DNA of 64,000 nucleotides from Euzebya rosea (GTDB taxonomy: Bacteria; Actinomycetota; Nitriliruptoria; Euzebyales; Euzebyaceae). Made by a program: the position numbers and the translations under genes. The stretch lies in NCBI RefSeq assembly GCF_003073135.1, contig NZ_PGDQ01000002.1:1-64000 (forward strand), in the 5' to 3' direction. Each line of letters opens with the position of its first letter. Position 1 is the first letter of the stretch. The notes under the pieces are model-generated. The model was given only the letters and a program-made list of their open reading frames with translations, ran no database searches and was not told where the DNA came from. Below are positions 1 through 64,000 of the stretch, one piece after another.

Positions 1-59
1 GGTCCTGGCCCCTCGGAGGTCCTGGCCCCTCGGAGGTCCTGGCCCCTTGGAGGTCCTGG
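1..59. repeat. 17-bp tandem repeat, about 3.5 copies, cut by window start
   Basis: The unit ggtcctggcccctcgga occurs twice exactly, once with a single C-to-T change and once partially, head to tail. It lies just beyond the 3' end of the antiporter gene and probably continues upstream of the window. The copies abut with no spacers, so this is a minisatellite and not a CRISPR. Confidence 0.9.
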
Positions 60-100
60 CGCTGGCGGGCCGAGACCCGCAGGGAGGGCGCCGTCGAGTC

Positions 101-2119
101 CTACGCCTTGGCCACCTGCTCGACCGCGGTGGTCGTGGTGTCGAGGGGACTGGCCTCCGGGACCAGGCTGCGGGCGTCGAGCGCGACGAGGAGGTCGTGG
201 TCGGGCAGCGCCCGACCCATGCGGGCGGCCACCCCGTTCAGGCCCGACCGGTCCGGCTTCACGGGCACCACGACCAGGTCACCGTCGATCACGTGGTCGC
301 GGGCGGCGATCGAGGGTCTGCGCTCGTCCACGGTGATCACTACCTCGGCCCCAAGCGCCCGCAGGACCTCCTCGCGGATGACACGGTCCTCCGATCCCGC
401 CAGCACACGAACCTCCACCTGGTGGTGCTTGGCGATCCGCGCCGCTGCAGCCAGCGCCAGCCGCAGGCCCGAGATGCCTGCCGGGGTGGTGTTGGCCGAG
501 GACGCCACCAGCAGGATGCCCCTGGGCTGGTGGTTGGCCAGACGGCCCAGCAGCAGGGGCACCGGGGCCTCGGTCAGGACCTGGTCGACGATGCCGCCGA
601 AGAGCGCCTCCCTCGCGCTCGTCCAGCCCTTCCAGCCCAGCACCAGCAGCGACCCGCGGTGCTCGACCACGGTGTGCAGGATGCCCGCGGAGGGTGTCGC
701 GTCGATGCGGACGAGCCCGTGGGCCTCCGCCCCCGCGGCCAGGGCCATCTGCTCGGACTCCGCGGTCGCGACCTGCATCTCCGCCACCGCCGCCTGATCG
801 GCCTCGGGTCCCAGCACGGTCAGTGGGACGACCGTCCCCGAGTCGCGCGCGGCCATGATGGCGGCCAGCGTCAGCAGCGGAAGGCGACTCTCCGGTCGGG
901 CGACCGGGACCACCACGACATCGCCAACCATCCGGGGCTTGTCGGGCCGGGGCAACCGGGGCGCGACCTCCCCGGCGACCCAGGACGTGGTCAGGCACGT
1001 GACGAGGATGACCAGCACCACCGCGTTGACCGTGTCGGCATCGATCAGGCCCACGTCGAAGCCGACGATGATGGCCGCCAGCGTCGCGGCGGCCTGCGCC
1101 CCGGAGAGCGCGAACATCGCGCCGATCTCGGTCCGGTCGTAGCCGAGGATCCTCCCGGCCAGCCATGCGGCGACGAACTTGGCGGCCAGTGCCATCGCGA
1201 TGAAGGCCACGGCGATGCCCAGGGTGGCCGGGTCGGCGAGCACCGCGGGATCGACCAGCATGCCGACGCTGATGAGGAACAGCGGGATCAGCAGCTGGCC
1301 GCCGAGGAACTCCAGCCGCTCCATCAGCAACGATCCCGCTGGGACGAGCCGGTTGAGGCTCAGCCCGGCGAGGAAGGCCCCGATGATGGCCTCCACGCCG
1401 GCGAGCTCGGCCAGTCCGGCGGAGGCGAACAACGCGAACAGGACGAACCCGAAGCGGACACCACGGTCCTGCCCGATCCCGGTGAAGAACCAGCGGGCGA
1501 GGATCGGCAGGCCGACCATCAGCAGCGCCAGCAGGACGGCGAGGGACAGCAGCAGCGTCACCCAGAACGAGGCGCCGACGTCCCCGCCGTTCACCGCCAC
1601 CACGACCACGAGGACGAGCAGCGCGGCGGTGTCGGTGATGATCGTGGCCCCGACCGATGTGGCCACGGCCCGGCTGGACTGCGTCCCGAAGCGACGGAAC
1701 AGCGGGTAGGCCAGCAGCGTGTGGGACGCCCAGCAGGACGCGATCAGGACGGCGGCGATGGGGGAGTAGCCCAGCGCCCACACCGCCACGACGCTGATGG
1801 CCATCGGCACGGCGAACGTGGCCACGCCGAAGACGAGCGAGTCCTTCCGGTGGGCCTTGAACTCCTCGAGGTCCAGCTCCACGCCCGCGAGGAACATCAG
1901 GTACAGCAGGCCGGCCGATCCCAGCAGCTCAACCGCACCGGCCCGTTCGACGAGCCCGAGGACGGTCGGACCGATCAGCGTCCCGGCCAGGATCAGCCCG
2001 ACGATCGCCGGGACCCGGACCCGTTCGGCGACGATCGGGACCACCAGCATGACGGCGAACAGGAGGGCGAAGACCCACCCTGCGTGGGTCAGCGGCAGGT
2101 CCGGCAGGTGGATGGGCAT
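101..2119 (-). CDS. Cation:proton antiporter (CPA2 type) with C-terminal Usp-like domains
   Basis: A 672-residue inner-membrane protein. Residues 10-385 are a continuous set of hydrophobic helices typical of the Na+/H+ exchanger (CPA2/KefB) fold, with the early acidic segment AGVELDLEEF after helix 3. From about residue 395 the protein is soluble and resembles two universal-stress-protein domains (VVVPVARPES, then GSLLVLGWKGW), the usual architecture of actinobacterial antiporters regulated through a cytoplasmic Usp module. It would exchange K+ or Na+ for protons. The gene follows the DUF1704 gene by 87 bp on the same strand and may be cotranscribed. Family assignment is firm. The ion transported is not known. 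Confidence 0.88.
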   Translation of the reverse strand: MPIHLPDLPLTHAGWVFALLFAVMLVVPIVAERVRVPAIVGLILAGTLIGPTVLGLVERAGAVELLGSAGLLYLMFLAGVELDLEEFKAHRKDSLVFGVATFAVPMAISVVAVWALGYSPIAAVLIASCWASHTLLAYPLFRRFGTQSSRAVATSVGATIITDTAALLVLVVVVAVNGGDVGASFWVTLLLSLAVLLALLMVGLPILARWFFTGIGQDRGVRFGFVLFALFASAGLAELAGVEAIIGAFLAGLSLNRLVPAGSLLMERLEFLGGQLLIPLFLISVGMLVDPAVLADPATLGIAVAFIAMALAAKFVAAWLAGRILGYDRTEIGAMFALSGAQAAATLAAIIVGFDVGLIDADTVNAVVLVILVTCLTTSWVAGEVAPRLPRPDKPRMVGDVVVVPVARPESRLPLLTLAAIMAARDSGTVVPLTVLGPEADQAAVAEMQVATAESEQMALAAGAEAHGLVRIDATPSAGILHTVVEHRGSLLVLGWKGWTSAREALFGGIVDQVLTEAPVPLLLGRLANHQPRGILLVASSANTTPAGISGLRLALAAAARIAKHHQVEVRVLAGSEDRVIREEVLRALGAEVVITVDERRPSIAARDHVIDGDLVVVPVKPDRSGLNGVAARMGRALPDHDLLVALDARSLVPEASPLDTTTTAVEQVAKA

Positions 2120-2206
2120 GTCGTGCAGCCTCGTGACGTGGTCCGGAGCCGGATGGCGCGTGACCCTCGATCCCCACAGATTGCCGCGATCACCCCTCCG
2201 CTGCCG

Positions 2207-3340
2207 TCATCCGTTCCACGGCGGATCGGGCTGCCGTGCCTCCTCGAGGAGCTGCAGGACCCGGGGCGCGGGCACCGACAGCAGTCCCTCCGCCTGCAGG
2301 GCCCGTGCTGTGTCGAGGTCGCCCAGGCCCAGCTTGCCGGCCATCAGGAGCGCATGGTCGTCCGGGTTGGCGTCCAGGTGCGCGCCGACCGACAGGAGCC
2401 CACGCAGGTAGACGACGTCCTTCAGCGGCGAGCCGGGGATGGTCAGGTCGGCCATGCCGCGCTTGGCTCGCAGGGCGATGGGGAACGCCGCCGCGGGGGA
2501 GGTGTGGTCGGTCAACCGGGCCATGACGTCGGCGATCCCGCCGTGCAGGGCAGCGTCGGCGGCCAGCACGCGCAGCGCGAACGTGCGGAGGCGCGCCGGC
2601 CGAGGGTCGACCTGCGCCTCGTGGTGGGTCGCCAGCCCCTCCTCGGTCTCCAGGTAGCCCGGCAGGCCGCGGGCCAGCATCTGGAGGGGTTGGCGGGCAC
2701 CTTCGTCCGCGCGCAGCACATGGGTGCCGACCTCGTGGACGACCAACCCGCGCAGCTGGGTCGGCGTGACGGTTGCATCGGCACGGATCCGTACCTCCCG
2801 GGCGGCGGACGCCACCGCCATGCGGGCGCTCATGTGGTCGCGCACCACGGCGGTCCACCCGTCGACGCCCATCCGGACGAGCACCCGCTCGACGATGCCG
2901 GCAAGGCCGACCGCGTCGATCATGGCCTCTCGGCCGTCGGCGACCGCGGTGCCGGCGGGGCCTGCGAGGGCCTCCTCGGCTCGGGCGATCAGGTCCTCGG
3001 TGGGCGATCCGTACTCAGCCGTCCCGTAGCTCGTGATCGCGTCCGCCGATCGGTCCGACAGGGCCCGGGCGAAGCCGAGGGTGCTCGACACGGAGCGCCC
3101 GACCAGGCCCATCAGCGGGGCTTCCTCGGATCCCAGCCGCTCGGCCATGGCCGCCAGCCGAGCGACGTGGGACGACGGGACCGGCACGTACTCGGGCTGC
3201 ACCGGACGGGCGGCGCCGGCGAGGATCGCGTCGCGGATCCTGTCGAGGTTGGTGGGCGTCTGGTGGGTCGAGAGGTCGACGTCGGCGGTCAGCGCCCACA
3301 GCCGCGCCGTCCACGTGTTGGCGGCCGTCAGGTCGGTCAT
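2207..3340 (-). CDS. DUF1704 / QEGLA-motif putative metallopeptidase
   Basis: The 377-residue product carries HEVGTHVLR, a zinc-binding HExxxH-type motif, followed about 30 residues later by ETEEGLATHHE, the counterpart of the QEGLA motif that names the 'flavohemoglobin expression-modulating' family (DUF1704), now linked to MATCAP-type tyrosine carboxypeptidases. The soluble protein has no signal peptide. I start at the ATG at 3340 because an upstream in-frame ATG (3418) falls inside a strong hairpin that terminates the preceding gene, and the 26 residues it would add look non-coding. The substrate is unknown. The neighbourhood suggests a stress role. Confidence 0.8.
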   Translation of the reverse strand: MTDLTAANTWTARLWALTADVDLSTHQTPTNLDRIRDAILAGAARPVQPEYVPVPSSHVARLAAMAERLGSEEAPLMGLVGRSVSSTLGFARALSDRSADAITSYGTAEYGSPTEDLIARAEEALAGPAGTAVADGREAMIDAVGLAGIVERVLVRMGVDGWTAVVRDHMSARMAVASAAREVRIRADATVTPTQLRGLVVHEVGTHVLRADEGARQPLQMLARGLPGYLETEEGLATHHEAQVDPRPARLRTFALRVLAADAALHGGIADVMARLTDHTSPAAAFPIALRAKRGMADLTIPGSPLKDVVYLRGLLSVGAHLDANPDDHALLMAGKLGLGDLDTARALQAEGLLSVPAPRVLQLLEEARQPDPPWNG

Positions 3341-3400
3341 GCCGCGAGCATGCCCGCTCCGGGGTCGACGTTGTCCGGACTCGGTCGTCGACGGGACGCA

Positions 3401-3432
3401 CGACGACCCGTGGATCACTCCACGGGTCGTCG
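3401..3432 (-). terminator. Hairpin terminator of the BON-domain gene
   Basis: A perfect 14-bp inverted repeat (cgacgacccgtgga, 4-nt loop, then its complement) lies 14 bp past the stop of the BON gene, read on the minus strand. No T-run follows, which is common for actinobacterial terminators. Confidence 0.75.
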
Positions 3433-3445
3433 GTGTTCGACTGGA

Positions 3446-3874
3446 TCAGCTGGTCATGTTCGGGGCCGGCTGGTCGCTGGCGTGCAGGTAGCTGGCCACG
3501 GCGTCCACGCCGGTGACGTTGCTGACCGCGTCGACCAGGCGGTCGCGGCGGTCGGCGTCGTCGACGGTGCCGCGGAGGCTGACGGAGCCCTCGTGGGCGT
3601 CGACGTTGATGACGAGGTCGCTGAACTCGGCGCGGCCGAGCACCTCGGTGCGGACCTTGTCGACGAGCTCCTTGTCCGAGCCGGGCGCCGACTCGGTCAC
3701 CGAGCGGGTGGCCTCGATGGCCTGGCCGGCCAGCTTCTGGGCCTGCGGGCTGTCAGCCAGCTCGCGGGCACGCTGCTGGGCGTCACGTCGGCGGGTCTCG
3801 CCGTTGTTGGGGTCGAGCAGGTACATGATCGCGGCACCGGTGGCGGCACCCAGGGCGAAGGTCAGCTTGCGCAT
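3446..3874 (-). CDS. YtxH-like, BON-domain protein
   Basis: The 142-residue product starts MRKLTFALGAATGAAIMYLL, a short membrane-anchor helix followed by a DPNNGETRRR segment typical of YtxH-like proteins. A BON domain follows at about residues 70-135 (DLVINVDAHEGSVSLRGTV, then a GVDAV segment). BON domains are thought to bind membranes or hydrophobic ligands. The ATG at 3874 has a good GGAG ribosome site 6-10 bases upstream. A longer in-frame version reaching 3955 has no such site. The gene is single, ends in its own hairpin and is divergent from ppdK. It is probably an envelope-stress protein of unknown detail. Confidence 0.82.
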   Translation of the reverse strand: MRKLTFALGAATGAAIMYLLDPNNGETRRRDAQQRARELADSPQAQKLAGQAIEATRSVTESAPGSDKELVDKVRTEVLGRAEFSDLVINVDAHEGSVSLRGTVDDADRRDRLVDAVSNVTGVDAVASYLHASDQPAPNMTS

Positions 3875-4044
3875 CCGTGTCAGCTCCTCTGGATCGTCGG
3901 GTAGGTATGGGATCAGCTCTACCCACCCGAGCCCAGCCCAAGCGTGGCCGCGCATCCCCGGCGACGTTCAGGGACCTTGGTCGACCGGTGCACGGGCCAT
4001 TCGGCCTGCCCCCCAGCCCCCCGAACGGACCATCGTGACCCCAG

Positions 4045-4090
4045 GTCCTGCGTCCGCAGGACAGCCGTCGATCGGGCGGACATCCGCCCG
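4045..4090 (+). promoter_or_regulatory. Two hairpins in the ppdK leader
   Basis: Two perfect stem-loops lie just ahead of ppdK: gtcctgc-gtcc-gcaggac (4045-4062) and an 8-bp stem cgggcgga-ca-tccgcccg (4073-4090). The second abuts the GGGGAGC ribosome site at 4090-4096. The structure is read directly. A regulatory role is inferred. The rest of the 231-bp divergent gap (3875-4105) shows nothing else I recognise. Confidence 0.45.
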
Positions 4091-4105
4091 GGGAGCAGCG
4101 TTCAC

Positions 4106-6844
4106 GTGTCCACGACCACCACCCCGACCTGGGTCCACACCTTCGACCGGCTCGACGCCGTCGAGGCGTCGCTGGACGGCTCCTGGGACGCCGTCCGCAG
4201 CCTGCTCGGCGGCAAGGGCGCCAACCTCGCCGGCATGACCCGGCTCGGCATCCCCGTGCCCCCCGGCTTCACCGTCACCACCGAGGCCTGCCTGGCCCAC
4301 CTCGAGGGGGGCAACGTCCCGCCCGACGGCATGTGGGCCCAGGTCGCCGACGCGCTGCGCGAGGTCGAAGACCGCACCGGCAAGCGGTTCGGTGATCCCT
4401 CCTCGCCCCTGCTGCTGTCGTGCCGATCCGGGGCCAAGTTCTCCATGCCCGGCATGATGGACACCGTCCTCAACATCGGCCTCAACGACGAGACCGCCAA
4501 GGGGCTGATCGCCCTCACCGGTGACGAGCACTTCGTCATGGACTCCTACCGGCGCCTCGTCCAGATGTTCGGCAGCGTCGTCCTCGGCCTCCGAGACGAG
4601 CTGTTCGAGCACGTGCTCGACGAGGCCCGGGCGGCCCGGGGAGTCGCCACCGACGCCGAGCTGACCGTGGAGGACCTGCACGGCGTCGTGCAGGCGTTCC
4701 GTCGCATCGCGGTCCGGTTCCCGACCGACCCCATGGAGCAGCTGCGGATGGCCGTCGAGGCCGTCTTCTCCTCCTGGAACGGCAAGCGCGCCGTGGACTA
4801 CCGCAACGCCGCTGGCATCGCCCACGACCTCGGGACCGCCGTCAACGTGCAGACGATGGTGTTCGGCAACCTCGGCGAGGACTCCGCCACCGGTGTCGCG
4901 ATGACCCGCAGCGGCTCGACCGGCGCCCCCGGCCTGGAAGGTGACTTCCTGGTCAACGCCCAGGGGGAGGACGTCGTCTCGGGCACGCGCGCCACCCGGC
5001 CCATCGAGGACCTCGCCGTGCTGATGCCGGAGTCCTACGGGCAGCTGGAGACCATCGCACGGGTCCTCGAGCGGCACTACCGCGACATGCAGGACATCGA
5101 GTTCACGATCGAGGCCGGCACCCTCTGGCTGCTGCAGACCCGCGACGGCAAGCGCACGGCCCGATCGGCCGTCCGCATCGCGGTGGACCTAGCCACCGAG
5201 GAGCTGATCACCAGGGAGGAGGCGCTCGGTCGTGTCACCCCGGATCAGGTCGACTCCTTCCTGCACCCGCAGCTGGATCCGACCTCGCGGGCCACCGCCT
5301 TCGCCGACGGACGTGCGCTGGCCACCGGCCTGAACGTCTCGCCGGGCGCCGCGGTGGGGGTCGTTGCCTTCGATCCCGATGTCGCGGTGACCTGGGCCGC
5401 CGAGGGGAGGGACGTCCTGCTCGTGCGTGCCGAGACCAAGCCCGACGACGTGCACGGCATGCTCGCGGCCAGGGGCATCCTGACCACCCGCGGCGGGCGA
5501 ACCAGCCACGCAGCGCTGGTGGCCCGCCAGTTCGGCAAGCCCGCCGTGGTCGGCGTGGGGGCGCTGGACATCGACCTGACGACGCGCACCGCCACCGTCA
5601 CCACCGACCACGGCGAGGTCGTCATCAACGAGGGGGACTGGCTGTCGCTGGACGGCAGCTCGGGTGAGGTCTTCACCGGGCGGCTGGACACCGTCGTCCC
5701 CGACCTGTCCGACGAGTGGCTGTCCACCCTCCTGGGGTGGGCCGACGAGATCCGTCGCCTGGGGATCCGGGCGAACGCCGACTACCCGGTCGACGCGGAA
5801 CGTGCGCGTGCCCACGGCGCGGAGGGCATCGGGCTGTGCCGCACCGAGCACATGTTCTTCCAGGCCGACCGCCTGCCGCTCGTGCAGCGAATGATCACGG
5901 CCACGACGACCGCTGACCGTCGGGACGCACTCGAGGAGCTGCTGCCGATGCAGGAGGGCGACTTCCTCGGACTGCTGCGGGCCATGGACGGCCTGCCGGT
6001 CATCATCCGGCTGCTGGACCCCCCGCTCCACGAGTTCCTGCCCACCCACGAGGAGCTTGGATCCCGCATCACCGACGCCAAGATCCGCCTGACCGCGGCG
6101 ACGTCCCTCGCCGACGTCGACGAGCTGCTCGGCGGCCTGCGTGCCGACGAGGACCTCGACGACCGCGTCCGTGCCCTGCAGGAGGCCAACCCGATGCTGG
6201 GCCTGCGCGGTGTCCGGCTGGGCCTGGTGCACCCCGAGATCCTGCGCATGCAGACACGGGCGATCGTCCGGGCTGCCTGTGCTGCGGCGGCGGAGGGCCT
6301 GGACCCGCGGCCCGAGATCATGGTCCCGCTCGTCAGCGACGTCGGTGAGCTGCGGCGCGCACGCGAGATCGTGGAGTCCGAAGCCGCGGCCGTCATGGCC
6401 GAGCAGGGGCGCGAGGTCCCCATCGTCGTCGGCACCATGGTGGAAACCCCCCGTGCGGCCATCACCGCCGGACAGCTGGCCGACGTGGCCGACTTCCTGT
6501 CCTTCGGCACCAACGACCTGACCCAGATGACGTTCGGCATCAGCCGTGACGACGCCGAGTCGGGGTTCCTGCTGGAGTACCTGCGTACCGGCGTGCTGGC
6601 GGACAACCCGTTCGGCCACCTCGACCCCGACGGCGTGGGTCGGCTGATGGAGATCGCCATCAGCGGCGCCCGCGCCGTGAAGCCCGACCTGGCGGCAGGC
6701 ATCTGCGGCGAACACGGTGGCGACCCCAGGTCGATCGCCTGGTGCCACGAGGCCGGACTCGACTACGTCAGCTGCTCGCCGTTCCGCGTTCCCGTCGCCC
6801 GGCTGGCCGCGGCCCAGGCGGTGCTGCAGGGCCCGGCCGCCTAG
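4106..6844 (+). CDS. ppdK: Pyruvate, phosphate dikinase
   Basis: The 912-residue product converts pyruvate, ATP and phosphate to and from phosphoenolpyruvate, AMP and pyrophosphate. Domain order is complete: an N-terminal ATP-grasp nucleotide-binding region (GGKGANLAGM, later SCRSGAKFSMPGMMDT), the swivelling phosphohistidine domain (GGRTSHAALVAR, His acceptor), and a C-terminal PEP/pyruvate TIM barrel with GTNDLTQMTFG and the catalytic-cysteine loop CGEHGGDP. The length fits the family (about 880-900). I chose the GTG at 4106 because GGGGAG stands 9 bases ahead and family homology begins there. With the neighbouring pyruvate oxidoreductase it would let the cell shift between PEP and acetyl-CoA when oxygen or ATP is scarce. 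Confidence 0.95.
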   Translation: MSTTTTPTWVHTFDRLDAVEASLDGSWDAVRSLLGGKGANLAGMTRLGIPVPPGFTVTTEACLAHLEGGNVPPDGMWAQVADALREVEDRTGKRFGDPSSPLLLSCRSGAKFSMPGMMDTVLNIGLNDETAKGLIALTGDEHFVMDSYRRLVQMFGSVVLGLRDELFEHVLDEARAARGVATDAELTVEDLHGVVQAFRRIAVRFPTDPMEQLRMAVEAVFSSWNGKRAVDYRNAAGIAHDLGTAVNVQTMVFGNLGEDSATGVAMTRSGSTGAPGLEGDFLVNAQGEDVVSGTRATRPIEDLAVLMPESYGQLETIARVLERHYRDMQDIEFTIEAGTLWLLQTRDGKRTARSAVRIAVDLATEELITREEALGRVTPDQVDSFLHPQLDPTSRATAFADGRALATGLNVSPGAAVGVVAFDPDVAVTWAAEGRDVLLVRAETKPDDVHGMLAARGILTTRGGRTSHAALVARQFGKPAVVGVGALDIDLTTRTATVTTDHGEVVINEGDWLSLDGSSGEVFTGRLDTVVPDLSDEWLSTLLGWADEIRRLGIRANADYPVDAERARAHGAEGIGLCRTEHMFFQADRLPLVQRMITATTTADRRDALEELLPMQEGDFLGLLRAMDGLPVIIRLLDPPLHEFLPTHEELGSRITDAKIRLTAATSLADVDELLGGLRADEDLDDRVRALQEANPMLGLRGVRLGLVHPEILRMQTRAIVRAACAAAAEGLDPRPEIMVPLVSDVGELRRAREIVESEAAAVMAEQGREVPIVVGTMVETPRAAITAGQLADVADFLSFGTNDLTQMTFGISRDDAESGFLLEYLRTGVLADNPFGHLDPDGVGRLMEIAISGARAVKPDLAAGICGEHGGDPRSIAWCHEAGLDYVSCSPFRVPVARLAAAQAVLQGPAA

Positions 6845-6865
6845 ACCGCCGGCCCGACGTACTGC

Positions 6866-6898
6866 ACATGGCCCCCGGCATCGAGCCGGGGGCCATGT
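6866..6898. terminator. Bidirectional terminator between ppdK and the DHOD-like gene
   Basis: A 14-bp perfect stem (acatggcccccggc and its complement, 5-nt loop) sits midway between two convergent stops. It could end transcripts from both strands. Confidence 0.8.
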
Positions 6899-6935
6899 CG
6901 TGCGCGGCGCCCCCGTTCCCCGTCGCCGGGAACGG

Positions 6936-7933
6936 TCAGCGGAAGCTGTTGGCAAAGGCGATGAGCCCCTCGACGTAGTTGGCCCGCTCGAAGCCAGCGG
7001 GGTCGGTGACCCGCTGCTGGCTGGCGCTGCCGCGCAGCTGGGCGACCGACGCGTAGCCCTGCTCGTGGGCCCAGGCCACGAGCTCCTGCTCGCACGTGGC
7101 GACGTGACCGGGACCGTGTCGGAGCAGCGCGGAGGTCATCATCGTCACGTCGGCACCGGCCAGCAGCGCGCGGGCCACGTCGAGGCCGCTGTGGATGCCG
7201 GTCGTCGCGGCCAGGTCGGCGTCGAGGCGGCCGTGCAGCAGGCCGAGCCACCGCAGCACGAGCCGGAGCTCGGCGGGCGAGGACAGCTCGAGGGACGGCA
7301 CGACCTCGCGGGTCACCGGTGACACGTCGGGCTGGTAGAAGCGGTTGAACACCACCAGCGCATCCGCGCCGGCGGCGACCAGCCCGGCGGCCATGTGGGC
7401 GACGGAGCTGTAGAAGGGGCTGACCTTCACCGCCAGCGGGATCATCAGGACGTCGCGGACGGCACCGACGAGGTCCAGCTGCTCCTGCTCCACCGCGGCT
7501 CCGCTGGTGTGCACGTCGGCCGCGACCCGGTAGAGGTTCAGCTCCAGGGCATCGGCTCCCGCATCCTGCAGCAGCCGGGCGTAGCGCTCCCAGCCGGCCG
7601 CGCTCGTGCCGTTGAGGCTGGCGATCACCGGCACGTCGACTGCCCGCTTGGTGTCCTCCAGGTGGCGCACGTACCGGTCGGCGACCGAGTCGGTCGCCTG
7701 CAGGTCGGGGAAGTACGACGCCGCTTCCGGGTTCGACCCGTCGGCCTCCATCAGCGCGCTCGTCGCGAGCGCCTCGTGGACCACCTGCTCCTCGAACAAC
7801 GAGGGCAGGACGACCGCGCCGATCCCGGCGTCGGCGAGCGCCCTCGCGCTGTCCACCCGTCCCGTCAGCGGACCGGCGGAGGCCACGATGGGGGACCGCA
7901 GCCGCAACCCCATGTACGTCGTCGTCAGATCCA

Positions 7934-7934
<1 letters not shown>
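6936..7934 (-). CDS. Dihydroorotate-dehydrogenase-like flavoprotein
   Basis: The 332-residue product is a class-1 DHODH-type TIM barrel: MDLTTTYMGLRLRSPIVASAG at the start, PVIASLNGTSAAGWERYARL, ALELNLY, PLAVKVSPF, and a GADALVVFNRFY strand. The ATG at 7934 overlaps the TGA of the preceding oxidoreductase gene by one base (TGATG), so the two are translationally coupled. Genes of this subfamily often sit beside pyruvate:ferredoxin oxidoreductases and probably do not make pyrimidines. They may pass electrons through FMN, but this is inference. The gene ends before the shared terminator. Confidence 0.85.
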
Positions 7935-13748
<5,814 letters not shown>

Positions 13749-13788
13749 GCCAGCGGATGTCCCGCTCGGCAAGCCAGACGCGTTCGTT

Positions 13789-13825
13789 CCGGGGTCGGGC
13801 AGTCGCGTCGCGCGACCCCGGAGGA
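13789..13825 (+). promoter_or_regulatory. Putative riboswitch expression platform sequestering the ribosome site
   Basis: A 9-bp stem, ccggggtcg (13789-13797) with cgaccccgg (13813-13821), ends inside the GGAGGA ribosome site of the next gene. A competing pairing exists: ggaacga (13738-13744), just after the aptamer, can pair with tcgttcc (13784-13790), whose last bases belong to the first stem. This suggests control of translation initiation. The pairings are seen; the switching is inferred. Confidence 0.55.
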
Positions 13826-13828
13826 ACC

Positions 13829-14350
13829 GTGACCACCCGTACCTCGCCCCCGTCGATCGTCCAGCGCATCCCGACGGTCCCACCCATCTCGACCGTCCCC
13901 GGAACCCCGACCGTCCCCGGAACCCCGACCGTCCCCGGAACCCCGACCGTCCTGCGGTTCCAGGCCGTCCTGAGTCCCCTGGCCGATGCGGTGATCGACC
14001 TGATGGTCGCCGACGACGTGGCCCCCGACGAGGCCATGCGGCGCCTCGGGGTGGATCCGCACGGCCCGGACGGCGCGGCGGTCCTCGACGGCCGGGCCGT
14101 CGCCGAGGAGGTCAGCCGGATCGGCCGCGACCTGTGGGGGGTCCGACGATCCCTCGACGACATCGTCAGGCTGGGGCTGGACTGGGTGTGCGTCGAGGAC
14201 GTCCGTGCGGCGGCACGGACGGGACATCGCCTGCGATTGGTGGCGGCCGCCACACCTCGCTGCGCGACGGTCGAGGTGCGACGCCTTGCCCCCGACCACC
14301 CGCTGTTCGACGCCCCCGCGCCGACGGTCCACTCGACCACGGCCGAGTGA
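13829..14350 (+). CDS. Uncharacterised protein under a SAM riboswitch
   Basis: The 173-residue ORF starts at a GTG behind a near-ideal GGAGGAAcc site. Residues 8-40 are low-complexity Pro/Thr/Val repeats (TVPGTP three times), and the rest is a compact alpha-helical region (LADAVIDLMVADDVAPDEAM, VAEEVSRIGRDLWGVRRSLD) with a short C-terminal strand region. I do not recognise a family and there is no resemblance to methionine-synthesis, transport or SAM-synthetase proteins. The riboswitch suggests a role tied to methionine or SAM, or to a methyl-transfer process. A shadow-frame explanation is unlikely given the start signals. Confidence 0.65.
   Translation: MTTRTSPPSIVQRIPTVPPISTVPGTPTVPGTPTVPGTPTVLRFQAVLSPLADAVIDLMVADDVAPDEAMRRLGVDPHGPDGAAVLDGRAVAEEVSRIGRDLWGVRRSLDDIVRLGLDWVCVEDVRAAARTGHRLRLVAAATPRCATVEVRRLAPDHPLFDAPAPTVHSTTAE
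13892..13945 (+). repeat. 18-bp in-frame coding repeat, three exact copies
   Basis: The unit accgtccccggaaccccg is repeated three times without change, encoding TVPGTP three times near the N-terminus of the riboswitch-linked protein. Exact identity at the DNA level indicates recent slippage expansion. Confidence 0.9.
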
Positions 14351-14352
14351 GG

Positions 14353-15465
14353 TCACGCCGGCGGGGCACTGCCGCTGCCGTGCCAGATCGCGCGGTCGTC
14401 GGCGGGGTCGAAGGCGCTCAGCTCCCGCACCGCCACCGTGAGCTCGACCGTTGCGCCCTTGACCGCATCGACGCCGGGGTCGGCCCGGCCCGTCAGCCGA
14501 CCCCGTCCCACGTCCACGGTGACGTGGTCCACGCTGCCCCGATGGACGACGTCGACGACCGAACCGGTGAGCCGCAGGTCGACCGGGTCCTCCGGACGCG
14601 AGATCCACACATGGGCGGGTGAGGCGGCCAGTCGGACGGTGCTGTCCTCCCGCTCCCGCAACGGACCCGGCAGTCCGCCCGGCACACGGAGCCGCTGGCC
14701 GGCGATCTCCAGCCAGCCGAGGCCTGCCGACTGCCGCACCACGGCGTCGACGAGCCGGCGCGGGGGATCACCGACGAACCCGGCCACGAAGGTGCTGCAC
14801 GGACGCTGCTCGAGCTCCGTCGGTGGCGCGGTGGCCTCGATCGCCCCCGTGCGCATGACCGCGACACGGTCGGCCAGCCGCATCACCTGCCAGTGGTGGT
14901 TGGTCGCCAGGATCGTCGTCAGGCCGGTGGCGGTCCGGAACGAGACGAACTCCTCGAGCAACCGCCGCTGCTCGATCGGCCCGAGCCCGGCGAACGGCTC
15001 GTCCAGCAGCAGGGCGGTCGGCATCCGCTGCATCGCCCGGGTCATCAGCCGGCGGGGGATGGTGGGCGGCTCGGGACGGGCCGTGGGTCGACGCCGCGGC
15101 CGGCCGAGCGCCCACCACGGCGGGTGGGGCTCCTCGTCCTCGTCGTCGAGCCGTCGCAGCTCGGCGGGCAGCACCAGCTCCTCCACCACCGACATGAGCC
15201 GACGCAGCCGCCGGGCGTCGGTGACCAGCACCACGTTGCGGTCTCGCATCGCGACGGCGGTCATGTCCGTGCCGTCGATGCCCACCGTTCCGGACTGCAC
15301 CGGGTCGACCCCGGCGATGGTCCGCAGCAGGGTCGACTTGCCCGCCCCCGAGGGACCGATCAGGCCCAGGAGCTCGCCGCGACGGACGACGAGGTCGACG
15401 TCGGCCAGCAGGACCGTGCCGTCGGGCGCGGTCCTGCACACATCCCGGAGGGTGATGGCCGCCAT
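14353..15465 (-). CDS. ABC transporter ATP-binding protein with atypical signature motif
   Basis: The 370-residue ATPase resembles MalK/PotA-type import ATPases: Walker A GPSGAGKST (about 37-45), Walker B ALLLDEPFAGL, His switch ATNHHW, and a C-terminal region (about 235-350) like a TOBE domain. The LSGGQ signature is absent. The segment before Walker B instead reads IPRRLMTRAMQRMP and follows an Arg/Pro/Trp-rich insertion (PPWWALGRPRRR). The Q-loop glutamine is not evident either. No permease or binding protein is nearby, so the partner is elsewhere or the protein is not a transporter subunit. The ATG lies close to a GGAG-like site. Confidence 0.75.
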   Translation of the reverse strand: MAAITLRDVCRTAPDGTVLLADVDLVVRRGELLGLIGPSGAGKSTLLRTIAGVDPVQSGTVGIDGTDMTAVAMRDRNVVLVTDARRLRRLMSVVEELVLPAELRRLDDEDEEPHPPWWALGRPRRRPTARPEPPTIPRRLMTRAMQRMPTALLLDEPFAGLGPIEQRRLLEEFVSFRTATGLTTILATNHHWQVMRLADRVAVMRTGAIEATAPPTELEQRPCSTFVAGFVGDPPRRLVDAVVRQSAGLGWLEIAGQRLRVPGGLPGPLREREDSTVRLAASPAHVWISRPEDPVDLRLTGSVVDVVHRGSVDHVTVDVGRGRLTGRADPGVDAVKGATVELTVAVRELSAFDPADDRAIWHGSGSAPPA

Positions 15466-15552
15466 CGGGTGTCCAGTATCCCCGTGACGGCAGGCCGCTG
15501 CGCAGGTCGAGGCGAAGTGCCCCGACCCGTGCAGCGAGCACTCACACGTGGG

Positions 15553-16494
15553 TCATCGCAACGACACCGAGGCGGTGGCACACGGGGCGTTGGTGGCGCA
15601 GGCCCGCAGGTGCAGGGTGTCGCGGTCCCCACCGACACCGTCGACGGTGCCGCTGAAGGTGCCGTCGTCGTCGAGGTCGAGGACCGTCCACTCCTGCCCG
15701 AACGACGGCGTGGCCGTGTCGGCCCTGCCCACGAAGGCCTGCACGGTGCGGCCGGCGTAGAACGCGTCCCAGCCGTTGATGTAGGACTCCGTGGAGGTCG
15801 TCGACACCCCGGCCTGGACGGTCGCGGTGATCGAGGACCCAGCGGTCTCCTCGGGAGCGATCAGCGTGCCGGGCTGGAAGCCTGCCGCCACGACGCGGTC
15901 GATCCCGTCACGGGTGCCGAAGGGCATGAACATGGTCACGGTGTTGGCGTCGTCGTCGAACGCGCCGTCGAGGAAGGCCAAGTGGTAGCAGCCGCTGACC
16001 GGCGTGCCCTGGTAGGACTCCTGGCAGGCGCCGCGGAGCTGGAACCAGTCCTCGCCGCTGGCCGCCTGGTTGACGTGGCCGACGGGGTCCTCGGCGGTGG
16101 TGACCGACGCGAGGTTGCTGCGCTTGGCCTGCAACTGGAGGGACTGACCGCCGGCGGTGAAGGCCCAGGTGTAACGAACGCCCTCGGGCGGCACCTCGCC
16201 GAGCTCCTCGAGCTGCCAGACGAACTCCACGCCGTCCTCGCGCACGTCGACCGACGCCGACTGCAGGTTGATGCCGAGGGGGCTGCCCAGCTCGGTGCTG
16301 GCGAAGTCCGTCACGCTGCCACCGACGTCGAACGGGCCCTCGGCAAGGGCGAACGTGGCGGTCCCAGACACGTCGACGCTGGTGCCGTCCACGGTCGTGG
16401 TCACGTCGTCGAACGCGGGTCCGTCGGCCCCGACGGGCAGGGCAGCCAGCGCCAGCAGGCCGACGAGGATGGACAGGAGAGTGGTTCGCAGCAT
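15553..16494 (-). CDS. Secreted protein of unknown function
   Basis: The 313-residue protein has a clear signal peptide (MLRTTLLSILVGLLALAALPVGA, cut near residue 23). The mature part is rich in Thr, Asp and Val with beta-strand character and four cysteines, two of them in LRGACQESYQGTPVSGCYHL. The C-terminus (LHLRACATNAPCATASVSLR) holds two more. The ATG is preceded by GGAGG at a good distance. No catalytic motif is visible. It resembles actinobacterial exported proteins without known function. Confidence 0.75.
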   Translation of the reverse strand: MLRTTLLSILVGLLALAALPVGADGPAFDDVTTTVDGTSVDVSGTATFALAEGPFDVGGSVTDFASTELGSPLGINLQSASVDVREDGVEFVWQLEELGEVPPEGVRYTWAFTAGGQSLQLQAKRSNLASVTTAEDPVGHVNQAASGEDWFQLRGACQESYQGTPVSGCYHLAFLDGAFDDDANTVTMFMPFGTRDGIDRVVAAGFQPGTLIAPEETAGSSITATVQAGVSTTSTESYINGWDAFYAGRTVQAFVGRADTATPSFGQEWTVLDLDDDGTFSGTVDGVGGDRDTLHLRACATNAPCATASVSLR

Positions 16495-16631
16495 CGAGGG
16501 TCCTCCGTGAGCCGTGCCGACCTCGTGGCCAGCTGGGTCGTGGTCCGGACGTTCACCGTCCACCCCCCGAGTTCCTGCCCGACCTGCCGTGCTGTTCGCA
16601 CCATTCGTGACAGTCGGCCGGCGGCAGCCGA

Positions 16632-18068
16632 TCAGGCGCGACCGAAGAGGGCGTCCATCATGTGGCTGCGGACGGCCTCGACCTCCGTGGTCAGCTCGTC
16701 CTCGGCCCAGCCGGCCGGGTGGACCGCCGGCAGCACCGATACCTCGATGCGGCCCGACTGGATGAGCTGGCCACCACGGGGCATCAGCGTGCCCGCCCCG
16801 CGGATGACCACGGGGACGACCGGCACGCCCGCCTGCCGGGCGATGTGGAACGCCCCCTTCTTGAACGGTCCCATGCCCGGTGTCCGCCAGCGGGTCCCCT
16901 CGGGGGCCAGCGCGAGGCTGATGCCCTCCTCGGTGAGCGCCTCGACCGCCGGCTGCAGCGCCTCGCGGATCTGGGTCGAGTCCGACCGGTCGATGAACGC
17001 CACGCCGCCCATGGCGAACAGCTGGCCGAAGCCGGGCAGGTTGCGCACCTCCTGCTTGGCGACGGCGGTCACCTTCTCGCGCAGGACGTTCATCATGATC
17101 AGGCTGTCGAGGTTGGACCGATGGTTGAACACGAACACGCACGGGCGGTGCGCCCACAGGTGCTCGCGGCCCTCGACGATGTCGACCTCGATCCCCGCGA
17201 CCGTGAGCGCCAGGTCGGAACCGAAGCCGATCGCGGTGTCGACGAACGTCCGGCGCGACCGGCGCAGCAGGCCGAGGCCCGCGGCGATGGCGGTCCCGCC
17301 GAAGAAGCCGTAGTAGGCCGCCGCCGTGCGGACGACCGACTTCGGCGACGGCCGGGCGGCGGTGCGGTCGCCGTCCATGATCGGCCATCCCCGTTCCTCG
17401 GCGGTCCGCCGCAGGTGGGGGCGGGGGCTGATCGCCGCCGGGTTGCCGACCGCGTCCAGCAGCGGGACGTCCTCGTCGCCGTCGGCGTAGGCGAACGACG
17501 CCTCGAGGTCCAGGCCGTCGGTGGCCGCCAGCGCCTGCAGGGCGACGGCCTTCTGCTCGCTCCACAACGCGACGCCGTCGACGCGGCCGGTGACGACGCC
17601 GTCGCGGACCTCCAGCTGGGTGCACAGCACGTGGTCGGCGTCGACGACCTCGGCGATCGGCTCGATCTGCAGCATGGTGGCGCTCGAGGCGATCACGATG
17701 GTGTGGCCGGCGGCACGGTGGGCCTCCAGCAGCGCCCATGTCTCGGGTCGCAGGTGCGGGGCGATCTCGTTGTCGAAGATGTCGCGTCCCCACGCCCGCA
17801 GCTCGTCGGCGTCCAGCCCGGCGTAGGCCTTCAGCGACCAGCCGAGGAAGGCGTCGAACTCCTCGGGGGTGCGGACCCCACGGATGGCGGCCAGGGCGAT
17901 CCGTGCGGCTTCCTTCGGCCCGACCTGCCTGGCCCGGACACGGGCCTGGATCAGCGCGAGGCCGGAGAAGCCGTCGATGAGGGTGCCGTCGTAGTCGAAC
18001 GCGGCGACGACACGCGGGCCCGTCGGTGCGTTGCGGATGCGCGCGACCAGCTCGTCGACGTCAGCCAT
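16632..18068 (-). CDS. plsC: HAD-IB phosphatase / 1-acylglycerol-3-phosphate acyltransferase fusion
   Basis: The 478-residue protein has two domains. Residues 1-230 are a HAD-IB hydrolase (VVAAFDYDGTLIDG with Asp25 and Asp27, IVIASSATML, YADGDEDVPLL). Residues 260-478 are a PlsC acyltransferase with NHRSNLDSL (HX4D), FIDRSDSTQ, APEGTRWR and PVVPVVIRGAG. The same fusion is known in mycobacteria beside plsB2. It would acylate lysophosphatidate; the phosphatase substrate is uncertain. It overlaps the end of plsB by 8 bp, so the two are translated together, and it starts at the ATG at 18068. Confidence 0.9.
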   Translation of the reverse strand: MADVDELVARIRNAPTGPRVVAAFDYDGTLIDGFSGLALIQARVRARQVGPKEAARIALAAIRGVRTPEEFDAFLGWSLKAYAGLDADELRAWGRDIFDNEIAPHLRPETWALLEAHRAAGHTIVIASSATMLQIEPIAEVVDADHVLCTQLEVRDGVVTGRVDGVALWSEQKAVALQALAATDGLDLEASFAYADGDEDVPLLDAVGNPAAISPRPHLRRTAEERGWPIMDGDRTAARPSPKSVVRTAAAYYGFFGGTAIAAGLGLLRRSRRTFVDTAIGFGSDLALTVAGIEVDIVEGREHLWAHRPCVFVFNHRSNLDSLIMMNVLREKVTAVAKQEVRNLPGFGQLFAMGGVAFIDRSDSTQIREALQPAVEALTEEGISLALAPEGTRWRTPGMGPFKKGAFHIARQAGVPVVPVVIRGAGTLMPRGGQLIQSGRIEVSVLPAVHPAGWAEDELTTEVEAVRSHMMDALFGRA

Positions 18069-20391
18069 CGGTGCCCCCGGACACGATGGTGGTGGGGTCG
18101 GACAGGTCGACGGTGTGCGCCGAGACCTTCCAGGGACGACGGTCCAGGTCGGCGATGCGCTGCAGCCGCTGGACCACCGTGTCCAGCTCGTCGCGGTAGG
18201 CCTCACGGGCCGCCGCGGCCTGCGGGCCGCCGTCCAGCAGACCGCGGTTGTCGGCCAGCAGCGCGGTCCCGCCGAACAGCTCCCGCGACACCGACTCGGC
18301 CCCGTGGATGCGACGCTGGCGCAGCATCTGCTGCCCGAGCGACAGGCAGCGGTCGACCAGGGTGTCGGGTTCGATGTGTCCCTCGGTGTCGACCAGCACG
18401 GCGGCGGTGACCACCTGTGCGTCGATGAAGGAGCGCAGGACGTGGTGGGCGAGCAGCGGTCCGGCAGGGGCGGCGGAGCTGCCGTCCTCCGCGGTCCGCA
18501 GGGCCCGCTGCAGGACACGCTCGGCCTGGTCGGCGCGTCCGTCGGTGCGGTTCCACGTCGGGCTCAGCAGCTGCAGCTCGGCCTCGAGCTCGTCACGGAA
18601 CCGGGCCTTGGTCGGGAAGAAGAACTCGAACTTGAGCAGGTCGCGCAGCCGGAGGGCCTCCTCCCAGCCGCGGTCGAGGTGGTTCTCGCCGTCGGGGAGC
18701 GTCGCGACGTAGAGCACGACCAGCTCGACGATCGCCCGGTCGAGCAGGTGGTGCAGCGCGCCGTTGCGGTAGAACGCCGCGGTGTGGTGGCAGCCGGTCC
18801 GGATCGACCAGATCGGCGTGGGCCCCTCGTCGAAGACCTCCACGACGCCGGCGTCCTGCAGCCGACCCAGCGTGCGGCACAGGCCGACGGGATGGCGGAG
18901 GTCGTCCTTGGGCCGTTCGATCCCGCGCATGTCGAGGTAGTCCAGCAGCGGGGTGACCCGATGGCCGATCTCCTCCACGGTCAGGGCCCGGTCGCGTTCG
19001 CCGAGCAGGGCGAGGCAGACCAGCGACGTCGACGTGGCCGGGGTGACGTCGTTGATGCGCGTGGCCACCTCGAAGGCGACCTTCTCCAGCTGTGACGGGC
19101 CCTCGCCGGCATCCGAGAGCGCATCCCGCAGCGACATCGGCTGGCCGAAGCGCACCAGCACGTCACCGAGGTGGTGCTGCTGGGACCGCACGTACCGGGC
19201 GAACCAGGCCAACCCCTCGGCCTGCTTGGTGCCGCCCTGCTCCTCCTCGGCCATCGAGGCCACCTCGTGCAGCTGCTCGTAGACCAGCGACACGGGGACC
19301 ACGACCGGGTCGGCCTCGGGATGCAGGTCCAGGCCGTCGACCAGGTACCGGAGGATCCCGTAGCGGGGGCGGCGCAGCTTGCCGGTGCGCGTGCGGCCAC
19401 CCTCCATGAACCACTCGAGGTTGAACTTCTTGGCCATCAGGTGGCCGAGGTAGCGCCGCACCGCGAACTTGTAGACCTCGTCGCCGCCGAAGGACCGGCG
19501 GATGAACACGATGCCGGCCCGCTTGCCGAGGGGACCGAAGGGCCAGAAGGAGAGGTTGGCGCCGCCGAGGGTGTGGTTGCGGGGCAGGTCGTGCTGCAGC
19601 AGGACGTCGGCGATGATCAGCGGGTCGACGTAGCTGCGGTGGGACGGCAGGAAGATCAGCGAGTGGTCACGGTTGAGTTCCCGCAGGCGTGCCAGGGCCG
19701 TGTCGTCGACCTCGACGTTCCACGCCTTGGCGTGCATCGGGCGGAGGACCGTGCGCCACACGTCGATCGCCAGGGGCGACTGGACGGCGATCAGCTCCTC
19801 GAGGGCCCCCTTGGCCTCCGTGCGCAGCTCGCGGATGTCACGGCCGAGCTGGCCAGCCAGCTCGCGGAGGCCCTGGTCGAAGGAGGTGCTGTCGAGCAGC
19901 TGCTCGGCGATCAGGCGCGGCACCTTGTAGCGGTTGCCGAGCACCTGCCGTTCGGCCCGGTCGCAGGCGAGGACCGCCTGTCGGGCCACGAACGCCGCGA
20001 ACCGCGAACCGGCATGGTCCTCCTCGCCGTACCGACGGCGGAACCGTCCCCGCAGCTGCTCCGTCGACGCCGGCGTGCCGGTGGTGACCACGGCGCCGTC
20101 GGGACGCCGCCGGGTGATCAGCTCCTGGAGGGGACGCCACGGCCGACGGGGTCCGCTGAGCAGCAGCAGCTCGCCCAGGTTGAGGCGTTCGCCCTTGCCA
20201 CGTTCGTCGGGCAGCCAGGTGACCCGCGCGGGAACCACCCGCCCGGCGTCCTCCACGGCCGCGGGGAAGCGGTCGTCCTCCAGGGCGACCACCGGCGCGC
20301 CGGGATGGGCATCGGCCGCCCATTCCTCCACCAGTCGTCGCTCGGTCGTCGACCGCACATCCGCGGCCACCAGCGTCGAGCCCTCCGTCAT
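18061..20391 (-). CDS. plsB: Glycerol-3-phosphate 1-O-acyltransferase
   Basis: The 776-residue membrane-associated enzyme takes an acyl group from acyl-CoA or acyl-ACP to the sn-1 position of glycerol-3-phosphate, the first step of phospholipid synthesis. Acyltransferase motifs are complete: PSHRSYVDPLI (HX4D), GGANLSFWPFGPLGKRAG, VFIRRSF, and WFMEGGRTRTGKL, followed by VVVPVSLVYE. Its length matches actinobacterial PlsB. The ATG at 20391 is used because the sequence upstream belongs to another small gene. Together with plsC and gpsA (beyond the insertion element), it forms a glycerophospholipid cluster. Confidence 0.93.
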   Translation of the reverse strand: MTEGSTLVAADVRSTTERRLVEEWAADAHPGAPVVALEDDRFPAAVEDAGRVVPARVTWLPDERGKGERLNLGELLLLSGPRRPWRPLQELITRRRPDGAVVTTGTPASTEQLRGRFRRRYGEEDHAGSRFAAFVARQAVLACDRAERQVLGNRYKVPRLIAEQLLDSTSFDQGLRELAGQLGRDIRELRTEAKGALEELIAVQSPLAIDVWRTVLRPMHAKAWNVEVDDTALARLRELNRDHSLIFLPSHRSYVDPLIIADVLLQHDLPRNHTLGGANLSFWPFGPLGKRAGIVFIRRSFGGDEVYKFAVRRYLGHLMAKKFNLEWFMEGGRTRTGKLRRPRYGILRYLVDGLDLHPEADPVVVPVSLVYEQLHEVASMAEEEQGGTKQAEGLAWFARYVRSQQHHLGDVLVRFGQPMSLRDALSDAGEGPSQLEKVAFEVATRINDVTPATSTSLVCLALLGERDRALTVEEIGHRVTPLLDYLDMRGIERPKDDLRHPVGLCRTLGRLQDAGVVEVFDEGPTPIWSIRTGCHHTAAFYRNGALHHLLDRAIVELVVLYVATLPDGENHLDRGWEEALRLRDLLKFEFFFPTKARFRDELEAELQLLSPTWNRTDGRADQAERVLQRALRTAEDGSSAAPAGPLLAHHVLRSFIDAQVVTAAVLVDTEGHIEPDTLVDRCLSLGQQMLRQRRIHGAESVSRELFGGTALLADNRGLLDGGPQAAAAREAYRDELDTVVQRLQRIADLDRRPWKVSAHTVDLSDPTTIVSGGTDG

Positions 20392-20401
20392 GCTTCGGAG
20401 G

Positions 20402-20614
20402 CTAGGGGTTGTTGTCCCGCTTGTCGTCCGGCCACGCCTCCCATCGTTCGTCCTCGGCCTCCCACTTCTCCTCGCGGGCGTCGCGCGACTCCTTCCATTC
20501 GCGTGCGGCCTGCTCGGAGGGATAGGGGCCGAACCGGTCCATCGCACGGCACACGTTGCCGTGCTCCGGCCGGTCGTGGGTGAAACACCAGTACCAGGAT
20601 TCCTCGTCCGACAT
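20402..20614 (-). CDS. Small conserved-type actinobacterial protein
   Basis: The 70-residue hydrophilic protein begins MSDEESWYWCFTHDRPEHG and continues with a Trp/Glu/Arg-rich helix (AAREWKESRDAREEKWEAED). This resembles short proteins common in actinobacteria that open with W-Y-W-C-x-x-H and contain an R(L/F)GPY element. The Cys and His could bind a metal. It lies 10 bp upstream of plsB, and the insertion element begins 45 bp upstream of its start. Confidence 0.65.
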   Translation of the reverse strand: MSDEESWYWCFTHDRPEHGNVCRAMDRFGPYPSEQAAREWKESRDAREEKWEAEDERWEAWPDDKRDNNP

Positions 20615-20658
20615 GGTGCGATCATGCCCCGGACCCCCGTCGCCCGACACCTCATCTC

Positions 20659-22584
20659 CTAAGAGATGTCCCGTAATCCGGCGGCCGCGAGGCGGCGGTC
20701 GTCGGGTGGGGCATTCGGGTTCGTCATCGACCTCGCTCCCACGTGGTCGGCCGCGCCAGCGGCCGTCTCATTGGGGGTTGGGGTCGGGACCGTTCCCGTT
20801 CGGGGCGCAGAACCAGCCGTGAGGCTGGTGGCCGGGTCACCCTCACCCGGCAGGAGGCCGGGGTTGGGTGGGTCGGTTGACGCCTCCGGGTGCTCTTGCA
20901 CACCCAAGGTCTTGCGGAGGGTGGGGATCGTCGCCGGGTCGGCCGCCAGCCGGCCAGCGAGGCCGTAGTCGACCGTCGCGGTCGTCGGCTGGTCGGGATC
21001 GACCATGTCCACACATGCGGCGAGGACGGCGGACACGGCGTCACGGCCGCCGATGAGGCCGCATTCAACGCACAGGTGGACGCGTTGGGACAGCGGCTTC
21101 TTCGCCCGTCGGCCGCACAGGCAATGCTGGCTGAGGGCAGTGTGGCGGGTGCCTGCGCGCTTCACCGTCTTGTCGGTGGCGACCGCGGCGATCACAGCTT
21201 CGATGGCAGCGATGAGCAGGCCCGGTGTGAACGCGTGGACGGCACGGCCCCACGCCTTGGCCCATGCGGTAAGGGAGCCGTGCTCGATGGTCAGGTCGGC
21301 CCCATGGATGGCGACCAGCTCACCGGCGACCTGACGGGCAGTGTCACGACGAGCGATCGCGGCAGCCCGTGCCTCCTTGGCCGCTGCGGCCCGGTTCTGC
21401 CGGTAGGAGTTGGAGAGCTGGTCCTTGCGGTACGCCTGCTGTGGCTTGCCGTCGGAGCGTGCCCTGCGTGGCCCCTTCGGGAACTGGGTCTTGGCGGGGA
21501 GACCGTTGTCGGCTCGCCGTTGCGCAGCCCTCTCCTGCCGCTTGGACAGGTGATACTGGTCGGGGTTGCTGTTGCGTCGGCTGCGGTCCAACGCCTTCTG
21601 ACGGCGGCGTTCCTTCACCCGCCGCTGCTGCTCCCGTTCCTTCTGGTCGGCCGTCCGCTCTACGGTCATCACACGAAGGTCGGTCCCGTCGGTGTGGGAT
21701 GCGACGCTGATGTTCGACACGTTGACGTCACCGCCCGCCCGACGGCCCACCGGCACCCTCGCCCGTCGGTCGATCGTTGACTGGCTGACGTAGGGGTCGA
21801 CCAGGCAGAGCAGGTGGGCCTCGTAGGACCAGCCGCCGGCAACATGCGGGTCGCGGTGCCTCACGAGGTCGATCTTGTGCCACACCGACGGGTCCATGAG
21901 GAAGTGATCCAGGTGGGCCTGGGCGGAGGGTGCGGGCGGGAGTCGGACGGGCAGGACCAGATCACCGTCGCCGACGCCTGCCATCACCACCATGAGTGGG
22001 CCGTCGTAGGCCCACCATGAGTCCACATGGCTGGGTGCTGACGGTGAGGGGATGGGCTGGTGATGCCGCCAGCCGGCTGCCTGCCTGCCCATCGTGTCTT
22101 TGGTGGCGTCGAGTGTGCCGTGGAGCCGGAAGGTCTCCCACTTGTTGCCCTTCGCGGTGCGGGAACGGGAACGGCCGGGGACCCGCCGGAAGTCCCACCA
22201 CGAGGCGATCCGCGGCCGGCCGGCGCGCTTGCCTGAGCTGTCGCCGAACAGATGCCGAGACGTGGGTTCCCACACGGTGTCGGCGAGGTGGAGTCCCAGG
22301 GCCTTGGACGACCAATGCAGCAGGTGCGGGGCGGCGTCCAGGTGGGCTTTGGCTGCCGCTTCGAGGCCCTTCTTGGACAGGCCCACCCGCTCACGGACCT
22401 GCTTCGGACCGTCCCTGTCGGTGGCCCGTTCGTGGCGGGCGGCCCAGTAGGCGTCGATCCGGTGTCGGGCGTCGGACTGCACCGCCCGCCGAAGCTGGAA
22501 ACAGGCACTGAACAGCTTCTCGACCCGGCGGCGCTGGACGGGGTCGGTGGTGTCCAGGGCCAAGCGGATGGTGGCTTTCGGCAT
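20659..22584 (-). CDS. Large TnpB-like RuvC-domain nuclease (OrfB family, zinc ribbon)
   Basis: The 641-residue protein is longer than usual IS605 TnpB (about 400). The RuvC triad appears complete: Asp286 in GGDVNVSNISVASH, Glu434 in LTIEHGSLTAW, Asp515 in GLIGGRDAVSAVLAA. A zinc ribbon sits between the last two, with Cys488, Cys490, Cys505 and Cys508. The N-terminal 280 residues are long and basic, and about 125 residues after the last Asp look disordered. The gene ends in RDIS; the TAG stop is made of the TA beside the element plus one flanking base. The start could be ATG 22584 or GTG 22653. TnpB proteins are RNA-guided DNases that aid transposon retention. Confidence 0.82.
   Translation of the reverse strand: MPKATIRLALDTTDPVQRRRVEKLFSACFQLRRAVQSDARHRIDAYWAARHERATDRDGPKQVRERVGLSKKGLEAAAKAHLDAAPHLLHWSSKALGLHLADTVWEPTSRHLFGDSSGKRAGRPRIASWWDFRRVPGRSRSRTAKGNKWETFRLHGTLDATKDTMGRQAAGWRHHQPIPSPSAPSHVDSWWAYDGPLMVVMAGVGDGDLVLPVRLPPAPSAQAHLDHFLMDPSVWHKIDLVRHRDPHVAGGWSYEAHLLCLVDPYVSQSTIDRRARVPVGRRAGGDVNVSNISVASHTDGTDLRVMTVERTADQKEREQQRRVKERRRQKALDRSRRNSNPDQYHLSKRQERAAQRRADNGLPAKTQFPKGPRRARSDGKPQQAYRKDQLSNSYRQNRAAAAKEARAAAIARRDTARQVAGELVAIHGADLTIEHGSLTAWAKAWGRAVHAFTPGLLIAAIEAVIAAVATDKTVKRAGTRHTALSQHCLCGRRAKKPLSQRVHLCVECGLIGGRDAVSAVLAACVDMVDPDQPTTATVDYGLAGRLAADPATIPTLRKTLGVQEHPEASTDPPNPGLLPGEGDPATSLTAGSAPRTGTVPTPTPNETAAGAADHVGARSMTNPNAPPDDRRLAAAGLRDIS
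20662..20678 (+). repeat. Left terminal inverted repeat of the insertion element
   Basis: The sequence agagatgtcccgtaatc matches the right end exactly in inverse orientation. It lies inside the 3' end of the TnpB-like coding sequence. Confidence 0.92.
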
Positions 22585-22675
22585 CCCGGTGGCAGACCAG
22601 TTCCCCTCCGGGGACCGGGTCTTCCCACGCCGCCGTGGCACGTCCGATGTCACAGAACAAACGTACGACAGGGGT

Positions 22676-23425
22676 ATGACACCAACGGTCCGACGGCTGG
22701 TCGTGCTGACCGGCCTCACCGTCCCCCACATCCACCACATCGCCGGTGAACTCACAGAACCTGCCCGGCAGGGACGCCCGTGGGCGCTGCCGTTGCCAGC
22801 ACGGATCGTGCTGTGCTGTGCGGCGTTGCGGACCAGCTTGACCGTCCGACAGCTCGCCGCCGTGTTCGGGATCTCCAAGTCCCAAGCCCACCGAATCATC
22901 ACCGACCTCACGCCCAGGTTGGCCGGACTGCTCGGAAGCACTGTGGATGCTGACCGTCGGTTCAGCTGGACGGTCGACGGCACCCTGATCCCGACCCGCG
23001 ACAAGACGACGGCGGGCAGGTCGAAGAACTACCGATACTCCACGAACGCCCAGATCCTCAGCCGTCGTGCAGACCTTCTGGTCGTGGCAGTGCATGGTGG
23101 TGGGCCGGGTCACCGCAACGACGCCATCCACTTTCGGGGCTCCGGCCTACAGCAGCGCTGCGTCGAGCACGGTCGGGTGTACGCCGACGGCGGCTACCGC
23201 GGCATCACCGAACTCCACACGCCGGCGTTCGCAGGCGGCCGGATCGTCCGAGATGCCGCCTGGCGACGCCACCGCCGACGCCGAGCACGCGCCGAGCACT
23301 GCATCGCCCGACTCAAGGACTGGCAGGTGCTGCGTGACCACCGCCGACGCGGCCGACACCTGCCCGACACCCTCCAAGCGGTCGCCTACCTCCACAACCT
23401 CCGCATCCTCACGGCGCATCCATGA
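22676..23425 (+). CDS. IS5-family DDE transposase (DDE_Tnp_4 type)
   Basis: The 249-residue transposase has an N-terminal helix-turn-helix (LTVRQLAAVFGISKSQAHRI) and a DDE core with Asp101 (TVDGT), Asp171 (YADGGYRG) and Glu207 (ARAEHCIARLKDW). The 35 residues between the second Asp and Glu and the pattern around the triad are typical of IS5-like HARBI1-related enzymes. It starts at an ATG with AGGGG just upstream, divergent from the TnpB-like gene with under 100 bp between them. It would cut and rejoin the 17-bp ends. All catalytic residues are present, so it may be active. Confidence 0.9.
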   Translation: MTPTVRRLVVLTGLTVPHIHHIAGELTEPARQGRPWALPLPARIVLCCAALRTSLTVRQLAAVFGISKSQAHRIITDLTPRLAGLLGSTVDADRRFSWTVDGTLIPTRDKTTAGRSKNYRYSTNAQILSRRADLLVVAVHGGGPGHRNDAIHFRGSGLQQRCVEHGRVYADGGYRGITELHTPAFAGGRIVRDAAWRRHRRRRARAEHCIARLKDWQVLRDHRRRGRHLPDTLQAVAYLHNLRILTAHP

Positions 23426-23523
23426 GGTATCCGGGGCTATCAGGCGGACGCGCCCACTCGTCGACGGGGATGCGGTCGGTCCGAGCCCAACGGCGGGAAG
23501 ACGCCATCCGGCCCCGCCCCTCC

Positions 23524-23676
23524 TTACCGGTGTCCCTGCATGACGTGTTGGAGAATGCTGCCGATCAGGCCGCCCGCCAGGGCCGCAACGATGCCAGAGG
23601 TGATTACGCAGAATCCGCCACATGGATAGGCGGCCCGCATCACGACGACGCCGAGAAGCGCTCCCCATAGGATCAT
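23524..23676 (-). CDS. Tiny hydrophobic ORF inside the insertion element
   Basis: The 50-residue reading frame has two membrane-like stretches (MILWGALLGVVVM and VITSGIVAALAGGLIGSIL) separated by a Cys-containing loop (YPCGGFC), and ends in a short basic tail. The ribosome site is weak (GGTAGGG). Its composition looks like a real two-span micropeptide and not a shadow, since no gene lies on the opposite strand, but translation is unproven. Confidence 0.4.
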   Translation of the reverse strand: MILWGALLGVVVMRAAYPCGGFCVITSGIVAALAGGLIGSILQHVMQGHR

Positions 23677-23697
23677 GGTGCACCCTACCGCTCAAGC

Positions 23698-23715
23698 ACC
23701 CGAGGGTCCTCGGGT
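23698..23715. other. Hairpin near the right end of the insertion element
   Basis: A perfect 8-bp stem (acccgagg-gt-cctcgggt) opens a GC-rich stretch that runs to the right inverted repeat with no ORF. It could insulate the element from outside transcription or belong to a small RNA. In 23677-23888 I see nothing else beyond the repeat and the gpsA leader. Confidence 0.4.
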
Positions 23716-23811
23716 TCTCCCGGTGGCCCCTCTTCAGGCAGGGAGGTAGCCCCAGTCCCGTCGGGAGAAGTGCCATCTGATAGCCGGCCATATCGGATGG
23801 CTGACGGACGC

Positions 23812-23828
23812 GATTACGGGACATCTCT
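23812..23828 (-). repeat. Right terminal inverted repeat of the insertion element
   Basis: This is the perfect inverse of the left repeat, followed by TA and then the gpsA leader. Confidence 0.92.
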
Positions 23829-23888
23829 TAGACTCCCCCGACGCAGCGCTTCTCCGACGCAGCGGAGCCGACGGACGGGGACACCGAC

Positions 23889-24896
23889 ATGACCAGACCC
23901 ATCAACGTGACCATCCTGGGGAGCGGCTCCTGGGGCACGACGGTGGCGTCGTTGGTCAGCGGCAACACCCCGACGTTGCTGTGGTCGCGTCGGCCGGAGG
24001 TCGCCGAGGAGATCAGCACCCGACAGACCAACAGCCGGTACCTGGGGGACCATCGGCTGCCAGCGTCCCTGGAGGCCACCGCTGACCTGGACGAGGCGGT
24101 CGCCCGGGCCGACGTCCTCGTCGTGGGCGTGCCCACGCAGGGCATCCGCGAGACCCTGGAGGCCGCGGCCCCGCACGTCCGTCCGTGGATCCCGGTGCTG
24201 TCGCTTGCAAAGGGCCTGGAGCAGTCGACGCGGATGCGGCCGACGGACGTGATCAGCGAGTGCCTGCCCGGCCACCCGGTCGGGCTGCTCGCCGGGCCGA
24301 ACATCGCGGGGGAGATCCTGGAGGGCAAGGCGGCGGCCGCCGTCATCGCCACCCCCGACCCCGACATCGCCGCGTCCCTGCAGCCGCTGTTCTCCTCGGT
24401 ACGGTTCCGCGTCTACACCAACACCGACGTGCTCGGCTGCGAGCTCGGGGGCGTGCTGAAGAACATCATCGCGATCGCCGCGGGGATGGCCGACGGCCTG
24501 GGCGTCGGGGTCAACACCAGCGCGCTGGTCATCTCCCGCGGGCTCGCCGAGATCACCCGGCTGGGCCTTGCGATGGGCGCCGACCCCGCGACCTTCAGCG
24601 GGCTGACCGGGCTCGGTGACCTGATCGCCACGTGCATGTCGCCGCGGTCCCGCAACCGGCGGGTGGGCGAGGAGCTGGCCAAGGGGCGCACCATCGAGGA
24701 GGCGGTCGAGGTGCTCGGCCAGGTCGCCGAGGGCGTCAAGACCGCCCGCAGCGTGGTGGAGCTCGCGCACGAGCACGGTGTCGAGGTCCCGATCTGCCGG
24801 GAGGTCGACGCGGTCTGCAACGAGGGTCGCACCGCCCTGCAGGCCTACCGCGGACTCGTCCGGCTGCGGCCGGGCAGCGAGCACGACGCCGGCTGA
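23889..24896 (+). CDS. gpsA: Glycerol-3-phosphate dehydrogenase [NAD(P)+]
   Basis: The 335-residue enzyme reduces dihydroxyacetone phosphate to glycerol-3-phosphate, the substrate of PlsB. The N-terminal Rossmann motif is [46 protein letters not shown] (catalytic Lys) and [14 protein letters not shown] follow in the expected order. Its length fits the family. The ribosome site is weak (ggggaca). The insertion element ends 58 bp upstream of the ATG and probably displaced the original promoter region, which may make the element's right end part of the gpsA leader. Confidence 0.95.
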
Positions 24897-24910
24897 GGCG
24901 TCGAGGCCGG

Positions 24911-25843
24911 TCAGCCCGACGGGGTCGGGTCGGGGCTGGCCGACGGCGAGGCGCTGGGCGACGTCGTCGGCGCGGGGGCGGTCCCCAGCAACGCGCTCTC
25001 CGTGCACCCCCACACCCCCACACCGGTGCCCTCGGCCGACGCCTGGGCCACGCGCAGCCGCTCGGTCAGGAACGGGTCGTCGTCGACCTGGTCGTCGTCC
25101 AGGATGGCTTCCCCGGCCACGGTCAGGGTGACGTTCAGCGACGAGTCGGGGTTGGTCAACGCCAGCACCTCCGCCAGGCGCCGCCCCAGCGCGTCGGTCT
25201 CGGGGGCGTCGGCGGGGCGGCGCAGGAGCACGTCACCCCCGGTCGCCTCGAGCCACGCCTCGGTGAGGGCGGTGGACTGGGTGTGTCGGCAGTCGCCCGG
25301 AGAAGGCGCGTCGGTGCCGGCGAGGCGGACCTGGATCGCCCGTCCGGCGTCGGGACCGTCCGCCAGCATCTCCCGCAGGTCGAACCCGACCAGGACGTTG
25401 CCGTCGACGACGTCGGTGATGTGCAGGGCGAGGTCGACGTCGTCGGTCTCCGCGACGGCGGTGGTGACCTCCGCGAGGCTGGTCGCCGCGGCGGCGTCCT
25501 CGCTGGCATCGGCCTGCGCGGCCTCGGCCGCGTCTGCGGCGTCCGCGGCCTCCGACCCCGAGGCCCGTGCGTCCGCCAGCTCCGAGGTCAGCGCCTCGAG
25601 CTCGTCCTCGAGGCGGTCGATCTCGCCGGCGCGGTCCTGCAGGTCGCCGCGCAGGTCGGCCAGGTCACCCCGCAGCTCTGCTGCCAGCGCGTCGGCCGCG
25701 TCGGCCCGGTCCACGGCCGCGTCGATGTCGCCCCGGGCGCCGCTGCCCGCCGCCCACACCGTCACCACGACGATGACCAGCACGGCGACAACCGTGCCGA
25801 TGACCATCGGTGAGGGGGTCGGCAGGGACGGGCGATCGACCAT
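24911..25843 (-). CDS. Membrane-anchored coiled-coil protein with a nuclease-like (SNase) domain
   Basis: The 310-residue protein has one N-terminal membrane helix (VIGTVVAVLVIVVVTVWAA, residues 14-32), then a heptad-like coiled coil (about 40-95) and an Ala-rich linker. Residues 140-280 resemble the staphylococcal-nuclease fold: VVDGNVLVG, VRLAGTDAP, LGRRLAEVL and QASAEGTGVGVWGC. The catalytic set is incomplete: the usual DGDT is DGNV and the Glu after DAP is Ser, so it may not cut DNA. The tail is Ser/Pro-rich. The gene is convergent with gpsA. Confidence 0.65.
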   Translation of the reverse strand: MVDRPSLPTPSPMVIGTVVAVLVIVVVTVWAAGSGARGDIDAAVDRADAADALAAELRGDLADLRGDLQDRAGEIDRLEDELEALTSELADARASGSEAADAADAAEAAQADASEDAAAATSLAEVTTAVAETDDVDLALHITDVVDGNVLVGFDLREMLADGPDAGRAIQVRLAGTDAPSPGDCRHTQSTALTEAWLEATGGDVLLRRPADAPETDALGRRLAEVLALTNPDSSLNVTLTVAGEAILDDDQVDDDPFLTERLRVAQASAEGTGVGVWGCTESALLGTAPAPTTSPSASPSASPDPTPSG

Positions 25844-25879
25844 CGGGTGGACCGTACTGCACCGTCCCCGCCCGGTGGC

Positions 25880-28800
25880 TCAGCCGCCGACCGGTTCGCT
25901 GGGGGCGCCGTTGGTGTTGCCCCAGGCGTCGGTGACCCCACCGGCCGCGACCCGTGCGGTCGCGCCGTCGGCGAGGACACCCTCGGCTCGCCACTGGCCG
26001 TCGGTGGTCCGGGTCGCCGGGACCGTGCGGACCGTGCCGTCGATCGTGGTGACCGTGACCGACACGGCCTCGGCCACACCGGTGTCGGCCCACAGCCGGA
26101 AGCTGCAGAACGGACAGTAGAACTGGTCGTCGGCGGTGCCGCTGCGGTAGGTGAAGCGGACCCGGCCGTCGGCGGCGGAGGTGTCGCGCCCGTCGACGTC
26201 GGTCAGCTGGACGTAGTCCATCGGCGAGTCGTAGCTGTTCGGGTAGTCGATCGGACCGAAGGTGTAGGTGGTGGTGCCCGCACCACCGTCGTCGTAGCCG
26301 ACGACGGTGGTCGGCCCGACGGTCACGACCACGTCCTCGCCGTCGGCCGCCGTGTCGGCGGTGATGCCGGTCCACGGGCTGACGGTGAACGGCTCGGAGG
26401 TCAGCGCGTAGGGCTCGACGGCGTCACCCGGACCGGTCCGCCGCTCACCGGTGACGGTGAAGCGGTAGGTCCCCGTCGGCGTGGCGGTGACACGGGTGCC
26501 ATCGACCTCGGGCAGCGGGATCGTGGTGTCGTAGCCCAGCCGGGGGCTGCCGCCGCCGTGCACGAAGGCCTCGTACTGGGCGGTCCAGACCCATTCGAAC
26601 GTCCCTGCCTCGACGGCCGGGAGGTCCGCGGGCGTGGGGAAGTCCAGCCGCATCTGCACCTCGCCGTGCATGTCGCCGACGGTCGTCCAGGACCCGTCGG
26701 CCGCCTGTCGCTGGACGGTGACCAGCGGCATGTCGGTGTAGTTGGAGCCACCGACCCAGCTGACGTGCGCGGCATCGAACCGCTGGATGTCCTCGGGCTG
26801 CGCCACGATCGACGGCGTGCCGCCGTCGGCAGGCAGGGACGCGGCGTAGGCCCGCTCGTGGGCGTCGGCGATGGTGCCCAGCGTGGTGGACAGGGCCAGG
26901 GCCCGGCCGGACTCGGCCTGGTAGGCCAGGTCCTGCGGGGACAGCTGGACGACGGGGCCACCGTTCAGCTGGTGCCCCAGCGCCACCATGCGGTTGGCCA
27001 GGAAGTCCGCCCCGTGCAGGCCAAGGCCGTTCAGCGCCTTGCGGTAGTGGTCGTGGGCCCGCATCTCGCGGTAGTTGGGCACGTAGCCGAAGTAGTCGTT
27101 GGCCATGCCGACGCTGACCACCATCGGGTACCCCTCGGACGGGTCCACCTCGTCATGGGTGAAGTTGCCGAAGATGGCGGCGGGATCCACGGCCTCGGAC
27201 TCGCCGAAGACGCTCGCCACATCGGCCTCCCACCCGTCGGCGTCGTTGCGGATCTGTGCCCGCATCCGCTCGACCATCGCGGTCGGGACCGGCTCGAGGT
27301 CGGCGGTCGGGTCCTGCGGGTTGGCGCAGGTCGTCATCCCCTCCGCGCCGGGCGTCGGGACGCACCAGTCGCGTCCGGGGTCCGGGTGGCCGTCGGGGGT
27401 CCCCAGCGCCTCCCAGTCCCACCCGATCCACACGTTGTCGGCGATGTCGTCCAGCCGGGTCTGCACGTTCAGCGCCGTGTCGGTGAACTGCTCGCAGGGG
27501 CAGAACGTCACCCCGAGGTCACCGATCCGCATGGCCATGACGTGCACGGCGGCGGTCTCCTCCACCCCGCCGAGCGTCGTGGCGGTGTAGCTGTCGGGGA
27601 TCGGGACCCCGGCGGCCTTCAGCTGGTCGTACACCGCCGGCAGTCCGAGGGTGTCCGCGATCGGTCGGGTGTGCTCGTCCAGGCCACCGTTCTCGCAGTC
27701 GGGGAAGCCCAGGACCGGCGCCTGCACGTTGCCGTGGAACAGCTGGTCGGTGTTGCAGTTGGAGACGCCGGGGACCGGTCGGGAGCCCGGCGGGGCGAAG
27801 CGCTGGCTGGCCGAGGCGACGTCGAACCCGGTGGTGAAGGGCACCATCGCGATGGGCTCGATGGCGTCGGCGGGCAGGTGGAGGGGCTGGGCGACCGGGT
27901 CGAAGCCGACGACGGGCGTCCGGGCGTCGAGGGCGTCGAAGGCCATGGTGACGCGGTCGGCCCACAGCCGCGCGGCGTGGTCGAGGCCTGCGAAGCCGTT
28001 GTCCTGGAACTCGCGCCGTTCGGCAGCTTCGTGCACGCGCAGCGCCTTCTCGGGGCCCGAGGACCCGGTCTCGCGCTGCGACATGACGCTCGTGACCCCG
28101 AGCTCGCGGTCGATGACGCGCATGGCCGCGTGGGTCACGTCACCGTTGAAGACGTCGTAGCCCCACGTCCACTCGGGGTGGAGGCCGAGGATCACCCACG
28201 CGGCGTACGGGTCGGGGTGGGCGGGGTCGGTGATGTCGTCGAACCGCACGACCGACAGCTGCCCGGTGGTGTGGCTGTAGGGCTGGCCGGCCGGGGTGCC
28301 GTCGTAGCCGACCTTGGGGCCGTAGGTGTGCGCCTGGATCTCGTTGAAGGGGATGGTGACGGCCCCCATGCGGACCGGCCGGAGGGCTGCGGTCGCCTCG
28401 ATGACCGCCTGCGCCATGCGCTCGGCCATGTAGTCGAAGAAGCGGATGTCGACGACGTCCTGGAAGATCCACACGCCCCACGAGGGGGAGGAGTAGAAGG
28501 CCGAGTTGTGGTTGTGGCTGACGGTGACCGCGACCTGTTCGTCGGTCAGCCCGACGAGCGGGCCGTCCTTCAGGCCGGCGGTGACCTCGGCATCGTGCAG
28601 CTGCAGCAGCTGGCCGACCCGGCGGTTCAGCAGGTCGTTGGGCAGGTACAGGTCGTTGGCGACCACCGCCACGCGTTCGCCGTCGGCCCCCTGCACGACC
28701 AGCGCCCGGGTCAGGATGCGCGACCCGAGCTCCTCGGTCGGCTCCTTGCGGACGGCGTGGGCGTGCGGGTCCACGAACTCGGGGCTGACCGGCGCGGCGG

Positions 28801-29032
28801 TGTCGGCGAACTGCCCGCCGGAGGCGCCCATGTGCCAGGAGGTGTCCACCGAGGCGACACCCGCCCGGCTGACGCCGTCCTGCAGCGCGTCGGCCAGCAG
28901 CAGGTCGGCGGCAACGATCGGGTCGACCGACGCGGCGGTCGTGCCGGTCAGCCCGGCGGTGGCGCTGGCGGTGGTCGCGAGGCTCGTGACGAGCAGTGCG
29001 GCGAGGGCGAGGCGAAGGAAACGTGCGGTCAT
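25880..29032 (-). CDS. Secreted neutral-ceramidase-like hydrolase
   Basis: The 1,050-residue protein has a signal peptide (RLALAALLVTSLATTASA). The N-terminal 700 residues resemble neutral/alkaline non-lysosomal ceramidases: an early VVANDLYLPND, a metal-site-like TVSHNHNSAFYSS, a long central domain, and GMANDYFGYVPNYREM. The C-terminal 300 residues are beta-rich with Ig-like character and a CPFC pair. Ceramidases split N-acyl sphingosines; whether this enzyme acts on ceramide or another amide lipid is unknown. It is monocistronic and divergent from the SRPBCC gene. It is longer than typical bacterial ceramidases (about 650-700) because of the C-terminal domains. Confidence 0.7.
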   Translation of the reverse strand: MTARFLRLALAALLVTSLATTASATAGLTGTTAASVDPIVAADLLLADALQDGVSRAGVASVDTSWHMGASGGQFADTAAPVSPEFVDPHAHAVRKEPTEELGSRILTRALVVQGADGERVAVVANDLYLPNDLLNRRVGQLLQLHDAEVTAGLKDGPLVGLTDEQVAVTVSHNHNSAFYSSPSWGVWIFQDVVDIRFFDYMAERMAQAVIEATAALRPVRMGAVTIPFNEIQAHTYGPKVGYDGTPAGQPYSHTTGQLSVVRFDDITDPAHPDPYAAWVILGLHPEWTWGYDVFNGDVTHAAMRVIDRELGVTSVMSQRETGSSGPEKALRVHEAAERREFQDNGFAGLDHAARLWADRVTMAFDALDARTPVVGFDPVAQPLHLPADAIEPIAMVPFTTGFDVASASQRFAPPGSRPVPGVSNCNTDQLFHGNVQAPVLGFPDCENGGLDEHTRPIADTLGLPAVYDQLKAAGVPIPDSYTATTLGGVEETAAVHVMAMRIGDLGVTFCPCEQFTDTALNVQTRLDDIADNVWIGWDWEALGTPDGHPDPGRDWCVPTPGAEGMTTCANPQDPTADLEPVPTAMVERMRAQIRNDADGWEADVASVFGESEAVDPAAIFGNFTHDEVDPSEGYPMVVSVGMANDYFGYVPNYREMRAHDHYRKALNGLGLHGADFLANRMVALGHQLNGGPVVQLSPQDLAYQAESGRALALSTTLGTIADAHERAYAASLPADGGTPSIVAQPEDIQRFDAAHVSWVGGSNYTDMPLVTVQRQAADGSWTTVGDMHGEVQMRLDFPTPADLPAVEAGTFEWVWTAQYEAFVHGGGSPRLGYDTTIPLPEVDGTRVTATPTGTYRFTVTGERRTGPGDAVEPYALTSEPFTVSPWTGITADTAADGEDVVVTVGPTTVVGYDDGGAGTTTYTFGPIDYPNSYDSPMDYVQLTDVDGRDTSAADGRVRFTYRSGTADDQFYCPFCSFRLWADTGVAEAVSVTVTTIDGTVRTVPATRTTDGQWRAEGVLADGATARVAAGGVTDAWGNTNGAPSEPVGG

Positions 29033-29172
29033 CAGGTCGGCTCCTGGACGTGGCGGCTACCGGCTGGGTTCGGGGTCCGGAACCCGCGTTCCTGCTGGAG
29101 GATCTCCACACCTGCTCGTGATCCGTCACGAGCCGCGCGCCGCCCGCGCGTGGAACACGAGAGGATGGGCTC

Positions 29173-29628
29173 GTGGAGACCAGCGCAACGGTGGAAATGG
29201 CGGTACCCGCGGCCACGGCGTTCGCCTTCGTGGCCGACGCGACGAACAACCCGCGGTGGCAGAAGGGCATGGTCGAGTGCGCCTGGCTGGGCGACGAACC
29301 GCCGATCACCGTCGGGTCGCGGTACCAGCAGCACGCCCGGTTCCTGTCGCGGGACGTCCGCTCGACCTTCGAGGTCACCGAGTACGTGGACGGGCAGGTC
29401 ATCGCCGCCCGCACGCTCGGGGTCGACGAGGGAGGGGTGGCCGGCGGGTTCCCGATCACCTTCCGGCGATCGGTGGAGCCGGTCGATGACGGGCGATGTC
29501 GGGTACGGACGGTCGTGACGGGCGAGCCCGGCCGCTTCTTCGGGCTGGCGTCGGGCCCGCTGGCGTGGATGGTCCGGCGGTCCATCCGTGCCGACTACGA
29601 CCGGCTGGTCGACGTCCTGGAGTCCTGA
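29173..29628 (+). CDS. SRPBCC / polyketide-cyclase-like protein
   Basis: The 151-residue protein has the START-like helix-grip pattern: ETSATVEMAVPAATAFAFVAD with the N-P-R-W-Q element, a series of strands, and a long C-terminal helix (RRSIRADYDRLVDVLES). Members bind small hydrophobic ligands. The start is GTG at 29173. Function is not predictable from context. Confidence 0.78.
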   Translation: METSATVEMAVPAATAFAFVADATNNPRWQKGMVECAWLGDEPPITVGSRYQQHARFLSRDVRSTFEVTEYVDGQVIAARTLGVDEGGVAGGFPITFRRSVEPVDDGRCRVRTVVTGEPGRFFGLASGPLAWMVRRSIRADYDRLVDVLES

Positions 29629-30772
29629 CCCCGGTTCGACTCCCACCGGGGTTCCCCTCGGTACAGGCCCGGCTGTCGGAGACGGCCAGGGTGCCGCCTA
29701 CCGTGGCGGCATCGCCGCAGACCCGCACCGGACCGGTGCCGCAGACCCGCCGCTCGCCACCACTCGCCGACCAGTCGCCCCCAGCGACCGCGTCGCCGGG
29801 TTCGCGCAGCGGTTCCCGCTGGTGCTCATCGCCAGCGGTGTCGTGCTGTACTCGACCGGGCCGATCATGCTGCAGGCCTCGTCGTTGTCCGGGCCGGCGT
29901 TCTCCTTCTGGCGACTGCTCATCGGTGCGGGCCTGCTGGCCGCGCTGGCCGTGGGCAGCTCGCGGCGACGACGCGTCCCCGTGCTGCCGGGCGGGGAGGG
30001 GCGCCGGTGGACCGCCATCGCCGGCGTCTGCTTCGGGGTCCACCAGCTGCTGTTCATGACGGCCGTGAAGCTGACCAGCGTCGTGGACGTCTCGCTGATG
30101 AACGCCCTCGCCCCGGTCGCCACGGCCCTGGGCGCATGGTGGATGTTCCGCGAACGGCCGGGCCCCCGGTTCTTCGCCTGGTCCGCCCTGGCGATCGGTG
30201 GTGGTGCCTGGCTTGCGGTGCAGGCGTCCGGCCCGACGGGCAACCCCCTCGGCATGGCGATGGCGATCGCCAACGTCGTCTGCTTCGCCGGCTTCTTCCT
30301 GTCGTCCAAGCGGGGACGCGAGCACGTGGACGTGCTGCCCTTCCTCGCCGGGGTGATGACCGTCGGGGTGCTGCTGGTCGGGGCCTTCGTGGCGGTGGCC
30401 GGCGTCGACGTCGGCAGCGCGACGCGCACCGACCTGCTCCTGGCCTTCGGCGTCGCGGCGGGCCCCGGGGCGCTGGGCCACTTCGTGATGACGTGGCCGC
30501 TGCGCTGGGTGCCGGCCAACATCCCGCCCGTCATGCGGCTGGCCCAGCCGGCATTGTCGGGTGTGCTGGCGCTGCTGGTGCTGGGCGAACCGCTCGGCTG
30601 GGTGCACGCGGCCGGCGGGCTCGTCGTCGTCGTCGGTGCCGCGGGTGCGGTGCTGTCACGCGACGGCAGGGCGTTGCAGCGCGAGGCCCGGGAGGGGGCC
30701 GGTGTGCCGTCGGGTCAGACGACCGCGATCTCGCTGAGCACGTCGCGGGCGCTGAGGACCCCCACCGGCTGA
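29588..30772 (+). CDS. EamA-family (DMT) transporter
   Basis: The product has ten membrane helices in two EamA repeats, beginning FPLVLIASGVVLYSTGPI and including LTSVVDVSLMNALAPVATAL, with RLAQPALSGVLALLVLGEPLGW near the end. These export metabolites or take up small molecules. The start is uncertain: the only in-frame start codons ahead of the first helix are this GTG, which overlaps the SRPBCC gene by 41 bp and gives a 75-residue Pro/Gly-rich lead, and a GTG at about 29821 inside the helix. A non-standard start in between is possible. The 3' end overlaps the convergent CBS gene by 58 bp. Confidence 0.8.
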   Translation: MPTTTGWSTSWSPDPGSTPTGVPLGTGPAVGDGQGAAYRGGIAADPHRTGAADPPLATTRRPVAPSDRVAGFAQRFPLVLIASGVVLYSTGPIMLQASSLSGPAFSFWRLLIGAGLLAALAVGSSRRRRVPVLPGGEGRRWTAIAGVCFGVHQLLFMTAVKLTSVVDVSLMNALAPVATALGAWWMFRERPGPRFFAWSALAIGGGAWLAVQASGPTGNPLGMAMAIANVVCFAGFFLSSKRGREHVDVLPFLAGVMTVGVLLVGAFVAVAGVDVGSATRTDLLLAFGVAAGPGALGHFVMTWPLRWVPANIPPVMRLAQPALSGVLALLVLGEPLGWVHAAGGLVVVVGAAGAVLSRDGRALQREAREGAGVPSGQTTAISLSTSRALRTPTG

Positions 30773-31125
30773 CCGTCGTCGTCGCCGACGACGACGAGGT
30801 GGCGGATGCCGCGCTTGGCCATCGCGTTGATGCCGTCCTGCAGGCTGGCGGATGCGTTGACGGTGATGATGTCACCCCGGGCACGGTCGGCCAGGTGCAC
30901 CTCGTCGGGCCGGTCGCCGTCGGCCAGCGAGCGGACGAGGTCGCGCTCGGAGAACACGCCGACGAGCTCGTCGCCGTCGGTCAGCAGCAGCAGGCCGATG
31001 TGGCGGTCCCGCATGGCCTTCGCGGCCTCGCACAGCGTCGAGGACGCCGGCAGGGTGATGAACGTCTCTGACATGCAGCGGGCGACCGGCTGCTCGAGAC
31101 GGCGGTCCTGGTCGATCGATGGCAT
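30715..31125 (-). CDS. CBS-pair protein
   Basis: The 136-residue protein consists almost only of two CBS motifs (ETFITLPASSTLCEAAKAM ... GVFSERDLVRSL and DIITVNASASLQDGINAM ... GVLSARDVLSEI). It resembles small stand-alone CBS proteins that bind AMP, ATP or SAM, such as hypoxic response proteins. No partner domain is present. It is the second CBS protein in the window. Confidence 0.85.
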   Translation of the reverse strand: MPSIDQDRRLEQPVARCMSETFITLPASSTLCEAAKAMRDRHIGLLLLTDGDELVGVFSERDLVRSLADGDRPDEVHLADRARGDIITVNASASLQDGINAMAKRGIRHLVVVGDDDGQPVGVLSARDVLSEIAVV

Positions 31126-31196
31126 CGGTTGTGCTCCCCCCGAGGGGTGGTTGCGTCCCGGGTCCAGTTCAGGGGCAGGGCCGGGTGACGGGCAGC

Positions 31197-31898
31197 CTAG
31201 TCGCCCGCGACCGTCTCGTCGCCCTCCGTCGCACCGGCACCCCGTGCGGCCAGCCCGGCCGTCGCTGCCCTGGCCACCGAGAAGATGGGGCTCCAGATGC
31301 GCGCGAGGTCCACGGGCAGGGGGTCCATCGGACGGCCGCCGAGGTCGCTGACGACCTCGATGTCCTCCTCAACAGCCGTGCGTGCCGTCTCGCGCAGCTC
31401 CACGCCGTAGGCGGTCGGGTCCTCGGGGTGGGGGAACGCCGAGGGGTCGGCCATGACGAGCGGGCGCACGATCCCGACGCCAGCGGCAGGGCCCTGGCCG
31501 TCCTCGACCGGGCTGAGCAACGCGGCGACCTCGACCAGCACCTGGTCGGACCGGGCCCCCTCCTCCGCGAGCGTCCGACGGCTGCCCGTCACGTCGGGAG
31601 GCGTGGAGAGGTCCGCGGGGCACAGCACCATCGCGGTGACCAGCAGGCCGCCCGTGGGGATCTCCAGCAGGCCGGCCACGGTCACGAGCGACGGGGTTGC
31701 CGAGGCCACGCGAACCGTGCCCGCCAGCTGCTCGAAGACCCGGGGGCTGAGCATGCCCGGGTCGAGCAGCGGCACATCGGCCAGCGGCCCCTCACCACGG
31801 GGCCAGTCGGCGAGGATCTGCGGGATGGCGGAGATCTGGGGACGGAGAAGCCGGCGGACCTCGTCGAGGTCCGGCGGCACGAGGGGAGCGTTGGCCAT
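31197..31898 (-). CDS. Uncharacterised soluble protein
   Basis: The 233-residue protein starts at the ATG at 31898 (MANAPLVPPDLDEVRRLLR). It alternates helices and strands (VRVASATPSLVTVAGLLE, GGLLVTAMVLCPAD, GVGIVRPLVMADPSAF). It has no signal peptide, no membrane helix beyond weak ones, and no catalytic motif that I recognise. It lies 71 bp upstream of the CBS gene on the same strand. An extended start at 32084 would run through the promoter of the amidase and is unlikely. Confidence 0.6.
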   Translation of the reverse strand: MANAPLVPPDLDEVRRLLRPQISAIPQILADWPRGEGPLADVPLLDPGMLSPRVFEQLAGTVRVASATPSLVTVAGLLEIPTGGLLVTAMVLCPADLSTPPDVTGSRRTLAEEGARSDQVLVEVAALLSPVEDGQGPAAGVGIVRPLVMADPSAFPHPEDPTAYGVELRETARTAVEEDIEVVSDLGGRPMDPLPVDLARIWSPIFSVARAATAGLAARGAGATEGDETVAGD

Positions 31899-32023
31899 GG
31901 CACGGAGTTGTAGCGCGTCGGTGCCGGTTCGGCTCCTCGCGGGGGGGTGACCATCGGCCGCACCGACGAGGCGGTCGGTACGCTCACCCGCCCCCGCGGC
32001 GGGCGAGTAGCGTTCCCGGGCAC

Positions 32024-33490
32024 ATGAGCGACGCCGCCCCCACCGCTGCCCCAGCCCCCGCATCCGCTTCCGATGCCCGTCCACGGATCGTCGCCGACGG
32101 GCCGATGGCGGGCTGGGATGCCGTGGAGACCGCGTCGCGGGTGGGCGCCGGCGAGGTCACGGCCGCGGAGGTGCTCGACGCGGCGCTGGCGCGGGTCGAC
32201 GCCGTCGACGCACACATCGGTGGGTTGTTCCACCTCGACGGGGACCGAGCCCACGAGGTGCTGGCCCGCCGCCAGCGGTCCGGCGACACCGACCGGCCGC
32301 TGCACGGCGTGCCGACCGCCGTCAAGGACCTCGACCAGCTCGCTGGCATGCCGACGACCTTCGGCAGCCGCGCGGCCGGCGGGCACCTGTCACGACGGAC
32401 CGACGCCCCCGTCCGGCAGTTCGTCGACACGGGCCTGATCGCGCTGGGGAAGTCCGCCGCACCCGAGTTCGGCATGACCCCCACGGGGGAGGGGCTGGGC
32501 TTCGTGCCGACCCGCAACCCCTGGGATCCCGACCACACCGTCGGCGGGTCCTCCTCGGGTGCGGCCGCGCTGGTGGCCGCCCGGGCGCTGCCGATCGCCC
32601 ACGCCGTCGACGGCGGCGGATCCATCCGCATCCCCGCGGCCTGCGCCGGCCTGGTCGGCCTGAAGCCGACCTACGGACGGCTGGTGGAGGACGAGGACAT
32701 GCGCGGCCTGCCCGTCAAGGTCGTCTCCCACGGCGTGGTCAGCCGCTCGGTCCGTGACACCGCCGCGTTCATGGCCGCGGCCGAACGAACCTTCCGGAAC
32801 CCCGCGATGCCCTCGATCGCCGGCGTGGACGGACCGGGCATGGGTGCCATGCGTCGCGTCGCGATGATCACCGAGTCCCTCACCGGCCCGGTCGACCCGG
32901 AGGTCACCGAGGCCGTCGAACGAACCGGGTCGGCGCTGGAGGCGCTCGGCCACCGGGTCGAACCCGTCGCCCTGCCGTTCCCGGCTTCGTTGACCGAGGA
33001 CTTCCTCCTCTACTGGGGCGCGCTGGCGCAGGGGCTGACGGCCAGCGGGTACGCCAGGGTGGGCCGGGCGTTCCGGCCCGGCCTGCTGGACCCGTGGACG
33101 CAGGGGCTGGCCGCACACTTCCGTCGCAACCTGCCCCGGTTGCCCCTCGCGATCCGCCGGCTGCGGGCGTTCCGCCACCGGTACGCCGCGTTCACCGAGC
33201 GCTACCACGTCGTCCTCAGCCCGACGCTCGGCACGCTGCCACCCGAGCTCGGCTGGCTGTCGGTCGAGCTGCCGTTCGAGACCCACCGGGAGCGGGTCGA
33301 GCGGTTCGTCCCCTACACGCCGGCCTGGAACGTCTCCGGCGCGCCTGCGGTGTCGCTGCCGATGGCGCGCAGCCGGTCCGGCCTGCCGATCGGCGTGCAC
33401 CTCGGTGCCGCGCACGGCGACGACCGGACCCTGCTCGAGCTCGCCTTCGCCCTCGAGGCGTCGGCAGGGTTCAACGTGCCGCTCGGCTGA
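32024..33490 (+). CDS. Amidase (amidase-signature family)
   Basis: The 488-residue hydrolase has the Ser-cisSer-Lys triad of the family: Lys101 in PTAVKDL, Ser176 in VGGSSSGAA, and nucleophile Ser200 in DGGGSIRIPAACAGLVGLKPTYGRL. The 24-residue gap between the serines matches the family. The C-terminal part carries the usual HGVVSRSVRDTA segment. It would hydrolyse carboxylic amides; the substrate cannot be told from the sequence. A short Ala/Pro-rich N-terminus precedes the catalytic domain. Confidence 0.88.
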   Translation: MSDAAPTAAPAPASASDARPRIVADGPMAGWDAVETASRVGAGEVTAAEVLDAALARVDAVDAHIGGLFHLDGDRAHEVLARRQRSGDTDRPLHGVPTAVKDLDQLAGMPTTFGSRAAGGHLSRRTDAPVRQFVDTGLIALGKSAAPEFGMTPTGEGLGFVPTRNPWDPDHTVGGSSSGAAALVAARALPIAHAVDGGGSIRIPAACAGLVGLKPTYGRLVEDEDMRGLPVKVVSHGVVSRSVRDTAAFMAAAERTFRNPAMPSIAGVDGPGMGAMRRVAMITESLTGPVDPEVTEAVERTGSALEALGHRVEPVALPFPASLTEDFLLYWGALAQGLTASGYARVGRAFRPGLLDPWTQGLAAHFRRNLPRLPLAIRRLRAFRHRYAAFTERYHVVLSPTLGTLPPELGWLSVELPFETHRERVERFVPYTPAWNVSGAPAVSLPMARSRSGLPIGVHLGAAHGDDRTLLELAFALEASAGFNVPLG

Positions 33491-33533
33491 TCCCGGGGGA
33501 CGGTCCCGGACCACGAGGGTCAGCCGCGCAGCA

Positions 33534-33584
33534 CGATCAGCCGCGCTGTGCGATCAGCCGCGCTGTGCGATCAGCCGCGCTGTG
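33534..33584. repeat. 17-bp tandem repeat, three exact copies
   Basis: The unit cgatcagccgcgctgtg is repeated three times head to tail between the convergent amidase and metallo-beta-lactamase-fold genes. Diverged half units lie on both sides (gggtcagccgcgcagca, ccatcagtcgggcag), the right one overlapping the stop of the next gene. Confidence 0.9.
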
Positions 33585-33587
33585 CCA

Positions 33588-35708
33588 TCAGTCGGGCAGC
33601 GCGTCGCTGACCTGCTGGCGGACGTCCGGGCCGATGACGGTGTCGCCGCCGGCCACGACAGCCCACGCGGCAGCGCTGGCTCGGCCCAGCGCCGAACGGC
33701 TTGCGTCCGGCAGCGTGTCCCGGCCCACCAGCAGCACCGGCGCCCCGTCGACGGCGGCCGGCGCACCGGCGACCACGGCGTCGGGGAAGTCGTCGCTGCG
33801 GGCCACGTACACCGTCGGTGCCGCGTCGAAGTCCTCCAGCGCCGCGACCGCCGCCGCGGTGGTCGTCCGGTCGGGGCCGGCCACCCGGGTGACGGGCCCA
33901 CCGGTGATGGCGGCGATGGCGTCGGCCACCGCGTCGTCGACCGCAGCGGTCCCGCCCACGATGACCACCGACAGCGGCTCGCCGCCCGGAAGGCCCGTGC
34001 CGTCGGCCAGCCGTCGGAGCTCCTCGGCGGTCGCGTCGGGCAGGGTGCCGGCTTCGGTCAGCAGCAGGGGGGCCTGCCGGGCCGCCGCGAGGGGACCGGC
34101 GGCGAGGGCGTCGGGGAACCGTTCGCCGGTGGTCACCACGACGGTGGTGGCGGCGTCGAACCGTGCGGCGCTGACCGCCGCCGCTCGTTGGTAGGCGTCG
34201 CCGCTGCCGACGCGTTCGATGTCCTCGGCCGCGACGCCGAGCGCCGCCAGCTGCTCCTCCACCTGCGTGCCGATCACCGTGTCGTCACCGACGATCACGA
34301 TCCGGGAGGGGCGAAGGCGATGCAGCTCGTCGGCGACGACGGCGGGGATGCCGTCGGGCCGCACGGTCAGCACGGGGGATGCGGTCAGGGCGGCGGCCGG
34401 CACCGCGGCCAGCGCGTCGCTGAAGGACTCGCCGGTGGCCAGCCACACCTCCTCCGCGCCCGGTGCGAAGCGTGCCTGGGACAGCCGGACGGCCGTGCCG
34501 TGGCGCTCCGCACCCCACCGACGGTCGATGCGCTGGCTCGCACAGGTGCTGCCGGGCGTCTCGTCGTCCCACAGCGGATCGTCGATGTCGAAGACCACCG
34601 GGACCATGTACTCGTCGGGGTCGACCAGGAAGCGGGTCGCCGGCTGGCCGATCCCCAGCTCCTCGTTCTCGACCTTCCACAGCGGGACGTACTGGGCCTG
34701 GCCGGCGGAGATGACCGGGGCCCACGCGTCGCCGTGCTGGGGGAGGTAGACCTTGGGCTGGACCGCCTCGACGTACAGGCGGGGGTCCTGGAGGCCCGAG
34801 ACCACCTGGTCGAAGCCGAGTATGGCGTTGGACATCACGTCCACGCAGCCGGGGAAGGCGCCGAGGGCCTCGCCGACGGCCGGGTCGGTGAAGATCGGGC
34901 CCGAGGAGTTGCCCCACAGCAGCGTGAAGTCGCCGGCCACGAAGTGGTACATCCACGTGCCGCCCTGCGCGTCGGACTGCGACGCGACGAACCGGGCCAG
35001 CTCCTCGGGGTCGTCGGCGAAGTGTTCGATGTAGGGCGCCGGGTCGAACACCGGCACCTGTGGGTCGGGCTGGTTGTCGGGTCCCGGCGGGGTGGCGGCG
35101 GAGTGGATGTGCTGCAGCACCGTGATCGGCTCGGTGTCGGCGAACAGCCGCAACGACTGGGCCGTGCCCGGGGCGGGGCTGTCGGCCGTGCCGGTGATCA
35201 CGCAGGTGATCGTGTTGCCCTCGGCGGTCGCGTCGGCCTCGGCGTTGTCGCAGATCTCCTCGCTGCCGACGATCGGGGCGCCCGTCCGCCCGGCGACGTA
35301 GCCGGCGTCGGCGGCGTGGTCGAAGTGGCCGTGTCCGATGAGGATCGCCTCGGGCTCCAGCGCCGCCAGCTCCTCCCGGCCGATCGGGGCGTAGTCGTTG
35401 GTGGCGCCGATGATCTCCCACGCGTCGAGCAGCAGCAGGTGGCCGCGGTAGGTCAGCACGAACCCCGAGACCCCGAACCAGTGCATCGTCACCCGTTCGG
35501 GGTCCAGCGCCTCGGGGCCAAGCAGCTCGGCACGCAACGCCCGCGCCTCGGCGCTCACGTCGGCCTGTCCTGCGGCAGGCAGCGGCGTCCAGTCCGCCAG
35601 CGGCACACGGGTGGCACCCTCCTGGGCAGTGACGGCGCCGTCGGGGGTGGCGGTCACCACCACGAGGACCACGAGGAGGACGGACAGCAGGGTGGAGGCG
35701 GCTCGCAT
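33588..35708 (-). CDS. Secreted metallo-beta-lactamase-fold protein with cell-wall-binding type 2 repeats
   Basis: The 706-residue protein has a signal peptide (STLLSVLLVVLVVVTA). Residues about 70-390 are a metallo-beta-lactamase-like domain with HWFGVSGFVLTYRG, the metal motif IGHGHFDHA and a later PQHGDAWAP. Residues about 415-706 are three cell-wall-binding type 2 repeats (each with an A-x-G-E-x-F-x-D-A-L-A pattern, such as ATGESFSDALAAVPAA and TTGERFPDALAAGPLA, and VIVGG/VIVGDDTVIG). It is thus probably displayed on the cell wall as a hydrolase of unknown substrate. The minisatellite lies just past its stop. Confidence 0.85.
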   Translation of the reverse strand: MRAASTLLSVLLVVLVVVTATPDGAVTAQEGATRVPLADWTPLPAAGQADVSAEARALRAELLGPEALDPERVTMHWFGVSGFVLTYRGHLLLLDAWEIIGATNDYAPIGREELAALEPEAILIGHGHFDHAADAGYVAGRTGAPIVGSEEICDNAEADATAEGNTITCVITGTADSPAPGTAQSLRLFADTEPITVLQHIHSAATPPGPDNQPDPQVPVFDPAPYIEHFADDPEELARFVASQSDAQGGTWMYHFVAGDFTLLWGNSSGPIFTDPAVGEALGAFPGCVDVMSNAILGFDQVVSGLQDPRLYVEAVQPKVYLPQHGDAWAPVISAGQAQYVPLWKVENEELGIGQPATRFLVDPDEYMVPVVFDIDDPLWDDETPGSTCASQRIDRRWGAERHGTAVRLSQARFAPGAEEVWLATGESFSDALAAVPAAALTASPVLTVRPDGIPAVVADELHRLRPSRIVIVGDDTVIGTQVEEQLAALGVAAEDIERVGSGDAYQRAAAVSAARFDAATTVVVTTGERFPDALAAGPLAAARQAPLLLTEAGTLPDATAEELRRLADGTGLPGGEPLSVVIVGGTAAVDDAVADAIAAITGGPVTRVAGPDRTTTAAAVAALEDFDAAPTVYVARSDDFPDAVVAGAPAAVDGAPVLLVGRDTLPDASRSALGRASAAAWAVVAGGDTVIGPDVRQQVSDALPD

Positions 35709-35746
35709 CAGCGCATTGTTGCTGATCGTGATGCCAGAATCGCGCC

Positions 35747-36385
35747 ATGCTGTCGACCACCCTCACCGCCGTCCATGTCGCCGACGAGCCGCTGGCCTGG
35801 CAACGGGCCGGGTTCACCGTCTCTGCGGGCGTCGTGCACCTCGGCGGGTTGGCCGTCGTGCTCGGGGCAGACGGCGAGGGTGGCGTTGTCGGCTGGTCGC
35901 TGGACCCGGCGGCCGAGCCCGTCGACGGGCTGCCGGTCCGGCCGGCCCCGGCAGGCGGCGACGACCTGCTGGCGGGGCAGCCGGCCCACGCCAACACCGC
36001 CACGGCGCTGGACCACCTCGTCATCGGCACCCCCGCACCGGACCGGACGACCGCCGCGCTGGCGTCGCTGGGCTGGTCGGTCCGGCGCAGCGCCGCCCAC
36101 CCGACCCTCGACCGAACCATGCGCTTCCTGGTCGTGCCCACCAAGGGCGGTCGCACGGTGCTGGAGGTCATGGCCCCGTCCGACCCGCGCCCCGATGACC
36201 GCCCGGCCCGGTTCTGGGGGCTGGCGGTCACGGTCGACGACCTCGACGCCGCCGTCGGCCTGCTCGGCCCCGACCACATCGGGCAACCCAGGGACGCCGT
36301 GCAGCCCGGACGACGGATCGCGACCGTCCGCGGCGACCGGCTCGGCATCAGCGTGCCGCTCGCCCTGATGTCGCCCCGCACCTGA
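35747..36385 (+). CDS. Glyoxalase/VOC-like protein
   Basis: The 212-residue protein contains paired beta-alpha-beta-beta-beta units: an N-terminal degenerate half (TLTAVHVADEPLAWQRAGF) and a clearer one from about residue 88 (ALDHLVIGTPAPDRTTAALASLGW, TVLEVMAP, FWGLAVTVDDLDAAV). This fits the vicinal-oxygen-chelate superfamily (glyoxalase-like). It is divergent from the wall-binding protein by 38 bp. The reaction is unknown. Confidence 0.7.
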   Translation: MLSTTLTAVHVADEPLAWQRAGFTVSAGVVHLGGLAVVLGADGEGGVVGWSLDPAAEPVDGLPVRPAPAGGDDLLAGQPAHANTATALDHLVIGTPAPDRTTAALASLGWSVRRSAAHPTLDRTMRFLVVPTKGGRTVLEVMAPSDPRPDDRPARFWGLAVTVDDLDAAVGLLGPDHIGQPRDAVQPGRRIATVRGDRLGISVPLALMSPRT

Positions 36386-36483
36386 CAGGACCGGGCCCGA
36401 CGGCGTCGAGCTCGTCGACGGCTGGCCGGGGCCGGGTGGCGGCATGGCTGTCACGGATGGCACGGCCTGCGACACTCTGGCCC

Positions 36484-37332
36484 ATGGAGAACACGGCGTC
36501 GACGTTGCTGCAGCTGCTGGACATCGAGACCCTGGACGTGGACCTGTTCCGCGGCACCGCGCCGAACACCGACGTGCAGCGGACCTTCGGCGGACACGTC
36601 GCCGCCCAGTCCCTCGTGGCCGCCGTCCGCACCGTGCAGGAGGAACGCAGCGTCCACTCGCTGCACGCCTACTTCCTGCGCCCGGGGTCGCCGAAGCACA
36701 ACATCATCTACACCGTCGACCGCATCCGGGACGGACGGTCGTTCTCGACCAGGCGGGTCGTCGCCACCCAGCAGGGCAAGGCGATCTTCCACCTCTCGGC
36801 GTCCTTCCAGGTGCACGAGGAGGGGCCGGAGCACGCCGAGTCGATGCCGGACGTGCCCTCGCCTGACGAGCTGGAGAACCTGCCCGACCAGCTGAAGCGC
36901 TACGGCGTGGACTGGCAGCCGCCCCACCCGGAGTGGGCGTCGATGGACATGCGCTACGTCAAGCTGCCCAACGAGGCCGCCGCCGAGCGCACGGGTCGGC
37001 TGCAGGCGTGGATCCGGTCGCTGGACACCTTCCCCGACGAACCACACCTCCACGCCTGCGTGCTGACCTACATGAGCGACGTGTCGCTGCTCGGGGCGTC
37101 CATCACCCCGCACGGGTTGTTCCCCGGCGGCCCCGACAGGGTCCGGCTGGCCTCCCTCGACCACGCCATGTGGTTCCACCGTCCGTTCCGGGCCGACGAG
37201 TGGATGCTGTACGACATGCAGTCCCCGTCGGCGTCGGGCGCCCGCGGCTTCTCCCGTGGCCAGGTCTTCACCCAGGACGGACGGATGGTCGCCTCCGTCG
37301 TCCAGGAGGGTCTGACCAGGCCGAAGGCATGA
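36484..37332 (+). CDS. tesB: Acyl-CoA thioesterase II
   Basis: The 282-residue double-hotdog enzyme hydrolyses acyl-CoA to free acid and CoA. Motifs include DLFRGTAPNTDVQRTFGGHVAAQ, HSLHAYFLRPG, and in the second hotdog HACVLTYMSDVSLLGASI and HAMWFHRPFRADEWMLYDMQSP, which hold the Asp/Thr/Gln-type catalytic set. I start at ATG 36484, where TesB homology begins; an ATG 48 bases upstream lacks support. It is coupled with the MFS gene through an ATGA overlap. Confidence 0.92.
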   Translation: MENTASTLLQLLDIETLDVDLFRGTAPNTDVQRTFGGHVAAQSLVAAVRTVQEERSVHSLHAYFLRPGSPKHNIIYTVDRIRDGRSFSTRRVVATQQGKAIFHLSASFQVHEEGPEHAESMPDVPSPDELENLPDQLKRYGVDWQPPHPEWASMDMRYVKLPNEAAAERTGRLQAWIRSLDTFPDEPHLHACVLTYMSDVSLLGASITPHGLFPGGPDRVRLASLDHAMWFHRPFRADEWMLYDMQSPSASGARGFSRGQVFTQDGRMVASVVQEGLTRPKA

Positions 37333-38579
37333 CGACACCTGCGACGGCGCCGGTCGCGACCACGGACCCGCCGGGTCGCTGGCGTGCGCTGGCGATCCTC
37401 TCCCTTGCCATGATCCTGTCGATGGCGACCTGGTTCTCCGCCGCCGCGGTCCTGCCGCAGCTCCGCCAGGACCTCGGCATCAGCGCCGCCCAGGGGTCGT
37501 TGCTGACCATCGCGGTACAGCTCGGCTTCGTCGCCGGGGCGGTCGCGACGGCGGCGACCAACCTCGCGGACCTGATCCGTGCCCGCCGCCTGGTCCTGCT
37601 GGGCACCCTCGGGGCCGCAGCGGCCAACCTCGGCCTGCTCGCCGCGGGGTCGTTCGGTCCGGCCCTCGTCCTGCGCTTCCTGGTCGGGGCGTCGTTGTCG
37701 GGGGTCTACGGGCCCAGCCTGAAGTCGATGTCGACGTGGTTCCGCCAGCAGCGCGGCACGGCGCTCGGCGTGATGGTCGGCGCCCTGACCCTCGGCTCGG
37801 CCCTGCCACACCTCGTCAACTCCGTCGGCGGGGTCGACTGGCGGCTGCTGATCATCGTCACCAGCGCCCTGACCGTGGCCGGGGGACTGCTGGCCGAGCT
37901 CGGGACCGACGACGGGCCGTTCCCGTTCCCCTCCACGCCGTTCGATCCGTCGAAGCTGGGGCTGGTCTTCACCGACCGGAAGGTCCGGCTGGCGTCGATC
38001 GGGTACTTCGGCCACATGTTCGAGCTGTACGCCATGTGGGCGTGGTTCGCGGTCTTCTTCACCGACGTGCTCGACGGCGACACCCGCGGCGCCGCCCTGG
38101 TCACCTTCGTCGTCATCGGCATGGGGGCGATCGGCAGCTGGGTCGGCGGGGTCCTCGGTGACCGCTTCTCGCGCACGACGTCGACGTCGATCGCCATGGG
38201 GATCAGCGGGACGATGGCGCTCGTGGTCGGCGCGCTGGTCGAGGCGCCGTGGCCCGTGGTCCTCGTCGCCGGGCTCGTCTGGGGGTTCTGGGTGGTGGCG
38301 GACTCCGCGCAGTTCTCCGCGCTGGTGACCGAACACGCCGATCAGCGCTACGTCGGCACCGCGGTCACCATGCAGCTCGCGGTCGGGTTCACCCTGACGG
38401 TCATCACCATCTGGCTGGTCCCCCTGGTGCGCGACGCCACGTCGTGGTGGCTCGCCTTCGCCATCCTCGTGCCCGGCCCGGTCGTCGGCGTGATCGCCAT
38501 GCAGCGTCTGGCCCGCCTGGTGTCGTCGGAGTCGTCGTCCCCGTCACCCGATGGAGGCCCGTCGACCACCCCGGCCTGA
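37329..38579 (+). CDS. MFS transporter
   Basis: The 416-residue membrane protein has about twelve helices and the MFS loop pattern NLADLIRARRLVLLG between helices 2 and 3 and GGVLGDRFSRT in the second half. The N-terminal helix SMATWFSAAAVLPQLRQDLG resembles nitrate/organic-anion type members. Its ATG overlaps the tesB stop, so it may export a product linked to acyl-CoA metabolism. The substrate is unknown. Confidence 0.88.
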   Translation: MTTPATAPVATTDPPGRWRALAILSLAMILSMATWFSAAAVLPQLRQDLGISAAQGSLLTIAVQLGFVAGAVATAATNLADLIRARRLVLLGTLGAAAANLGLLAAGSFGPALVLRFLVGASLSGVYGPSLKSMSTWFRQQRGTALGVMVGALTLGSALPHLVNSVGGVDWRLLIIVTSALTVAGGLLAELGTDDGPFPFPSTPFDPSKLGLVFTDRKVRLASIGYFGHMFELYAMWAWFAVFFTDVLDGDTRGAALVTFVVIGMGAIGSWVGGVLGDRFSRTTSTSIAMGISGTMALVVGALVEAPWPVVLVAGLVWGFWVVADSAQFSALVTEHADQRYVGTAVTMQLAVGFTLTVITIWLVPLVRDATSWWLAFAILVPGPVVGVIAMQRLARLVSSESSSPSPDGGPSTTPA

Positions 38580-38626
38580 CCCCCGCCCCCGTGTCAGACG
38601 TGCCGCTGGGGGTACACAGGAGGATC

Positions 38627-39334
38627 GTGTCCACCGTTCGCAGTCCACAGCACGACCGTCACCACGACCATCGGCTCGACCGCCAGGGCGTCCGCCTCGC
38701 GGTCGCCTTCGTCGGCCTGTCGATCATCTGGGGGTTGGCGTTCAACCTGACCGGCCTGCCGTTCTTCCCGGTCGTCGTCGCCGGCGGGGTGGTAACCGGT
38801 CTGACGGGTTTCTGGGTGCGACGGGCCAACGACGAACCCGAGCCGTCCTTCGCGGTGACGTGGCCGATCGCCGGCCTGGCCGTCGTCGTGGCGTTGGTGC
38901 ACTTCGCCGTCGGCCACCTGCTGTTCGGCCTGGCTTCGCAGATCCTCCCGGCCTTCACCGAGACGGCGCTGGAGGTCTACCAACGGACCGGCACCCTGCC
39001 GGTCTGGGGTCAGCTGCTGCTCGGCGGCGTGCTGACCGCGGGGTTGGAGGAGGTCTTCTGGCGCGGCGCCTTCACCACCATGGTCGCCGACCGGGTGCGG
39101 CCCAACCTGCCCGACGGCCTGGGTCGCAAGCGGCGGGGGTTCGCGTTGGTGGTCGTCTCGACGGCCGGGTACGCGCTGTTCCACGTCGCCACCCTCAAGC
39201 TCGCGCTGATCGCCGCGGCGGCGCTCGGCGGGCTCGTGTGGGGCAGCCTGCTGCTGGTCACCCGGTCGGTCGGCGCGACGATCATCGCCCACGTCCTGTG
39301 GACCTGCCTGATGATCCTCTTCCCGCCGACCTGA
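38627..39334 (+). CDS. CPBP-family intramembrane metalloprotease
   Basis: The 235-residue membrane protein has the CPBP (Abi/Rce1) motifs: EEVFWRGAF, a later ALFHVATLKL and IIAHVLWT. These provide the glutamates and histidines of a glutamate protease/metalloprotease site within the membrane. The GTG at 38627 follows AGGAGGatc and defines the start. CPBP proteins cleave prenylated proteins or bacteriocin-related peptides; no target is evident here. Confidence 0.88.
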   Translation: MSTVRSPQHDRHHDHRLDRQGVRLAVAFVGLSIIWGLAFNLTGLPFFPVVVAGGVVTGLTGFWVRRANDEPEPSFAVTWPIAGLAVVVALVHFAVGHLLFGLASQILPAFTETALEVYQRTGTLPVWGQLLLGGVLTAGLEEVFWRGAFTTMVADRVRPNLPDGLGRKRRGFALVVVSTAGYALFHVATLKLALIAAAALGGLVWGSLLLVTRSVGATIIAHVLWTCLMILFPPT

Positions 39335-39361
39335 TCGCGCGGTCGGGCCGGTCCGCGGGGG

Positions 39362-39931
39362 TCAACCGAGGACGTCGAGGTACCAGGGCGGCGGCTCGGC
39401 GGGCAGCCCCTCCGGCGGGAACCACGCGTCGGCGTCGGGCACCAGGTTGCGCTGGAACGCCAACCCCACCCCTGCGGGGAACAGCACGTCGCGGTCGCGC
39501 CGTCGGGTGAAGCCCATGCGCTCGTACATCGCGTGCGCCGCCGGCATCCAGACCATCGAGTAGATCGACAGCCGCTTGCGGCCACGGGCGGTCGCGGTGT
39601 CGATGCACCGCTGGACCAGCGTCCGGCCCACCCCGAGGCCCTGGGCGGCCGGGTCGACGCCGAGCATGCGGAACCCGCAGTCGCCGTGGGTGTCGTCCTC
39701 GAGGTTGGGGTCGCCGGCATCGGTGAAGGTGACGCTGCCGAGGACGCGCTCACCGTCGACGGCTACCCACACCTCCGACCCCGCCTCCACCCGCGCGGCG
39801 GTGTCCTCGATGCGCAGCCGGTAGGGCCCTTCTATCCGGCCGGCGGCGTCGTAGGCGGCCAGGACGATCCGGCCGGTCTCGACGTACTCCTCGGGGCGGA
39901 CGGGGCGGACGACCAACGTGCTCGGCTGCAT
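39362..39931 (-). CDS. GNAT-family N-acetyltransferase
   Basis: The 189-residue protein has the GNAT acetyl-CoA motif RMLGVDPAAQGLGVGRTLVQRC, following strand VWVAVDGERVLGSVTF, and the C-terminal MYERMGFTRRRDRDVLF segment. It starts at the ATG at 39931. A longer reading frame upstream runs through the two palindromic repeats and is not supported. The substrate is unknown. Confidence 0.87.
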   Translation of the reverse strand: MQPSTLVVRPVRPEEYVETGRIVLAAYDAAGRIEGPYRLRIEDTAARVEAGSEVWVAVDGERVLGSVTFTDAGDPNLEDDTHGDCGFRMLGVDPAAQGLGVGRTLVQRCIDTATARGRKRLSIYSMVWMPAAHAMYERMGFTRRRDRDVLFPAGVGLAFQRNLVPDADAWFPPEGLPAEPPPWYLDVLG

Positions 39932-39950
39932 CGCCGGCCACGCTACCCGA

Positions 39951-39995
39951 GGTGTGTCGCCCAACGACGACGGGTGGCCGTTTCGACGACACACC
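39951..39995. repeat. 45-nt palindrome-ended repeat, copy 1
   Basis: The unit begins ggtgtgtcg and ends cgacacacc, so it can fold into a stem with a 27-nt top. It is identical over all 45 nt to a second copy 73 bp further on, and the preceding ctacc(c)cga is also shared. It lies between the divergent GNAT and hisN-like genes. Confidence 0.88.
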
Positions 39996-40023
39996 GGGGG
40001 CGGGGTCGGCCTCGCTACCCCGA

Positions 40024-40068
40024 GGTGTGTCGCCCAACGACGACGGGTGGCCGTTTCGACGACACACC
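40024..40068. repeat. 45-nt palindrome-ended repeat, copy 2
   Basis: An exact copy of the repeat at 39951, in the same orientation, separated from it by 28 nt. It ends 48 bp before the hisN-like start. The pair resembles dispersed extragenic palindromes. Confidence 0.88.
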
Positions 40069-40115
40069 TCGAGCCCGTTCGCCGGCGCGGCGGGGGGACG
40101 GTTATCGTCGGCGCC

Positions 40116-40865
40116 GTGCAGGACCTCATGGAGTTCGCCGTCGACATCGCCCGTGATGCCGGCCGGGTGATCCTCCGCCATTACCGCGACAGCGGGCTGG
40201 CGGTGGACCACAAGGCCGACGACTCACCCGTCACCGTGGCCGACCGGGCCGCCGAGACGGTGCTCCGCGAACGGATCACGTCGGCGTTCCCCGACGACGC
40301 CATCGTGGGGGAGGAGCACGACGACGTCCCCGGCACGAGCGGCCGGACGTGGTTCCTCGACCCCATCGACGGCACCAAGTCCTTCGTGCACGGGGTTCCC
40401 CTCTTCACCACCCTGATCGCCTGCGACGACGCCGACGGGCCGCTCGTCGGGCTGATCGCCGCCCCGGCGCTGGACGAGATCACCGTCGCCGGCCGGGGCG
40501 CGGGGTGCTTCCACCGCGACGCCCCCGCCCGGGTCAGCCGGACCACCGACCTCGCACGGGCCTACGTCATGACCAGCGGGTTCGAGTGGTGGCCGGACCA
40601 CCTCCGCGAGCGGGCGGCGACCTCACCGTTCACGATGCGCACCTGGGGTGACGGGTACGGCTACTCCCTCGTGGCGACCGGCCGGGTCGAGGCGATGGTC
40701 GACCCCGAGGCGGCCGTGTGGGACCTCGCCCCCCTGCCGGTCATCATGGCCGAGGCCGGCGGCCGGTTCTCCAGCCTCGACGGCGGGACCAGCGCACGCG
40801 ACAGCTCGGCGCTGGCGAGCAACGGGCACCTGCACGACGCCCTGCTGGACTACTTCGCGGACTGA
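40116..40865 (+). CDS. hisN: Histidinol-phosphatase / inositol-monophosphatase-family protein
   Basis: The 249-residue Mg-dependent phosphatase has SPVTVADRAAE, VGEEHDD, the metal-binding DPIDGTKSFVHGVP, and WDLAPLPVIMAEAGG. The FVHGVP variant is typical of the HisN group, which dephosphorylates histidinol-phosphate, the penultimate step of histidine synthesis. The start may be this GTG or the ATG at 40128, which has a closer AGGA site. No other his genes are nearby. An inositol or other sugar phosphate substrate remains possible. It overlaps the convergent lipase gene by 16 bp. Confidence 0.82.
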   Translation: MQDLMEFAVDIARDAGRVILRHYRDSGLAVDHKADDSPVTVADRAAETVLRERITSAFPDDAIVGEEHDDVPGTSGRTWFLDPIDGTKSFVHGVPLFTTLIACDDADGPLVGLIAAPALDEITVAGRGAGCFHRDAPARVSRTTDLARAYVMTSGFEWWPDHLRERAATSPFTMRTWGDGYGYSLVATGRVEAMVDPEAAVWDLAPLPVIMAEAGGRFSSLDGGTSARDSSALASNGHLHDALLDYFAD

Positions 40866-41704
40866 TCCCGCTCGCGCTGGGGGGACGTCAGGTCCTGCCG
40901 CTCGAGGTTGGCCGCGATGTGGGCCACGTAGTCGAGGATCAGGTGGTCCTGCAGGTTGTCGACCCGTCCGCGCTTGAGCCCCTCGACGAACCCACGCCAG
41001 CGGTCCTCGGCGATGGCCTTGCGCGACAGCTTCCGCAGGACCCCGTCGGCGTCGAGGTACCGCAGCTTGCCGGCGTGCTGGTAGCCCATCCACATCGGGG
41101 GCACCCGCGCCACGACGTCGTTGTTGTTGACCCACCGCAGGATGTCGAGGTCGGCGTGGGTGACGTAGCGCTTGGTGCCCACCCGGGGCGCGCCGAACGT
41201 GACGACCTGGACCGGGTGGATCGGGATGTCGTCCAGCTCGCAGCGGCCGGCGCAGATCATGGCCATCGCCCCACCGAGGGAGTGGCCGGTGAACCAGACG
41301 TCACGCCCGTCCTCGACGAGGTGGTCCTTGACCAGCGGCCACAGGTCGTCGACCTCGCGCTTGAAGCCCCGGTGCACCCGGCCGACGGTTTCGGCCAGGT
41401 CGGTCAGGGCGTTGGCGTCGGCCCGGATGTCGTTCCACTCCTGCGGTTCGGTCCCGCGGCAGGCGACCACCCGGTCGTGCTCGCTCAGGAACACCGTGGC
41501 CTGCGCACCGTCGCGGTCGATGAACTCGATGTCGGCGAACCCCATGACCTCTGCCGGTTCGTCGGCGTCGTGGCCGTCGAGGTAGGCGATCATCGACAGC
41601 TCGGCCATCGCCAGGGACCTCGTCAGGTCGTCCAGCTCGGACAGGCGGCGACCGTCGAGGCGGGTGTGGAGCTCGTCGGCGGTGGGGGCGGGGCGACTGG
41701 CCAT
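40850..41704 (-). CDS. Lipase (class 3)
   Basis: The 284-residue alpha/beta hydrolase has the class-3 signature: VFLSEHDRVVACRGTEPQEWND (family oxyanion region), VWFTGHSLGGAMAMI (nucleophile elbow), VVTFGAPRVG and NNNDVVARVPP with the Asp, and a later DHLILDYVAHI that may supply the His. There is no signal peptide, so it is probably cytoplasmic or exported by another route. It starts at the ATG at 41704, divergent from the monooxygenase gene. Confidence 0.85.
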   Translation of the reverse strand: MASRPAPTADELHTRLDGRRLSELDDLTRSLAMAELSMIAYLDGHDADEPAEVMGFADIEFIDRDGAQATVFLSEHDRVVACRGTEPQEWNDIRADANALTDLAETVGRVHRGFKREVDDLWPLVKDHLVEDGRDVWFTGHSLGGAMAMICAGRCELDDIPIHPVQVVTFGAPRVGTKRYVTHADLDILRWVNNNDVVARVPPMWMGYQHAGKLRYLDADGVLRKLSRKAIAEDRWRGFVEGLKRGRVDNLQDHLILDYVAHIAANLERQDLTSPQRERDQSAK

Positions 41705-41775
41705 GCCCTCGGAGGGTAGGAAACGTCCCCGAGGAGGCACAAACCCGCCATCTCCACGACCCGCACGGCGACATG

Positions 41776-41793
41776 TGCCATCATTCCATGGCA
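41776..41793. promoter_or_regulatory. 18-bp palindrome overlapping the monooxygenase start
   Basis: The sequence tgccat-cattcc-atggca is a perfect 6-bp inverted repeat whose last base is the A of the monooxygenase ATG. It lies 72 bp from the divergent lipase start. No ribosome site precedes that ATG, so the transcript may be leaderless and this a regulator site covering the promoter or start. Confidence 0.4.
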
Positions 41794-43340
41794 TGAACGT
41801 TGCCGTGCGTCCCACGCCGTCGCGAACCCAGGACGATCCTGCCGCCGTCGACCACCAGGTCGTGGTCGTCGGGGCCGGCTTCGGCGGCATGGGCATCGCG
41901 ATCCAGCTGCGCCGCGACGGCATCGAGGACTTCGTGATCGTCGACCGCGAGGACGGGGTGGGCGGCACCTGGCACGTCAACCGCTACCCGGGGCTGGCCG
42001 TCGACATCGCGTCGGTCACCTACTCCTACAGCTTCGCGCCCAACCCGTCGTGGTCGCGGGTGTTCGCGCCGGGGGAGGAGCTGCGGGCCTACGCCAACCG
42101 GATCGCCGACGACCACGACCTCCGCCGCCACCTCCGACTGTCGACCGATGTCACCGGGGTCCGCTGGGAGGAGGAGGGACAGCGATGGCACGTCGACATC
42201 GACGGCCGTCCCGGCCTGACGTGCCGCTACCTCGTGATGGCGACCGGGTTCCTGTCCCACCTCAAGGTCCCCGACCTCCCGGGCCTCGACGACTTCGCGG
42301 GCGACGTCATGCACACCGCACGTTGGGACGACGACGTCGAGATCGACGGCCGCCGCGTCGCGATCATCGGGACGGGGGCGACGTCGGTGCAGCTCGTCCC
42401 CGAGCTGACGGCCCGGGCGGCCCACCTCGACGTCTACCAGCGAACGCCCATCTGGTGCGTCCCGAAGGTCGACGGTCCCATCCCACGCCCGCTGCGGGCG
42501 GTGTTCCGCCACCTCCCGCTCGTGCAACGCCTGGCCCGCCACACCAACAGCGGCCTGCTGGAGCTGCTCAGCCTGTCGGTGCTGTTCCACCGCGACGCCC
42601 CGGCCCTCACCGCGATCGCCGAACGGCTCGGCCGTGCCCACATCCGCCGGCAGGTTCGCGACCCCGAGCTGCGCAGGAAGCTGACGCCGGACTACGAGTT
42701 CGGCTGCAAGCGTCCCACGTTCTCCAACGACTACTACCCCTGCTTCGGTGAGGATCACGTCGACCTGGTCACCGACGGCATCCAGCGGATCACCGCTGAC
42801 GGCATCACCACGGTCGACGGCGTCCACCACCCGGCCGACGTGCTGGTCCTGGCCACGGGCTTCCGCCTGATGGAGGAGGGGAACTACCCGCCGTTCCCCG
42901 TCCACGGCCGCGACGGTCGCGAGCTCGGGACACAGTGGCGTACCACTCGCTTCACCTCCTACGAGGGCATCACCGTCCACGGGTACCCGAACCTCTTCTA
43001 CCTCCCCGCGCCCTACACCTACTCGGGGCTGTCGTACTTCTTCACCGTCGAGGCGCAGATGGCCCACCTCTCGCGGGTCATGGGGCACCTGCGCCGCACG
43101 GGCACCCGGGTCTTCGAGGCCACCGCCGACGCCGAAGCGCGCTACGTCGACCGGATGCGTCGCAGCGCGGCACGCAGCCTGTTCTCCAGCGGCGACTGCG
43201 GACGGGCCAACAGCTACTACTTCAACGAGCAGGGCGAGGCGGCGATCGCCAGGCTGTCACCGACACCGATGGCGGGGCTGCGTGCGCGGACCTTCGACCT
43301 CGACGACTACCGCTGGACCGCAGCGACCCCGACGGGCTGA
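41793..43340 (+). CDS. Flavin-containing monooxygenase (Baeyer-Villiger type)
   Basis: The 515-residue enzyme has two Rossmann motifs, VVVVGAGFGGMGIAIQLR (FAD) and VAIIGTGATSVQLVPEL (NADPH). Between them lie GVGGTWHVNRYPGLAVDIASVTYSYSF and the region containing VMHTARWDDDV, related to the FxGxxxHxxxW fingerprint. VLVLATGF follows. It would use NADPH and O2 to oxygenate a ketone or related substrate. The start is the ATG at 41793. It stands alone and is divergent from the lipase; together they could release and oxidise a lipid-derived substrate, which is conjecture. Confidence 0.88.
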   Translation: MNVAVRPTPSRTQDDPAAVDHQVVVVGAGFGGMGIAIQLRRDGIEDFVIVDREDGVGGTWHVNRYPGLAVDIASVTYSYSFAPNPSWSRVFAPGEELRAYANRIADDHDLRRHLRLSTDVTGVRWEEEGQRWHVDIDGRPGLTCRYLVMATGFLSHLKVPDLPGLDDFAGDVMHTARWDDDVEIDGRRVAIIGTGATSVQLVPELTARAAHLDVYQRTPIWCVPKVDGPIPRPLRAVFRHLPLVQRLARHTNSGLLELLSLSVLFHRDAPALTAIAERLGRAHIRRQVRDPELRRKLTPDYEFGCKRPTFSNDYYPCFGEDHVDLVTDGIQRITADGITTVDGVHHPADVLVLATGFRLMEEGNYPPFPVHGRDGRELGTQWRTTRFTSYEGITVHGYPNLFYLPAPYTYSGLSYFFTVEAQMAHLSRVMGHLRRTGTRVFEATADAEARYVDRMRRSAARSLFSSGDCGRANSYYFNEQGEAAIARLSPTPMAGLRARTFDLDDYRWTAATPTG

Positions 43341-43365
43341 CCGGGCAGAGGGCACGAACCGGGCG

Positions 43366-44013
43366 TCAGATCCCGGGGATGATCGACGCCGTCGCCAGGT
43401 TGTCCAGCCGGCGGAAGCCGATCAGCCGGCCGACGGCCAGCCCGGCGGTCTCCCGGACCATCTGCTGCAGCGCCGACGCGGTGCCGTACGGCGACCCCTC
43501 CGCTGGGGAGGGATGCGGGTCCAGGCCGACCGACCGGGCGATCTCGGCGCTGCGCTGCAGGTGCCATCCGTCGGAGACCAGGATCACGTCGGTGATCCCC
43601 TCGGCCCGCATGAACCGGGCCGAGGCGGCGAGCGATTCGTACGACGTGCGCCCGTCGACCTCCAGCCGCAGGGCCGTGTCCGGCACCCCCCGTGCCTGGA
43701 GGTAGGCGTCGGCGGCGTTGGCCTCCGACAACGTGTCGCCCGGCTGGCGGCCGCCGGTCACCACCACGACGGGGGCAAGTCCCGCCGCGTACAGGGCCGC
43801 CGCATGGTCGAGGCGGGCAGCGAAGACGGGGGACGGCTGGCCCTGGTACTGCGCAGCACCGAGGACGAGGATCGCGTCGGACGGCTCGGCCTGGTCCCGG
43901 ACAGCCGTGATCGCGACCTGGGCGAACGTGAGCGTGGCGTAGAGCAGGACGGTCACGAGCACCCAGACCAGCACGCGCACGGGCATCGACAGGCGGGTCA
44001 TCGGTTCGTCCAC
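43366..44013 (-). CDS. YdcF/DUF218-family membrane protein
   Basis: The 215-residue protein has one N-terminal membrane helix (VLVWVLVTVLLYATLTFAQ) and a DUF218 domain: AILVLGAAQYQGQPSPVFAARLDHA, VVVVTGGRQPGDTLSEA, TSYESLAASARFM and VILVSDGWHLQRSAEIA. The GTG at 44013 is chosen because GGAGG lies 9 bases ahead of it; an ATG at 44001 lacks such a site. The family (YdcF, SanA) is linked to envelope integrity and perhaps vancomycin sensitivity. The precise reaction is unknown. Confidence 0.8.
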   Translation of the reverse strand: MDEPMTRLSMPVRVLVWVLVTVLLYATLTFAQVAITAVRDQAEPSDAILVLGAAQYQGQPSPVFAARLDHAAALYAAGLAPVVVVTGGRQPGDTLSEANAADAYLQARGVPDTALRLEVDGRTSYESLAASARFMRAEGITDVILVSDGWHLQRSAEIARSVGLDPHPSPAEGSPYGTASALQQMVRETAGLAVGRLIGFRRLDNLATASIIPGI

Positions 44014-44101
44014 CGACGCTACCCTCCGGGCCCCGGGGCAACAGTCCCTTTCGGCCGAGCCACCCGGCTGCCCAGCCACCCCGACGCGCAGCCGCCGGAC
44101 A

Positions 44102-44165
44102 CGACAGCCACCGGACACGACAGCCCCCCGACACGACAGCCCCACGACACGACAGCCACCCGACA
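44102..44165. repeat. 16-bp tandem repeat, four near-identical copies
   Basis: Units of the form cgacagccaccggaca follow each other four times with one to three changes, and a more diverged unit precedes them. The array fills much of the 166-bp divergent gap and ends 14 bp before the GTG of the next gene. It would be transcribed as part of that gene's leader. Confidence 0.85.
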
Positions 44166-44179
44166 CGAGAAGGTCTCCC

Positions 44180-44881
44180 GTGCCCGATCCGCGCATCGTC
44201 ACCGTCCCGCTGACCCCGCCCCAGTCGGTGGAGTCCACGACCGCCCAGGTCTGGGAGGGGAGCGATCCGGCCGCAGCCGCGATTGTGCTGGCCCACGGTG
44301 CCGGCACCGACATGAGCCACCGGCTGATGCAGCGCCACGCAGCGGACCTCGTGGCACGCGGCCACGCCGTCGCGCTGTTCAACTTCGCCTACACCGAGAA
44401 GGGGGGTCGCCGACCCGACCCTGCCCCTCGGCTGGAGCAGGCGTGGCGCGACGTCATCGCCGCGCTGCGCCCGCTGCTCGGTGCCGACCGGCCCTTCGTG
44501 ATCGGCGGCCGCTCGATGGGTGGCCGGATCGCGAGCATGGTGGCGGTCGACGCCGAGTCGCTCGGCGTCGACGGGGTGGCCTGCCTCGCCTATCCGCTGC
44601 ACCCGCCGGGCAAGCCCGAGAAGCTGCGGGTCGCCCACTGGCCATCGTTGACCGCGCCGATCCTGCTGCTCAGCGGTGACCGCGACTCCATGGCCCCGCT
44701 GGACCGCCTCAGGCAGCAGCTGGACGCCGAGATGCCCGATGGTCTGGCGACGCTGCACGTGGTCGCCGGCGCCGACCACTCCTACCGGGTCCGCAAGTCC
44801 GACGGCAGGACCGAGGACGAGGTCTGCGTCGAGGTGGCCGACGTCATCAGCGAATGGACCGTGAAGCTCGGCGCGAGCTGA
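44180..44881 (+). CDS. Alpha/beta hydrolase (Tex30/KANSL3-like)
   Basis: The 233-residue hydrolase has AIVLAHGAGTDMSHRLMQR at the oxyanion strand, FNFAYTEKGGRRPDP, the nucleophile elbow VIGGRSMGGRIASM, ILLLSGDRDSMAPL with the acid, and VAGADHSYRVRKSDG with the His. This matches the KANSL3/Tex30 or YheT-like 'alpha/beta hydrolase with GxSMGG' group. The start is a GTG behind gagaaggt. The substrate is unknown. Confidence 0.85.
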   Translation: MPDPRIVTVPLTPPQSVESTTAQVWEGSDPAAAAIVLAHGAGTDMSHRLMQRHAADLVARGHAVALFNFAYTEKGGRRPDPAPRLEQAWRDVIAALRPLLGADRPFVIGGRSMGGRIASMVAVDAESLGVDGVACLAYPLHPPGKPEKLRVAHWPSLTAPILLLSGDRDSMAPLDRLRQQLDAEMPDGLATLHVVAGADHSYRVRKSDGRTEDEVCVEVADVISEWTVKLGAS

Positions 44882-44899
44882 CCGGCACGCCCGCGAGGG

Positions 44900-45625
44900 T
44901 CAGCCCAACGGCCAGTCGGGCATGCCGTCGCCCACGGCCAGGTCGTCGGGTGGTCCCTGGGCGCCCCAGAAGTGGTGGAGTGTGTCGGCCCTGACCGCGT
45001 CGAGGCACGCCGACAGCGACTGGCGGTGCCGACGGCCGCGAACCACGACCGGCCACCACTCGCCCTGCACTGCACGGCGGTAGAGGTGCCACCGGCCGTC
45101 AGCGGTCCGCCGGAGCTGCATCAGCGGGTGGGGGTCCAGCGACCCGGTCGGATCGTCGGTCGGTCGCATCCACCAGACGGTCAGGCGGTTGCGCCAGACG
45201 TCGACCTGCAACGCGTCGAGGGGGAAGTGTCGGCGACGCCATGTCTCGATCACGTCGCCGGCCCGTTCCATCAGCCCCTGGTCCACCGGGATGGCCGGCC
45301 CGAGCGCTTCGATGCCCTGTCGTCCGGCCTCGGCCCAGGCATCGGCCAGCAGCCGCAGACGTCGGGGGGCCACGTCGTGGTCCTGCGCCAGGCGTTCGAA
45401 CCGGGACACGTCACGACGCCGCAGCCGGTCCGCACGACGCGCCAACCGAACCGTCGAGTTCGTCGTCAGGTCGTCCAGCGGATCCCTCGGCCTGGTCGTC
45501 GATCGGGGCGTGGCGATATCGAGGGTGACGTGGAGGTCATCCTCGGCCCTCGTTCGTTCGCGACCCGACATCGTCGGTTCAGCATGACGGACAGCCCTCG
45601 TCGCGTCCATGACCAACAGTGACAT
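44900..45625 (-). CDS. Uncharacterised protein, possible DUF3024-like domain
   Basis: The 241-residue basic soluble protein contains a segment LDALQVDVWRNRLTVWWMRP followed by LMQLRRTADGRWHLYRRAVQ, reminiscent of DUF3024, and a helical N-terminal region. Start codons at 45625, 45610 and 45571 are all in frame; the first is preferred for its AGGG site and its 15-bp spacing from the Nudix gene, with which it is probably cotranscribed. Confidence 0.6.
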   Translation of the reverse strand: MSLLVMDATRAVRHAEPTMSGRERTRAEDDLHVTLDIATPRSTTRPRDPLDDLTTNSTVRLARRADRLRRRDVSRFERLAQDHDVAPRRLRLLADAWAEAGRQGIEALGPAIPVDQGLMERAGDVIETWRRRHFPLDALQVDVWRNRLTVWWMRPTDDPTGSLDPHPLMQLRRTADGRWHLYRRAVQGEWWPVVVRGRRHRQSLSACLDAVRADTLHHFWGAQGPPDDLAVGDGMPDWPLG

Positions 45626-45640
45626 GGCTGACCCTGCATT

Positions 45641-46207
45641 TCATGTATCAGGGGAACCGTTCACGCTGCGTAGTCTCACGAGGGCGCCCTTCAGCCCTGC
45701 GTCAGCTCGGTCGATGGCGGCGTCCCAGCCGAACCACGCCACGTCCTGTGACTCCTCCGGCGGCGGCGCCGGATCGTCCGGGGGCGCGTGCACCAGGTAG
45801 CGCAGGTCGAGGTGTCGGTGGCCCCGCCCGCCGTCGTGGGCGTCGACGTGGACCAGCCGGGGGCCGCCGTCGGGGTGGCTGACGGCCAACCCCGTCTCCT
45901 CCGTTGCCTCCCGGACGGCGGCGGCCGCGGGGTCCTCCCCGGGATCGACGTGGCCACCGGGCTGCAGCCAGATCCCCAGCCGCTTGTGCTTCAGCAGCAC
46001 CACCCCTCGTTCGGACAGCACGATGGCCGATCCGGTGACGTGCGTGGGGTCGGCGTCGATGTCGAGCGGCTGCGGCAACGTCCGCAGGCCGTGCAGGACC
46101 TCCTCGATGGACCGGGCCTCGCGATCGTCCACCGGGGACAGCTCACCGACCTCCTCCACCAGGCGAGCGCGGAGGACCTCCAGCCCCGCCGCCGTCCAGG
46201 AGGACAT
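45641..46207 (-). CDS. Nudix hydrolase
   Basis: The 188-residue protein has a full Nudix box, GGHVDPGEDPAAAAVREATEETGL (residues about 83-106), with all metal-binding glutamates. A helical N-terminal extension of about 55 residues precedes it. It would hydrolyse a nucleoside diphosphate derivative. It starts one base after the malic enzyme stop, pointing to a shared transcript. Confidence 0.9.
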   Translation of the reverse strand: MSSWTAAGLEVLRARLVEEVGELSPVDDREARSIEEVLHGLRTLPQPLDIDADPTHVTGSAIVLSERGVVLLKHKRLGIWLQPGGHVDPGEDPAAAAVREATEETGLAVSHPDGGPRLVHVDAHDGGRGHRHLDLRYLVHAPPDDPAPPPEESQDVAWFGWDAAIDRADAGLKGALVRLRSVNGSPDT

Positions 46208-46208
46208 C

Positions 46209-47627
46209 TCAGGCGTCCTCGACCGGGGCCACTCCCGACCGGGTGGCCGCGTCGGCGACGGCGGCGGCCACGACCGGGACCACCCGCCGGTTCAGGGGGG
46301 ACGGGATGATCATGTCCGGCCCGCGCTCGGCCGGGTCGACGATGCCGGCGATGGCGCGGGATGCCGCCAGCTTGACCTCGTCGGTCACCGCCGAGGCTCG
46401 CACGTCCAGCAGGCCGCGGAACAAGCCGGGGAAGCACAGGACGTTGTTGATCTGGTTCGGGAAGTCGCTGCGGCCGGTCGCGACGACGGCCGCGTGCTGG
46501 CGGGCGACCGCCGGGTCGATCTCGGGCGTGGGGTTGGCCATGGCGAAGACGATCGCGTCGTCGGCCATCGAGGCGACGTCGTCGACCGACAGCGTGTTGC
46601 CGGCCGACAGCCCGATGAACACGTCGGCCCCGTCGAGCGCCACGGACTTGTCACCACGAAGGTCACGCGGGTTGGTCTGCTTGCCGAAGCGGCGGAAGAT
46701 CGGGTCGCGGGCGTCCTTGCGGCGAGCGGTCACGATGCCGTCGCGGTCCACGCCCACCACGTCGCTGACCCCGGCGGCCATCAGCAGGTTGGCCACCGCG
46801 ATCCCGGCCGCGCCGATGCCCTGGACCACGACCTTCAGGTCCGGACCCAGCGTCTTGCCGACCACCTCGACGGCGTTGATCAGGGCGGCCAGGACCACGA
46901 CCGCCGTACCGTGCTGGTCGTCGTGGAAGACCGGGATGTCCAGCCGCTGCCGCAGCTTGCCCTCCACCTCGAAGCAGCGCGGGGCAGAGATGTCCTCGAG
47001 GTTGATGCCGGCGAACCCAGTCGACATCGCCACGATCATGTCGACCAGGCGGTCGGGATCTCGTTCGTCCAGGCAGATCGGATAGGCGTCGACCCCCGCG
47101 AAGTCCCGCATCAGGATGGCCTTGCCCTCCATGACGGGCATGGCCGCGAGCGGGCCGATGTCGCCCAGCCCGAGCACTGCGGACCCGTCGCTGATCACCG
47201 CGACGGCGTTGCGCTTGATGGTCAGGTCGTAGGCCTTCGCCGGCTCCTCGAAGATGTCCATGCAGGGACGTGCGACGCCCGGGGTGTAGACGAGGGCGAG
47301 GTCGGTCAGGTCGTGGACGGTCGACGTGGAGGAGATCCGCAGCTTGCCGCCGTCGTGGCGGGCAAGGACCACGTCGACGTGGTCGACCACGGTGATGTCG
47401 GGCAGCCCACGGATGGCGTCGACGATGGCCTCGGCGTGCTCGATGGAACCGGCGCGGAAGGTCACCAGGTCCGTGTCGGCAGCGGTCGGGTCGCCGGCCA
47501 GGGCGTCGACGACCGCGCCACCGTGGTCGGTGACACATGCACGCACGGTCTCGAGCCCGTCGGTGGCGCCGGTGAGGCGCACCTCGTGGGTGTGGCTGAC
47601 GGAGGGCGGGGGAAACGAGGCAGTCAC
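46209..47627 (-). CDS. NAD(P)-dependent malic enzyme with N-terminal ACT domain
   Basis: The 472-residue enzyme decarboxylates malate to pyruvate. Residues 12-85 form an ACT-like regulatory domain (HEVRLTGATDGLETVRACV). The catalytic part has LALVYTPGVARPC (active-site Tyr), the Lys-containing IKRNAVAVISDGSAVLGLG, FHDDQHGTAVV (metal ligands) and the dinucleotide loop VVQGIGAAGIAVAN. GTG is the start. ACT-linked forms are usually allosteric. It provides pyruvate, the substrate of the ppdK and nifJ products elsewhere in the window. It follows the IdeR-like gene by 26 bp. Confidence 0.93.
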   Translation of the reverse strand: MTASFPPPSVSHTHEVRLTGATDGLETVRACVTDHGGAVVDALAGDPTAADTDLVTFRAGSIEHAEAIVDAIRGLPDITVVDHVDVVLARHDGGKLRISSTSTVHDLTDLALVYTPGVARPCMDIFEEPAKAYDLTIKRNAVAVISDGSAVLGLGDIGPLAAMPVMEGKAILMRDFAGVDAYPICLDERDPDRLVDMIVAMSTGFAGINLEDISAPRCFEVEGKLRQRLDIPVFHDDQHGTAVVVLAALINAVEVVGKTLGPDLKVVVQGIGAAGIAVANLLMAAGVSDVVGVDRDGIVTARRKDARDPIFRRFGKQTNPRDLRGDKSVALDGADVFIGLSAGNTLSVDDVASMADDAIVFAMANPTPEIDPAVARQHAAVVATGRSDFPNQINNVLCFPGLFRGLLDVRASAVTDEVKLAASRAIAGIVDPAERGPDMIIPSPLNRRVVPVVAAAVADAATRSGVAPVEDA

Positions 47628-47653
47628 GACCGCGGCAGCCTATCGGTGGTCGG

Positions 47654-48319
47654 TCAGGACGCCACGTTGATCCACACGAGGGAGGCGGCGTCGGGAGACA
47701 GCACGACCTCCTTGGAGTCCACGGTCAGGACGACGTCGCTGCCGCGTGCGCTGAGGGCTGCGTCGGTGCCCGGGGCGATCCCGGCGGCGTGCAGCTGGCG
47801 CATCACGTCGACATCGGCCTGCAGCTTCTCGCTGATCCGCTCGACGGTGCCGTGCATCGTGCCGGCCGCGGCCTCGCGGGCGGTGATCAGGTTGGCCCAC
47901 GACTGGGTGTCGTCACCCGCGGGGATCGGGTTGCCGAACGGGGACGTCGTCGGGTCGCCGAGGACCTCGATCAGGCGCGCCTCGACCATGTCGGAGATCA
48001 CGTGTTCCCAGCGGCACGCCTCGTTGTGGGCCTGCTCCCAGTCCAGCCCGATGACGTCGGTCAGCAGCCGCTCGGCCAAGCGGTGCTTGCGCATGACGCT
48101 GGCCGCCAGGTGCCGGCCCTGCTCGGTGAGCTTGACCCGACGCTTGTCGTCGAGCTCGAGCAGGCCGTCGTCGACCAGGCGGTTGACGGTCTCGCTGACC
48201 GCCGGGGCGGACACGCCGAGCCGTTCCACGAGCCGTGCGCGCAGCGCGGGGATGCCTTCTTCCTCCAGCTCCCACACGGTGCGGAGGTACATCTCGGTTG
48301 CGTCGATCAGCGGCGTCAC
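47654..48319 (-). CDS. Iron- or manganese-dependent repressor, DtxR/IdeR family
   Basis: The 221-residue regulator has an N-terminal winged helix (VERLGVSAPAVSETVNRLV), a dimerisation region and a C-terminal SH3-like FeoA domain (about 150-221). The metal ligands are at the same residue numbers as in DtxR: Met10, Cys102, Glu105, His106, and His79, Glu83, His98. It should therefore bind Fe2+ or Mn2+ and repress uptake genes. The GTG start follows GGAGGAGG. It heads the run with malic enzyme, Nudix and an unknown gene; such coupling may link iron status to central metabolism. Confidence 0.93.
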   Translation of the reverse strand: MTPLIDATEMYLRTVWELEEEGIPALRARLVERLGVSAPAVSETVNRLVDDGLLELDDKRRVKLTEQGRHLAASVMRKHRLAERLLTDVIGLDWEQAHNEACRWEHVISDMVEARLIEVLGDPTTSPFGNPIPAGDDTQSWANLITAREAAAGTMHGTVERISEKLQADVDVMRQLHAAGIAPGTDAALSARGSDVVLTVDSKEVVLSPDAASLVWINVAS

Positions 48320-48438
48320 GTCAAGTCCTCCTCCATCTGGCTGCCGATCCTACCCGGCCGGTGCGACACCCGGGCACGGACTCGCACCTCGTCCGCCCGC
48401 CACCCCCGGCCGTGACATAGGTTCACCGGCACCGATCC

Positions 48439-48990
48439 ATGACCCACATCATCGCCGTGCACCTCGACCTCCGCGACGTCCAGAGCGCCCGTGTCTGGGG
48501 CTGGATCAGGGCGCTCGGCCTCCACGAGCAGGTCGAGGCCCGACCGTTCAGCCTGGACGTCGCCGACCCGTGGGACTGCGAGGCCCCGTCGTTCGGGCTG
48601 GAGCTGCTGATGCTGATGGAGCAGGCACGGGACCACGGGCCTGCCGCCGTGGCCCGGCTCGTCGACACGGCCTTCGCGCGGATCGGCGTCGACGCGGAGG
48701 CCGCCCATGCCGAGCTGGCGATGTGGTTGCAAGTCGGTGCCGCCGCCGGCTTGCCGCTGGCGGAGTACGACGAGGAGATGGAACGGCTGAAGGCCGAGGT
48801 CGGCTACTGGATGGAGGAGGCTCGTCAGGACCACGGGGTCATCCGGCCCCCGACCCTGCTGTTCGACGACGGCACCACCGCCTACGTGCAGCTCGACGCC
48901 CCCGTGGAGGACCCCGAGGACGCCCGGCGCGTCCTCGCCGTGGTCCTCGATCGGCTGGCGGCCATCGACGGCGCGGACAGGGGCGCGTAG
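48439..48990 (+). CDS. Uncharacterised protein, perhaps DsbA-like fold without CxxC
   Basis: The 183-residue soluble protein begins MTHIIAVHLDLRDVQSARVWGWIRAL and includes a helical middle (GLELLMLMEQARDHGPAAVARLVDTAF) and a C-terminal PPTLLFDDGTTAYVQLD segment with the cis-Pro-like TL. This layout recalls the DsbA/2-hydroxychromene isomerase group (FrnE-like), but the CxxC active site is absent. The assignment is weak. It lies just upstream of prfB on the same strand. Confidence 0.5.
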   Translation: MTHIIAVHLDLRDVQSARVWGWIRALGLHEQVEARPFSLDVADPWDCEAPSFGLELLMLMEQARDHGPAAVARLVDTAFARIGVDAEAAHAELAMWLQVGAAAGLPLAEYDEEMERLKAEVGYWMEEARQDHGVIRPPTLLFDDGTTAYVQLDAPVEDPEDARRVLAVVLDRLAAIDGADRGA

Positions 48991-49014
48991 CGCCGCGCGA
49001 TAGCCTGCACGAAC

Positions 49015-50135
<1,121 letters not shown>

Positions 50136-50149
<14 letters not shown>

Positions 50150-50729
50150 CCGGTCCCCGCACCGGTCGATGCAGGTCGTCGGCGCCCCGCGCCGCAGCCT
50201 GTTCGACGCGGTCCGGCCCGCCGACGTGCAGGCGGCCGGGGACCGGATCCGGGGACCCGGCGGTGTGGCGCTTGCGGCGCTGCGCCATGCCGGGGTCACC
50301 GGCGGCGAGCTGACCCCGGCCGACGCCGTCGTCCTCGGTGGTCGCGCCTTCGGGACGTTGCGTGACGGGTGGATGGGGGCCGGGGAGGACGACGCCCTGG
50401 CGCTGGGGTACGGGGTGGCCGCCATCCGCAGTCGGCGGACGGCAGGCGGGCGGACGTGGGTGCTGCTGCGCACCGCCGCGTTCACGCAGGGGGCGACGAT
50501 GGAAGCTGCCGCGATGCTGCCGGGGCTCGACCCGGTCCGCCTGTGCCCCGTGGTGGTCGGGCCGCGGGACGACGCCGACCGCATCGTCGGGCTGCTGCGG
50601 GCGATGGGCCTGTCGGTGCATCCCGCCGACAACGACGACGCCTGGTCGGTCCTGTCGGCCCTCGACCACGCCGTTCGTGACGCAGATGACGGGGCGACCG
50701 CCGTCGTGGCCACGAGGGCGTCGCGGTGA
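50136..50729 (+). CDS. Transketolase N-terminal-half-like protein, degenerate
   Basis: The 197-residue protein resembles the TPP-binding N-terminal half of transketolase: ALALGYGVAAIRSRRT (like the LxxGxGxA segment), VLLRTAAFTQGATMEAAAML (where active enzymes have GDGE...EGxxxEA), a strand-helix, and HPADNDDAWSVLSALDHAV (like the VDGHD segment). The GDG TPP/metal-binding motif and the HxxTPG element are not there. It overlaps the prfB stop by 14 bp and the next gene by 4 bp. I infer a non-catalytic, or differently acting, subunit paired with the next gene. The similarity is by pattern only. Confidence 0.5.
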
Positions 50730-51499
50730 GTACCGAGGTCGCCCCGTCGCTGGCCCAGTCCTTCGGGGAGGTGCTGGTCCGGCTGGCGGGTGAGCGGCCG
50801 GGGTTGCTGGTCGTCTCGGGACCGGACACGTCCCTGGTCAGCTGGTTCACCCAGATCTGGCCCGAACGCCTGGTGACCGTCGCACCGGCGGCGTCGCGGC
50901 TGTCGGTCGGCCAAGGCATCCGGCGCGGCGGCGGTGAGGCCATCGTCGTGCTCGACGAGACCGTCGGTGTGCTGCCGTCGGGGTTGACGGCGCCGATGGT
51001 CCTGCTGAGCGCCGACCGAATGCACCTCGGGGCGGCCCACCGGGCCGGGATCACCGTCTGCCAGCCGGGCTGGGAGCTGGACCTCCCCGCCCTGCTGATC
51101 GGGTCCCTGGGTGCCGACGAACCGGTGATGCTGCACCTGCCCGAGCCGATGGAGGGCTTGCCGGAGCAGCCGGACCCCGAGCGCACCTCGTTCGGGGATC
51201 CCCGGGTGCTGCACCGGGGCCGCCGGGGCCTGGTCGTCGGGGCCGGTCCGACGGCACCCGTTGCCGCCTGGGTGGCCCGACGGCTGGCTGGGCAGCAGGT
51301 CGACGTGCTGGCCCTGGACAGCCACACCATGGGGGCCGACAGCGGCGTGGACACCGACGTGCTCGTCGACCACCTGCTGGTCGGCCCGGTCACCGCCCCG
51401 CGGGCCGGTGCGCTGGAGGCCGTCCGTGTTGATCCCAGCGACCTCAACGGCCTCGTCAGGGCGGTCCGACGGACCCTCCCGGGCATGTCGGGAAGCTGA
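50726..51499 (+). CDS. Transketolase C-terminal-half-like protein, degenerate
   Basis: The 257-residue protein resembles the pyrimidine-binding and C-terminal domains of transketolase: SFGEVLVRLAGERPGLLVVS, LVTVAPAASRLSVGQGIRRGG (active enzymes have GIAEQ with the catalytic Glu; here it is absent), then a linker and a C-terminal domain (RRGLVVGAGPTAPVAAWVA, QVDVLALDSHTM). It is coupled to the preceding half by a 4-bp overlap. Together they cover a split transketolase, but both lack TPP signatures, so classical activity is unlikely. Confidence 0.5.
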   Translation: MSTEVAPSLAQSFGEVLVRLAGERPGLLVVSGPDTSLVSWFTQIWPERLVTVAPAASRLSVGQGIRRGGGEAIVVLDETVGVLPSGLTAPMVLLSADRMHLGAAHRAGITVCQPGWELDLPALLIGSLGADEPVMLHLPEPMEGLPEQPDPERTSFGDPRVLHRGRRGLVVGAGPTAPVAAWVARRLAGQQVDVLALDSHTMGADSGVDTDVLVDHLLVGPVTAPRAGALEAVRVDPSDLNGLVRAVRRTLPGMSGS

Positions 51500-51545
51500 C
51501 GGGGTCACCGTCGAACCAGCGACGTGGCCTAGGCTCCTCGGCACC

Positions 51546-52220
51546 ATGACGGTCGATCCGGATTCGCGTGATCCCTATCAACGGATGGGGGTGCATCGCA
51601 ACCCGTTCGTCGCCGAGGACACGCCGGGTGTCGAGGAGTCCGTCCGCGTCGACGTCGGGGTGCCTGCCCCGCCCGCCCGCGGCGTGGTCGAGGTCATCGG
51701 ATGCAAGGGGGCCGGCAAGACCACGCACCTGATGGCGTGGCTGCGGGACCGGCCGGGGCCCTACCGCCACGTCGACCCCGGGCTCGCCAGGTTCGGGCCG
51801 TTCCCCATGCCGACGGTCGGGGGGACCGTGGCCTGGGACGAGGTCGACCGCGTGCCCCCGACACTGCTGCGCATCGCGGTGGCACGGGCCCGGCGTCGTG
51901 GGGCCCTGGTCCTGCTGGGCACCCACCGACGCACGGGGCTCGCCGACCACAGCCACGTCCTGCCGGTCCCGACCGCGACGACGGTCCTGGCCTTCGCCGA
52001 GCGCCGGATCGCGGCGGCCAGGATCCGACCGGACACCAACAACGTGGAGCCATCGCTCGAGCTGCCCACGGCCGTCGCCGCCGACATCGCACGACGGGCC
52101 GCCGGCTGCTGGTGGACCGTGGGGACCGAGCTGCACCGCTGGGCCGCTGCGCGTGCGGCAGCCACGGGCGTGGCCGTCGAGCACCGCTGGGCGTCGTCGC
52201 CGGCCGGGAGCGGATCGTGA
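51546..52220 (+). CDS. Small P-loop ATPase, ExeA-like N-terminus
   Basis: The 224-residue protein begins DPYQRMGVHRNPFVAED, a pattern seen at the start of ExeA-type ATPases (xxFGLxxxPF), followed by Walker A GCKGAGKTTHLMAWL (about residues 53-67), a putative Walker B VAWDEVDRV, a sensor-like LVLLGTHRRTGL and an all-helical lid. It is shorter than regular AAA proteins. It starts at the ATG at 51546. Its TGA overlaps the next GTG as GTGA. The associated genes suggest a membrane or stress function; the partner is unknown. Confidence 0.7.
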   Translation: MTVDPDSRDPYQRMGVHRNPFVAEDTPGVEESVRVDVGVPAPPARGVVEVIGCKGAGKTTHLMAWLRDRPGPYRHVDPGLARFGPFPMPTVGGTVAWDEVDRVPPTLLRIAVARARRRGALVLLGTHRRTGLADHSHVLPVPTATTVLAFAERRIAAARIRPDTNNVEPSLELPTAVAADIARRAAGCWWTVGTELHRWAAARAAATGVAVEHRWASSPAGSGS

Positions 52221-52849
52221 CCCAGGACCTGCCGCACACCATCGCCTCCCGAGGGGACACGGGTCGGCTGACCGCCGTCCCCCTTGTCATCGCGATCGTC
52301 CTCGGGATGCTGGCCGCCGTCCTCCTCGCCGTCCCCACGACCGGGACCCGGGTGGCCGGGCTCGTGATAGCCGTCATCACCGGGTTCCTGGTGTGGGTCT
52401 GGCGGCGCAACAAGCGGATCACCGACCGCCTGGAGCCCGGGGTCATCGACGTGCCCTCGACGGTCTTCTTCCTCGGCAGCAGGGTCCCCGCCCGGTTCCG
52501 ACGGCTGGTCAAGCAGGGCACCACCGACACCGTCGACCTCACCGCTCGGCTCGTGCTCAAGGAATGGGTCAGGTACCGACAGGGCACCGACACCCGAACC
52601 GCCAGCGAGGAGATCCAGTCCATCCCCGTGGAGGTCGTCAGGGCATGGGACGGCCGCCACGTCATCGGGGAGATGTTGCTGGAGATCCCCGCCTTCCCGC
52701 CCAGCTTCGCGGCCACCGACAACACGGTGTCCTGGGAGCTGCACGTCGACATGACCTTCGCCGACGGGTTCACCGAGGACTCCGTCATCCCGCTCTGGGT
52801 CGTCCCCGCGGCGCAGCGCAGCGACCTCCAGCGGCTGGGGCTGATGTGA
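52217..52849 (+). CDS. Two-helix membrane protein with a C-terminal beta domain
   Basis: The 210-residue protein has two membrane helices (VPLVIAIVLGMLAAVLLAV and GLVIAVITGFLVWVW, residues about 21-60) and a cytoplasmic-type domain (about 65-210) with strands SIPVEVVRAW, VIGEMLLEIPAFPPS and VSWELHVDMTF followed by EDSVIPLWV. The latter resembles one half of an arrestin-like fold, as in the next gene. It is coupled by 4-bp overlaps on both sides. Function is unknown. Confidence 0.6.
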   Translation: MTQDLPHTIASRGDTGRLTAVPLVIAIVLGMLAAVLLAVPTTGTRVAGLVIAVITGFLVWVWRRNKRITDRLEPGVIDVPSTVFFLGSRVPARFRRLVKQGTTDTVDLTARLVLKEWVRYRQGTDTRTASEEIQSIPVEVVRAWDGRHVIGEMLLEIPAFPPSFAATDNTVSWELHVDMTFADGFTEDSVIPLWVVPAAQRSDLQRLGLM

Positions 52850-53211
52850 TCACCCTGGAGATCGACCGCCGCGTCGCCGTCGTCGGCGACACCCTCCGCG
52901 CCCGTGCCAGCTGGCAGCACGACAAGGCGCCCAAGGAGGTCCGGGTCGAGCTGCGCTGGTACACCGAGGGTCGAGGCACCCGCAACCGCGGGGTCGCCGG
53001 TCGTGTGGTGCACCGGGCCGACGCGGGTCCCATCCCACCGGTCATCGACGCCGTCCTGACCGTGCCGCGCGAGGGGCCGGTCACCTACGACGGCTCGATG
53101 ATCCGCATCCGGTGGGAGGTGCACGCCACCGTCGACGTGGCGTGGGCGCGCGACCCCGACGCCTCCGTGCCCCTCGTCGTGCGACCGGGAGTGGCCGAGG
53201 ATGGGCGCTGA
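52846..53211 (+). CDS. Arrestin-like / Spo0M-type beta-sandwich protein
   Basis: The 121-residue protein is all beta: ITLEIDRRVAVVGDTLRARAS, VRVELRWYTEGRG, VIDAVLTVPREGPVTYDG, MIRIRWEVHATVDVAWARD. This is the layout of an arrestin N- or C-terminal sandwich, with the typical 'xGDxIRxx' turn. The GTG start overlaps the previous stop by 4 bp. It may form a complex with the membrane protein encoded just upstream, inferred from translational coupling. Confidence 0.6.
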   Translation: MITLEIDRRVAVVGDTLRARASWQHDKAPKEVRVELRWYTEGRGTRNRGVAGRVVHRADAGPIPPVIDAVLTVPREGPVTYDGSMIRIRWEVHATVDVAWARDPDASVPLVVRPGVAEDGR

Positions 53212-53944
53212 GGACTACCCCGACCGCTCGCCCCACGCCATCGGCCGGGCCGCCGCCACCCAGCTGTGGCGTGACGTCACCATGCTGCACTGGCGGATCG
53301 ACGCCGGCCGGCTGCAGGCGCTGCTCCCCGACGGGCTCGAACCCGACCTGTTCGACGGGTCGGCCTGGGCGTCGCTGGTGCCATTCGAGATGGTCGACCT
53401 GACCCTTCCGCCGCTGCCGGCCATCCCCCGGCTGACCACGTTCCCCGAGACCAACGTCCGCACCTACGTCCGCGGTGCGCTCGGCCCTGCGGTGTGGTTC
53501 CACTCCCTCGACGTCACCCGTGCGTGGATGCCACCCACCGCCCGGACCCTCTTCGGGGTGCCCTACACGTGGTCGCGCATGCGCATCCTCCGGCGGGGCC
53601 CCGCGGGGGAGGGGCAGGAGCTGCGGTACTGGTGCCGTCGTCGCTGGCCGCGTCCCGTCGGCGCCACCAGCCTCGTCGGGGTTCGCGTCGGCACGACGGT
53701 TGCCGCCGACGACCTCGACCGCTTCCTCGTCAACCGCTGGGCGGCCTACAGCATGGTCAGGGGTGTCCTGCACCACGCGCCGGTGATCCACGACCCCTGG
53801 CCGCTGCACCGGGCCGAGACCACGGTCGTGCGCGACGAGCTCGGCGCCGCCGTCGGGTTGCCGCTGGCCGACGTCGAACGGGTTCGGTTCTCGCCGTCGG
53901 CGACCGCCGTGGTCTTCGACTGGGCCAGACCCGTCCCGAAATGA
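53201..53944 (+). CDS. DUF2071 (YqjF-like) protein
   Basis: The 247-residue protein fits the DUF2071 family: QLWRDVTMLHWRIDAGRLQALLPDGLEPDLFDGSAWASLVPF, FPETNVRTYVR, GVPYTWSRM and HRAETTVVRDELGAAVGLP. The fold is that of acetoacetate-decarboxylase-like proteins. The reaction is unknown. The ATG overlaps the previous gene by 11 bp. The paa operator begins one base after its stop. Confidence 0.85.
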   Translation: MGAEDYPDRSPHAIGRAAATQLWRDVTMLHWRIDAGRLQALLPDGLEPDLFDGSAWASLVPFEMVDLTLPPLPAIPRLTTFPETNVRTYVRGALGPAVWFHSLDVTRAWMPPTARTLFGVPYTWSRMRILRRGPAGEGQELRYWCRRRWPRPVGATSLVGVRVGTTVAADDLDRFLVNRWAAYSMVRGVLHHAPVIHDPWPLHRAETTVVRDELGAAVGLPLADVERVRFSPSATAVVFDWARPVPK

Positions 53945-53987
53945 CGTGTTACAGGAAACGCCATTTGGTCTATGATCGTGTAACACG
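53945..53987 (+). promoter_or_regulatory. paa operon promoter framed by a 9-bp inverted repeat
   Basis: The inverted repeat cgtgttaca ... tgtaacacg has a 25-nt spacing. The first arm overlaps a -35-like gttaca (53948-53953), and a -10 element tatgat (53971-53976) lies 17 bp downstream of it, just before the second arm. A TetR-type repressor, such as PaaR that senses phenylacetyl-CoA, is the natural candidate. Promoter spacing is ideal. The binding protein is inferred. Confidence 0.7.
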
Positions 53988-54041
53988 ACGTTGCGCACCA
54001 CGACGTCGTCTCTCGCCGAACACCCGTGGAGGGCCGAGCAC

Positions 54042-55004
54042 ATGACCACGCTGGACACCGATCTCGAGCAGCGCACCGCCGCGTTCGTCGAGCACGTGCA
54101 GGGGGGCGGCACCGTCGAGGCCGACGACTGGATGCCCGACGAGTACCGCCAGATGGCGATCAAGTTCATCGAGATGCACGCCAACTCCGAGCTGATGGGG
54201 GCGTTGCCGGAGCGCGAGTGGATCTCCCGCGCACCCACCCTCCGCCGCAAGATGTCGCTGACGGCGAAGGTCCAGGACGAGGTCGGTCACGGCCACCTCA
54301 TCTACCGGGTCGCCGAGGACCTCGGCAAGCCTCGCCCGGAGATGTTGTCGGACCTGCTGAACAAGCGGACCAAGTTCCACAACGTCTTCCACTACCCGAC
54401 GATGTCGTGGGGTGACGTCGCCGTCATCGGCTGCCTCGTCGACGGCGCCGCGATCATCACGCAGACCGCGCTGCTGACCACGTCGCTGGCCCCCTACCGG
54501 CGGGTCATGAAGCGGGTGTGCGCCGAGGAGTCCTTCCACCAGCGCCACGGCGAGGACCTGCTGCTGGAGCTCGGCGCAGGCACGCCGGCGCAGCGCGAGA
54601 TGCTGCAGGACGCCGTCAACCGCTGGTGGGTGCCGGTGATGCACTTCTTCGGTCCCAAGACCCCGGCGGAGTCCGACCGCCTGCTGTACTGGCGGATCAA
54701 GACCGAGACCAACGAGGAGCTGCGCCAGCGGTTCTTCGACCGCTACGTCCCCAAGCTGTGGGACCTCGGCATCTCCGTGCCCGACCCGGCGCTGTCCTAT
54801 GACCCCGATGCCGACCACTGGACCTGGACCGAGCCGTCGTGGGACGAGCTGCGGACCATCGCCAAGGGCAACGGGCCCATGACCGACACGCGGCTGTCGT
54901 GGCGGATCTGGATGACCGACGCCAACGCCTGGGCACGCGAGCTGATGGGCGAACCCCGCCTGGACACCGCCGACTCGCCCGCGCTGCAGGGGGCGGGTGC
55001 CTGA
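54042..55004 (+). CDS. paaA: 1,2-phenylacetyl-CoA epoxidase, catalytic subunit A
   Basis: The 320-residue di-iron monooxygenase subunit epoxidises phenylacetyl-CoA with O2. The metal motifs are VQDEVGHGH and CAEESFHQRHGE (two ExxH), separated by helices, and the C-terminus binds the substrate CoA. The ATG follows GGAGGG. It is the first gene of an operon with paaB (TGATG), paaC and paaD. Confidence 0.96.
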   Translation: MTTLDTDLEQRTAAFVEHVQGGGTVEADDWMPDEYRQMAIKFIEMHANSELMGALPEREWISRAPTLRRKMSLTAKVQDEVGHGHLIYRVAEDLGKPRPEMLSDLLNKRTKFHNVFHYPTMSWGDVAVIGCLVDGAAIITQTALLTTSLAPYRRVMKRVCAEESFHQRHGEDLLLELGAGTPAQREMLQDAVNRWWVPVMHFFGPKTPAESDRLLYWRIKTETNEELRQRFFDRYVPKLWDLGISVPDPALSYDPDADHWTWTEPSWDELRTIAKGNGPMTDTRLSWRIWMTDANAWARELMGEPRLDTADSPALQGAGA

Positions 55005-55327
55005 TGGGCCGCTACCCCGTGCTGCAGAAGCGCCGCGAGGACGACCAGTGGGAGACCGTCGGCTACGTCCGGGCGCCCGACCGCGAGATGGCGCTCGGCT
55101 TCGCCCTCCACTCGTTCTTCCGCCACGGCGAGGGTGTGGACTGCGCCATCCGTGACGGCGAGGACGTGGTGCCGGTGGCCGACAACCGGGACGTGATCGG
55201 CGCGACCGACAAGTCCTACCGGGTGTCCGCCGGGTATCCGCTGGGCCCCAAGCGTCGTCGCGCCGAGCAGCGCATCGCCGACCTCGGCGTACGCATCGAG
55301 GGAACGCGTCCGGGGGTGCACCAGTGA
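55004..55327 (+). CDS. paaB: 1,2-phenylacetyl-CoA epoxidase subunit B
   Basis: The 107-residue protein has the short PaaB fold: YPVLQKRREDDQWETVGYV, REMALGFALHSFFRHGEGV, and a C-terminal PLGPKRRRAEQRI. It bridges subunits in the PaaABCE complex. The start overlaps the paaA stop by one base and its end overlaps paaC by 4. Confidence 0.93.
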   Translation: MGRYPVLQKRREDDQWETVGYVRAPDREMALGFALHSFFRHGEGVDCAIRDGEDVVPVADNRDVIGATDKSYRVSAGYPLGPKRRRAEQRIADLGVRIEGTRPGVHQ

Positions 55328-56133
55328 CCCGCATGACCAACCTGCCCCGCGCGACCCGCGGGTCGTGGACCGCGCCCGATGACCCCAAGCTGGCCCTCGT
55401 CCTGTCGCTGGCCGACGACGAGCTGATGATCGGGCACCGCCACTCCCACTGGACCGGCGTTGCGCCGACGCTGGAGGAGGACCTGGCGTTCTCCTCGCTG
55501 GCCCAGGACGAGATCGGCCACGCCGCGATCTGGTACGGCGTCGCCGAGGAGCTGACCGGGGAGGACGAGGACACCCTCGCCTTCGGCCGGCGGCCCGAGG
55601 AGTACCGCCACGCCGTCCTGCTGGAACGCGAACCCGGGGACTGGGCGTACACGATCGTCCGGCAGCACGCCTACGACCTGTACGACCACGTGCGGATGTC
55701 GGTGCTGACGGAGTCCACCGACGCCTCGATCAACGGGGTGCTCGGCCCGATCATGCGCGAGGAGCGGCTGCACCGTGCCCACGCCCGCGCGTGGCTGGAC
55801 CGCGTCGCCGATGGTCCGGCCGACGGCATGGAGCGGATCCGGGCAGGTGCCCGACGGGTGCTGGCCGAGGTCGGCGGGCTGTTCGAGACCCTCCCGTGGG
55901 AGGAGGAGCTGGTCAAGGTCGGCATCCTCCCCGTGTCCTCGCCGGGCATGTTCGAGCCGTGGCGACAGGCCATGGCGGAGGACTACGACCGCTTCGGCCT
56001 GGCCGACACCCTGGACGCCATCGATCCGGCGGGCGGCCTCGGTGGACGTCAGGGCACCCACACCGACGACTTCCCCCCGATGTGGGAGGAGATGACGGCG
56101 CTGTACCGCGAGCACCCGGGGGCGACATGGTGA
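55324..56133 (+). CDS. paaC: 1,2-phenylacetyl-CoA epoxidase subunit C
   Basis: The 269-residue ferritin-like subunit has SLADDELMIGHRHSHWTG, AQDEIGHAAIWYG and MREERLHRAHARAWLDR. PaaC is the structural partner of PaaA. The GTG start gives a 4-bp overlap (GTGA); an ATG 12 bases further is possible. Confidence 0.94.
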   Translation: MTRMTNLPRATRGSWTAPDDPKLALVLSLADDELMIGHRHSHWTGVAPTLEEDLAFSSLAQDEIGHAAIWYGVAEELTGEDEDTLAFGRRPEEYRHAVLLEREPGDWAYTIVRQHAYDLYDHVRMSVLTESTDASINGVLGPIMREERLHRAHARAWLDRVADGPADGMERIRAGARRVLAEVGGLFETLPWEEELVKVGILPVSSPGMFEPWRQAMAEDYDRFGLADTLDAIDPAGGLGGRQGTHTDDFPPMWEEMTALYREHPGATW

Positions 56134-56696
56134 CCGAGTTGGTGGACGACATGGCGACCGACCTGGTGGACGACATGGCGACCGACACCGCGGTCGACCT
56201 CCTGGCAGCCGTGCGTCGGGCCGTCGGGGCCGTCGAGGATCCGGAGATGCCGCCGGTCACGATCGGCCAGCTCGGCATGGTGCACGACGTCGTCGTCGAG
56301 GGCGCGCGTGCTGGCGTGGAGGTCATCCCGACCTTCTCGGGTTGCCCGGCGATCGCCTACATCGGCGCCGACATCGAGTCGGCCGCCCTCGGCGTCGACG
56401 GGATCGAGGCCGTGGACGTCGTCTGGCGTCGCGACATCGGCTGGGGGCCCGAGCGGATCACCGAGTCCGGCCGCGCCACCCTGACCGAGGCGGGGATCGC
56501 CCCGCCCGGGTCCGGCCAGGCGCTGGTCCAGCTCGGTCGGCGCCCGTCCGCCGATCCGGTGGTCGACGGGGTCACCTGCCCGCACTGCGGGTCGCGCAAC
56601 ACCCGCGACGACTCGCCGTTCGGGTCCGCGCCGTGCCGCTCGACCCACTCGTGCCGGTCCTGCAGGACCCCCTTCGACGCGATCAAGGACTTCTGA
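56127..56696 (+). CDS. paaD: PaaD (MIP18-like), phenylacetate pathway
   Basis: The 189-residue protein has a DUF59/MIP18-like domain (about 24-110: EDPEMPPVTIGQLGMV, PTFSGCPAIAYIGADIE) and a C-terminal zinc motif CPHCGSRNTR ... CRSTHSCRSCRTPFDAIKDF. PaaD is thought to help assemble the Fe-S cluster of PaaE. The first 18 residues repeat LVDDMATD twice through a 21-bp duplication. A GTG one codon later also would do as start (GTGA overlap). No paaE follows. Confidence 0.94.
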   Translation: MVTELVDDMATDLVDDMATDTAVDLLAAVRRAVGAVEDPEMPPVTIGQLGMVHDVVVEGARAGVEVIPTFSGCPAIAYIGADIESAALGVDGIEAVDVVWRRDIGWGPERITESGRATLTEAGIAPPGSGQALVQLGRRPSADPVVDGVTCPHCGSRNTRDDSPFGSAPCRSTHSCRSCRTPFDAIKDF

Positions 56697-56717
56697 CCGC
56701 GCCCGTCGGCGTGGCGA

Positions 56718-57248
56718 TCAGCGGCCCGCGGGCGTCGTCGCGACCGAGAGCAGCTGCTCGACCGTCGGGTAGTCGCCCAGCCGTTCGCCGCGGTGCACCC
56801 AACGGACCGCGAAGTCGGGTTCGAAGACGGCCACTCCCGGGGCCTTCGTGGCGTCCCCGGTGACCTTCTGTGGACGCAGCCCCTTGCCCAGCAGCGCCCC
56901 GGCGTAGCTGGCCAGTCCCTTGCCGGACAGCAGCTGCGTGGCCGACAGGTCGCCCAGCTGGACCAGGTCGCGGACCTGCTGCTCAGGGTCCAGCAGCAAC
57001 GGCATGCCGACACCCTTCTCCCGCTCCAGCCATTCGGCCTGGAAGTCCGCGGAGCCACCGACGGCCACGACGCTGGCGCCGGGTGGGAGCTGGTCGCGTG
57101 CTGCGTCGAGCTCCTGGACGAACGCCTGGCAGGGCAGGCAGCCGAAGTAGCGCACGAGCACGACCACGAGCGGATCGGCGGCCAGGTCGGCGAAGGGCAC
57201 GGCGGTGCCGTCGTGGGTGTGCAGGACGATGTCGTCGATGTCGGTCAT
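56718..57248 (-). CDS. AhpC/TSA-type redoxin (PRXL2-like)
   Basis: The 176-residue protein has a thioredoxin fold with VVVLVRYFGCLPCQAFVQEL (CxxC at about residues 36-39), SVVAVGGSADFQAEWLE, LLLDPEQQVRDL and a C-terminal strand pair. It is similar to AhpC/TSA-like redoxins that reduce peroxides or other proteins. The ATG at 57248 fits the fold; extended frames run into noise. It is convergent with paaD. Confidence 0.83.
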   Translation of the reverse strand: MTDIDDIVLHTHDGTAVPFADLAADPLVVVLVRYFGCLPCQAFVQELDAARDQLPPGASVVAVGGSADFQAEWLEREKGVGMPLLLDPEQQVRDLVQLGDLSATQLLSGKGLASYAGALLGKGLRPQKVTGDATKAPGVAVFEPDFAVRWVHRGERLGDYPTVEQLLSVATTPAGR

Positions 57249-57402
57249 GCCGCCCACAACCCGGTCCTGCTGCGTTGTGTTCCCGAACCCAGGGAATCGC
57301 GCGTTCCACGAGAAGTCGTGCAGGAGTCCGGGCGAAGACCGCGAACAGGGCACCAGCGGGATCGGACGGGTCGGTCCCGACGACGAGGATGGTGGGACGT
57401 CT

Positions 57403-58164
57403 ATGGCTGTTGGACGAACGATGCTGGCCGTGCTGCTCCTGACGGCCGTGGCGCTCCCGGCGGGGGCGGTGGCGACGAGCACGGCGACGATCGAGGACGA
57501 CTGCGCGGGTGACCCGATCCAGGAGGGATGGACCGAGGTCGTGCTGGAGCCCGTCGACATCTGCGCAGGCACCCTGACGCTGTCCAGTGTCGACGGTGAG
57601 CTGGTGGCCGAGGTGGTCATCGACGTCGTCGGGGGGCTCGAGGCCGGGATGCCGACAAGCCACCGGTTCGGCTGGACCGGCGAGGACGGCTGCGAGCGCT
57701 ACGTCGAGGTCCGTGACGAGGCGCCCACCGCCGACGGCAGCGCCGCCATCGCGAAGGTCGACTGCGAGCAGGACCTGCAGAACGTCGGCAGCACCACCCT
57801 GTCCCCGGACGCCTGCCCGGGCGTGCTGGACCGTCGGCGCGACTGCGTCGGTGACCCGGGCACCGTCGTGGCCATCGCCGACACCGCAGTCCAGCGCACC
57901 GACAGCCGCATCACCGTGACCTGGGACGTCACCGCGACCCTGCCCTCGACCGTCGAGGACGCGACCGTGGCCGCGTTCGCGCCCGGGGCGGAGCTCGCCG
58001 ACCTCGAGGTGCGGGCCAGCCTGCGGGCCGGCCACGCCAACCAGCTCGGTCCGATCTCCTCGGGTTCGAGCTGCGTGCTCGGCTACTGCCACCGTCCGCA
58101 GGGCACCACCGACACGCTCACCTCGACCATCGGTATCGTCGTGCCCCAGCCCGAGGAGGGCTGA
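57403..58164 (+). CDS. Secreted, cysteine-rich protein of unknown function
   Basis: The 253-residue protein has a signal peptide (TMLAVLLLTAVALPAGAVA, cut near residue 23). The mature protein has about ten cysteines, e.g. IEDDCAGDPI, VDICAGTL, EDGCERYVEV, VDCEQDL, DACPGVL, RDCVGDPG, SSCVLGYCHRP, and is otherwise beta-rich. It resembles the secreted protein at 15553 in general style, not in sequence. The ATG has a weak GTGGGA site. Confidence 0.72.
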   Translation: MAVGRTMLAVLLLTAVALPAGAVATSTATIEDDCAGDPIQEGWTEVVLEPVDICAGTLTLSSVDGELVAEVVIDVVGGLEAGMPTSHRFGWTGEDGCERYVEVRDEAPTADGSAAIAKVDCEQDLQNVGSTTLSPDACPGVLDRRRDCVGDPGTVVAIADTAVQRTDSRITVTWDVTATLPSTVEDATVAAFAPGAELADLEVRASLRAGHANQLGPISSGSSCVLGYCHRPQGTTDTLTSTIGIVVPQPEEG

Positions 58165-58171
58165 CCGCGGG

Positions 58172-59086
58172 TCAGCGCACCCAGGGTGGCTGGGGAGCGT
58201 CGATGCGGGCCAGGTCGGAGGGGACCTCGGGGAAGCGGTCGGTGTCGTGGGCCTGCCAGTCGCGCCACGCCTCGGTGATCTCCTCGCGGGTGCGGGCGAC
58301 GAAGTTCCACCACATGGTCACGGTCTCGAAGGGCACGCCGCCGAGCAGCAACATGCGGCCGCCGGACTCGCCGGCCTCGAGGTGCACGTGGTCGTTGCCC
58401 GGCGGGACGTAGCCCAGCCAGCCGGGCTCGACGATGGCGTCGCCGACCTTCACCGGCGTGTCGAGGGGCACGACGGCGTACTCGAAGGTCCGGTCGGCCT
58501 CCAGCTCCATCGCGCCGGCCCGCAGCGACAGGTCGATGCCCACCATCTCGCTGTCCCGTCGGGCCGGTGAGGTCTGTCCGAACATCGAGCCCATCAGCAC
58601 CGTCGCCGGGCCGAGTGGCGTGTCGGCGACGGGCAGCTCGGCGAGGTGCTGGAACGCCGCGTCGCCGTGGCGGGTCTCCTCCGGCTGGGCAACCCACAGC
58701 TGCACGCCGCGGATGCCGGGCGCGAGCCCGAGCTCGGCGTGCGCGATGCCGGCGCCCGACGTCATCAGGTTGAGCTGTCCCGGGCGGATCACCTGCTCGG
58801 TGCCCAGCGAGTCGCCGTGCACCGCCTCGCCCTCGAACAGCCACGTGACCGTCGACAGTCCGATGTGGGGGTGCGGCCCGACCTCCATGGGGTCGGGATC
58901 CTCGGCGTCGGGCGGCAGCATGCAGTCCACGAAGCACCACGCCCCGACCGTGCGACGCCCCTTGGTCGGCAGCACGCGGACCACGTCGACGCCGGGCAGG
59001 GTGGCCCGTCGGCCCTCGCGGACCTCGATGCCGGTGTGGGGGTCCTCGGCCGGGACAACGTCCTGGGGCTCGACCGGTCCGCTCAT
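58172..59086 (-). CDS. Pirin family protein
   Basis: The 304-residue bicupin has VGPHPHIGLSTVTWLFEGEAVHGDSLGTEQ in the N-terminal cupin with metal-binding His and Glu residues (the HPHxGxxTxTxxxxG pattern), QLNLMTSGAGIAHAE, and a C-terminal cupin. Pirins are Fe-binding proteins, some acting as quercetinase-like oxygenases or regulators. The role in this organism is unknown. It is divergently placed 7 bp from the secreted protein's end (convergent). Confidence 0.9.
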   Translation of the reverse strand: MSGPVEPQDVVPAEDPHTGIEVREGRRATLPGVDVVRVLPTKGRRTVGAWCFVDCMLPPDAEDPDPMEVGPHPHIGLSTVTWLFEGEAVHGDSLGTEQVIRPGQLNLMTSGAGIAHAELGLAPGIRGVQLWVAQPEETRHGDAAFQHLAELPVADTPLGPATVLMGSMFGQTSPARRDSEMVGIDLSLRAGAMELEADRTFEYAVVPLDTPVKVGDAIVEPGWLGYVPPGNDHVHLEAGESGGRMLLLGGVPFETVTMWWNFVARTREEITEAWRDWQAHDTDRFPEVPSDLARIDAPQPPWVR

Positions 59087-59089
59087 GGC

Positions 59090-59725
59090 CTACTCCTGTT
59101 CGGGGGTGTCGGGGGTACCTCGTCGACGTCGAAGGTCGATGACCGCCCGGGGGTGGTGGGGGTCCTCCAGCACCCGACGCCGTTGCCCGACGTCGGGCAC
59201 GTCGTCGGCCCCGACGGTCAGCAGCGCGGTGGCGACCCGGCCGGATGGGTGCCGGACGTCGACCTCGAGCACCTCGCGGGCGGCCTGCCAGGTGCGGTGC
59301 GTGCGCAGGTGCCGGACCGCGGTGACCGTGCCCGTCCACGACCGCCAGATGGGGTCGAGCGCCGCGAAGCCCTCCGGGTGCTGGACGGCCGCGATCCGGT
59401 GGGTGCCGCTCAGCCCACGGACGTACACGGCCTGCCGACGCGTCGCTGGGTCCAGTCGCCGTTCGGCGTTCTTGACCGCGATGGTCCGGGTGATCCAGCG
59501 CACCCCGATCCAGCCGGCGAACAGCGGGATCATCCCGGGGAAGAGGAGGGCCAGCCAGTCGCCGCCCGCCACCTGCACGACCGTGACGTAGCCGACCAGC
59601 ACCGCGACCACGACGGGCACGGCGGTCAGCAGCGTCGTGGACCACCACCCCTGCCTGAGCTCGCCCTCGACCCGCTCGACGACCTCGGCTGGCGCGGGCG
59701 TGGTCACGGGCTGGGTGGCAGGCAC
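59090..59725 (-). CDS. Membrane protein of unknown function
   Basis: The 211-residue protein has two hydrophobic helices ([18 protein letters not shown] and [19 protein letters not shown]) followed by a basic soluble domain of about 120 residues ([37 protein letters not shown]). It has a TM-TM-PH-like shape but I do not recognise the family. It is only 3 bp upstream of pirin and so is probably cotranscribed. Confidence 0.6.
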
Positions 59726-59757
59726 CCGACCAGCGTAGGCGACCTACGATCGACGGC

Positions 59758-60510
59758 ATGTTGATCGGTGCCCACATCTCGCCCTCCGACCCGCTCGCCA
59801 CCGCCGAGGCCATCGGCGCGGACTGTGTGCAGGTGTTCCTCGGCAACCCGCAGAGCTGGAAGAAGCCGGCCCCGCGCGACGACGCGGCGGCGCTGCGGGC
59901 GGCCGAGCTGCCCATCTACGTGCACGCGCCGTACCTCGTGAACGTCGCGTCGGCCGAGAGCCGCATCCGCATCCCCAGCCGCAAGATCCTGCAGCAGACC
60001 TGCGACGCCGCCGCGGAGATCGGGGCCGCCGCGGTGATCGTGCACGGGGGCACCGTCACCGGTGACGAGGACGTCGCCGAGGGATTCGGTCGGTGGCGCA
60101 AGGCGTTGCAGCAGCTGGACAGCGACGTGCCCGTGCTGATCGAGAACACCGCGGGCGGGGACAACTCCGTGGCCCGGCAGGTCGAGTCGATCCGACAGCT
60201 GTGGGACACCATCGGCGACCTCGACCCCGGGTTCTGCGTGGACACCTGCCACAGCTGGTCGGCGGGCCTCGACGTCGTCGACGCGGTGGCGGCCTTCGCC
60301 GAGATCGCCGGGGGCATCGACCTCGTGCACTGCAACGACTCCCGCGACGAGCAGGGGTCCAGCCGCGACCGCCACGAGACCCTCACCAAGGGGCAGATCC
60401 CCGACGACCGGCTGCTGGAGGCCGTGCGCCTGGCCGACGCCCCGGTGATCTGCGAGACCCCCGGCGACACGGTCGCCGACGACATCGCCTGGCTGCGCGA
60501 CAACCTGTAG
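59758..60510 (+). CDS. nfo: Endonuclease IV (AP endonuclease)
   Basis: The 250-residue TIM-barrel enzyme cuts at abasic DNA sites. Motifs: [39 protein letters not shown] (first His), [20 protein letters not shown] (Glu ligand), [12 protein letters not shown] and [21 protein letters not shown]. The zinc-binding His, Glu and Asp residues look complete. It is shorter than E. coli Nfo (285) but within actinobacterial range. Confidence 0.93.
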
Positions 60511-60537
60511 CCGCGACGACGTCGATGTCGGACGAGG

Positions 60538-61227
60538 TCAGCCCTCGACCAGCGCGAAGCCGACCTCGACCGTCACCGCCACGGTGATCGGTTCGGGGTT
60601 GACCCGGACCAGCAGGGGTTCGTCCTCGTCCTGCCCGGCGCCGCCGCGCTTCATCGCCCGCGGTGACGCGGCCGACATCGTCTCGGGACGACCGATCCCG
60701 CCGGAGTCCCCACCGATCCGCAGGCCCGGCTCGGCGATCCACAGCAGCGAGCCGACGCGGCTGCCGAGGCCTGCGGCGTAGGACTCGGCCTTGCGGCGGG
60801 CGTCGCCGGCTGCTGCCTCGCGCAGGGCGTCGTAGCCCGGCGCGTCGGGGGCGATCGCCCAGCGCGGACCGTGGACCTGCACCTCCTCGATCTCCCCGAC
60901 CTCCCGGAGGAAGGAGGTCAGCCCCTCGCCGTTGGGCTCGCACTCCACCTCCGTGGACCGGGTCGCGAAGTAGCCGATGAGCCGTCGGCCCTTCTGGCCG
61001 GAGTAGTCCCACTCCTGCCCGGTCCGGACCGAGTAGTCCACCGCCCCCCTGACGAGGGAGTCGCGCCGGCCGTCGACGGCGGCGTCGACGGTCCGGCAGC
61101 GGATGGCCGCGCGGTCGACCGCCTCGGCTTGCGTACGGGCCCCGGCGACCTTCACGGTGATGGTCATGTGGGCAGCGGTGGGGGCCAGCCTGGCTTCGGC
61201 CTGGCCCCGCACGAGGATGTCGGCCAT
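60538..61227 (-). CDS. SIMPL-domain (DUF541) protein
   Basis: The 229-residue protein shows the SIMPL pattern: [24 protein letters not shown] with the typical VxGxGxxxxxPD-like beginning, a central [54 protein letters not shown], and a final [15 protein letters not shown]. No signal peptide. In other organisms SIMPL proteins interact with signalling or surface proteins. The function here is unknown. The start is the ATG at 61227. Confidence 0.82.
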
Positions 61228-61386
61228 GTCCGCAACGCTAGACCGCGTGCCCCTCGGCGGGCACCGGAACCGCAGAAGTTGCCGCCCGAGTGGCCAGTGC
61301 ACGCCTCACTGCCGGGGGAGGGGGGCGGTGTTACGTTCGGCTGGCGGGCCGCTCTTCGCCTCCACCCGGGCGCTCCGTCCTCTCCG

Positions 61387-62073
61387 ATGATTCGTTTCGA
61401 CCACGTCTCGAAGACCTACAAGAAGACCATCCATGCCCTTGACGACATCTCCGTGGAGATCGGCAAGGGTGAGTTCGTGTTCCTCGTGGGGTCCTCCGGG
61501 TCCGGCAAGAGCACGTTCATCAAGCTGCTGCTCAAGGACGTCGACCCCGACCGCGGCGACATCTTCGTCGCCGGCAAGCGGGTCAACAGCCTGCGGTCGT
61601 GGCGCGTCCCTGCGCTTCGTCGCGAGCTCGGCTGTGTCTTCCAGGACTTCAAGCTGCTGGACAACAAGACGGTCTTCGAGAACGTCGCGTTCGCCCAGGA
61701 AGTGACCGGGCAGCCCCCGGCGCAGATCCGGGTCGACGTGCCCGACGCCCTGTCCGTCGTGGGCCTGTCCCACAAGTCCGACGCCATGCCCCACGAGCTG
61801 TCCGGCGGTGAGCAGCAGCGTGTCTCCATCGCGCGCGCCATCGTCAACCGGCCGCGGATCATGCTGTGCGACGAGCCGACGGGAAACCTCGACCCCGAGA
61901 CCTCCGTGGGGATCATGAAGCTGCTGGACCAGATCAACCGCACCGGCACCACCGTGCTGATGGCGACCCACGACTCCCACATCGTGGACTCCATGCGCCG
62001 CCGCGTCATCGAGCTGCAGCACGGCCAGATGGTCCGCGACCAGGCCCGTGGCACCTACGGGTACGCGGGGTAG
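61387..62073 (+). CDS. ftsE: Cell division ATP-binding protein FtsE
   Basis: The 228-residue ABC ATPase has Walker [18 protein letters not shown]-loop [16 protein letters not shown], signature [14 protein letters not shown], Walker [14 protein letters not shown] and switch ATHDSHIVD. It binds FtsX and drives septal peptidoglycan hydrolases. FtsE-specific features include the VFQDFKLL segment. The ATG at 61387 gives the normal N-terminus ([11 protein letters not shown]). ftsX follows 4 bp after the stop. The 159-bp gap upstream contains no ORF that I can support. Confidence 0.96.
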
Positions 62074-62077
62074 CGGC

Positions 62078-62956
62078 ATGGCATCACGCTGGCGGTACCT
62101 GATCGGCGAGGTCGGCATCGGCCTGCGCCGGAACCTCGTCATGACCATCGCGACCATCCTCACCGTCACGGTGACGCTGACGATGGTCGGGACCAGCCTG
62201 CTCGTGCAGCGGCAGATCGACCTCGCCCAGCGCGTGCTGTACGCCGACGTGGAGGTCTCGATCTTCCTGACCGACACCATCACGCCCGAGCAGCAGGCGG
62301 CCCTGGAGTCCGACCTCCGCGACCAGGCGGTCGTGGCCGAGGTGCTCTACGAGTCCAAGGAGCAGGCGTTCGCCAACGCCCAGGAGATCTTCGCCGACGA
62401 TCCGCTGATCCTCGACGGGTTGACCGCCGACGTCCTGCCGGCCTCGTTCCGCGTCAAGCTGACCGACCCGGAGGAGTTCGCGGTGATCTCCTCGTTGTTC
62501 ACGGGTCGCCCCGGCATCGAGGACATCCGCGACCAGAGCGAGATCCTCGACGGCTTCTTCACCGTCATGGGCAAGATCCGCGGGTTCGCCATCGCGCTTG
62601 CGGTGGTCAACGCCATCGCCGCGGTGCTGCTGGTCGCCACGACCATCCGCCTGACCGCGTTCGCCAGACGCGAGCAGATCGGCATCATGAAGCTGGTGGG
62701 TGCCTCCAACACCTACATCCGGCTGCCGTTCGTGCTCGAGGGTGTCGCGGCGAGCTTCATCGGTGCGTCGCTGGCCAACCGCCTGCTGCGTGTCGGCATG
62801 GCGTTCTACCTGCCCGACCTCAAGGCCGAGGTGGCGTTCCTGCCGTTCATCGACGCCGGTGACGTGCTCGCGATCTACCCGTTGATGGCGATCGCGGCCG
62901 TGCTGGTCGGTGCCGTGACGAGCGTCGTGGCGATCCACCGGTTCCTGTCGGTCTGA
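62078..62956 (+). CDS. ftsX: Cell division protein FtsX
   Basis: The 292-residue membrane protein has the FtsX topology: helix 1 (VMTIATILTVTVTLTMVGTSL), a large extracytoplasmic loop (about 55-165, with VEVSIFLTDTITPEQQ), then three helices (IALAVVNAIAAVLLVATTIRL, LEGVAASFIGASLANRLL and LAIYPLMAIAAVLVGAVTSVVAIHRF). REQIGIMKLVGASNTYIRLPF is a hallmark coupling region. I start at the ATG at 62078; an in-frame codon 30 bases upstream falls within ftsE. Confidence 0.95.
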   Translation: MASRWRYLIGEVGIGLRRNLVMTIATILTVTVTLTMVGTSLLVQRQIDLAQRVLYADVEVSIFLTDTITPEQQAALESDLRDQAVVAEVLYESKEQAFANAQEIFADDPLILDGLTADVLPASFRVKLTDPEEFAVISSLFTGRPGIEDIRDQSEILDGFFTVMGKIRGFAIALAVVNAIAAVLLVATTIRLTAFARREQIGIMKLVGASNTYIRLPFVLEGVAASFIGASLANRLLRVGMAFYLPDLKAEVAFLPFIDAGDVLAIYPLMAIAAVLVGAVTSVVAIHRFLSV

Positions 62957-63029
62957 ACCCTCGACCCGTACTCGACCCGTACGTCGGTTCACCGCAGATG
63001 GGTGTCAGAAGGGTTACGGTTCGTACACC

Positions 63030-64000
63030 GTGACGCACCTTCCCCCCTCGCGTGCCGGTCGTGCCGTTGTGGCGCGCTGGCGTCTGCTCATGTCCCTGAT
63101 GGCCGTGCTGGCCATCCTGGTCCCGACCGTCGTCCCCGGAACTGCCACCGCGCAGAGCCAGGACGACCGCCTCGACGAGATCGACGAGGAGATCGACCAG
63201 GCCGAAGACCGGATCGGCGAGATCGACGCCCAGGTCGACATCTCCCTCGAGGAGCTCGATCGGATCCTCGCCGACCTGCAGGTCCTGCAGGAGGAGCTGA
63301 ACGCCCGTACCGCGGAGCTGCAGTTGTCGGAGGCCGAGCTCGCCGACCGTGAGCGCATCCTCGTCGCCACGACGACGGAGCTGGACCGGACCGCCGAGCG
63401 GCTGGAGGCCACCCGGACGACGCTGGACACCCAGCAGGCGACCTACGAGGCCCGGGTTCGCCAGTCCTACATCACCGCCCGGCCCGACCAGACGCTGCGG
63501 GTCTTCAGCTCCAGCGACGTCGCCCAGTTCACCCAGGCCAGCCGTTACGTCGAGGCCATCGTCGAGCGCGACCGTGCCGACTTCGAGCAGATCGACGTGC
63601 TGCGTCGCCAGATCGAGGCCGACGAGGCCGAGCTCGAGCGCCTTCGTGGCCAGCAGGCCAGCGACCGCGAGGCCGCGGAGTCCGAACGCAACCGGGTCGC
63701 CGACCTCGTCGCCCAGCAGGAGTCCCTGGTCGCCCAGGTCGAGTCGCGTGCCGCCGACAAGCAGGCCGTGCTCGAGGGCCTGGAGGCCGACCGTGGTTCT
63801 GCCGAGGCGCTGATCGCCAACCTGCAGGCCGAGTCCGACCAGATCGAGGCCGAGCTGCGCGCCGCCGCCGAGGCCGCCGCGGCCCGTGCCGCTGCCGAGG
63901 CCGCCGCCGCGCAGGCAGCGTCGGGATCGTCGGGGTCCTCCGGTTCCTCGGCGTCGCCCGCGCCGGCCGTCAGCGGGTCGGGACGGTTCATCTACCCCGT
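63030..64000 (+). CDS. EnvC/PcsB-like coiled-coil peptidoglycan hydrolase, partial (runs off the window)
   Basis: A GTG at 63030 opens a frame that stays open to the window end (323 codons). It encodes a signal peptide (MSLMAVLAILVPTVVPGTATA), a long coiled coil (about residues 45-275; DRLDEIDEEIDQAEDRIGEI, then ELDRTAERLEATRTTLDTQQ with RQSYITARPDQ in the hinge), an Ala-rich and SSGSSG linker, and the start of what is probably an M23 (LytM) domain (GSGRFIYPV). Such proteins are activated by FtsEX to split septal peptidoglycan. It lies 73 bp after ftsX. The enzymatic domain is beyond the window, so its activity is inferred. Confidence 0.88.
   Translation, partial: MTHLPPSRAGRAVVARWRLLMSLMAVLAILVPTVVPGTATAQSQDDRLDEIDEEIDQAEDRIGEIDAQVDISLEELDRILADLQVLQEELNARTAELQLSEAELADRERILVATTTELDRTAERLEATRTTLDTQQATYEARVRQSYITARPDQTLRVFSSSDVAQFTQASRYVEAIVERDRADFEQIDVLRRQIEADEAELERLRGQQASDREAAESERNRVADLVAQQESLVAQVESRAADKQAVLEGLEADRGSAEALIANLQAESDQIEAELRAAAEAAAARAAAEAAAAQAASGSSGSSGSSASPAPAVSGSGRFIYP

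Follow-up and report, generated by a model that had tools for sequence, protein, structure and literature searches.

A split arrestin-like protein encoded beside a minimal AAA+ ATPase in Euzebya rosea: a candidate three-part membrane complex

Three overlapping genes of Euzebya rosea, which we call g3, g4 and g5, encode a minimal AAA+ ATPase, a predicted membrane-anchored arrestin lobe and a soluble arrestin lobe, respectively. We propose that their products form one dedicated three-part membrane complex, in which a split-arrestin scaffold and an AAA+ ATPase would together handle a membrane client, and we assign this reading a probability of roughly 0.58. The genes lie in the window, that is, the whole stretch of 64,000 nucleotides that was analysed, and their features are collected in Table 1. 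Computation supports the folds of the proteins, the linkage of their genes, the fusion of two of them in planctomycetes, and their co-occurrence across genomes.

Table 1. Features of the three genes and of their neighbours in the window; residue numbers refer to the encoded protein.
Feature	Position	Strand	Description
prfB (name by our own reading)	49145-50149		upstream of g1
g1	50136-50729		first gene of the pair earlier labelled transketolase-like
g2	50726-51499		second gene of the pair earlier labelled transketolase-like
TAGGCT	51530..51535	+	candidate -10 element; lies 10 nt upstream of the ATG of g3
g3	51546..52220	+	ATG start, TGA stop; 224 aa; minimal AAA+ ATPase
g3 Walker A GCKGAGKT	51699..51722	+	residues 52-59
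g3 Walker B WDE..R	51834..51851	+	residues 97-102
g3 GTH, likely sensor 1	51918..51926	+	residues 125-127
g3 residue 190	52113..52115	+	Trp at the sensor-2 Arg position
g4	52217..52849	+	GTG start, TGA stop; 210 aa; membrane-anchored arrestin lobe (anchor predicted)
g4 transmembrane hairpin (predicted)	52265..52423	+	helices 17-37 and 42-69 (DSSP of the model; hydropathy, charge)
g4 arrestin-fold beta-sandwich	52442..52804	+	residues 76-196
g5	52846..53211	+	GTG start, TGA stop; 121 aa; soluble arrestin lobe
g5 TEGRG signature	52963..52977	+	residues 40-44
g5 GP-x-x-YDG signature	53074..53094	+	residues 77-83
DUF2071 gene	53201-53944		downstream of g5

The first-pass annotation of this DNA had described three genes overlapping by 4 bp each and lying close behind a pair of genes, g1 and g2. 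The coordinates are confirmed, as is the 4-bp GTGA overlap at both the g3/g4 and the g4/g5 junction, and the gap from g2 to g3, on the same strand, is 46 bp. The frames beyond the DUF2071 gene we take to be a paaABC cluster. In the congener G003 the gene order from g1 to paaA is identical, as are the start and stop codons, and the proteins share 79% (g3), 82% (g4) and 92% (g5) amino acid identity with those of the window, with dN/dS ratios of 0.26, 0.23 and 0.11, respectively. Since these codons are kept, and given the identities and dN/dS ratios, all three genes look translated and constrained by purifying selection. The hexamer TAGGCT stands ahead of g3 in G003 as well, 8 nt before its ATG. 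It occurs 3 times in the window against 16.5 copies expected from single-base composition, itself a weak control, and two of the three copies stand 9-10 nt upstream of a start codon. The trio may therefore own a near-leaderless promoter at this putative element.

The structural model of g4 (AlphaFold2, 10 sequences, pLDDT 81) consists of two long helices followed by a beta-sandwich. It matches TXNIP/VDUP-1 with a Z of 10.8 and an rmsd of 3.4 (126 aligned; Foldseek E 1.3e-7); Spo0M is among its best Foldseek matches (E 4.5e-6), and other fold matches are ARRDC3, VPS26 and arrestins. At the level of sequence, the Pfam family Arrestin_N is matched at E <= 0.1 by six of the ten g4 rows, the best at 2.6e-4. 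The g4 of the window is not one of the six, and Pfam lists neither an Arrestin_N nor an Arrestin_C match for it. The conserved part of g4 is the arrestin sandwich, not the helices. Hydropathy gives two segments in 7 of 9 g4 proteins (one in L036 and in L040) and in two of four planctomycete fusions (one in L074 and in L078). A membrane hairpin is thus a likely, predicted feature of the g4 family, with two segments in some and not all of its members. In the window, positive charge is concentrated at the end of the second helix, which reads RRNKR, and is sparser around the rest of the hairpin; by the positive-inside rule the arrestin domain would lie on the cytoplasmic side. The description of g4 as a two-helix membrane protein was therefore correct as regards the two predicted hydrophobic helices, but it overlooked the arrestin-fold domain at the C-terminus. 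Similarly, the arrestin fold attributed earlier to one partner is borne out, but there are two arrestin lobes, in g4 and in g5, rather than one.

The second lobe, g5, is recognised by Arrestin_N at E <= 0.1 in seven of ten rows (best 5.8e-6). The window protein itself scores 13.8 bits (E 0.061) against a cut-off of 24.9 bits, and its hydropathy profile is free of hydrophobic segments. By profile comparison, g5 is homologous to the arrestin domain of g4. Two signatures mark the family: TEGRG, invariant in the 10-row g5 alignment and similar, not identical, in the planctomycete fusions; and GP-x-x-YDG, in which P78, Y81 and G83 are invariant and D82 is present in at least nine of the ten rows.

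The relation between the two lobes is made clear by four planctomycete loci at which g5, membrane helices and g4 constitute a single chain, with the hydrophobic segments placed between the two lobes. In all three of the fusions scanned, both Arrestin_N and Arrestin_C score above cut-off, and the best Arrestin_N stretch falls on the first lobe and the best Arrestin_C stretch on the second; PF07070 (Spo0M) passes its cut-off in two of the same three. From the fusion arrangement and the placement of these two matches, we conclude that the two genes together stand for a single two-lobed arrestin-like protein, with g5 as its first lobe and g4 as its second. In the window, as judged from sequence, this protein is divided over two genes, and it is only in the planctomycete homologues that the two lobes share a chain.

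The model of g3 (AlphaFold2, 11 sequences, pLDDT 78) comprises an AAA+ base and a helical lid, and no other domain. Its best match among solved structures is Hda (Z 12.4, rmsd 3.5, 158 aligned), with DnaA domain III, RFC and ORC ranked lower, and Foldseek matches it to RuvB and FtsH. Thymidine kinases also rank high by fold; they were rejected, as the alignment spans only some 90 residues. Sequence families are less informative: AAA_16 of Pfam matches 2 of 11 homologues (best 1.1e-5), the AAA matches of the window g3 itself are weak and below cut-off, and NCBIfam, applied to one g3 from the Acidimicrobiia, returns generic ABC-type P-loop matches far under their cut-offs. A sequence search of solved structures gave no AAA or arrestin protein among its matches. 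Hydropathy finds no hydrophobic segment in the window g3.

The hallmarks of an AAA+ protein that are present in g3 are Walker A, Walker B, a likely sensor 1 and the C-terminal lid. In the 11-row g3 alignment every residue of Walker A except residue 53 is invariant, as are the W, D and E of Walker B and the R that follows. In the planctomycete rows of the fusion type some Walker A positions differ, with the G-x-G-K core kept, and the W of Walker B is replaced, with DE and R retained. Thus the earlier reading of g3 as a small P-loop ATPase is upheld. The His of GTH is likewise invariant in the 11 rows, and GTH ends a strand (residues 121-126) of the model; its role as sensor 1 is likely. An NPF motif near the N-terminus is present in all aligned rows. 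The sensor-2 arginine is a different matter, although this residue is not kept in every AAA+ protein. Residue 190 is covered in 20 of 21 aligned rows and is Arg in 18 of them; it is Trp in the window and in G003. Because of this Trp, ATP hydrolysis by the window g3 may be weak or switch-like, and the Arg in the 18 rows from outside the genus suggests that hydrolysis takes place elsewhere in the family.

A scan of genome contigs with g3 alone returned no relative. On plasmids, tblastn gave two weak matches (E 3e-3 and 1e-2), both on one record, pANACY.03 of Anabaena cylindrica, and they are credible because they are neighbours with a g5 gene between them. The order on this plasmid is g4, g5, g3; g4 and g5 overlap by 4 bp, and a stretch of about 1.8 kb interrupts g3. 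The interruption had looked like an insertion element, an identification we set aside, as the frame tried has no Pfam family. No match to g3 was found in phages. Further plasmid searches with the Anabaena g4 and g5 recovered only the Anabaena record itself, and those with the planctomycete proteins recovered none.

When genomes were scanned with an alignment of three g3 rows, 11 loci emerged: nine in cyanobacteria, one in an Acidimicrobiales MAG and one in Alienimonas chondri, which we take to be a planctomycete. The g3 profile was then applied to four samples of genomes. It matched 6 of the 386 genomes sampled from the cyanobacteria and 7 of the 343 in a sample centred on Alienimonas; the sample centred on the window genome (346 genomes) gave a single match, and that drawn from the class to which the Acidimicrobiales MAG belongs (247 genomes) gave three. 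These counts include the centre genomes and, for the cyanobacteria, one further genome already known. In a separate set of 61 genomes (the window's own, G000, and 60 relatives), g3 and g4 are found only in G000 and G003. A third g5 match in that set, in G034 (6.8e-4), lies antisense within a large oxidoreductase-like frame and was rejected as chance.

Outside the window there are, therefore, 25 carriers of g3 (G003, the Anabaena plasmid, the 11 loci of the genome scan and 12 new ones from the samples), which belong to the cyanobacteria, the planctomycetes and the Acidimicrobiia, plus the one congener. An additional fragment of g3 in each of G063 and G066 does not enter this count of loci. In 20 of the 25, g4 and g5 adjoin g3 on the same strand: 15 have the order g4-g5-g3 (12 cyanobacteria and three from the class of the Acidimicrobiales MAG), four planctomycetes have g3 followed by the fused g5-TM-g4, and G003 alone has the order of the window, g3-g4-g5. 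At least two of these 20 linked loci are damaged, namely the Anabaena plasmid with its interrupted g3 and L041 with a broken g3, and a contig end cuts g3 in L038 and g4 in L080. In four of the 25 the partners are on another contig, as a g4-g5 pair (G151, G061), a fusion (G573) or two fusions (G520). In G520, contigs end near both pieces, which are possibly neighbours. In the remaining carrier, the MAG G063, g4 is truncated and a g5 search at E <= 0.01 finds nothing.

The presence of g5 can also be compared with that of g3. In the cyanobacterial sample of 386 genomes, a g5 search returned the same six genomes as g3, including G151, in which the genes are unlinked. The g3 and g5 samples are taken here as one draw, and the 26 handles shown in both agree. 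Since two of the six genomes were known before, the agreement concerns four. Under independence of the genomes its probability would be about 1e-9, an assumption that does not hold, as two of them are near relatives in the tree. Among 12 chosen genomes g5 was matched in nine, the misses being G063 and the congeners G001 and G002, which also have no g3. Together with linkage in 20 of 25 carriers, this co-occurrence in cyanobacteria sustains the first-pass view of the trio as a coupled unit.

For 21 genomes, among them that of the window, we also computed pairwise distances for each of the three genes and compared the resulting matrices. Their correlations are 0.87, 0.85 and 0.90, and none of 5000 label permutations gave values as high; shared ancestry accounts for part of this correlation. 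The distances and the tree exclude L030, L038 and L080, each with an incomplete part, and L033 (truncated g4) and L041 are likewise outside the set. The joined alignments gave a FastTree, rooted at its midpoint, in which the cyanobacteria group with support 0.99 and six planctomycetes with 1.0, and Alienimonas and two Acidimicrobiia are placed away from their kin with support 0.73-0.86. Such a placement is compatible with lateral transfer and does not prove it.

In the mechanism we propose, g4 would be an arrestin lobe tethered by its transmembrane hairpin to the inner face of the cytoplasmic membrane, and g5 a second, soluble lobe that pairs with it. Together the two lobes would act as an arrestin-like scaffold and bring in a membrane client, which g3, docked at the scaffold, would remodel, load or release through ATP binding and hydrolysis. 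Other AAA+ proteins work on clients with adaptors, and arrestin-fold proteins are the membrane-cargo adaptors of eukaryotes. The assembly of the complex, its cytoplasmic side and the ATP-driven handling of a client are what we infer; a chaperone role of the trio is plausible. Counting against the complex are the sensor-2 Trp of the window g3, the three genomes in which the ATPase gene is unlinked to its partners (G151, G061 and G573), the truncated g4 and missing g5 match of G063, the small number of sequences (10-11) behind the structural models, the share of ancestry in the distance correlations, and the defence genes that adjoin some loci. The first-pass annotation had suggested an undescribed envelope complex. 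The trio does look like an undescribed membrane-proximal AAA+ complex; the inclusion of the g1-g2 pair is what fails. We give slightly better than even odds to a more general form of the proposal, in which cyanobacteria, planctomycetes and actinobacteria have in common an obligate three-component machine, its split arrestin flanking a hairpin and worked by a dedicated AAA+ ATPase.

As a system the trio appears to be new, although the folds of its components are already known. It resembles the arrestin clan (arrestins, alpha-arrestins/TXNIP, VPS26, Spo0M) in the fold of the g4 lobe, in the homology of g5 to it, and in the two-lobed planctomycete fusions that pass the Arrestin_N and Arrestin_C cut-offs. 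It differs in that the lobes are two separate proteins accompanied by an AAA+ ATPase, and in that the g4 lobe sits on a predicted transmembrane hairpin, which in the fusion proteins is placed between the two lobes. Similarly, g3 shares base, lid, Walker A and B and a likely sensor 1 with Hda, DnaA domain III and RuvB/RFC-like modules, but is set apart by its NPF motif, its arrestin partners and the loss of the sensor-2 Arg in this genus. In MoxR/vWA membrane modules an AAA+ ATPase is likewise encoded with beta-sandwich and membrane partners, and the likeness is one of general idea: Pfam and NCBIfam find no MoxR-type AAA or vWA domain in g1 to g5 or in the DUF2071 gene, which agrees with the earlier remark that this system was not matched exactly.

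To our knowledge, no described system pairs an AAA+ ATPase with a split arrestin tethered to the membrane. No family in Pfam, NCBIfam, PADLOC or PHROGs describes the whole, PHROGs has no match for the five proteins submitted, and an AAA+/arrestin module is undescribed in the open-licence literature, as far as titles and abstract openings among the matches listed reveal. Another comparison is with PspA and its AAA+ partners, where an AAA+ protein is proposed to act at the membrane with membrane partners (PMC11237479); the trio differs, in that neither Pfam nor NCBIfam matches it to PspA, Toastrack or SHOCT. The main text of that paper contains neither 'arrestin' nor 'Spo0M', and the main texts of PMC8195603 and PMC7159879 do not contain 'arrestin'. 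Spo0M, a bacterial relative of arrestins, is described as poorly understood (PMC2515105, PMC5325327). If our reading is true, the trio offers a tractable three-gene handle on the binding partners of bacterial arrestins and an example of an energy-driven use of the arrestin fold. It would also be, as far as we know, the first bacterial arrestin-type adaptor system with a dedicated AAA+ protein as its power source. Because the genes co-occur so tightly, the idea lends itself directly to knock-outs, pull-downs and structural studies, for which those filamentous cyanobacteria that carry the trio intact, and a laboratory expression host, are practical starting points.

It is important to weigh this proposal against other explanations of the same observations. 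The main rival, which we regard as possible with the odds clearly against it, holds that the trio is a conflict system, anti-phage or self-limiting, in which the AAA+ protein with its arrestin lobes would sense and the two-helix protein would act on the membrane. Its very patchy, cross-phylum distribution, seen in the sample counts above, looks like that of horizontally moved genes. Moreover, the plasmid copy, with its interrupted g3, lies 2-3.5 kb from csx18, cas1 and cas2. In L072 a gene 43 bp away from the trio encodes what PADLOC identifies as a full-length type IIG restriction enzyme; the same scan finds an OLD/GajA-like ATPase (N-terminal match) in the flank of L034 and a weak reverse-transcriptase-like match (26 bits) in that of L036. 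This flank scan comprised 10 proteins beside the trio at seven loci, all of them trio loci. The family SLATT_1 also matches the helices of the window g4, though weakly (E 0.055, below cut-off). On the other hand, no defence gene is common to two loci; the remaining flanking proteins scanned are unmatched or have general enzyme domains; and many flanks, judged by eye, are housekeeping-like. For the trio proteins themselves, nine of which were scanned, PADLOC gives no convincing defence-model match, the best being 3.2e-4 (17.6 bits, residues 47-140 of g3). Conservation in g4, as we have seen, favours the sandwich over the helices that would be the effector. When the neighbours at the trio loci are clustered over all frames, three clusters span three loci, 22 span two, and none spans more than three, which favours a self-contained trio. 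The three largest are a kinase/PAS-like cluster in three cyanobacteria, a cluster at three Acidimicrobiia loci that we read as FtsY-like, and a kinase-like cluster in two cyanobacteria and one planctomycete.

The last of these clusters bears on a further alternative, somewhat less probable than a conflict system: g3 might be a nucleotide-controlled switch rather than a motor, its ATP or ADP state setting the hold of the lobes on a receptor, transporter or kinase. Eukaryotic arrestins gate receptors, and the arrestin lobes of known families bind the tails of membrane proteins. Consistent with a switch are the loss of the sensor-2 Arg in this genus, the restriction of g3 to base and lid, and the kinase-like frames, assigned by eye, that flank three loci in two phyla. 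The retention of Walker A, Walker B and GTH argues for a motor instead, as does the sensor-2 Arg in the 18 covered rows from outside the genus, and no receptor gene is common to the loci.

A Spo0M-like role in cell shape or division seems improbable. Spo0M, an arrestin-clan protein, co-precipitates with FtsZ in Bacillus (PMC5325327), and the Foldseek rank of Spo0M against g4 and the PF07070 matches of two planctomycete fusions point the same way. Yet the window proteins have no Spo0M match among Pfam matches up to E 5, the flanks have no division gene in common, and the patchy spread of the trio argues against a core division role.

The earlier reading of a five-protein complex that would include the g1-g2 pair concerns the gene order at the locus. 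Gene order in relatives had been put forward as the check on that reading, with scattered orthologues as its refutation, and by this check the three-gene unit holds and the five-gene unit fails. The label 'transketolase-like' is not confirmed either, no Pfam or NCBIfam match of g1 or g2 being above cut-off. Frames similar to g1 and g2 occur near prfB, with no match to the trio, in G013, G015 and G029; g2 is present in 11 of the 61 genomes, and in G018 and G011 prfB was not found in the stretch analysed. Although the pair adjoins the trio on one strand and the five-gene order recurs in G003 (and only there), a five-protein complex is very improbable, given these pairs without a trio, a candidate promoter of the trio's own ahead of g3, and the lack of any match at E <= 0.001 when g1 and g2 profiles are run against 30 stretches of distant genomes that carry the trio. 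In the congeners G001 and G002, prfB-g1-g2 is present and the trio is absent: a DUF2071 gene directly follows g2 in G002, and a different frame stands there in G001. From the gene order in these congeners and in the distant genomes, we conclude that the trio has been gained or lost at this locus independently of g1-g2.

The gene pair g1-g2, which lies upstream of the trio, is an undescribed pair linked to prfB (a gene name that we assigned by reading). Its start overlaps the end of prfB in the window, the prfB neighbourhood of the pair is retained in the congeners G001, G002 and G003, and three further relatives (G013, G015 and G029) carry frames resembling g1 and g2 near prfB. In at least two of these three relatives the next gene is ftsE-like, as assigned by reading. 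When g1 and g2 were compared with Pfam and NCBIfam, nothing scored above the cut-off.

Coordinates of the features discussed
Feature	Location	Strand
g1-g2 pair	window 50136-51499	
TAGGCT site before a gene start	window 51530	
TAGGCT site before a gene start	window 47642	minus
Trp at sensor-2 position of g3	window 52113-52115	
g3-NamZ continuous frame	L040:5983-7998	
g3 insert, Anabaena cylindrica plasmid	L030:8976-10769	
Tandem fusion genes, planctomycete G520	L097:1845-5094	minus
Type IIG enzyme, cyanobacterium G154	L072:2421-6023	minus

The hexamer TAGGCT is under-represented in the window, and it occurs 9-10 nt upstream of two gene starts there; it is a candidate leaderless-promoter signature of Euzebya rosea.

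In g3, the minimal AAA+ ATPase of the trio, tryptophan replaces the sensor-2 arginine, a substitution found only in the window and in G003 among the 20 covered rows. In an Acidimicrobiales MAG no stop separates the g3 frame from the exo-beta-N-acetylmuramidase NamZ (PF07075, PF20732), and this continuous frame is either a true fusion or an assembly fault. On the Anabaena cylindrica plasmid, an insert roughly 1.8 kb long divides g3, and a Pfam scan of one frame in the insert matched no family.

In planctomycetes the two arrestin lobes, g5 and g4, are fused in one chain (arrestin-TM-arrestin). The fusion gene is present twice, in tandem, in G520, and therefore the partner is duplicated in some planctomycetes. 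The fused proteins of three planctomycete loci (L074, L078 and L097) continue past the second arrestin lobe into an extra C-terminal region, which is at least about 100 residues long, and these extensions resemble one another by eye.

In the cyanobacterial genome G154, 43 bp separate the trio from a full-length type IIG restriction enzyme-methyltransferase.
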